From contig JAWAXC010000009.1 in NCBI GenBank assembly GCA_038897115.1, positions 1 to 33,886 on the forward strand: a DNA stretch of 33,886 nt, written 5' to 3'. The position numbers and the translations under genes are program-made. Under the pieces are notes generated by a model. It was not told the DNA's origin and made no database searches. It saw nothing but the letters and a program-made list of their open reading frames with translations. Below, one piece after another: positions 1 to 33,886 of this stretch. The stretch comes from Sulfolobales archaeon. GTDB taxonomy: Archaea; Thermoproteota; Thermoprotei_A; Sulfolobales; AG1. Every line of letters begins with the position of its first letter. Position 1 is the first letter of the stretch.

Positions 1-157
1 CTGCGATAGGCCTCTCAGTAGGTATGTGGAAGAAGTTAGTCGTATAGGCTATATTAGCAGTTGACACCAGGTAGAGGGCGTCCAAACCCCTCCTAGCCAT
101 CTCAGAGGTTATAGCCAATACCCTCCTCTCAACCTCCCTCCTCGAGATAACAAGCAT
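1..157 (-). CDS. M24-family metallopeptidase (Xaa-Pro dipeptidase type), N-terminal part
   Basis: This is a partial gene running off the left edge; only about 52 N-terminal codons are present. The ATG at 157 follows a GGTGAT Shine-Dalgarno with a short spacer, and no stop occurs in frame down to base 1. The peptide reads RRGLDALYLVSTANIAYTTN and then continues FFHIPTERPIA. This is the creatinase/prolidase N-terminal signature (substrate-recognition domain: an ALxVxxxxNIxYxTxF strand, then a TERPIA segment). Family members hydrolyse X-Pro dipeptides or related amide bonds with a dinuclear metal site in the C-terminal domain, which lies outside the window. The adjacent 600 bp upstream has no other gene, so it probably has its own promoter in the A/T-rich stretch 165-215. 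Confidence 0.8.
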   Translation of the reverse strand, partial: MLVISRREVERRVLAITSEMARRGLDALYLVSTANIAYTTNFFHIPTERPIA

Positions 158-616
158 AGAATCACCAAAAATATATCGATAAGACCTATAAAAAACAAAA
201 ATATTATCTAATATATGGGATGAGGTTCTTTTCGGGGACCCGATCGATGGGGAAGCGGATATCCACCGACCGAGGATGATGAGGGCCCGATATTGTGAAA
301 GGTGATCAAGGATCAAGCGTCTGATCGAAACAACCGTCACCAGCTATATCTAATAGCTTCGATAATAACACAGTAGCCATCAGAGACTAAAGGCTATAAT
401 CTACTGCGAGACAGGCCAAGTGACGTCTGCCAACGAAACTTCCCGACCCCCTTGAGAAATGAGTGGGTATCAAGAGGGAAGCCAGTATATCCTAATAAGG
501 GCAACTACATAGCCGGTAAGCCGAGATATTAGTATTAATATAGGTATCTAGACTGCGGCTTCTTGATGAGCATAAGCTACCTTGCTTTTTAGCTATTAAT
601 GTAATGCCTCCCCGAT

Positions 617-704
617 TCTCCCGGGTGATTCAGAGACGATCTCCAGGATCTTCTAAGGAGTTTCAGGAGATCCGTCGAAGGGGGATCGATGAATCCCCGG
701 GAGA
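617..704. repeat. Nested inverted repeats with alternative pairings
   Basis: An outer pair TCTCCCGGG (617-625) and CCCGGGAGA (696-704) is perfectly complementary over 9 bp. Inside it, GATCTCC (638-644) pairs with GGAGATC (666-672), extendable by two pairs across a bulge. A third hairpin, GGGGAT (681-686) with ATCCCC (693-698), shares bases 696-698 with the outer stem, so the two cannot form together. No coding frame explains the segment. It lies in the gene-free stretch 158-774, where I see no other feature apart from A/T-rich promoter-like sequence at 165-215. It could be a structured RNA, a protein-binding site or a mobile-element relic. Confidence 0.4.
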
Positions 705-774
705 TCCCAGGATATATATAGTCCGTTAACCAGGATCTGATAAGGAATATGACGAGCTATATATTTACACTAGA

Positions 775-1299
775 CTACCACGAGGACTTCATATTGAGAA
801 GCCTCTCGGATGAAAAGACACAGCCCGAGAATAGGATAGCAATGCCCACTGTAAAGCCTGTAAGAGATGCAAAAAGACAGTGCATCAAAACCCCGCAACC
901 TACTGCATAGGAGATACTAAAGGATGAAGTATAATCAGTATAAACATAATATGAAAAACCAGAGGAACTAGAAGAAAAAGGTAAGATCCTAGAAACGATA
1001 GTGAGGAATCCTGGGATAACGCCACCCCAGCTAGCGAGGATAATGTAGAAGAGTGAAAAAACAATAGCAAACCACATAACAGAACTCAAAAAACAAAACC
1101 TAGTAATAACAAGGGGAAAAACAAACAACATACACCCAACAAAGCTGGGAGTCATAATAGCTAGAATAGCAAAACAAAAAACAAAGATCATCCCAGAATC
1201 AACCGGGATAGAATAGAGAAAAAGATCCTGGGAGATCAAAAAGATCATATGATCAAAGATCAAAACAGATCCGAGAAGGAAAAGATCCCGAGGAATCAT
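775..1299 (-). CDS. Possible small multi-pass membrane protein (doubtful)
   Basis: A 174-codon open frame encodes an unusually hydrophobic peptide with about four stretches long enough to cross a membrane, for example IFVFCFAILAIM, VMWFAIVFSLFYIILA and FASLTGFTVGIAILF. It is rich in Phe, Cys and Ser. I do not recognise a family. Against it: its 5' end lies inside the purine-rich CRISPR leader, and the T-rich complement of such DNA naturally yields hydrophobic open frames. I saw no convincing Shine-Dalgarno in front of the ATG at 1299. For it: the frame is long, the codons look ordinary for this genome, and it ends in a clean TAG. If real, it diverges from the array and shares its upstream region with the leader. 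Confidence 0.3.
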   Translation of the reverse strand: MIPRDLFLLGSVLIFDHMIFLISQDLFLYSIPVDSGMIFVFCFAILAIMTPSFVGCMLFVFPLVITRFCFLSSVMWFAIVFSLFYIILASWGGVIPGFLTIVSRILPFSSSSSGFSYYVYTDYTSSFSISYAVGCGVLMHCLFASLTGFTVGIAILFSGCVFSSERLLNMKSSW

Positions 1300-1431
1300 C
1301 CCGAAAGATCCCAGGATGATCTAGATCAAAAATCTTTGAGACTAATAAGCATTGTGGTCATCAAAAACATAGATCGAAAACCAGATCTTCACTTATATAC
1401 CCCAATAAGAAAAATAATAATAGAGCAAAAA
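1186..1431 (+). promoter_or_regulatory. CRISPR leader, GATC-dense
   Basis: This purine-rich, A-rich stretch is immediately upstream of the array on the side from which the repeat is read. GATC occurs about 13 times between 1186 and 1437 (chance expectation is about one), often as AAGATC or AGATCA. AAGATCC recurs near 1222, 1282 and 1305. AGATCCCAGGAT at 1306-1317 is repeated exactly at 702-713. The orientation is set by the repeat, whose ATTGAAAG end forms the crRNA 5' handle in related type I-A systems, so the leader must be on this side. The left boundary is my estimate. Confidence 0.6.
1393..1399 (+). promoter_or_regulatory. TATA box of the CRISPR array promoter
   Basis: TTATATA lies about 39 nt upstream of the degenerate repeat at 1432. 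Archaeal transcription starts about 25 nt downstream of the box, which predicts a start near 1420, just before the first repeat-like sequence. This position matches leader promoters in Sulfolobales-type arrays. It is a prediction from spacing and composition only. Confidence 0.45.
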
Positions 1432-1455
1432 ACTGATCTACTATAGAACTGAGCA
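1432..1455 (+). repeat. Degenerate CRISPR repeat at the leader end
   Basis: The segment matches positions 3-17 of the array repeat exactly (TGATCTACTATAGAA) but differs at positions 1, 2, 18 and 22-24, so the ATTGAAAG handle is lost (it reads ACTGAGCA). Only 24 nt (1456-1479) separate it from the first intact repeat, against about 37-46 nt elsewhere in the array. It would not be expected to yield a standard crRNA. Confidence 0.75.
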
Positions 1456-1479
1456 AGATCAAAAAACACAACTAGATCA

Positions 1480-4400
1480 GATGATCTACTATAGAATTGA
1501 AAGTACCAACCCCCGAAAAGGGGAGCCAGCAGCCAAATAAGATGATCTACTATAGAATTGAAAGAGCATGCTGGGTCTGACAGGCCAGGCGATCTATGGG
1601 CTTCTCTGATGATCTACTATAGAATTGAAAGTTGCTGTACCTACATTGACATATGAATTGCTATAGATAGATGCGATGATCTACTATAGAATTGAAAGAA
1701 TAGTAATAGTAATAGTATATAGATCTAGTAGTAGTAGTAAGATGATCTACTATAGAATTGAAAGTTGATATAAGATACACTATTCTAAGCCTTGCTTTGA
1801 AAAACGCTGATGATCTACTATAGAATTGAAAGCCCCATCTCCCAACAGCTAGACAGACAACAAAACCCAGCAAGATGATCTACTATAGAATTGAAAGAAA
1901 GACTACGAAAAGGTGGATGACCCAGATAGACTGGCGGCGAGATGATCTACTATAGAATTGAAAGTAAAGGGGAGAGGCTGTGGCTGCCCAGAGGGTTATA
2001 TAAGAGATGATCTACTATAGAATTGAAAGCAGTGGATGGATAAGAATCGAGGCATAGATCAATGAGCTTCAGGATGATCTACTATAGAATTGAAAGTTCG
2101 AAAGAGCGTCTAGTAGAGCCCCGAATACAGGGATATCTGATGATCTACTATAGAATTGAAAGAGGTTTTAGATAGATCACGCCACCTTTTTGCCCAACAG
2201 CATGATGATCTACTATAGAATTGAAAGGCACCTGTGAACCCTGTTGAATGCCCAGGTGATCAGTGGTATGATGATCTACTATAGAATTGAAAGTTTTGCA
2301 TTTCTCGATCGTTTTATGCTTAGGGCTATTGCTATGATGATCTACTATAGAATTGAAAGCTCGTTAGTCCCAGTTGACCAAGAGACAAGAGATGGATTTG
2401 TGATGATCTACTATAGAATTGAAAGGATCAGGTGGATCCACGATATCTAGTGCCTAGAACACTTAACATGATGATCTACTATAGAATTGAAAGCGTGTAT
2501 AAGGGGCACAGCTATGGCTTTCTCGATGCGTGGCTGATGATCTACTATAGAATTGAAAGGGCATTGACAGCCCAAGCGATCCACTCGTCCACTGAGGGCT
2601 CTGATGATCTACTATAGAATTGAAAGACAGGATACCGTGCAACGGAGTCTGTTATCTGGTGGTGGATGATCTACTATAGAATTGAAAGTTCTCTTGGAAT
2701 GAGACACTAAGAGCCGAAGCAGAAAGACGATGATCTACTATAGAATTGAAAGCGGTCTACTTGGGTTGCTCACCAATCTGCTACTCAGAGGCCCATGATG
2801 ATCTACTATAGAATTGAAAGATAACGTGGTGGGTACTATGATAGTACCTTAATAGTACTATGATGATCTACTATAGAATTGAAAGCTTCTGACCTCAACC
2901 GCGGCACTGTGCAGCTATCACCAGTATGATGATCTACTATAGAATTGAAAGCAATACACAATACAGCCTACCACACCTGGGGCTGGAGGGAGATGATCTA
3001 CTATAGAATTGAAAGCTATTCTTGATAATCTTAGCTCTAGCTCATATTGCTCCATCTTTCCTTGATGATCTACTATAGAATTGAAAGAAGAGCCCTCCTC
3101 CTCTCAATCTGAACTCTGACGTCTTCTAGATGATCTACTATAGAATTGAAAGTCGCTATACTCTTTTTCGATCTCAACAAGCCCTTGACCCGCGATGATC
3201 TACTATAGAATTGAAAGATATAAGTTGCTGAGGGGTTGGAGGAGGAGATGGAGGATCCGGATGATCTACTATAGAATTGAAAGACTCTGTCTAGGAAGAC
3301 GCTTCCGTTGTATGCTAGGTAGTATAGATGATCTACTATAGAATTGAAAGGACGATGATCTCGACGACGATTGTGACGACAACCCTCTCAAGGATGATCT
3401 ACTATAGAATTGAAAGTCTATACTCGCCCCGTGTCATGGCGAGAACATCAACGGGGCCGGATGATCTACTATAGAATTGAAAGCCCAGGATGCTGGGCAG
3501 CTTAGGTGGTGTAAATACAACAAGGATGATCTACTATAGAATTGAAAGCAGACAGATATCTCCACCTAGCTGTGAGATGCTCAAGCACTTGCCGATGATC
3601 TACTATAGAATTGAAAGGCTGTATAAGATTTAGCGCGGGGATCCCCCTTCTAAATATTTTTGATGATCTACTATAGAATTGAAAGTCACCCTTTTCTGCT
3701 ATCTGTTAGATATGGCTATAGGAGATCTAGATGATCTACTATAGAATTGAAAGAGCTGTCTTCGGCAGAAGCCCTGGGGATGAGGGTAGGGGGCCGATGA
3801 TCTACTATAGAATTGAAAGGAGAACCAGTTAATAATCTGTCCTTCTCTTGATTCTGTTTTCGATGATCTACTATAGAATTGAAAGCTTCCATCGGTGAAA
3901 TAGGTCGCCACAAGAACACTGTCAAGATGATCTACTATAGAATTGAAAGAGGCTGTGAGAAAGCAGTCGCAACCCACATAGCAAACCTCATGATGATCTA
4001 CTATAGAATTGAAAGGGCTTCTGTGATAACAGATCATCAATGTATTTCAATAAACGATGATCTACTATAGAATTGAAAGTTTACATAATTCTAACTCACT
4101 TAGAAACTCCTTCTTCTTATCTGATGATCTACTATAGAATTGAAAGTTATACCTCTACTATATAATTCTAATACGCTATAGTTTGGGATGATCTACTATA
4201 GAATTGAAAGGATCAGCTACACAGGGCCAACAACAAATATATCAGGTAGAGGATGATCTACTATAGAATTGAAAGCCCACTCATTGTCAAAGGGGCATCA
4301 GATATATTTAGTGTCGGGATGATCTACTATAGAATTGAAAGACACTTGGACTGCACATATACGTCGAGGCTGTGAACTGCTAGATGATCTACTATAGAAT

Positions 4401-6655
4401 TGAAAGGTTTTATACACGACACTACACGCCTTTGCCAAAGCCAGAGCTGATGATCTACTATAGAATTGAAAGACTAGCTTTTTTAACCAGATAAGTACCT
4501 CCGTCTCGCTCAGATGATCTACTATAGAATTGAAAGCTGATCATAGTTAAATGGGATTGATCCTTGGATCACTATCCTGATGATCTACTATAGAATTGAA
4601 AGATATACTCTAGACATTCTTTCTCTGCTTTTTCTCTCCTCATTTTCTGATGATCTACTATAGAATTGAAAGAGGAAAACACTTGACACACAGCTAGCCC
4701 AGCTTCTAAAAGATGATCTACTATAGAATTGAAAGCACTAGCTGTTATTGCTGCAATCGCGGGGTCAAGCTTTCTAGGATGATCTACTATAGAATTGAAA
4801 GAGCTTGCTTGCTATTGCCCTTGCAATGAAAGTGGGGTGTCTAAGGATGATCTACTATAGAATTGAAAGATATAGAGCGCCCGCTCATACACAAGATCCT
4901 CATCGCTTCTAGATGATCTACTATAGAATTGAAAGTATTGCGAGGAGCAAGATAGTAGATCTGTTGCTGAGGATCCAGATGATCTACTATAGAATTGAAA
5001 GTATTATATGGCCCCGTAGGTGGAAATGCTGGCCTCGCTGATGATCTACTATAGAATTGAAAGCTACTTTAAAACCATAGCTACTTGAGAGTAGATAATA
5101 GCTATAGATGATCTACTATAGAATTGAAAGGTATTCACACCGAAATCCGCAACACTCATCCCTACCACCCCCTGATGATCTACTATAGAATTGAAAGCAT
5201 ATACAGACTGTACTGCGAAGAACAGCCAGAGAAACCAAGATGATCTACTATAGAATTGAAAGGCTAACAGAAATAGAGAAAAAGCTATTCGACAGGCTGA
5301 TGATCTACTATAGAATTGAAAGGACACAGTGGTGGCAAGGGCTCTTGAGGAGAACCAAGACGATGATGATCTACTATAGAATTGAAAGAGATGTTATCAG
5401 GGATGTGATAGATGCTCACAGGGCTGTCTATGATGATCTACTATAGAATTGAAAGGCAAGCTATGCTCGATGAATTTCCTCGTGATGTCATATATCTCTC
5501 GATGATCTACTATAGAATTGAAAGGAAAAGTCGGTGGTGTCTATAAGTACTTCTACTATAGGTTCCTGATGATCTACTATAGAATTGAAAGGTATATACA
5601 TACTCAACGTCTATTATCCCCTCTAAGGCAGCGATGATCTACTATAGAATTGAAAGGTTGAGGCTACTCTATCGCTCGATGTAACTGTTGAGTGAGGTGA
5701 TGATGATCTACTATAGAATTGAAAGATGCTATCATTAGCCTGAATGCCTTCTCAAACTTCTCTACTGTGATGATCTACTATAGAATTGAAAGATGGCATA
5801 TTGCTTTAGGGGTAGTTCTAGCCTCTATCCAGTAGATGATCTACTATAGAATTGAAAGGAGGAGAGAGCTGCACCCGCTGATAGCAGCAGCAATAATGTT
5901 CGATGATCTACTATAGAATTGAAAGCGATGTGAAATCGCTTAGAGTATTCACCAAGGTTGTGAATGCATGATGATCTACTATAGAATTGAAAGGAGCTGA
6001 TAACGATATACGACACTGATTATCTGGTCAAAGCTGATGATCTACTATAGAATTGAAAGATGGGTCGTCGAAGACCTGTACAATGATCTCGTTGCCCGAT
6101 ACCGAGATGATCTACTATAGAATTGAAAGGACCCCGATCATCCAGCTTCTCCACAAAGCATCCAGCCCTTTGATGATCTACTATAGAATTGAAAGCCTTG
6201 TTCTCGTCATATTTCGTTTCCGCCACAAGGTATTTGATGATCTACTATAGAATTGAAAGTTATAAGGGCAAAAATCGATTATTTTGAAGGGGTTAAGAGG
6301 GATGATCTACTATAGAATTGAAAGCTGCCCCGCTGTACCTGCTATGCCCTGGCGGGGGGTTTAGAGATGATCTACTATAGAATTGAAAGTCAAGCGGCAC
6401 AGGGAAAAGCCCAACCATAGAGATTATAAGCCTAGATGATCTACTATAGAATTGAAAGTCTATAGAGGACGCCTAAGGCTTTGTTAAGCTCTCTATACAC
6501 CCGATGATCTACTATAGAATTGAAAGCTTCACAAACGGCACCATATGCCTCGAGGGGCATAGAGTGGATGATCTACTATAGAATTGAAAGTAACAGCGTA
6601 TCTAACCAATCTTCCTCATTAACTTCCTCTAGATGATCTACTATAGAATTGAAAG
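1480..6655 (+). CRISPR. CRISPR array, 79 repeats and 78 spacers (Sulfolobales-like repeat)
   Basis: The 24-nt repeat begins GATGATCTACTATAG and ends AATTGAAAG. I count 79 copies, the first at 1480-1503 and the last at 6632-6655, and saw no substitution in any. Spacers are about 37-46 nt, mean 42. The repeat differs by few bases from known Sulfolobus repeats served by type I-A and often type III effectors, which fixes the reading direction as plus and puts the leader on the left. The last repeat is intact, with no trailer decay. No cas gene lies in the window, so processing and interference must rely on loci elsewhere. Spacers with unusual composition include 1699-1740 (AGT/AAT triplet runs) and 2821-2861 (internal palindrome). 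Open frames inside the array are translations of the repeat and are not genes. Confidence 0.98.
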
Positions 6656-6785
6656 TGAAGTGAGATGGGAAGCGACGTTAAGATATATTGGGAGGATAGG
6701 GGGATAGTATGTATGTGATAGCCCTTTATAGCTGAATACCTTGCCTGTGGGGTGGTGATGTTTATCGGCTTTCTATGTTCTGGTG

Positions 6786-7712
6786 TTAGGGTCTATGTTT
6801 TCTGCTGATTATGTAGATGCTGGCTAGAATAGCTATGGTTACTACTGCTATGAATGCATATGGTCTATAGTCTATGATGGGCTCTAACGTTCTAGCCTTT
6901 ATTATAGCCCCTGAATACTCTATTGCGAAGAGTTTGCATCCGGAGATCTCTCTTATAGCTTTTGCGAGTTGGATGCCTAGCTCGGTTATCTGGTCTGGAG
7001 ATAGATCGCCTTTATCATCTGTATAGACTATCGATATGATTGGAAGCCTGCCCACAGCACCTCCGAGGCTTATACTTAGGTTCCTCCCCAGCTTAACGCT
7101 ATACTCTCTTAAGATATTCTCCAAAGCCCTCTGGTGATCCATGTTCCACTCTATAAATCTATCCACATCAAATGTCTCTGGAGATACCGCCCGCATATAT
7201 AGCTTCAAGCCATGTGCTGTGAGAATAGCGCTTAGGTTCCCACTTATATTCAGAGCCTTCTCTAAATCCCGATCAGAGATCATTACAACCGCCACAGGAT
7301 TCGATATCGTGTTAAGGATTTGGAGACCTCTATAAGTTATATTTACACTAGACATCATCCTTTCAATATCATCCAAGATGTAGAGTAGATTACCAGCACC
7401 GCTAGCAGGGGGCAAGCCCTGGGGACTCGATACCTCTCTAGAGCCTCCAAATACAGCCCTCTCATACGGGCTATAAAGGGGATCGTATGGAGCTAAGATA
7501 TAGTGGTATATAGGCACATACCCACAGCCATCCCTATAATAGGCTATAGGCTCAGGATCTATATAGAGGAAAACACTAGGAGCAACCTCCGATAAAAGCC
7601 CAGGAGAAGGCACACCACCTCGAACCAGTATAACCTGGGCTAGCGGTGATGAGACCCCAACCACTAAAAAGACTAGGAAGAGAGCTATAGCCATAGCATT
7701 AGAAGATCTCAT
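6786..7712 (-). CDS. Membrane-anchored extracellular protein of unknown function
   Basis: The product is about 308 aa and I recognise no family. An N-terminal hydrophobic segment (AIALFLVFLVVGVSSPLAQ) looks like a signal sequence. A second at the C-terminus (FIAVVTIAILASIYIIS) is followed by basic residues RKHRP, so the body of roughly 250 residues should sit outside the cell, held by a C-terminal anchor. The body has several N-x-S/T glycosylation sequons, for example NIT, NIS, NLS. I chose the ATG at 7712 because GGTGAT lies four bases in front of it; a GTG at 7721 is in frame but overlaps that site. The start region overlaps the stop codon of an upstream remnant (7718), so the gene was probably once translationally coupled to it. 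Confidence 0.75.
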   Translation of the reverse strand: MRSSNAMAIALFLVFLVVGVSSPLAQVILVRGGVPSPGLLSEVAPSVFLYIDPEPIAYYRDGCGYVPIYHYILAPYDPLYSPYERAVFGGSREVSSPQGLPPASGAGNLLYILDDIERMMSSVNITYRGLQILNTISNPVAVVMISDRDLEKALNISGNLSAILTAHGLKLYMRAVSPETFDVDRFIEWNMDHQRALENILREYSVKLGRNLSISLGGAVGRLPIISIVYTDDKGDLSPDQITELGIQLAKAIREISGCKLFAIEYSGAIIKARTLEPIIDYRPYAFIAVVTIAILASIYIISRKHRP

Positions 7713-7717
7713 ATAGA

Positions 7718-7852
7718 TCACCCAGCAAGAAGGGTTGCAAACACGTAGACAGGGCTACCTCCCCAGAGGATCCCAGACGCTCCAGCCCAGGCCCAAAACT
7801 AATACACCAAGGGATCCTCATAGACGGACAACCCATCAATCCATCCCTTACT
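7718..7852 (-). pseudogene. Remnant of an upstream gene's 3' end
   Basis: A coding-looking frame reads GWIDGLSVYEDPLVY, then TAG (7799-7801), then FWAWAGASGILWGG and SPVYVFATLLAG, and ends at TGA (7718-7720). A TGA at 7853-7855 closes it upstream. The Trp/Gly/Ala-rich peptide resembles the end of a membrane or surface protein. The terminal TGA overlaps the ribosome-binding region of the next gene, the usual arrangement for neighbouring operon genes. I infer that an operon partner has been mostly deleted and what is left carries a nonsense codon. The segment is short, so chance cannot be excluded. Confidence 0.35.
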
Positions 7853-8236
7853 TCAATTAAATATTAGACCCATATAGATATAATGGTTATACTGATTTGT
7901 TAAAACAGTTGAACATAGAGAGAAACAATAGATCCATATCTATATACAAAAGCATATAGTTAACACCCTACCGAACCTCAAACTAAGAGCTGATCTCGCT
8001 ATATTAGATTAAATCATCATAGCAGGCCATGGATTTCACATGAGAATATCCAGCATAGATATGATAAAACAATTGACAAACCCAGCCTTTAAGACTGGTT
8101 TATGTTTTAAAGATTCTATTTTTTAGTGGATGGCCTCCCTCGCAAAGGGGTAATGCTCGAGACACCAGCAGAATCCTTTGCTTCTTTAGGGCGGGGAGGA
8201 GCTATAATATTATAAGTTTAAGCAGATATTATTGAG
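7853..8236. other. Intergenic region between divergent genes
   Basis: This stretch of about 380 bases holds no open frame I would call a gene. It is A/T-rich to about 8100. TATA-like sequence (ATAATATTATAAG, 8203-8215) lies upstream of the next gene, with an IS605-end-like hairpin just before it (8172-8200). Confidence 0.5.
8172..8200 (+). repeat. Hairpin resembling an IS200/IS605 right end (weak)
   Basis: The stretch AATCCTTTGCTTCTTTAGGG followed by CGGGGAGGA has the layout of the conserved 3' end of archaeal IS605-group elements: a pyrimidine stem such as CCTCGCC, a TTTAGG or TTCAGG loop, then GGCGGGG. Here the stem CCTT(T)GC with GCGGGG needs G-T pairs and one bulge. No tnpA or tnpB frame is next to it. 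It may be a scar left by an excised or degraded element, or a coincidence. Confidence 0.25.
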
Positions 8237-8248
8237 GTGGGGTTTGCA

Positions 8249-8797
8249 TTGTTTGCCAACCTTAGCAGAGATGAGATCGCGGTTCTAGCCTTGATCGCCG
8301 GGCTTGCCGATGAGAGAGGAATATTTAATAGGGGTCGTGATGCTAAGAAGCTTACCAAGCTGGCGTTTCTAGCATCGTATGCTGAAGAGGTGGATAGCAA
8401 TGGTATAAGGTTGCGGGGAAACCCACGTCTCGGGCTACGCTTCCATGTATACCTCTATGGTGTTGCTAGCAAGGATATCTATGGGATCCTGGATAGGCTT
8501 GTGGAGAAGGGCTTTCTAGAGCATGTCGATATCAATATATACTCTGTGAAAGTCTCTCTCAACGAGGTTCTCGGCGTTGTGAGAAGAATGGATGATGACC
8601 TCTACAGAGGAGTTGTTTTCGCGCTCAGCTATAGATATATGACTGGCGATGAGCTAGAAGGCTTCGTCAACGGCTTGCTAGGCATCGGAGGCCCCGAGAT
8701 CAAAGCACTAGTCTATGGCACCGAGGTACAGAAACTCATCGAAGCACGTGAACATGTCAAGAAACTGGAGGAAAAAGATATGATAGTTGATATATAA
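8249..8797 (+). CDS. Panacea/SocA-like domain protein
   Basis: The product is about 182 aa. The core LTKLAFLASYAEE, then FHVYLYGVASKDIYGILDRL and VEKGFLE, follows the Panacea/SocA (DUF4065-like) pattern KLLFLxD...GPxSxxVxxxLDxL, and aligns by eye with the gene at 31069 (RLMKLLFLVDA...WLFGPFSREVLDALDTLV). Panacea domains serve as antitoxins in many toxin-antitoxin pairs and as regulators elsewhere. I prefer the TTG at 8249, nine bases after the Shine-Dalgarno GAGGTG (8234-8239); a GTG at 8237 is in frame but falls inside that site. A PIN-domain gene follows about 150 bp downstream on the same strand. Family assignment is by pattern only. Confidence 0.65.
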   Translation: MFANLSRDEIAVLALIAGLADERGIFNRGRDAKKLTKLAFLASYAEEVDSNGIRLRGNPRLGLRFHVYLYGVASKDIYGILDRLVEKGFLEHVDINIYSVKVSLNEVLGVVRRMDDDLYRGVVFALSYRYMTGDELEGFVNGLLGIGGPEIKALVYGTEVQKLIEAREHVKKLEEKDMIVDI

Positions 8798-8946
8798 GTG
8801 ATAATCAATGCTCGCTAGCAGGATTAAATATGAGCCCTCAAATTAGTTGGGATCTGATCTGGTTGTTACTCCTGAGATTCAACAGGGCTATAGAAACCTT
8901 AATCTATATTTCTATATCTGCAACTCTAGTTAAGTCAATAATTTAA

Positions 8947-9606
8947 GGTGAAAAGCATATCTACCCCCATGTTTTTCTCGATGCTAATGCCCTTATACGG
9001 CTGGCTAGGAGTCTAAGCCATCAACATTTCAATCCTTATGGTAAGAGGTCTAGAATCAGAGTGCTGATGGAGCTAGGAGTGCTCAAAGTAGCTACAGCGT
9101 CACATCTATTAGAGATGGCGAAGCATATATTACGTACCGAATCTAGTGTCATTGATAGAAAATCTGCAGATATACTCATAGATGAGCTGAACAACGCTAT
9201 TAGCCAAGGCTGGCTGGAATTAATTAGCGATAATGATCAGAGATCATTAGATATATCGAGGGCCATAGTATATGAGGATCTAGCCCGCCTATGGTATAAT
9301 GTGCTTATCGAACGTGATCGAGAAGATGCTGAGATGCTAAGATATGCAGCTCTAGCATACGCAAAATTCTGTTTTATCCACACCCATACAACTAGATCTG
9401 AGGATTATTATACACCTTCATACATGTTAATCGTATCTGACGATGATGATGTCTATAGCAGAAGGCACCTACTTAACTATGGACTAAGAGAAGCACTCAG
9501 AAAGGCTATGCAAAGAGGCATACGCATAGGCAGATATCCCGGAAAGCTAGTCTCGGTGGCAAAATGGAATGGCTTCAAAGAATATGTGAAACAGCTAACA
9601 TCATGA
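8947..9606 (+). CDS. PIN-domain nuclease-like protein with a broken or non-canonical start
   Basis: From GTT at 8971 the frame reads VFLDANALIRLARSL, the first strand and catalytic Asp motif of PIN-domain ribonucleases. Near the end, YMLIVSDDDDVYSRRHL matches the later acidic motif (SDDxD). Yet no ATG, GTG or TTG exists in this frame between the TAA at 8944-8946 and the GTG at 9061, and starting at 9061 would delete the catalytic motif. One extra T in the TTTTT run at 8972-8976 would join it to ATG 8969 (MFFLDAN) or GTG 8948. A 38-codon frame (8830-8946) precedes it and ends at that TAA. The upstream Panacea-like gene makes a toxin-antitoxin pair plausible. Alternatives are a sequencing error, an inactivated toxin, or recoding. 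Confidence 0.65.
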   Translation, partial: GEKHIYPHVFLDANALIRLARSLSHQHFNPYGKRSRIRVLMELGVLKVATASHLLEMAKHILRTESSVIDRKSADILIDELNNAISQGWLELISDNDQRSLDISRAIVYEDLARLWYNVLIERDREDAEMLRYAALAYAKFCFIHTHTTRSEDYYTPSYMLIVSDDDDVYSRRHLLNYGLREALRKAMQRGIRIGRYPGKLVSVAKWNGFKEYVKQLTS

Positions 9607-9848
9607 TCTTATCACATAGTGAACTTTGAATTATATAGTAATGTTCAGACCTTTCCCATATTTGTGAATAAAGAGGGCTAGGAAATAATCGTTGGATATT
9701 TGTTCAATGAAAAGCTTTTCAATAATCCTTGGACGAACCAACTAATGATAAATTTATAATACCAAATCCCTGCCTCATAACCTACAATAATTATATCGAT
9801 AGACGTAGTAAGGTGTAGCCATCTTCAAAGAATGCTATTTCTATAGAC

Positions 9849-10466
9849 TTATGAGGAGCTCCAGTAGTAGAGCCCATTTATCTGTTTGATATAGGAAACG
9901 AACTTTGGGAGTAGATCTTTTCCGTGCGTTTCAATAGATCTAATGTTTCCTATAACTATTAATTTCTTCCTCGCTCTTGTAAATGCAACATTCAATCTAT
10001 TCTCATCTTCAACGAAACTGAGATCTTCGGTGCTGGTAATACTGAATATTATAACATCTTTCTCCCTTCCCTGAAATGCGTCCACAGTATTTATTTCTAT
10101 TGTTTCGTCTTTTAATGTTTCTTTTAAAAGCCTTCTTTGAGCTCTATAAGGTGTTATAATGCCTATCCTCTCGCTGGTGATGCCCTGCTCCTTGAGTGTG
10201 GAAACGATTTTCTTAATAACCCTGGCTTCGATCTCATTAGCTCTTGAACCATCTTTCTCCACAGTTTCAATGCCATCTACATGTAAGAATACGGCTGGAA
10301 TATCCGGGTCTAGAAATCTCATGTTCTCAGAATAACTTTTTATCTTAAGCTTTATTTTATCACAGGATTTTACTGGTTTTATCTTTTCGTTATAGATGTA
10401 TTTTTGGGAAAAACCGAATATCTTTACCAAAGCATAAACATGGTCGTAGATAAACATCTGAACCAT
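9849..10466 (-). pseudogene. C-terminal fragment of a UPF1/Dna2-like SF1 helicase
   Basis: The 205-aa frame carries the second RecA domain of superfamily 1 helicases: SRANEIEARVI (74-84), GIITPYRAQ (102-110), INTVDAFQGREKDVI (125-139) with motif V, and ENRLNVAFTRARKKLIVIGN (155-174) with motif VI. The first RecA domain, with Walker A (GxxGxGKT) and DEAxQ, is absent, and a stop closes the frame six codons above the ATG at 10466. Complete relatives are 600 aa or more, so this is a remnant and should not hydrolyse ATP. Just upstream, on the same strand in another frame, the peptide QTFLLTTPYEVCVE before a TAG may be further debris; that part is weak. Bases 10467-10728 hold nothing else I can call. 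Confidence 0.75.
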
Positions 10467-10728
10467 AGTCTTAGATAACCTGGCTTATATTGTCTGAAGC
10501 CAGAGGAAATATAGTCAAGCCGGCGGTTTTAGGCTACACTTCTACGCATACCTCGTATGGTGTCGTAAGTAGAAAGGTTTGCTTATGGCTGTCTACTAAC
10601 TTATTGACATCCCAATCCTGTATGATGCGATTCTTACCTGTTAGAATGAAAGGATCATTATATAGATATTTAGAAGAAGGTTAATAGGGAGAGTGTTAAA
10701 CCTGTCTTTACTACTCTTAATTCCCTCT

Positions 10729-11067
10729 CTACATAGATCTTTTTGCAGTTACCAGATCTGCAAAGACCCTCTTCACCGAAACGAGCGCATCTCTAACCGC
10801 TTCCATATGTCCTTTTAATGGAGATCTGAAGTAAAAAATTTCGATCAAGTCTACGATGAAAGCCAACATTTTGTCGATTAATGACTCATCAATAAAAAAT
10901 AAGATTATGAAGTTTCTGTCTGCTATTAATATTATTCATTCCTCGTAGTCAACAGCACTATGCAGTAAAAATGAATAGAGCCTATCATCCAAAGAATTAA
11001 ATATATGACCACCTGTTTCTCCGCGCTAGCCTAGAAGATCCTCTATAAGAGAGGTAATAAGGTTCAT
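10729..11067 (-). pseudogene. Small decayed gene with two in-frame stops
   Basis: From ATG 11067, preceded by GGTGAGG, a 113-codon frame reads MNLITSLIEDLLG, TAG (11026-11028), RGETGGHIFNSLDDRLYSFL and on to DYEE, TGA (10936-10938), then a long clean stretch with LIADRNFIILFFIDE, KGHMEAVRDALVSVKRVFAD and LVTAKRSM, ending at TAG 10729-10731. The peptide is amphipathic and helical-looking, with codons typical of the neighbours on either side of both stops. I recognise no family. The size, a palindrome 12 nt before the start, and the helicase remnant downstream on the same strand suggest the first gene of a decayed accessory operon. The alternative is a chance alignment of open segments. Confidence 0.45.
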
Positions 11068-11078
11068 CGTTAAATCCT

Positions 11079-11220
11079 CACCATAAAATTATGGTGTGCT
11101 TAATGGTTATCTAGCAGGCTTTACGTATTTTTACAAGGACTAATAAATATTTAGGAATTTTCCTAAACAAACAAAGCCTCAGAGCACCCTGGGTTTTTTC
11201 TTCGCAGGAAAAGCTTTCCT
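11079..11220. promoter_or_regulatory. Three palindromes upstream of the decayed gene
   Basis: CACCATAA-AA-TTATGGTG (11079-11096) and TTTAGGAA-TT-TTCCTAAA (11150-11167) each have perfect 8-bp arms around a 2-bp centre. AGGAAA-AGC-TTTCCT (11206-11220) has 6-bp arms. The first lies 12 bp before the decayed gene starting at 11067, an operator-like position. The rest of the gene-free stretch 11068-11359 is A/T-rich with a T6 run at 11194-11199; nothing else stands out. Confidence 0.45.
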
Positions 11221-11359
11221 ATCAATTGTGAATGGCTAATCCTCCTTCCTGGTGATGCCGAATGACCTTTTAAGGCTAATATTTCTAAGGGCATGCTGGA
11301 GGCTGGTATTTCTAGATGTTCTATTAAAAGGGGCTCTCTTTTAATGTTCTTGGTTAGCC

Positions 11360-11686
11360 ATGGCTATGTCTATAAATATGTATTATCGTAATTCTATAGT
11401 GGATGCTTTAAAGGCTATGCTGGTACTAGCTATTACAAGGGTTGGTAGGTATTGCAGGACAACAATACTTGGGGAGGTTGGGAGGCTCTTAGGTATTGAT
11501 GCATATAGCGAGGTTAAGCGGGTTTTCGAGGGATGTGAGGTGGTTGTTAGAAGGAGAGGTTGGGAATATGGTTAAGGCTCTTATTATGGTTATGGAGATG
11601 AATTCAGGCTTGCGAAGACGTGGAGGTATAGGTGGGTCTTCTACCTCTATCGGTATCTTAAATACGGTGATGTGTTCAGATGCTAA
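11360..11686 (+). pseudogene. Small protein gene interrupted by a TAA
   Basis: The frame opens MAMSINMYYRNSIVDALKAM and continues with RTTILGEVGRLLGIDAYSEV, a likely helix-turn-helix-type segment, to WEYG and TAA at 11573-11575. In the same frame it resumes as YGYGDEFRLAKTWRYRWVFY and then LYRYLKYGDVFRC before TAA at 11684-11686. The Arg/Tyr/Trp-rich second part looks like real protein and the frame does not change, so I read this as one gene of about 108 codons with a premature stop. The +1 alternative frame (11496-11756) has poorer composition. It directly precedes the DNA methyltransferase gene on the same strand and could have been a controller or accessory protein of that system. I recognise no family. 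Confidence 0.45.
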
Positions 11687-11755
11687 GCTAATCTTGTGGG
11701 AGGGTATGAGAGTTACATTAATAAATAGAATTAAGGTTGAGAGGGGGTGGGTATA

Positions 11756-13018
11756 GTGAAATCACAATATAGAGAGGTTCTCTTCAGGGAGTTAGTACCT
11801 CTAAAGTCTACTACGTATGCAACTCATGGTCTTTATATGTATCCAGCTAAGTTTATTCCACATATTGTTAGATATGCCATCGAGAGATATACCGAGCCGG
11901 GGGACTGGGTTTTCGATCCTTTTGCGGGGTATGGTACGGTAGCTATTGAGGCCTCCCTAACAGGTAGGAATGCGGTTCTATGGGATTTAAACCCTGTGAC
12001 CGAGGTTCTCACGCTAGCCTCTTTATATAGATGGGATATATCTCTGAGGGATTTTGATCTTGATTGGGGCTATGGGAAGGAGTTCCACCCTATGTGGGAG
12101 AACATATTCTACTGGCATCCAAGGGATTTTTATAATGTCTTGACAAGGGTTTGGGGCTATTGGCATTATGAGGTCTATGGAAAGGCGAGAGATCTGGAGG
12201 AGGTTTCTAAAGCCTATCTCATCGCGATCCCACTGCTGAAGGTTACCAGGTTCTTCAGCTATTCTGATGAGAAGATAGCTAAGCTATATAGATCCAAATA
12301 TGCTGAGGAGAAGGTCAAGACTCTTCTACAGACAGATTGGAGGAGTAGAATGGTTAGAATGTACTGGGGATATGCTGAGGAAGTTGTTGAAAAGGTTAAA
12401 GAATATAGATCTCTTAAACCAAGGGATATCGAGATAGTTATCAGGACTAGCAGAAGGGCGAACAACAGGCTAGAGGTGTTCGACGCCATAAGGGCAAGGC
12501 TTGATAGAGAGGTAAGGCTTCTAATAACCTCGCCACCCTATCTACAGGCGCAGGAGTATATAAGGAGTTTTAAACTCGAACTCGTATGGCTTGGCTATAC
12601 AGGCTCGGATTTGAGGATCTTGGCGAGCCACGAGATACCCTATAACAACCCGCCACAGGTGGATATCCACAGCAGGCTATTCCATGGAATCAGAAAAGAG
12701 ATCATGAAGCTTAACCACGGAAAGCTCCTCCAAATATACGACGCCTATTTCCACTCACTAGCAAGCTTCATAAACAACAACCACGACAAGGTAGAGATCA
12801 TGGCTATATTCGTTGGCCCTGTAAAGATTAGAAACATGAGAATCCCTATAGACGAAATACTGAGAGAACATCTAGAAACCCTGGGATTTAAGCACGTAGA
12901 AACACTAATAGATAGAATAGTCTCTCGAAGACTGTTCAAAGTAGAGGTGAACCCAGCCACCGGATTAGCAGATGAGAGAACACCAACAGAACATCTTCTA
13001 ATTATGAGAAGAAAATGA
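11756..13018 (+). CDS. DNA methyltransferase (N4-cytosine or N6-adenine) of a restriction-modification pair
   Basis: The product is about 420 aa. YPAKFIPHIVRYAIE is followed by motif I, VFDPFAGYGT (AdoMet binding), and VLWDLNP (motif II region). The catalytic motif IV is LLITSPPYLQAQEYI, near residue 260. TSPPY is typical of N4-cytosine methylases but also occurs among N6-adenine enzymes, so the modified base is open. The AdoMet site comes before the catalytic site, with about 190 residues in between that probably hold target recognition. I chose the GTG at 11756, six bases after the strong Shine-Dalgarno GAGGGGGTG; a GTG at 11747 is in frame but within that site. The gene ends 10 bp before the next gene, which encodes a probable restriction endonuclease. 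The methylase should protect host sites from it. Confidence 0.9.
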   Translation: MKSQYREVLFRELVPLKSTTYATHGLYMYPAKFIPHIVRYAIERYTEPGDWVFDPFAGYGTVAIEASLTGRNAVLWDLNPVTEVLTLASLYRWDISLRDFDLDWGYGKEFHPMWENIFYWHPRDFYNVLTRVWGYWHYEVYGKARDLEEVSKAYLIAIPLLKVTRFFSYSDEKIAKLYRSKYAEEKVKTLLQTDWRSRMVRMYWGYAEEVVEKVKEYRSLKPRDIEIVIRTSRRANNRLEVFDAIRARLDREVRLLITSPPYLQAQEYIRSFKLELVWLGYTGSDLRILASHEIPYNNPPQVDIHSRLFHGIRKEIMKLNHGKLLQIYDAYFHSLASFINNNHDKVEIMAIFVGPVKIRNMRIPIDEILREHLETLGFKHVETLIDRIVSRRLFKVEVNPATGLADERTPTEHLLIMRRK

Positions 13019-13028
13019 AGGGGATTTT

Positions 13029-14426
13029 ATGAGAAACATAAACATTCTATACCTAACACCCGAGAAACTGTTTAAAGACAGATACCTACTACTTAAGCAG
13101 TGGGAATCCCTTGAGACACTAATTCCATGCTTCCTAAGATCATTATATGAAGGCGAGATACAGGTAAAGCTCCATGAGTTTGATAGAATCTTCACAGGGT
13201 TGAAAAATAATGATTTTTTGGATGAGCATGATGTTTTGGCTAGAGTGGCATCTATATGGTATTATTTCACAAGGCTTACCCATCAATCTGTAGGTCCTAG
13301 GATAGGGGGTTTTGCTGAGGAAATGATTAAATTCTGGATGGAGAGATCAAATTGCTATTCCTCTGTATTCAATGATGTAACTTTGGGAAGAGTTTTAAGG
13401 GAGATTTTCGATTTAAGAAGAAACTATAGAAACAAGATAGATTTTGTTGCACATACAAAGAGAGAGGATAATACTAGTAAAGTTCTTTTCATAGAATTAA
13501 GAATGAGTGAACATACTGGTGGTAGGACAGGGCAGGAATCATTATTAGATAAATTTAATAAGATATTAGACTTAGTAGTATCTGAAGAGCTTGTTAAAGC
13601 ATCGCTAGAGAAAGGAATTAATGTTATTGAACTCATTATAGCTATATTGTTCAATGAGAGCCAAGAACTTATTGAAAGAAGTAGAGGTAATTTTGAGAGA
13701 GGTAGAATAAAGTCGCTAATTAACTACATACTCGAGGAGAATCATATATGGGGTAGGATTTCAAAGATCAGAGGCAAATATGTTTTCTGCGATGGTAGAG
13801 AAATAGACAATGCAAAGTTTAAAACCTCCTTAGAAGAGAGCAACGAGTTCTGTATAGCTAAGAAAGATTCAGATTTCAAGATACGTTTAAAAATACTTCT
13901 TGGAAACGAATTTTTCCAAGAAGTTATAGGACATAAACTTGAAGATCTAATTAAGCAGTATGGCAACACAATAGCTGATGATTTATGGGTTATGTATACA
14001 CTAGCAATAAACGAGCTTAAAATAGCCAAGGAGCTCAGAAAAACAAATGTATCAAGAATATATGAAATAGCAAGAACAGATAATGAATTGAAAAAGATCT
14101 TTGAAGAATTCAAAAAACTTTATAATGAAGGCGAAAATGAAAAGCTATTGTTTGAAGAATATATTGAAGAACTAAACAAAATCATAGATAGGTTCTCGAA
14201 TGCTATCTTGAAGGTAATTAGTGAGCACAATGAAGAGCTTAGACTATTGGAAACTAATGACATCACAAAAGCTTATAGATATTTAAGATACATATGCACA
14301 GCTGTATTATCGCTATATTTAACACTTGAAGTTATGAATGATAAAAACTTCTCTAAATGTAGGTGGGAGGATCTAAAAGTTAGAACGAATCACGAAATAT
14401 CTTTAAATAAATGGTTAGATACCTGA
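13029..14426 (+). CDS. Probable restriction endonuclease partner of the methyltransferase
   Basis: The product is 465 aa. Residues 90-100 read PRIGGFAEEMI, and NKIDFVAHT (D138) is followed by VLFIELRMSEHTGGRTGQES (E156-L-R158), arranged like a PD-(D/E)xK core with Arg or a later Lys in place of the usual Lys. The rest is mainly charged helix. The start ATG has GAAGGGG in front and lies 10 bp after the methylase stop, so the two form an operon. The gene is clearly more A/T-rich than its neighbours, with many AAT, AAA and ATA codons, which fits recent transfer. The sequence specificity cannot be read. Nuclease assignment rests on the D...ExR pattern plus context. Confidence 0.7.
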   Translation: MRNINILYLTPEKLFKDRYLLLKQWESLETLIPCFLRSLYEGEIQVKLHEFDRIFTGLKNNDFLDEHDVLARVASIWYYFTRLTHQSVGPRIGGFAEEMIKFWMERSNCYSSVFNDVTLGRVLREIFDLRRNYRNKIDFVAHTKREDNTSKVLFIELRMSEHTGGRTGQESLLDKFNKILDLVVSEELVKASLEKGINVIELIIAILFNESQELIERSRGNFERGRIKSLINYILEENHIWGRISKIRGKYVFCDGREIDNAKFKTSLEESNEFCIAKKDSDFKIRLKILLGNEFFQEVIGHKLEDLIKQYGNTIADDLWVMYTLAINELKIAKELRKTNVSRIYEIARTDNELKKIFEEFKKLYNEGENEKLLFEEYIEELNKIIDRFSNAILKVISEHNEELRLLETNDITKAYRYLRYICTAVLSLYLTLEVMNDKNFSKCRWEDLKVRTNHEISLNKWLDT

Positions 14427-14773
14427 AAGTAATTAGTGATAAGCTAGATAAAGAAGGAGAAAGCTCTCTACATTGTTTACAATATCCCTCCTAATACGAT
14501 CCTAAAGCATAGGCTGAAATCAAAGTAAAGTAAGCCAATGTTTAGCTTAAGAAGGCTTAAGATGAAAGGAGAATGCTAGGGGGCTCTTGCAGAGCTTGTC
14601 AAGGGTATTGGTAATTTGAAGGACTGCTGTCTGAAGAAGTGATAGTAAGACAAAAATTAGTTACAGCAGATAACTACATAATATTTGGGAACCTATAATA
14701 ACTATATTAAGAGATTTCACTTATAGAGCTACTGTAATAAAATAAAATGCGATAAAAATCTTTTAAGGTTTAT
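14427..14773. other. Convergent intergenic region
   Basis: About 350 bases separate the ends of two convergent genes. I see no gene. A short hairpin GCTCT-TGC-AGAGC (14583-14595) and two CTTAAG copies near 14545-14560 are the only structure. The hairpin is not followed by a T-run, so I do not call it a terminator. Confidence 0.4.
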
Positions 14774-16426
14774 CTAGGAGAAGTAGGAGTTGTAGAAGTA
14801 TATCTGGAGTCCGCTTGGGAAGATGAATATTCCTTTTAGCTCCTTTGTCCCCGCGTAGAATTGTTTCTGTGCTGCTAGAAATACCCATGGTGCGTCTCTC
14901 CATACTATCTCTATAGCTTTTCTATATAGCTCTGCTCTTTTTGTGGCGTTGATCTCTGAGGCTGCTTGGCTTAGTAATGCATCTACCTCGGGGTTTGAGT
15001 AGTTATTGATGTTGGGGTAGTCTCTCTGGCTTGAGTGTAGAAGTGGGTATAGTAGGAAGTGTGCATCAGCAATAGCTGGGCCATATAGCCTTAGCACTGC
15101 GTCATATTGTTTATCCTTTAGAGGCTTTGTAAGCTCTGCTATATATGAGGGCCAGTCACCTGTTCTGAGCTCTACCTGGATCCCGATTTTAGAGAGATAG
15201 GCCTGTATAGCTTCGGCAACACCCTTATCATTTATAAAGCCAGATCCACCTGTTGGGTGGAGAATCACCATCTTAAAACCATTCGGATATCCCGCCTCGG
15301 CCAGGAGTCTTCTCGCCCTCTCAGGATCATATTGATAAGGCTCCATCCTAGCATAGCCAAAGAAATTAGGTGGCACAGCAGAATCAGCCGGGATCCCCAG
15401 CCCATATAATATGTTTTTCACGATAGCCTCTTTATCTATAGCATAGTTGAGAGCCTGCCTAACCCTAGGATCTGCTAGCGGTCCTCTAGGAATGATGCTT
15501 AGATGTAGATATGCATTGCTAACAGGGGTGTAAACATTGAACCTGGGATCACTAGCTATTCTATCTAAATCTGGGGGTGGTGGGGCATATATGAAGTCTA
15601 CATCACCTGCTAGTAGAGCGGCTAGCCTTGTAGATGCCTCCGGTATTACTAGCCACTCAATCCTCTTTATAGGTGGCTTAGGCCCCCAATAATCATCATT
15701 CCTCTCCAGAACAACCCTCTTACCCTTCTCCCAAGATACAAACCTATAAGGCCCAGTACCTATAACCTCAGATATACTCTGATTACCAAACTTCTTAATA
15801 ACGTTGGGGCTAGTTATAAGCACGAAATAGGCTATCGCCTTTATAAATAAGCTATATGGCTCTTTAAGATATATCCTTACTGTATAATTATCTATGATCT
15901 CGACCCTATCTATCTTACCCACAAGAGATCTTGATGGAACCCTTACCGATGGATCTATCCACCTATCAATATTTGCTTTAACAGCATATGCATCAAACTC
16001 GGAGCCATCGTGGAATCTAACGCCCTTTCTAAGGTAGAATGTATAGCTAAGACCATCCGGCGATACCTCCCACCTCTCAGCAAGCCACGGAATAACATTG
16101 CCCTTATCATCGAACCATAGAAGGGTTTCATATACATGTCTTAGAACATTATAGACTACTATCGAAGTCTGGCCATGTGGATCAAGAGTATCAAGATCCG
16201 TTCCTATAGCTACTCTTAAAAGATCTTTCTTACTGATCTGAGTAGCCTGAGTAACAATCTGTGTAGCAGTTCTTTCACCCCCAACAGCTGTTGTAACCTG
16301 GGGAGTCGGCGAAACCCCTCCACCAGGAGGAATAATCCGCAGACTTATAGCCGATATAACCCCCACCAATACTATAACAATAATAATGCCAGCCAACATA
16401 ACCCTGGATAACGCCTTATACCCCAT
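14774..16426 (-). CDS. ABC-transporter solute-binding protein, family 5 (peptide/opine/nickel type)
   Basis: The product is about 550 aa. An N-terminal hydrophobic anchor (VMLAGIIIVIVLVGVISAIS) and a Thr/Gln-rich linker, the usual archaeal surface tether, precede the SBP_bac_5 domain. Recognisable landmarks are LDTLDPHGQTS, YTFYLRKGVRFHDGSEFDAY, VIGTGPYRFVSWEKG, DPRVRQALNYAIDKEAIV and YDPERARRLLAEAGYPNG. It captures a ligand outside the cell for an ABC permease. The ATG at 16426 follows GGAGAGGGG at good spacing; a more upstream start at 16492 lacks one. TTTATAAT (minus strand, near 16455-16462) could be its TATA box. It stands alone here: no permease or ATPase adjoins it, though a second binding-protein operon lies at 19.8-23.5 kb. 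The ligand is not readable. Confidence 0.92.
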   Translation of the reverse strand: MGYKALSRVMLAGIIIVIVLVGVISAISLRIIPPGGGVSPTPQVTTAVGGERTATQIVTQATQISKKDLLRVAIGTDLDTLDPHGQTSIVVYNVLRHVYETLLWFDDKGNVIPWLAERWEVSPDGLSYTFYLRKGVRFHDGSEFDAYAVKANIDRWIDPSVRVPSRSLVGKIDRVEIIDNYTVRIYLKEPYSLFIKAIAYFVLITSPNVIKKFGNQSISEVIGTGPYRFVSWEKGKRVVLERNDDYWGPKPPIKRIEWLVIPEASTRLAALLAGDVDFIYAPPPPDLDRIASDPRFNVYTPVSNAYLHLSIIPRGPLADPRVRQALNYAIDKEAIVKNILYGLGIPADSAVPPNFFGYARMEPYQYDPERARRLLAEAGYPNGFKMVILHPTGGSGFINDKGVAEAIQAYLSKIGIQVELRTGDWPSYIAELTKPLKDKQYDAVLRLYGPAIADAHFLLYPLLHSSQRDYPNINNYSNPEVDALLSQAASEINATKRAELYRKAIEIVWRDAPWVFLAAQKQFYAGTKELKGIFIFPSGLQIYFYNSYFS

Positions 16427-16492
16427 ACCCCTCTCCCCAGAAATATATAATAAAACATTATAAAGCCTAATCAAAAACATATCATTAACCAA

Positions 16493-17010
16493 TCCTTATT
16501 AAGATCATTAATAAACGCCTTTAAAACACCAATATAACCTCGATCATTAATTCGGTATAATAGATATATCTTATTATAATTATGACACCCCTCTATAGCC
16601 GGAAGCCTTAGCTGAGAACCTGAATAATAATTAGAGGCTATTAAAGAGCATAAATATAAATAGGATTTGCTGACGAGAGATATATATTAGCATGCCCAAT
16701 ATGGGCCAATAGGGAACTATGAAAGAGAAAAAGGTTAGAAGTTTTCGAGAGGAAAAACCGTAGCTTTGAATCTTGTATTGAGGGGAATTAGGAATAGCGA
16801 ACTTAGACCAAGATATAGGAGAATAAGCCATAACTCGGGATATAGCCTAGAATTCACTACATTATTTTAGTGTTGAGAGGGCGTTGCAATAATGACGTCT
16901 ATATAAAATGATCGAACCTAACTTTAGCTTTATATTAAATTTTTTCCTGATGATTTTTACAGCTTTAATACTAGTTATGAAAATTTTTAAGGAAGATATT
17001 ATAAAATATA
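16493..17010. other. Divergent intergenic region
   Basis: This A/T-rich stretch of about 520 bases separates the solute-binding-protein gene from the transporter gene and must hold both promoters. A 66-codon minus-strand frame (16631-16831) has low-complexity composition and no ribosome-binding site, so I do not call it. I see no RNA gene. Confidence 0.4.
16979..16990 (+). promoter_or_regulatory. BRE/TATA element of the MFS transporter gene
   Basis: GAAAATTTTTAA ends about 20 nt before the ATG at 17011, with the TATA-like part TTTTTAA centred about 24-27 nt upstream. This spacing implies transcription starting at or next to the start codon, a leaderless mRNA. No Shine-Dalgarno is present, which agrees. 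Confidence 0.4.
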
Positions 17011-18309
17011 ATGGTGAATATTATGTTACATCTTGGCATCGATAGAGACGCTAGGCGTGGGCTTACAGCCGCGGTGTTTGGGTTCTTGCTCGATGCTTAT
17101 GATTTGCTCTTAATACTATCGATAGTTCCGATAATAAGTACTATCTTTGCTCCTCAATTAACAGGTTCTCTTGCCATAATTGCCTCGCTAGCTGCGCTAG
17201 TTATAGCCTTGATATCTAGACCTATCGGTTCTTTAATATTTGGATACTTAGCGGATCGTATCGGGAGGCGAAGGGTCTTAGTAATAACTATACTGGGATT
17301 TAGCTTAGCAACCTTTTTCACAGGTGTATTGCCTACTTACCAGCAAGTAGGAGTACTAGCTTTAATCCTATTATATATAGTCAGAGCGATTCAGGGAATC
17401 TTCATTGGTGGGGAATATGCAGCAGGCAATCCCTTCGCGTTGGAATTTGCACCACAGAATAGGAGAGGGCTGGTGAGCGGTTTATTAGCTGCCGCCTTTG
17501 ACGCAGGAGTTCTGTTATCATCATTAGTGGTTTTTCTCATCTCATCATCAATGAGTAGAGAGGATTTTATCAACTATGGATGGAGGATCGCTTTCTTCAC
17601 AGGACTTATACCAGCAGCATTAGGCCTCTACATAAGGCTAGGAGTACCTGAATCGAGGATCTGGGAGAGAATACAGGAGATACGTAGAAAAGCCCAGATC
17701 CAGATGTCTAGCACCAGAATTAGTCCTTGGCTCTATGTATCCACATCGCTCCTAATGGCTGGCTTCCTCTACACATACTATAGCACTGTTGGTTTCTACT
17801 CAACACTAATATCTAATTATTTAAAATATCCCGTGGCAAATGCAAGCTTGGTTCTAACAGTAACTAATGGTCTAATACTGCTTGCACATCTAAGCTCCGG
17901 GATCCTATCAGACTTTGTGGGGAGAAGGCCTGCTTTGATCCTGCTGGGAGTACTTTCGATCATATTAGCAGTCCCCATATTTATCACCCTGCCCAGCATA
18001 GCTTCGGATTTCAATACCTTACTCATAACTTTAGCAGTTATAGGTGCCATAGTTAACTCCGCCTATGCTATACATGCAGCCTATATAACCGAGAGTTATC
18101 CTACCCTGAGAAGAGGTTTAGGCTATGGGCTCTCATATGCGTTGGGACTTATTATTGGGGGATCTGCGCCGTTGATTCTTGTACCGCTAGGTACTGCTTT
18201 AGGATCTATATTTGTTGCCATAGCGATAAATATAATCCTAGGCCAACTACTAGTTGTGGGTATAGCTCTAGCTAGGCCGGAGACTAAGGGTCTGAGTATG
18301 GAGAGGTGA
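17011..18309 (+). CDS. MFS transporter, metabolite:H+ symporter type
   Basis: The product is 432 aa with about twelve membrane segments. The MFS signature follows helix 2 as FGYLADRIGRRRVLV and recurs in the second half as SGILSDFVGRRPALIL. GFLLDAYDLLLILSIVP near the N-terminus and AIQGIFIGGEYAAGNPFALE in helices 4-5 match the metabolite:H+ symporter and sugar-porter branch. It should import a small organic solute with protons. It ends 7 bp before the cyclic amidohydrolase gene, so the two are probably one operon and its substrate may be a hydantoin, dihydropyrimidine, allantoin or similar cyclic amide. That is inference from the neighbour. PESRIWERIQEIRRKAQ forms the central cytoplasmic loop. 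Confidence 0.9.
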   Translation: MVNIMLHLGIDRDARRGLTAAVFGFLLDAYDLLLILSIVPIISTIFAPQLTGSLAIIASLAALVIALISRPIGSLIFGYLADRIGRRRVLVITILGFSLATFFTGVLPTYQQVGVLALILLYIVRAIQGIFIGGEYAAGNPFALEFAPQNRRGLVSGLLAAAFDAGVLLSSLVVFLISSSMSREDFINYGWRIAFFTGLIPAALGLYIRLGVPESRIWERIQEIRRKAQIQMSSTRISPWLYVSTSLLMAGFLYTYYSTVGFYSTLISNYLKYPVANASLVLTVTNGLILLAHLSSGILSDFVGRRPALILLGVLSIILAVPIFITLPSIASDFNTLLITLAVIGAIVNSAYAIHAAYITESYPTLRRGLGYGLSYALGLIIGGSAPLILVPLGTALGSIFVAIAINIILGQLLVVGIALARPETKGLSMER

Positions 18310-18316
18310 TAATTGA

Positions 18317-19774
18317 ATGAAATATGATTTGGTCATAGTAGAAGGTAGGCTGGTAATACCTGGAGTCGGGATAATCGATGGTGATATAGCTATTAATGCT
18401 GGTAAGATAGCTGCTATAGGTAGATCGATAGATCCAAAGTTAGGAGAACGTGTTATAAATGCCAATGGACTTCTCATAATGCCGGGTATAATAGATCCCC
18501 ATTTCCATATAGGCATCTATAGAAATGCTAGGGATGATGCGCTTAGCGAGTCCCGTAGCGCAGTTACTGGAGGAATAACCACGCTGATCAGTTACTTCAG
18601 AACCGGTAGATACTACTTAAATACTGGTGGCCCATATACCAAGATATTCCCAGAGCTACTTAAGATGGTAGATGGTGCTTTTTATACAGATTATGCATTT
18701 CACCTAGGAATTATAATGAAAGTACATCTAGATGAGATGGAAATACTAGCTAAAGAGTATGGTGTAACATCCTTCAAATTCTGGAGAATATATTCAGGAA
18801 CCACATTGAGGGGTGAATATAGAAAGGGTAGAATGGAGGAGGAATTCCTGCTCTCGGACACCCCATATGATTTAGGTCATCTCTATGAGATTATGCATAG
18901 AGCCTCCAAGCTTCGAGACTATCATGTAAGGGTAAGCATACATGCTGAGGAGCCTGAGTTAATAAGGATATTTACTGAGAGGGTGAGAGGGTTGAGTGCC
19001 AAGCCTCTGGAGATATATCATCTTGCACGTCCACCTGAATCAGAGGTTATAGCTATTGCTGAGGCCATGTATCTTGCAAAGTTCACAGGCTGTCCAATAA
19101 ATATTCTTCACATAAGTAGCTCGCCAGCATTAAGCGAGGCAGTTAGGCTCAAGCATCTCCTCGGCATCGATGCTGCCCTTGAGGTAACACTTCATCATCT
19201 AACACTTACCGTTGACATACCAGCCCAGATTAAGGCTAAAGTAAACCCACCTATAAGGACTAAGGAGCATGTAGAAGCTCTCTGGGAATATGTAAGGCAG
19301 GGTAAGGTGGATATGCTAGGAAGCGATTCTGCAGCATTGACAAGCAATATGAAAGCTGGAGATATTTGGAGTGCTGAGGCTGGGTTCTCAGGTGCCGGGC
19401 TATTCATGCCACTACTATATACAGAAGGTTTTCTCAAGAGAAATATACCGTTAGAGAACCTATTGATGCTTGCCACCGTTAACCCGGCAAAGATCTTCGG
19501 ACTCTGGCCCAGAAAGGGAAGCCTAAATATAGGTGCAGATGCTGACATCATAATCATAGATCCCGAGACAGAAAAAACAGTAACACCCGAGATCCTCAAC
19601 TCAGCCCAAGACTTCACACCATGGGAAGGATGGAGATTAAAAGGGTGGCCAAAATATGTTCTGGTCAGAGGCCAAGTAGTGATGGACAATGGAGTGATTC
19701 TGGATAAACCTGTAGGTCAATACATCAAAAGACCTGTCCAAACAACTAAAGCTAAAAGTAATAATACAAATTAA
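18317..19774 (+). CDS. Cyclic amidohydrolase (dihydropyrimidinase/allantoinase/hydantoinase family)
   Basis: The product is 485 aa and cytoplasmic, and hydrolyses a ring amide bond. The metal-ligand set is complete: H62 and H64 in DPHFHIG, K154 in TSFKFW (to be carbamylated), H209 in VSIHAEE, H265 in NILHISS and D337 in MLGSDSA. The N- and C-terminal strands (YDLVIVEGRLVIPG; ADADIIIIDPETEKTV) form the usual composite beta domain. The length fits D-hydantoinase and dihydropyrimidinase. GSDSA at the last ligand differs from the more usual GTDHAP or GSDHAP, so specificity is uncertain. GGTGAT six bases before the ATG gives a good ribosome-binding site. It is coupled to the MFS transporter gene and converges on the permease operon. 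Confidence 0.9.
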   Translation: MKYDLVIVEGRLVIPGVGIIDGDIAINAGKIAAIGRSIDPKLGERVINANGLLIMPGIIDPHFHIGIYRNARDDALSESRSAVTGGITTLISYFRTGRYYLNTGGPYTKIFPELLKMVDGAFYTDYAFHLGIIMKVHLDEMEILAKEYGVTSFKFWRIYSGTTLRGEYRKGRMEEEFLLSDTPYDLGHLYEIMHRASKLRDYHVRVSIHAEEPELIRIFTERVRGLSAKPLEIYHLARPPESEVIAIAEAMYLAKFTGCPINILHISSSPALSEAVRLKHLLGIDAALEVTLHHLTLTVDIPAQIKAKVNPPIRTKEHVEALWEYVRQGKVDMLGSDSAALTSNMKAGDIWSAEAGFSGAGLFMPLLYTEGFLKRNIPLENLLMLATVNPAKIFGLWPRKGSLNIGADADIIIIDPETEKTVTPEILNSAQDFTPWEGWRLKGWPKYVLVRGQVVMDNGVILDKPVGQYIKRPVQTTKAKSNNTN

Positions 19775-19805
19775 GGCTTATCATCCATATCTATCAAATC
19801 TATTT

Positions 19806-20678
19806 CTATATTTTAATGCCACGCTCCCTTAGTCTTGGATTTAAATATTCTTCTAAAGCATATCCTAAGCTTGCGAAACCAAATACGGCTAGAGCGATAC
19901 ATAGCCCTGGTGGTACAAACCACCACCACGCACCATATGTGAAGCCTCCTGATCTAAAAGCCCAGTGGAGCATCGAACCCCAGCTTTTAGCGAGTGGATC
20001 TCCTAGACCTAGAAAGCTTAATGAAGCTTCAGCTATCATAGCTTCTCCAGATCCTATTATGCTTATAGTTACAACTAGAGGTAATATTTGAGGGGTTATA
20101 TATTTAAATATTATTCTTAGATCTCCAGCTCCTATTGCCTTCACAGCTTCTATGAATGGAAGATTCTTTAAAGATAGCACTTGAGCTCTTATCATTCTCG
20201 ATACTGGAGCCCAGCTAGTTAGTACAATAACGATTATGATGGTAAATACCCCTGGTCCTATGAAAACAGCTAGAACAATCATGAGGGGAAAGGCTGGTGT
20301 TAATAGCATTATATCGGTAATTGCTATTAAGGCTCGATCTATGAATCCACCATAATAGCCTGCAAATAAACCTAGTATCATGCCTATTAAGGACGCTAAT
20401 AACGCACTTATGAACCCTATTAATAGGGATACTCTGGCTCCGTAGATCAACTCGCTAAGTATGTCCTGACCAGCATCATTAACACCTAGAAGATGCTGGG
20501 GACTAGGAGGAGACATTGGTGTACCAACTATCTTCCATGGATCGTATGGGGCTATGTAGGGAGCTAATAAAGCCATTGAAACCATTATGCTCAAAATAGT
20601 TAATCCTATTAATCCTGTTGTGTGGTGTGTCAGAAATCTTAAAACCTGGATTACCGTTTTTAATAACCTAAATTTCAT
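19806..20678 (-). CDS. ABC-transporter permease, DppC/OppC-like
   Basis: The product is 290 aa, an inner permease subunit for a family-5 binding protein. YDPWKIVGTPMSPPSPQHLL and GVNDAGQDILSELIYGARVS are hallmark DppC sequences. The EAA loop that docks on the ATPase is FIEAVKAIGAGDLRIIFKYI near residues 158-180. About six membrane helices are visible. Its ATG lies within the last codons of the DppB-like gene (11-bp overlap), so the two are co-translated. No ATPase gene follows; the next gene is convergent, leaving a gap of about 30 bp with a T-rich stretch (plus strand 19788-19816) where both transcripts may end. Confidence 0.93.
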   Translation of the reverse strand: MKFRLLKTVIQVLRFLTHHTTGLIGLTILSIMVSMALLAPYIAPYDPWKIVGTPMSPPSPQHLLGVNDAGQDILSELIYGARVSLLIGFISALLASLIGMILGLFAGYYGGFIDRALIAITDIMLLTPAFPLMIVLAVFIGPGVFTIIIVIVLTSWAPVSRMIRAQVLSLKNLPFIEAVKAIGAGDLRIIFKYITPQILPLVVTISIIGSGEAMIAEASLSFLGLGDPLAKSWGSMLHWAFRSGGFTYGAWWWFVPPGLCIALAVFGFASLGYALEEYLNPRLRERGIKI

Positions 20679-21654
20679 GGGACTTTACCCTCGGATCAAT
20701 AAATGTATATAGAAACTCTGCAATGGTTACCGCTATCAGAGTAACAGCGGTTACTATAGCGAATGATCCGAGAAGAAGTGGGTAATCTCTATTTATAACA
20801 GCTGTATATATAAGCGTCCCCATACCTGGATACGAATATACAGTCTCGGTAACAACAGCACCACCTGCTATGAATCCTATATCTATAGAGGCTGTAGTTA
20901 TCACAGGAAGCATTGAGTTTCTAGCTATATAGCTATAGAGGATCTCTCTCCTTGGCAGGCCTTTAGCTACTGCAACGAAAACAAAATCCTCCCTAATAAC
21001 ATTGATCGAGCTGCTCCTCATTAAAAGTGCATATCTGGGAATAAATATTGCTGAGAGTGTTATAAGGGGTAGAGTTAAATGTTTCAATACATCTATTATA
21101 TACTCGTAAGGAGTATTATAAACAACACCTGGGGACATGGCCCCTCCTAATGGGAAAACTTTTAAATAATAAGAGAATATCAGTAAAAGGATCATTCCTA
21201 CCCAAAATACCGGGAAACTTCTCAAAAATAGTAGCCCTAAGACGCTTAGATACTCAGAGACACCTCTTCTACGGATCATTAAGATACCAAGCATTATGCC
21301 TATAGGTATGCTTATTAATAGAGCCCCTCCCAATAATATAACACTCCAAATAATCCTCTGAGAAATAACACTCATTACGGGCTCTTGATATGTAAATGAA
21401 TATCCCAAATCAAATTTCAGAAAGAAGTTTAGGAGAAACTGGAAATATTGATCTGGGAATATAGGTTTATCTAGACCAAATTTCTTTATCAACTCCACCC
21501 TTACCTCAGGAGGAACCCTGGGATCCTCAACTAGATAATCAATAGGTGTTCCAGGAGCAAGTCTTGGAAGTAAAAATATTATGGTTAAAATAATGAAAAA
21601 GACAAAAAATCTATAGATAATCTTTCTGGCAAAAACTGTTGGTAACGATGACAT
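20668..21654 (-). CDS. ABC-transporter permease, DppB/OppB-like
   Basis: The product is 328 aa and pairs with the DppC-like subunit. The N-terminus has the usual first helix and then RLAPGTPIDYLVEDPRVPPE, matching the DppB pattern PGDP...; VAKGLPRREILYSYIARNSM and then LPVITT form the EAA loop. TETVYSYPGMGTLIYTAVIN and RDYPLL near the C-terminus are also characteristic. It lies 15 bp downstream of the solute-binding-protein gene. The operon order is binding protein, DppB, DppC. Confidence 0.93.
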   Translation of the reverse strand: MSSLPTVFARKIIYRFFVFFIILTIIFLLPRLAPGTPIDYLVEDPRVPPEVRVELIKKFGLDKPIFPDQYFQFLLNFFLKFDLGYSFTYQEPVMSVISQRIIWSVILLGGALLISIPIGIMLGILMIRRRGVSEYLSVLGLLFLRSFPVFWVGMILLLIFSYYLKVFPLGGAMSPGVVYNTPYEYIIDVLKHLTLPLITLSAIFIPRYALLMRSSSINVIREDFVFVAVAKGLPRREILYSYIARNSMLPVITTASIDIGFIAGGAVVTETVYSYPGMGTLIYTAVINRDYPLLLGSFAIVTAVTLIAVTIAEFLYTFIDPRVKSHEI

Positions 21655-21669
21655 GAAATCCCTACCTCT

Positions 21670-23529
21670 TTATCTTTTTCTAACTCTGAAGTAGTAAAGG
21701 TAAAGTAGTACTGCAACGGTAATAACCACAGCAATAGATGCGATAATAAGATGTAAATAGTCTATTCTCTGAGTAACTAAGGGTGTTGTATAAGGCTGTG
21801 TCGTAGTGTAAGATGTAGCAGCTGTGGTTGTTGGAGAAGGAGTTAAGGTAGGTGTTGTAACAATTGTAGCTGGTCTAAGTGACATAAATGACCAGAAATT
21901 CGCAGGTTCAAAGAGTTTTGACAACTGCCATCCAACGAATCTATCTGTTCTATATAGGTATGCCTCTTGTATATGTACAAGAGGTATATAGGGTATATCT
22001 CTTGCAACTATTTCCTGAAGTCTCCATAAAAGCTCTCTTCTCTCATTAATATCAATAGCTCTTCTCTGAGCTTCTAATAACCTATCTACTTCTGGATTAA
22101 CATATTCAGCACTGTTGAAGCCTCCCTTAACAGCGCTTGAGGAGTGGAGCAGGAGGAACCAGTCGTCAGGATCAGATAGCCATATACCAATTATTACCAT
22201 ATCGAAATCATGGTTAAGCAAGCGTGAAACCACTGTCCTATGATCTAGGACTTGAACATTTATTTTAATACCTATCTGGGCAAACCAGTTTCTTATCATT
22301 TCAGCGATCCTAACTCTATCAGGATATATTGAGGAGACTAATAGGTTGAACTCAAGCCTAGTTCCGTTCGGAGTAACCCTGACACCATCTGGGCCACGCT
22401 TAAAACCTAGTTTATCTAATATCTCGTTTGCTTTTGTTAAATTAAAGGGATATAACTTCTCTTTCTCAAGACCAGGTCTATAGAAGTTGCCAGGCATTTC
22501 GCTAAATATAGGGGGCATTGTACCTAGGCTACCAGGCTTAGCACGGCCTCCATATACAATCTCTATTATTTCAGTAACATTTATAGCATATAGCATTGCC
22601 TCTCGAAACTCCTTTAAGCTAAATGGATACCTAGTTAGCTTAACTGTTAGATATTGGAAATATATTGGTTCTCTAAAATGTATTTTTAGAGATGGATTTC
22701 TCGAGACCTCCTCCATAGCTTTTGGCACTAGATGAGGAGGTATAAAGAGATTATTCATAGCATCTATCTCACCGGTAACTGTTGCCTGGTACGCTGCATC
22801 AGATGTTCCATATATCTTAAATATTACCCCCTTAATCTTCGGAGCACCAGCCCAGTAATTTTCATTAGCCTTTAGAACAATATAATCACCAGCCTTTCTC
22901 TCACTCCACATAAACGGACCAGATCCTATTGGGTTCTCAAAATTCGAAAACGTCATAGGATCAGAGATATTAGCCCATATATGCTTAGGAACTATGAAGA
23001 GCGAAGCTAAAGCGGCTGGGAATGCTGCATAGGGGTATTTGAGTTTCACATAAACCACATTACCCTCTCTCCAAACTCTTTCAATAGGCTCCCAAACATT
23101 TGATCTAGTAGGAAATCTCCACTTCACAGTATAATTGAGAGTGAATTCTACATCTTCAGCTGTTAATGGAACTCCATCATGCCATTTAACACCATCCCTT
23201 ATATAGAATTTCCAGAGTGTCCCATTATCTGTTACCTCAACCCTTGAGGCTAACCATGGAATAAAAGACCCATTAAGAGCCTGCCTATATAATGTATCAT
23301 ACACCAGTTCCATAACACTGAACTCATCGATCAATGATTGCATAAATGGATTCATCGTTAATAGATCAGACCTCAAAGATACTATCACATATCCTTCGGG
23401 CCTCTGAGAATATACCTCGTAATACATAGGCGTTAGTAGCGATGCAATTATTACCAGTACTAAAATCAATGAAATTACCCTCCTATCACTATATATCAAA
23501 AATTTTCTATCTATACCCGATAGGAACAT
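21670..23529 (-). CDS. ABC-transporter solute-binding protein, family 5, with C-terminal membrane anchor
   Basis: The product is about 619 aa. It has an N-terminal signal (VISLILVLVIIASLLTP), an SBP_bac_5 domain with LASRVEVTDNGTLWKFYIRD, GVKWHDGVPLTAEDVEFTLN, ENPIGSGPFMWSERKAGDY and FREAMLYAINVTEII, then a Thr/Pro-rich linker (TPTLTPSPTTTAATSYTTT) and a C-terminal helix LIIASIAVVITVAVLLYLYY ending FRVRKR. The ligand-binding body is thus held outside by a C-terminal anchor, a layout common in crenarchaeal peptide- and sugar-binding proteins. The ATG at 23529 is preceded by GGTGAAT; a GTG at 23538 overlaps that site. It is the first gene of the permease operon. Its architecture differs from the N-terminally anchored binding protein at 14774-16426. 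Confidence 0.92.
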   Translation of the reverse strand: MFLSGIDRKFLIYSDRRVISLILVLVIIASLLTPMYYEVYSQRPEGYVIVSLRSDLLTMNPFMQSLIDEFSVMELVYDTLYRQALNGSFIPWLASRVEVTDNGTLWKFYIRDGVKWHDGVPLTAEDVEFTLNYTVKWRFPTRSNVWEPIERVWREGNVVYVKLKYPYAAFPAALASLFIVPKHIWANISDPMTFSNFENPIGSGPFMWSERKAGDYIVLKANENYWAGAPKIKGVIFKIYGTSDAAYQATVTGEIDAMNNLFIPPHLVPKAMEEVSRNPSLKIHFREPIYFQYLTVKLTRYPFSLKEFREAMLYAINVTEIIEIVYGGRAKPGSLGTMPPIFSEMPGNFYRPGLEKEKLYPFNLTKANEILDKLGFKRGPDGVRVTPNGTRLEFNLLVSSIYPDRVRIAEMIRNWFAQIGIKINVQVLDHRTVVSRLLNHDFDMVIIGIWLSDPDDWFLLLHSSSAVKGGFNSAEYVNPEVDRLLEAQRRAIDINERRELLWRLQEIVARDIPYIPLVHIQEAYLYRTDRFVGWQLSKLFEPANFWSFMSLRPATIVTTPTLTPSPTTTAATSYTTTQPYTTPLVTQRIDYLHLIIASIAVVITVAVLLYLYYFRVRKR

Positions 23530-23894
23530 GCTATTCACCTTATCAAGAATAAGTTAATGACTACTCATATATAAATTTATTAGTGAGTTGATTCATCACT
23601 AGATTCTTCACCTAAGCTTTAATAATAAATACAATTACAGATATCTCAGCCCAAAGATCGCTGTGTATAGGGATGAGAACAAATTTAAAGGAGTTGTTGA
23701 AGCTCTACTTACCAATAATAAAGAAGAAGGTAGTCTTCTTAACAACTTTTAATAGACAATTCGAAAATGCTCAGCCAAAACCATCCCGAGGATGCAGGTT
23801 TAGAGATTTAAAGATCCTAAGAGAAGTGCCGGAGAGTAAAAACAAAGTTTTGTGATAGAGGTCCTTCGTGCGAAATTTTATATTTAGCTTAATC
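23530..23894. other. Divergent intergenic region
   Basis: About 365 bases between the permease operon and the next gene. A 60-codon plus frame (23673-23855, beginning MRTNLKELLKLYLP) has no ribosome-binding site and no similarity I recognise; I leave it uncalled. A short inverted repeat, AAGAAG near 23722 with CTTCTT near 23735, is present. Otherwise I see nothing. Confidence 0.35.
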
Positions 23895-23902
23895 TTATAT
23901 AT
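23895..23902 (+). promoter_or_regulatory. TATA box deciding the start of the PD-(D/E)xK gene
   Basis: TTATATAT is about 26 nt before the ATG at 23922, the distance expected for a leaderless transcript. It lies inside the longer open frame that begins with GTG at 23868, so this promoter argues for the internal ATG as the real start. Confidence 0.45.
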
Positions 23903-23921
23903 CCTGGGTTTGGGCGTTATT

Positions 23922-25826
23922 ATGGATCTGAAGTCTCTTATAGATCGTGTAGCTGGAAAGAGTCTTGCTCATGCCATAGGTATTTATATTTATTATAAAT
24001 CTGATCCTGATGAGGCTTCTAGCAATGTGATGGCCACACTATCAGAAGGTTTCGATAGAAATGTTGCTGAAAATGTTTTGAATGATATACTTATGAGTTT
24101 TAAGGGTTTTAGTCACTATAATAAGGTTGTGGTTGAGGGTAATGAGATTTCGTTATATCAATTTGTGCCAAGCTATGTCTATAAAACTCATATCGCCCCC
24201 CATATTGAGAGGGAAGCTCGAAATAGGCTTGCTAATGCTAATGAAAGGGATCTTAAGATGCTCACCGCCGCATCGGCTATAATATCAGCAATGGTGAAGA
24301 AGAAGAGGATAGGTTTAGCTCTCTCGGTAGATAGGGGTAATGAGGGAGAGGTGCGTATATCATCTCGTAATGTAGATAACCTATCTGCAGCTGTCTCGAT
24401 TATTCTAAGATCTAGTGTTGATGATGTTAGAAAGCTCTTCTACAAGTATCTCTTAGGGGCTCAGCTTGATTGGGGTTTTGCTAGACATGACTACTATGTC
24501 TTAGAGATCTACTCCGATACCCTTAAACTTGTTGAGTTTCTAGCATTAAGAATATCTAATTATATCAAGATCCCGAATAGACCTGAGATAGAATCAATAC
24601 TTGCTACGCTGTATGAGGAAAAGGATATACTCAAGCTATCAATACTCTATAATTCCATAAGGATATCTACATATAAAGATTGGGAGTTCCTGAGCGCCTT
24701 TTTTGGCTTGCCAAAGGAGCATCTATGTAAAGAATCTAGTATCGAGAATATATTCTATAATTGTGCTGTAAACCCGCTTATATACGAAGATGTTCGTGAT
24801 ATAATTGAGTATCTATATAATAAATATGTTAATGAGCTTAGTTCAAGAATTATAAGGATCTTTGAGTATATGGGTTATAGCAAATCATCGTGTGTTGGTA
24901 ATAAATGTGTGTTAACGAAAACGGGAAGGAGACCCGTTTTCATCTATATAGAGCCTATAGTTAAGTATCCATATATATTCTCGAGTGATATATCCATAGA
25001 TAGCTATAAAATAATATTTATAGAAGGTATCCCTAGTGAATCCATTCTCAAATACATAGCATCAGATGCGATACTTAGAGATTTTCTTTGGATTTTTATA
25101 AGCAATGATACAGCCTATATTGCTAGCACCACATATAAACATATCGAACACTCCGAGATAGTTAATGCAGTAAGTCAATGGTATAAAGTGAGGTTCCTCG
25201 GCGCTGTTCCAGCGGGGGCTACACAGATGATTCAACAGGCTGAAGTTAAAAGAGAGATACAATCTGTAACAACACAGCTTATTAGTATCTCGAGGGAGAT
25301 TTCTCTTAAATATCGCGGTAAGGATATTCTTGAGGATGTTGTTGCCAGCGTTCTCGAGGATCTTGGGTTTAGTGTTAGGGTTGACTATAGGGTTAGGAGT
25401 AGGGCTGGAACAGATGTTGAGATCGATGTTTGGGGTGAGAAGGGTGTCGGGGGTTCTCACTTCTACGTATATGCCTCATGTAAGAACCTTGATAGGCCTG
25501 TCGAGGTTAGCACTATCAGGGAGGAGTTTGGTAGGATTATGCAGATGCCAGTGATACCCCATGTAAGGCTTATGGTTGCATCGAAGCTTACAGACTCTGC
25601 AAGGAGAGAGGCTATAGCAGATGGCTTCATAGTCATAGAGGTTGGTAAGAAGACAACAGAGGAGAATGTTGAGGAAGTCTATAAGATGATCTATAGTAAG
25701 TTGAACGAAATATTTGTAAACATAGCACCAACATGGCTTCAAGAGCTAGCAAATAAAATACTAAAGATAGCTGAGGAGCTGAAGAAGATAAGCGAAGAGC
25801 TGAGCAAAATACCACCAACAAAATAA
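23922..25826 (+). CDS. Large protein with a C-terminal PD-(D/E)xK (Mrr-like) nuclease domain
   Basis: The product is about 634 aa from the ATG at 23922 (chosen because of the TATA box 26 nt upstream). The first 440 residues have no motif I recognise. After a coiled segment, residues of about 460-600 form a restriction-endonuclease-like fold: YRGKDILEDVVASVLEDLGF, TDVEIDVWGEKG with the metal-binding Asp (about D502), VYASCKNLDRPVE with Lys (about K521), and FIVIEVGKKT. The second acidic position of the motif is Ser (SxK), as in some archaeal Mrr-like proteins, so cleavage must be tested. The C-terminus is a coiled coil, LANKILKIAEELKKISEELS. A role in nucleic-acid cleavage or defence is inferred from the domain and from the neighbouring accessory genes. 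Confidence 0.75.
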   Translation: MDLKSLIDRVAGKSLAHAIGIYIYYKSDPDEASSNVMATLSEGFDRNVAENVLNDILMSFKGFSHYNKVVVEGNEISLYQFVPSYVYKTHIAPHIEREARNRLANANERDLKMLTAASAIISAMVKKKRIGLALSVDRGNEGEVRISSRNVDNLSAAVSIILRSSVDDVRKLFYKYLLGAQLDWGFARHDYYVLEIYSDTLKLVEFLALRISNYIKIPNRPEIESILATLYEEKDILKLSILYNSIRISTYKDWEFLSAFFGLPKEHLCKESSIENIFYNCAVNPLIYEDVRDIIEYLYNKYVNELSSRIIRIFEYMGYSKSSCVGNKCVLTKTGRRPVFIYIEPIVKYPYIFSSDISIDSYKIIFIEGIPSESILKYIASDAILRDFLWIFISNDTAYIASTTYKHIEHSEIVNAVSQWYKVRFLGAVPAGATQMIQQAEVKREIQSVTTQLISISREISLKYRGKDILEDVVASVLEDLGFSVRVDYRVRSRAGTDVEIDVWGEKGVGGSHFYVYASCKNLDRPVEVSTIREEFGRIMQMPVIPHVRLMVASKLTDSARREAIADGFIVIEVGKKTTEENVEEVYKMIYSKLNEIFVNIAPTWLQELANKILKIAEELKKISEELSKIPPTK

Positions 25827-26175
25827 ATAGTGAGAGAACATGACTATAGCATTTAGCTATAAGTAATAAATGTGAAATCAATATAGTATAGATATAAGCA
25901 TTTTCAATAAGGCTGTTAACCTCTTCATCGGAACTTATAAAGGGGGTTATAGATGATAACAACTATCATCTTCGAGATAGATCTGGAAAAGATCTGTATG
26001 TTCACTGCTTCTAGAAAATAGGTTAAGCAACATCTAAATAGACAGAGCTGGTTCTCTCTTTACTTATATCTAGAGGAGTGCTTTACCTTAACTAAGAATC
26101 ATGCTCCTAACCCTCCTTTCCCATAAGCCTTTTACATTAATTTAATACTAACTTTGGGATACTTTAATAGAGAAT
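25827..26175. other. Intergenic region with an operator-like palindrome
   Basis: About 350 bases with no gene I can support. AGATGATA-ACAAC-TATCATCT (25951-25971) has perfect 8-bp arms and lies about 10 bases downstream of a TATA-like CTTATAAAG near 25934. It may be a binding site for a dimeric regulator or a hairpin at the start of a short transcript. The gene at 26176 has only weak promoter-like A/T sequence near 26133-26144. Confidence 0.4.
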
Positions 26176-27978
26176 ATGGAGATAGGGAAGCTCTTTCCAA
26201 CATATCCTATACAGCCGGTTTCTCCTAGGAAAGAGAATATTAGGATAGCGTCTCGAAGAATTTATGTAGATTTTCCATATGTATTTTGGGAGTTTATAGG
26301 CAATGTTCTTCCAAAGATAATTAGATCGGAAAACCCGCGGGAAACTCTTCAAAAAGAGTGGGAGCTCTTCATCTCTAATGAAAAGGTAAGAGAAATTGTG
26401 ACTTTCAATGGCGCTCTTCTGGGAGCTGTATCGCTTGTTGCTACTCCATCCACCTCAAAGCTATTATTAAAGCTTAAGGTCAACTGGCCTGTATTCCTCC
26501 AATACTTAGAGAATGAGGCTCAAGAGCTGGTTTCTGAAGTGGAGAAAGATAGCTCTAGCATTATGGGTGTTTACAACTTGATTATATATAATTACTTCAA
26601 GATAGCGTTATTGATCCCGACTCCTGAGGTTTCTAGATTTAACGTTTATGAGATGGAGAAATTCAAGAAACTATTGAGAAGGCTACATGAAGAGCAGGAT
26701 ATTAAACGTTCCCTCCAAACAATTAGAGAAGCTATAAGGAGTATTAGAGAAAGAAGTAGAGTAAGAGCTATAGAATTGTGGATGCTCCAACTTGAGTCAG
26801 ATTTCTATGGTGTGGAGAAAAGCTTTGAAAATCTGGATATTCTATCATGCTATTTCTATCTAAGAAATGCATTGGAGAACCTCGTCAGGCTAGTATTCTA
26901 TAGCGATATAGCGAGGGAAATAACTAGGGAGATATTTAATAAAAAGATAAGCAGAGATATAGGTAAAAGGAAAACAGTATATTTCGACATCTATGATCAA
27001 ATTTTAGGAATGTTCTTCTTCTACGATAAGACAGCGAAGAAACACTGCAGTAGAAAATGTGAAATTAATGAACTAAAAGATGAATATATAAAGAAAATTG
27101 TAGATAAGATCGCGGAGTTTCCAAGAATAATTCATAAGTCAGATTTAGAGAAAATGTTACTTACAATTGCTGAAACGCTTGACAAGGAGAGCTTGCCACG
27201 ACTAAGTATAAGTAAACATATACTAAAAGAATTTCGGGAGAAATATAAAATCGATATACCAATTGAGAACTACTGGTCTGCGTGTAGTGAGATCTTGCAT
27301 AATCAATCCCCTCTTCCATTCTTCTCACTACTAGAAGTAAAGGCATTTAAACACTTCCTAAGGCTATATGTTAGACGCTTCTTATCACTCATCAAGGTCA
27401 TACCATCAATTATTGAAATTACTACAGAAAGAAGTTTTGAAGCCCCTGTTATAGAGCTTGAAAAATCTTCAACAATCGCCGAAGAAGTGATGGGAGAAGA
27501 AGTGGTACAAGGATTCTCCATAATAAAACAAAAACGTAGTAGAATTAATAGGAGGCTATTACTTCGAATTCTTAATTATGAGATGGAGGAAGAGATAAGG
27601 GTAGTTTTAAAATCTCTAATAAGTGAGCTAATAAGCGATGAAGACGTTATTGAAGAGAGAAAGCTGATTAAAAAGCTATATTTTGATCTCTTAACTCTAG
27701 CCTCTCTATTCCATCTTCTCTCCCCTCCTCTAAGACGTATCTACTCTGGAGAATTCGGGATCGATGATGTGGACTATCTCATCACAAAGATTCAGCCCCT
27801 TTCATATCATATTGATCTTAAAAGTGAGTTTTATACAACACTCCAAATGCTTGGGGAGAAGATTATACCTAAACTCGAACAAATTTTCCCACCATTTTCT
27901 ATCTTGGATCAAGAAGTGAAAAGAGCCGTTACCTTCTACCTTCTAGCTCTAGAATTGCCTAGGCTTCTTGCCTTATAG
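26176..27978 (+). CDS. 600-aa helical protein of unknown function, possible HEPN-like region
   Basis: I do not recognise a named family. The protein is almost wholly alpha-helical and highly charged, with no signal or membrane segment, so it is probably cytoplasmic. Two segments, CYFYLRNALENLVRLVFYSD (225-244) and YWSACSEILHNQSPL (366-380), resemble the paired motifs of HEPN-like helical bundles, where R-N-A-x-E on one helix is followed later by a helix ending in xxLHxxS. A CSRKCEINEL segment (291-300) has two close Cys. HEPN proteins are often RNases in defence and toxin systems, but the strict RxxxxH motif is not evident. It follows the PD-(D/E)xK gene on the same strand, separated by 350 bp, and converges on the 352-aa gene. 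Confidence 0.65.
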   Translation: MEIGKLFPTYPIQPVSPRKENIRIASRRIYVDFPYVFWEFIGNVLPKIIRSENPRETLQKEWELFISNEKVREIVTFNGALLGAVSLVATPSTSKLLLKLKVNWPVFLQYLENEAQELVSEVEKDSSSIMGVYNLIIYNYFKIALLIPTPEVSRFNVYEMEKFKKLLRRLHEEQDIKRSLQTIREAIRSIRERSRVRAIELWMLQLESDFYGVEKSFENLDILSCYFYLRNALENLVRLVFYSDIAREITREIFNKKISRDIGKRKTVYFDIYDQILGMFFFYDKTAKKHCSRKCEINELKDEYIKKIVDKIAEFPRIIHKSDLEKMLLTIAETLDKESLPRLSISKHILKEFREKYKIDIPIENYWSACSEILHNQSPLPFFSLLEVKAFKHFLRLYVRRFLSLIKVIPSIIEITTERSFEAPVIELEKSSTIAEEVMGEEVVQGFSIIKQKRSRINRRLLLRILNYEMEEEIRVVLKSLISELISDEDVIEERKLIKKLYFDLLTLASLFHLLSPPLRRIYSGEFGIDDVDYLITKIQPLSYHIDLKSEFYTTLQMLGEKIIPKLEQIFPPFSILDQEVKRAVTFYLLALELPRLLAL

Positions 27979-28388
27979 ATAGTTTTAAATAAGTCGGCTC
28001 TTTTCACTTTCGCCTTCACTTATATCCCTGAAAGAGTTCAATGAATATCTAAACATTATCTGGAGGGATTAACCCAATCAGTTTTTATAATATAATAAGG
28101 TGTGGATATGTTTAAACATGGTGTTAAGATATTATGCTGGCTGTGTTTTGTTTAATAAGTTCCCCTATTGTGTGAATAAAGATCTATCTATACTTTTTGT
28201 TATTGCTCCTAGCTTCTTCTTAAGTCTCTGCTAGTTAAGTTAGTGTTTATGATAAGGATGAGATGTAAAGCTTCGCTATGGTTTTGAAGGCTTGTAATAA
28301 AATGTTATAGGAGCTTGCTGTCTAGCATTTTAATATATTCTCTGCTTATATTAAAGATCTTTTTAAAGCTCTCCCCTCATTCATAGCT
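27979..28388. other. Convergent intergenic region
   Basis: About 410 bases lie between two convergent genes. I see no open frame with a ribosome-binding site, no RNA gene and no clear palindrome. A/T-rich tracts such as TTTTTATAATATAATAAGG near 28081-28100 look like promoter sequence but lead into no gene I can identify. Confidence 0.35.
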
Positions 28389-29447
28389 TTATTTAGTATC
28401 GATATACCTTAGTGTATCAGCTATAAGCTTGATCATATAGGCTGTTAATCCCATGAGCGACTCGACTTGATATAGTGTTGGTGCTGGCTTAGGTGCTAGA
28501 TGGGGTTGCGTGGGTGTGGGGCCTCTTGTTGCAATATTCTTAATGTTAACAAAGATCTCCTTTATAAGCCTAGCCATCTCTTCATTACCTTGGAAGAGCT
28601 CTACAAGCTTATCATCAACCAGGGTACACCCCCTATCCTGTGTTTCACTAGCTATACCTAGGGGCTTTAATGCCTCGCAAACCTCTATGAGGGCATTTCT
28701 AAGGGCTGTTAGTGGTGGGCCTATATCGAGTGTCTCGTATATGGCTTCTCTGGCCTTCTTCAATGATTCTATAGCGTTGCTGAAATGCTGTAGAGCCTCA
28801 TCTGAGATTAAAGGGGGCTTGGGTATTGGAAGCTCCAATAATATGTAACTTCCTAACCCTAGTACTGGTAGGAAATCTTTGATCCATCTAGGACCCTCGA
28901 TCGTAATCTGTGTTTCAAATTCACTACTCTCTACACTTAATAAATGTTCCCCAGCTTTCAGCATCACTGCATCGGCCGGGAGTCCAAGTCTCGAAGAAGA
29001 ACCCTCTCCAACTCTATATATATAGTCCTTGTGGTAAACCCTGCTGAAGAGCTTTAAAAACCTTAGCTTAAGCTTTAACTCTACTTTCTGATATTTGTTC
29101 GCTTTTCTTCTCTCTTCGATATAGTTGATCGATTTAGCGTCTAAGAACGCTCTATACTTGAGATTCAAAATAAGCTGGATGTAGTCTTGATATTTTTCAA
29201 AAAGATCCACTATTATAGTAGGAGCTGCGATAGATCCTTTGCTTGTGAAGGTAGTTGTCTCGAGAATAGCTTGGGCTAATATCTTCCCGTCATCTGAATA
29301 TAGTCTACCATCTATAGGTATGTAGATCTCTGCACCCGTGATTATTCCCTCAATTTGTATATCGAACATGAGACAAGGTACTATAGTATCTCTACAGACA
29401 TCCACAACATAGGTAATCTTAGGAGCTGGTTGTCCCAAGTTAACCAC
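28389..29447 (-). CDS. 352-aa two-domain protein of unknown function with C-terminal helical (HEPN-like) domain
   Basis: The N-terminal 200 residues are beta-rich and of no family I know. From about 212 on the protein is helical: ALQHFSNAIESLKKAREAIY, then TALRNALIEVCEALKPLG (R250), then NIKNIATRGPTP (301-312) and a final helix. This layout, helices with RNALxE and then N-x-x-N-x-A, recurs in many uncharacterised archaeal and bacterial proteins and looks HEPN-like. The 600-aa neighbour has a similar RNALEN helix. The start is GTG 29447, eight bases after AGGAG. It is divergent from the HsdR_N-type nuclease gene, sharing a 380-bp control region with it. The GPTPTQPHLAPKPAPTL stretch is a Pro-rich loop. 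Confidence 0.65.
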   Translation of the reverse strand: MVNLGQPAPKITYVVDVCRDTIVPCLMFDIQIEGIITGAEIYIPIDGRLYSDDGKILAQAILETTTFTSKGSIAAPTIIVDLFEKYQDYIQLILNLKYRAFLDAKSINYIEERRKANKYQKVELKLKLRFLKLFSRVYHKDYIYRVGEGSSSRLGLPADAVMLKAGEHLLSVESSEFETQITIEGPRWIKDFLPVLGLGSYILLELPIPKPPLISDEALQHFSNAIESLKKAREAIYETLDIGPPLTALRNALIEVCEALKPLGIASETQDRGCTLVDDKLVELFQGNEEMARLIKEIFVNIKNIATRGPTPTQPHLAPKPAPTLYQVESLMGLTAYMIKLIADTLRYIDTK

Positions 29448-29860
29448 CTAGCTAGCTCCTAATTAATTTTAATTCATAATGCTTTATTTAGTCATTAATT
29501 TCAATGATAGGATAAGGGGGTTGGTCTAGCTATGAACCATTAATCTATGCGGTGATTAAGTTTAAATAGACCTAATGTGTGATGTGTAGAGTATGGATTC
29601 TAATTGAATATTGTGATGGAGACTTAGTAAGGCTTGTATAGCTATTTTAAAATGTATTTGAAATATATTTGGGGATGCTGTGCTGGGGTTGATGCCTACA
29701 TGGATTTTTGATATTTTTAAGGGGTGCCATGGAGGTATGGGAGAGGGTATGCTTATATTGCTGAGTGATGATATTGCTGATCTAGGGGTTATATGGTCTT
29801 GTGATACTATATTTATGGGGCTAGGAAGGGGTGTTATGGGTTCTTGATGGTGATCTTGCT
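29448..29860. other. Divergent intergenic region, possible small upstream frame
   Basis: About 410 bases shared by two divergent genes. A BRE/TATA-like stretch ATATTTTTAAGGGG (29711-29724) is present. A 36-codon plus frame from ATG 29738 to TGA 29848 (MGEGMLILLSDDIADLGVIW, then SCDTIFMGLG) overlaps the region before the nuclease gene; its codons look plausible but I cannot support it as a gene. Confidence 0.3.
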
Positions 29861-30712
29861 ATGGGTGAGATTTCGCTGACCAAGATAATTGATCTTGTTA
29901 ATGTGCTTAGGCAGAAGATCGAGAGGTATAGGGTTGAGCTATCCTCTAATGAGATGCTTACCCGCTACGTCCTTATAGATCCGTTTTTGAGGGCTCTTGG
30001 CTGGGATTTAGATGATCCGGAGCAAGTGGTTCCTGAGCCCCGTGTTGAGGGTGAGAGGCCTGACTATGCTCTTAAGATCGCTGGGAAGATAGTTGCCTTC
30101 ATAGAGGCCAAGCCTCTCGGTGGGATAACGGATGAGGCTGTGAAGGAGAAGCTGAAGTATTCATTCGATGCGGGGGTTAGATATACTATAATCACCGATG
30201 GTGACACGTGGATCGTCTTTGACGCCTTTAAGCAGGTTCCTTGGAAGGAGAAGAAGATCTCTGAGTGGAGCATCACAGGTGAAAAACCCTCAGATATAGC
30301 GATTAAATCCCTAATCATAGCCAACATAGCAAGCTTCGGAGAGAAAATCCAAGGACCAGCAATAGCTCCAGAGACCTCTAAGCCCCCTCCAAGCCCTATG
30401 CAAGGCGGGTATAGCGTGGAGAAGGTTATGGGACCATTAACCAAGCCTCTAGCTAAACAATTAGTGCTTAAGATACTAGCTAGTGCGAGAAAACCCCTCG
30501 GAAGGAAAGAGATCGTTGAGGAAGTCAGTAAAATGATTGAGCTAACACCTCAAGATCTTGAGAGAACCAAGTGGGGCTTGGCTAGATGGGAAGCAGAGGT
30601 AAGGTGGGCAGTAACCGAATTAAAAGGGGAGGGGCTGATCAAGAGTATAGCCAGGAACCAATGGATCATAACGGAGAAGGGGCTTGAAAAATTGAAAAAA
30701 GAAGAAGTATAG
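29861..30712 (+). CDS. HsdR_N-type PD-(D/E)xK nuclease fused to an Mrr_N-like winged helix
   Basis: The product is about 283 aa. The first half matches the N-terminal nuclease domain of type I restriction HsdR subunits: MLTRYVLIDPFLRALGWD, a GERPDYALKI strand with D68, and IVAFIEAKPLGG with E82-A-K84, a complete PD...ExK set. After a Pro-rich linker (SKPPPSPMQGGY), residues 205-280 resemble the Mrr N-terminal winged helix: GRKEIVEEVSKMIELTPQDL, WEAEVRWAVTELKGEGLI and WIITEKGLEKL. No HsdR helicase, HsdM or HsdS is nearby, so it is likely a stand-alone nuclease of the modification-dependent (Mrr-like) kind. I prefer the ATG at 29861 with GGTGAT upstream; GTG 29831 in the same frame is possible. 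A gap of 355 bp separates it from the Panacea-like gene. Confidence 0.8.
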   Translation: MGEISLTKIIDLVNVLRQKIERYRVELSSNEMLTRYVLIDPFLRALGWDLDDPEQVVPEPRVEGERPDYALKIAGKIVAFIEAKPLGGITDEAVKEKLKYSFDAGVRYTIITDGDTWIVFDAFKQVPWKEKKISEWSITGEKPSDIAIKSLIIANIASFGEKIQGPAIAPETSKPPPSPMQGGYSVEKVMGPLTKPLAKQLVLKILASARKPLGRKEIVEEVSKMIELTPQDLERTKWGLARWEAEVRWAVTELKGEGLIKSIARNQWIITEKGLEKLKKEEV

Positions 30713-31068
30713 GGAGCAAATAGCCCAGTACTTCAAAGAATAAGATTAGCCTCAATAGCTCTGGTGAGGGATTCGTTTCGGAGAGAGTCATTAATATTTT
30801 ATTTATAGTTACAGGAAGCTGCAAGCCAAATCTTCGGGAGAGGATGAGGGTTTTAACAGAACACCATTAAACAAACATTAGACTTACAGCTGGAAAGCCT
30901 CGCTTTCAGGATGAGGAGCGGTAATACCTTTATCCATGGGTTTGGGTTTCTGTAGGAGGGTTGCTCTTGGATGTGGGGTTTGTTTATATGTGAGTATCAA
31001 CCTTGTAGGGCTTGGAATAGATTTATTAATCCTATGATATGTATTATGTTCTGGATGGTGTGTCTTAG
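30713..31068. other. Intergenic region with an IS605-end-like hairpin
   Basis: About 355 bases without a gene. At 30894-30920 the sequence AAAGCCTCGCTTTCAGGATG continues into AGGAGCG, with CCTC (30898-30901) able to pair with GAGG (30913-30916), or CGCT (30901-30904) with AGCG (30917-30920), around a TTTCAGG loop. This is the layout of the conserved 3' end of IS605/TnpB elements, but no transposase or tnpB frame adjoins it, so the call is weak. Otherwise I see only A/T-rich sequence. Confidence 0.3.
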
Positions 31069-31803
31069 TTGTTATCTGATATTATACTCTATATAGTTTC
31101 CCGCTTCCCAAGGGGTGTTGGGCGTACGCGTTTGATGAAGCTTCTATTCTTGGTTGATGCTATATCTTCTAAGGAGCTTGGGCACAGGGTTACTGGGGTT
31201 GAGTGGAAGCGATGGCTCTTCGGCCCCTTCTCGAGGGAGGTTCTCGATGCTCTCGATACTCTGGTTAGATCGGAACGTCTATATGTTGATGCCGGGCCCG
31301 AGGTGAGGTATATAGCCTTGGGCGAGCCACCATCTCTTCCCGAGGATGTGAGGGGAGTTGTAGATAAGGTGGTTAGGGAGTATGGTTTCATGCCTTTGAA
31401 GATGCTTCTTACAAGGGTATATGAGGAGTATAGCATAGAGAGCCTAGGCATGGGTGAGAAGATAGCATTTGACTGGTATGGAGAGATCTTCGAGCTTGCT
31501 AGGAGCGTGGATAAGGATCGAGATAGCGTTATCGAGCTAGTGGGCAGGCTATATGATGAGTATAGAGAAGCATTCGAAATGCTACCAAAGGAGATGCTAG
31601 CCCTCTACGCCATAGCTGTAAGGCATCTCTCAACATATGATGTCAAACATCTCAACAGGCTAACAAAGGATCTACTAGATCTACTGGAGGAGATGAATAA
31701 ATACACATCATCGAGAGAACCGCTACCAACAGATATCAAGAATAGGGCAAAGAATCTATATACCGAGATCCTCAACATAGCAGCAGAGGCTATTAGGGGC
31801 TAG
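31069..31803 (+). CDS. Panacea/SocA-like domain protein
   Basis: The product is 244 aa. The N-terminal domain reads GRTRLMKLLFLVDAISSKEL, VTGVEWKRWLFGPFSREVLD and ALDTLVRSERLYVD, the core of Panacea/SocA (DUF4065-like) antitoxin domains: KLLFLxD, a W-x-x-W or Y strand, GPxS and a following helix. The C-terminal half is helical, with a repeat-like LLDLLEEMNKY segment. It starts with TTG directly after an in-frame TAG, with GGTG about nine bases upstream. The stop is 6 bp before the TTG of the twin-CxxCxxxC protein gene, so the two are one operon. By analogy with known Panacea pairs, this would be the antitoxin or regulator and its neighbour the toxin or effector. Confidence 0.75.
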   Translation: MLSDIILYIVSRFPRGVGRTRLMKLLFLVDAISSKELGHRVTGVEWKRWLFGPFSREVLDALDTLVRSERLYVDAGPEVRYIALGEPPSLPEDVRGVVDKVVREYGFMPLKMLLTRVYEEYSIESLGMGEKIAFDWYGEIFELARSVDKDRDSVIELVGRLYDEYREAFEMLPKEMLALYAIAVRHLSTYDVKHLNRLTKDLLDLLEEMNKYTSSREPLPTDIKNRAKNLYTEILNIAAEAIRG

Positions 31804-31809
31804 CAATGC

Positions 31810-32646
31810 TTGAATACCATATACCTCGACTCATATTACTTTTATTCCCCCAAAACACGTGTCTACAGACTTAAACAGAAACTACCCGAAAGACTTCAAA
31901 GCTATAAACTCTTATACATGGGATTTTCGAGTCATAAGTATTTTTTACATCAGCTTATACGAACATTGTACAGTAGTGAAATAACTAGTATTCCTCATCT
32001 CTACCGTGAATACGAAGAGCCTAAACCCAGTAGGTTTATTCAGGGGCTTTTAAATGTTACGAGGAGAGTGTTATCAGGAAGATCCCGGAGCATGTATATA
32101 AGCCTAGAGAGGCTTATAGAGATCTCTAACGATGAGGAGAAAGCCTCTCTGATGGACTTTATCATCTTCTTTCTTAGATACCCAAATGCTGAGGATGTGA
32201 TACAAAGAGAGGGATGTGATCCTAGTCCTCGAATATCGTTAGATCGTAATGTAGCATTAGCTCTATATGATATGGTTACAAAGATCGACAAAGTCATTGA
32301 GCTTATTAAAAAGCATGTCGATCTCTATAAGATATATGAGAGGTATATGCTATGTTTAACCAGTAGAATCCTCGGCTTAAAATTCCCCAGAGACATTATC
32401 CAGCCTAGCATACCTGAGCCTAGTATCGATTATACATGTATAGAGTGTCAAGACATATGTGAAGGCAAGCATATAGACGATGTTAAAAGAGCTAATACGA
32501 TATTATCATATGCAAAGAATAACCCTACAATTAAAATATACATAGCAACAATAGCTACCATAAAGACAAGGCCTCTGCAGGAGTGCTTTACATGCCTAGT
32601 AGAATGTTATGCACAAAGGGTGAGCAGCATAGTCATGCTAAAATAG
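31810..32646 (+). CDS. Unknown protein with twin CxxCxxxC motifs, coupled to the Panacea-like gene
   Basis: The product is 278 aa and I recognise no family. The first 200 residues are basic and helical, opening NTIYLDSYYFYSPK, faintly like a PIN first strand (LD), but no other PIN motif follows. The C-terminal 80 residues carry two copies of one spacing, C210-x2-C213-x3-C217 (CIECQDIC) and C259-x2-C262-x3-C266 (CFTCLVEC), enough ligands for a 4Fe-4S cluster or zinc, about 45 residues apart. Two extra Cys lie at 136 and 182. The start is TTG 31810; an ATG at 31806 is in another frame that stops quickly. Tight spacing to the Panacea-like gene implies joint expression and probably joint function. 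Confidence 0.7.
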   Translation: MNTIYLDSYYFYSPKTRVYRLKQKLPERLQSYKLLYMGFSSHKYFLHQLIRTLYSSEITSIPHLYREYEEPKPSRFIQGLLNVTRRVLSGRSRSMYISLERLIEISNDEEKASLMDFIIFFLRYPNAEDVIQREGCDPSPRISLDRNVALALYDMVTKIDKVIELIKKHVDLYKIYERYMLCLTSRILGLKFPRDIIQPSIPEPSIDYTCIECQDICEGKHIDDVKRANTILSYAKNNPTIKIYIATIATIKTRPLQECFTCLVECYAQRVSSIVMLK

Positions 32647-32847
32647 ATCACATCTCTTGAGGATATACATCACACACGACAGCCTAACGGAGATTTTCCA
32701 AGCTCAGCGTCTAGTTTCCTATAATATTTATGGATCGAGATAATACCTACCAATAGCTGGGAAGTAAGGAAGCCATAGTCTAGGTAACTCTCAACCCATG
32801 GCTAAATGATTATGAAGCTTATACACGATGCATGTTTAGAAGATTCC

Positions 32848-33195
32848 TCAACATTTCTCTACTACTGTTGTTAATATATCTCGAGCCCTTATTATCTCAC
32901 AAAGCCTATAATGTATATAAGGGTGTCTCTCACTTCTTATCACTATGGTTATAGTTGTAGGATCCTCCTGCTCAATCGCCTCCATAAACCCTTTAAAATC
33001 TTTGAGGCCATCCATATAAGGCTTAATAGCTATACTTGAAATTGATATTGGCGGTCTACGCTTTTCTTCTAGTTCTTTAAGGATTTTACGCACCTTCTTA
33101 GCATAACCATATGGTATGCATACCTGTGTTAGATCTGGGATAAGCTTGTGTTTTACATATAAGGCATATATACCATATTCATAGAAGCTCGAGCA
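32848..33195 (-). CDS. Small protein of unknown function with an unresolved N-terminus
   Basis: From about 33183 the frame is coding-looking: EYGIYALYVKHKLIPDLTQV, CIPYGYAKKVRKILKELEEK, ISISSIAIKPYMDGLKDFKG, TTITIVIRSERHPYIHY and ending TVVEKC. The only acceptable start in the frame is GTG 33093, which would drop the first 30 residues. A better start, ATG 33199 behind GGTGAAGAG, reads MMLELL and then TGA in another frame; removing one T near 33181 would join it as MMLELLEYG. So the gene is either frameshifted, mis-sequenced or started late. The family is unknown. It follows the 178-codon frame on the minus strand and converges on the twin-Cys gene, with a 200-bp gap that holds nothing I can name. 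Confidence 0.5.
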   Translation of the reverse strand, partial: CSSFYEYGIYALYVKHKLIPDLTQVCIPYGYAKKVRKILKELEEKRRPPISISSIAIKPYMDGLKDFKGFMEAIEQEDPTTITIVIRSERHPYIHYRLCEIIRARDILTTVVEKC

Positions 33196-33309
33196 TCATC
33201 TCTTCACCATTTTAATGTGCCATTCGCAAACTATTTATAGTTTAATGTTATAGAGTGCATTATGATTTATTCAATATGTACTCACGTTGTTCGAGCAGAG
33301 CTTCTTAAC

Positions 33310-33886
33310 TTACCTTATATATTTGCATTTACCTCTTAACTTGGATTCAAGTAGTATCTCATCTACTCTCCTTATACAAGAATCTACCATACTCAGCACC
33401 TCTGCCTGAAGGCCTCTTAATTCTTCGGCCTCACTAGTTCTATAGAACTTCTCGCCAAGATACAATACTTCTTTCTTTTTTTCTCTGATATGTGTATATA
33501 GGTTAGGCCAGATACCTTTATCCACTCCTAAGGAGAGATAGAAAATTGCGCGAAAAGTTATGGATCTTACATCATCTATAGCGGATCCCTCGTAATGTTC
33601 CTTAAGGCGTCTATACTCAGGATCGATCCAGATAGCTTCAGAAAGCCTCTTAATAAGTTGAAGAAATTTAGAGTATTTCACCGGAATATTCTTCTCAAGC
33701 TCTTTTAGAGCTTCAACCAAGTCCTTATAATGATTTGATAAATCATCATAGAGAAGTGGGTTCACTCCAGGCCTATTTCTAAATGAAAAATTTTCCCACC
33801 ACTTTATCTCAGAGCCGAGCGCCTCATCTATTTGTTGCGGGCTCATTATGGTCTCGTTTTCCCTAAAAACAAAATATCCTCCTAAC
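33310..33886 (-). CDS. Unknown helical protein, 5' end beyond the window
   Basis: An ATG at 33846 gives 178 aa, but the frame continues without a stop to the window edge as LGGYFVFRENETI before MSPQQIDEALG, which looks like protein, so I read the gene as starting outside the window. The visible part is helical and charged (LVEALKELEKNIPVKYSKFL, LRGLQAEVLSMVDSCIRRVD, ESKLRGKCKYIR) with no signal, membrane segment or motif I recognise. The small gene at 32848-33195 follows about 110 bp downstream on the same strand. Nothing shows its function. Confidence 0.6.
   Translation of the reverse strand, partial: LGGYFVFRENETIMSPQQIDEALGSEIKWWENFSFRNRPGVNPLLYDDLSNHYKDLVEALKELEKNIPVKYSKFLQLIKRLSEAIWIDPEYRRLKEHYEGSAIDDVRSITFRAIFYLSLGVDKGIWPNLYTHIREKKKEVLYLGEKFYRTSEAEELRGLQAEVLSMVDSCIRRVDEILLESKLRGKCKYIR

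Follow-up and report, generated by a model that had tools for sequence, protein, structure and literature searches.

A Panacea protein paired with a rare, probably zinc-binding partner in Sulfolobales: a candidate toxin–antitoxin module

Two adjacent genes near the end of a 33,886-nucleotide stretch of Sulfolobales DNA (the window, contig C9 of the 2.4-Mb draft genome G000) encode a true Panacea protein and a cysteine-containing partner whose family is rare, patchily distributed and in no named family. The pair is probably a Panacea (PanAT-type) toxin–antitoxin module, in which the 278-residue partner would be a toxin of a new family. As a Panacea pair it is of a kind already known; the new details are the partner family, an extended Panacea protein and a naturally partner-less twin of the Panacea gene.

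The original prediction, made from the letters of this DNA, described two coupled genes with TTG starts and a spacing of 6 bp, the first Panacea-like and the second of no known family, and in all of these respects it was borne out. Both open reading frames are found at 31069–31803 and 31810–32646 (Table 1), TTG is the start codon of each and the intergenic gap is 6 bp. In the alignment the homologues of the partner and the 278-residue protein begin at a common residue, in favour of TTG as the start codon of the second gene. The two products contrast in charge, with a pI of 5.46 for the acidic Panacea protein and of 8.95 for the basic partner, and this contrast is present in all two-gene members, where in the others the Panacea proteins have pI values of 5.0–5.3 as against 7.7–9.7 for the partners. 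Searches of Pfam, PADLOC, NCBIfam and PHROGs, including their toxin and nuclease families, gave no match for the partner.

Table 1 Positions of the gene pair and of its features in the window
Feature	Position	Strand	Details
Possible archaeal TATA-like element TTTATTAA	31022..31029	+	~40 nt before the first gene; inferred by eye only
Panacea-domain gene, putative antitoxin	31069..31803	+	244 aa, pI 5.5 (5.46); PF13274 match; with partner in G161, G226, G034
Panacea domain proper, residues 22–113	31132..31407	+	Span of Pfam match; invariant GPF at residues 52–54
C-terminal region of Panacea protein, residues 123–244, beyond Pfam domain	31435..31800	+	Helix-like by composition; conserved in four partner-linked homologues
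Cys-rich partner gene, putative toxin	31810..32646	+	278 aa, pI 8.95; five homologues, each behind a Panacea gene
D7, acid after first predicted strand (YLDSYYFY)	31828..31830	+	Invariant in 6/6
E110, acid	32137..32139	+	Invariant in 6/6
Cys triad 1 CIECQDIC, C210–C217	32437..32460	+	C210, C213 invariant; C217 variable
H221-x-D-D224 motif	32470..32481	+	H221, D224 invariant
E258 + Cys triad 2 CFTCLVEC, C259–C266	32581..32607	+	E258, C259, F260 invariant

The product of the first gene matches the Pfam family PF13274 (SocA_Panacea) over residues 22–113 with a score of 36.8 bits (E = 8e-9), above the gathering cut-off of 25.7; against the NCBIfam model NF047745 (SocA) it scores 13.0 bits, far below the threshold of 190. 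Within the domain, G52-P53-F54 is invariant in all four partner-linked homologues aligned. The protein has no cysteine, as is also the case for several neighbouring proteins. In three-gene variants of the locus the place of its C-terminal region is taken by a separate helix-rich gene, and homology between this region and the separate helical genes was looked for and not detected.

Among 398 sampled Thermoproteota genomes, homologues of the partner with 47, 38 and 33% identity were found in three other complete genomes (G161, G226 and G034 in all); each begins just after a Panacea gene, the gaps being 5, 9 and 5 bp. A profile search of 214 genomes of the order located a distant member in a fifth genome, G471, and inspection of the Panacea matches found a second copy in G161 at 1,551,681–1,553,312. 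In both of the latter loci the gene order is short Panacea, 136-aa helical gene, partner homologue; hhalign joins the two partner subfamilies at 97%. The family therefore totals six proteins in five Thermoproteota genomes, all six preceded by a Panacea gene, either directly or with a helical gene in between. The expectation that every homologue would have a Panacea neighbour thus held in 6/6, with the proviso that the claim of constant association is drawn from six cases, including a degenerate one. The conserved arrangement consists of four two-gene loci in four distant genera, with gaps of 5–9 bp, and the two three-gene variants. The degenerate case is G471 (L042, G471:C7 8442–9928), a draft assembly 75% complete, where the Panacea frame has lost the N-terminal half and no normal start is seen for the partner frame, damage that fits joint decay of the two. 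A separate Panacea fragment runs off the opposite end of the same contig.

The spread of the partner is patchy, with members in 4 of the 214 genomes of the order and 1 of 45 in a second order, that of G034. No further members were found in those 45 genomes or in a second, phylum-wide profile search, and no relatives came from scanning GTDB contigs and IMG/VR with peptide patterns based on the partner, on its alignment and on that of Panacea. By tblastn the partner had no match among plasmids and the Panacea protein none among phages, and sequence searches of the PDB with four profiles returned matches at chance level or of coiled-coil type. A weak match of the partner profile to thymidylate kinase in other genomes was judged to be chance, and a match of a distant member to DUF3800 (E = 0.002) was off-register and was dropped.

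Linkage in the reverse direction is not obligatory: the Panacea gene does occur without the partner. A near copy of the window gene lies on another contig of the same genome, C157, with 91% DNA identity over 725 bp; the matching stretch begins close to the start of the gene, ends close to its stop and goes no further. There (L043, G000:C157 544–3353) the order is AAA ATPase, Panacea, metallophosphoesterase, with the partner absent, and the same arrangement is found in a sister species (L044, G398:C5 8756–11553), whose 94% complete assembly has no Cys partner anywhere. Over positions 26,000–33,886 of the window the Panacea gene is the only part that matches this sister species. In the Panacea tree the partner-less copies nest within the partner-linked clade with supports of 97/93 and 100/98, so that the linked state is likely to be ancestral. 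The branching within the trio is in conflict, the protein tree joining the window and C157 copies and dS joining those of C157 and G398. Codon comparison gives dN/dS of 0.12–0.24 for the partner-less copies, indicating that they are under purifying selection; together with their nesting this would fit a solitary antitoxin. We also weighed the ATPase beside the C157 copy as a possible partner and set it aside, since 12 of 14 related ATPase loci are without a Panacea gene. No partner gene was found apart from Panacea, while Panacea does occur without it, and a dependency in this direction is what a toxin would be expected to show towards its antitoxin. Near-identical Panacea genes with and without a partner in one genome provide a natural test of solitary antitoxins and of partner loss.

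The window holds further features. A large CRISPR array occupies ~1480–6690, with the 24-nt repeat GATGATCTACTATAGAATTGAAAG recurring every 64–68 nt and its core counted at least 59 times; leader-like copies lie near 1427. A DNA methylase region is found at 11,747–14,426. Not far from the pair, two large neighbouring proteins of 652 and 600 aa (23868–25826 and 26176–27978) gave no family match above cut-off in the libraries searched, and just upstream of the pair, at 29831–30712, is an HSDR_N + Mrr_N protein, that is, a restriction-like N-terminal nuclease with a winged helix. In G161 an Mrr_cat protein lies upstream and another Panacea module 3 kb downstream.

Across the phylum the partners of Panacea genes are varied and include a ClpP-like SDH protease, a PIN_4-like protein and an HsdS-like fusion. 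At two loci (L024 1264–2823 and L037 261–1722) the Panacea gene directly precedes a ClpP-like serine protease of SDH type, possibly a pairing with a protease effector; the SDH_protease match in L024 has E = 2e-9 and L037 is similar by eye. At another (L052, G528:C2 6610–8346) a Panacea-like C-terminus is carried by a protein that reads as the HsdS specificity subunit of a type I system, with HsdM- and HsdR-like genes adjoining. Other Panacea genes in two genera (L046, G000:C17 8302–9612, and L039, G161 13388–14660) are followed by a conserved 230–247-aa protein with no Pfam family above cut-off that reads as a restriction-type nuclease. Three operons (L047, L048 and L118) comprise a short Panacea, a helical protein and a third protein that reads as PIN-like (YLDVSAVL ... 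TSD/TTDH), with no Pfam match where scanned; their Panacea proteins form one tree group (93/89). L116 and L117 look similar to these operons but are truncated. A weak profile match of the PIN-like third gene to pyroglutamyl peptidase in other genomes was judged to be chance.

The partner contains 8 cysteines (2.9%), at positions 136, 182, 210, 213, 217, 259, 262 and 266. Six of them form two CxxCxxxC motifs (C210/213/217 and C259/262/266), a pair that did not arise once in 200,000 shuffles of the protein. The twin triads noticed originally are present, and full triads recur in two close homologues; the third Cys of each is variable, however, and other conserved residues, C136, C182 and H221, belong to the pattern. 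Nor are the triads found in every homologue as had been expected: in G034 both triads carry His in place of the third Cys, and the two distant members (the second G161 copy and G471) have lost the third positions, C210, C213 and C259 being kept and C262 kept in one of the two. The invariant columns of the six-member alignment include D7, Y10, Y12, E110, C210, C213, H221, D224, E258, C259 and F260. From this alignment the twin triads appear as a trait of one subfamily, and the family core as a CCHC set with four acids.

These residues bear on the metal. C, C, H, C is a customary composition of zinc sites, and Cys-to-His swaps are characteristic of them. Four conserved Cys/His ligands, C210, C213, H221 and C259, are present in 6/6, and zinc is probably the best reading of this site. 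The prediction of a metal or Fe-S site is thus upheld as to a metal-ligand pattern, while Fe-S or redox chemistry fits less well than zinc. The twin motifs of the window protein and its two close homologues are what would speak for an Fe-S, redox- or oxygen-responsive effector, as originally proposed. An invariant set of cluster-ligating cysteines is not seen, only C210, C213 and C259 of the two triads being invariant, and the paired His replacements in G034 argue against an obligatory cluster, so that we consider this effector very improbable. The shared C, C, H, C and four acids argue against a common Fe-S cluster and would favour a metal-stapled active site.

We can suggest how such a module would work. 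The acidic Panacea protein would be the antitoxin and the basic Cys protein the toxin, of a new and rare Thermoproteota family. A zinc-type site made by C210, C213, H221 and C259, with the Cys and His residues particular to each subfamily, would tie together the C-terminal part of the protein, where D224 and E258 lie, and these two acids, placed beside D7 and E110, would complete a four-acid, metal-dependent active site. The free toxin would most plausibly be an RNase, of PIN-like or another divergent fold, whose action would stop translation, and Panacea would block it by direct binding. Toxicity, neutralisation by binding, zinc and nuclease chemistry are all elements that we infer from the sequences. 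Panacea also occurs next to a ClpP-like protease and as part of an HsdS-like fusion, and its presence alone is thus no proof of a toxin–antitoxin pair.

The partner could be a divergent PIN-like ribonuclease with VapC-like chemistry and an added zinc knuckle, silenced by Panacea rather than by a VapB-type antitoxin, a tentative reading that we think less likely than not. The conserved acids looked for in a PIN nuclease come in the order D-E-D-D/E, and the invariant acids of the partner may correspond to this active-site order, with D at the end of the first predicted strand, then E, D at a helix start, and E beyond the final predicted strands, although this last acid is ordinarily Asp in PIN and is Glu here. 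The third-place proteins of related Panacea operons have YLDVSAVL and TSD or TTDH signatures that read as PIN-like, and a neighbour of one Panacea gene has a PIN_4 match (E = 5e-4) that falls short of the curated cut-off. A ranking of 366 open reading frames by profile score places PIN proteins somewhat early (ranks 9, 10, 12, 16 and 21). Against this, no member scanned has a Pfam PIN match, comparison with the PIN-like third genes did not show homology (6% at best), and hhalign of the partner with the PIN profile gives <1%. The positive control, the PIN_4-matching protein of L029, also gives <1%, and this profile test is thus without power in either direction. An AlphaFold model from the single window sequence had a mean pLDDT of 37 and was discarded. 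The partner may also be a hydrolase or nuclease of non-PIN fold. A zinc-finger regulator that binds DNA or RNA and has no toxic activity would account for the CCHC-type ligands and the basic character of the protein; we regard it as improbable, since the invariant acids and the long conserved N-terminal motif LDxYYxY resemble an active site and no HTH or finger family was matched.

Panacea might instead act as a regulator or adaptor through which a trigger is sensed, the pair then being an abortive-infection or other defence effector. The CRISPR array, methylase region and restriction-like protein of the window are in keeping with this, as are the further Panacea modules in G161 and G000 and the ties of Panacea to an HsdS-like protein and a ClpP-like protease elsewhere in the order. 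Yet PADLOC matched neither the window partner nor its close homologues, and the flanking genes vary between the loci, the two genes alone being common to all. A defence role of this sort seems to us rather doubtful, and it overlaps with the toxin–antitoxin module that we prefer, many defence systems being toxin–antitoxin pairs. More speculatively, and unlikely to hold as a whole, the partner would represent a new toxin superfamily, a Panacea-controlled, metal-dependent nuclease with a four-acid site around a structural zinc and a fold unrelated to PIN. This superfamily would be part of a broader group of Thermoproteota Panacea operons, with Panacea, a helical protein (or the Panacea C-terminal region) and a nuclease-like third gene product forming a ternary complex. 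On the preferred toxin–antitoxin reading, the candidate toxins gain an unnamed family that probably binds zinc, and its hyperthermophilic source should make the proteins stable enough for structural work.

Among known systems, SocAB (NF047745; type VI, with adaptor-mediated degradation of the toxin) shares the Panacea/SocA domain superfamily with the window pair, but the SocA score is 13 against a cut-off of 190 and the window partner is unrelated to that system by any family search. VapBC and other PIN toxins (PF01850 and relatives) are possibly similar in having four acids in PIN-like order, invariant in the partner here, and a basic toxin with an acidic operon mate. The window partner differs from them in being without a PIN sequence match, in its added CCHC pattern and in its length, about twice that of VapC, and its putative antitoxin is Panacea and not VapB. 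The closest comparison is with PanAT (DUF4065/PF13274; PMC8832971, PMC10440598). Panacea is described as a hyperpromiscuous antitoxin domain, with predicted RNases among its verified partners (PMC8832971). By forming direct complexes, Panacea proteins neutralise a variety of toxins, and a GPV motif matters, being needed for neutralisation by PanA of Vibrio harveyi (PMC8832971). The experimental work that we found concerns bacterial and phage pairs. The window pair resembles these in the placing of a Panacea gene beside a small partner gene, in the keeping of the pair in distant genomes, in the swapping of partners and in retaining the GP-x motif. It differs in that the motif is GPF rather than GPV (F in place of V, with G and P unchanged), the partner is in no known toxin family, the Panacea protein has a conserved C-terminal region of ~120 aa, and the hosts are hyperthermophilic archaea, where three-gene variants with a separate helical gene also occur.
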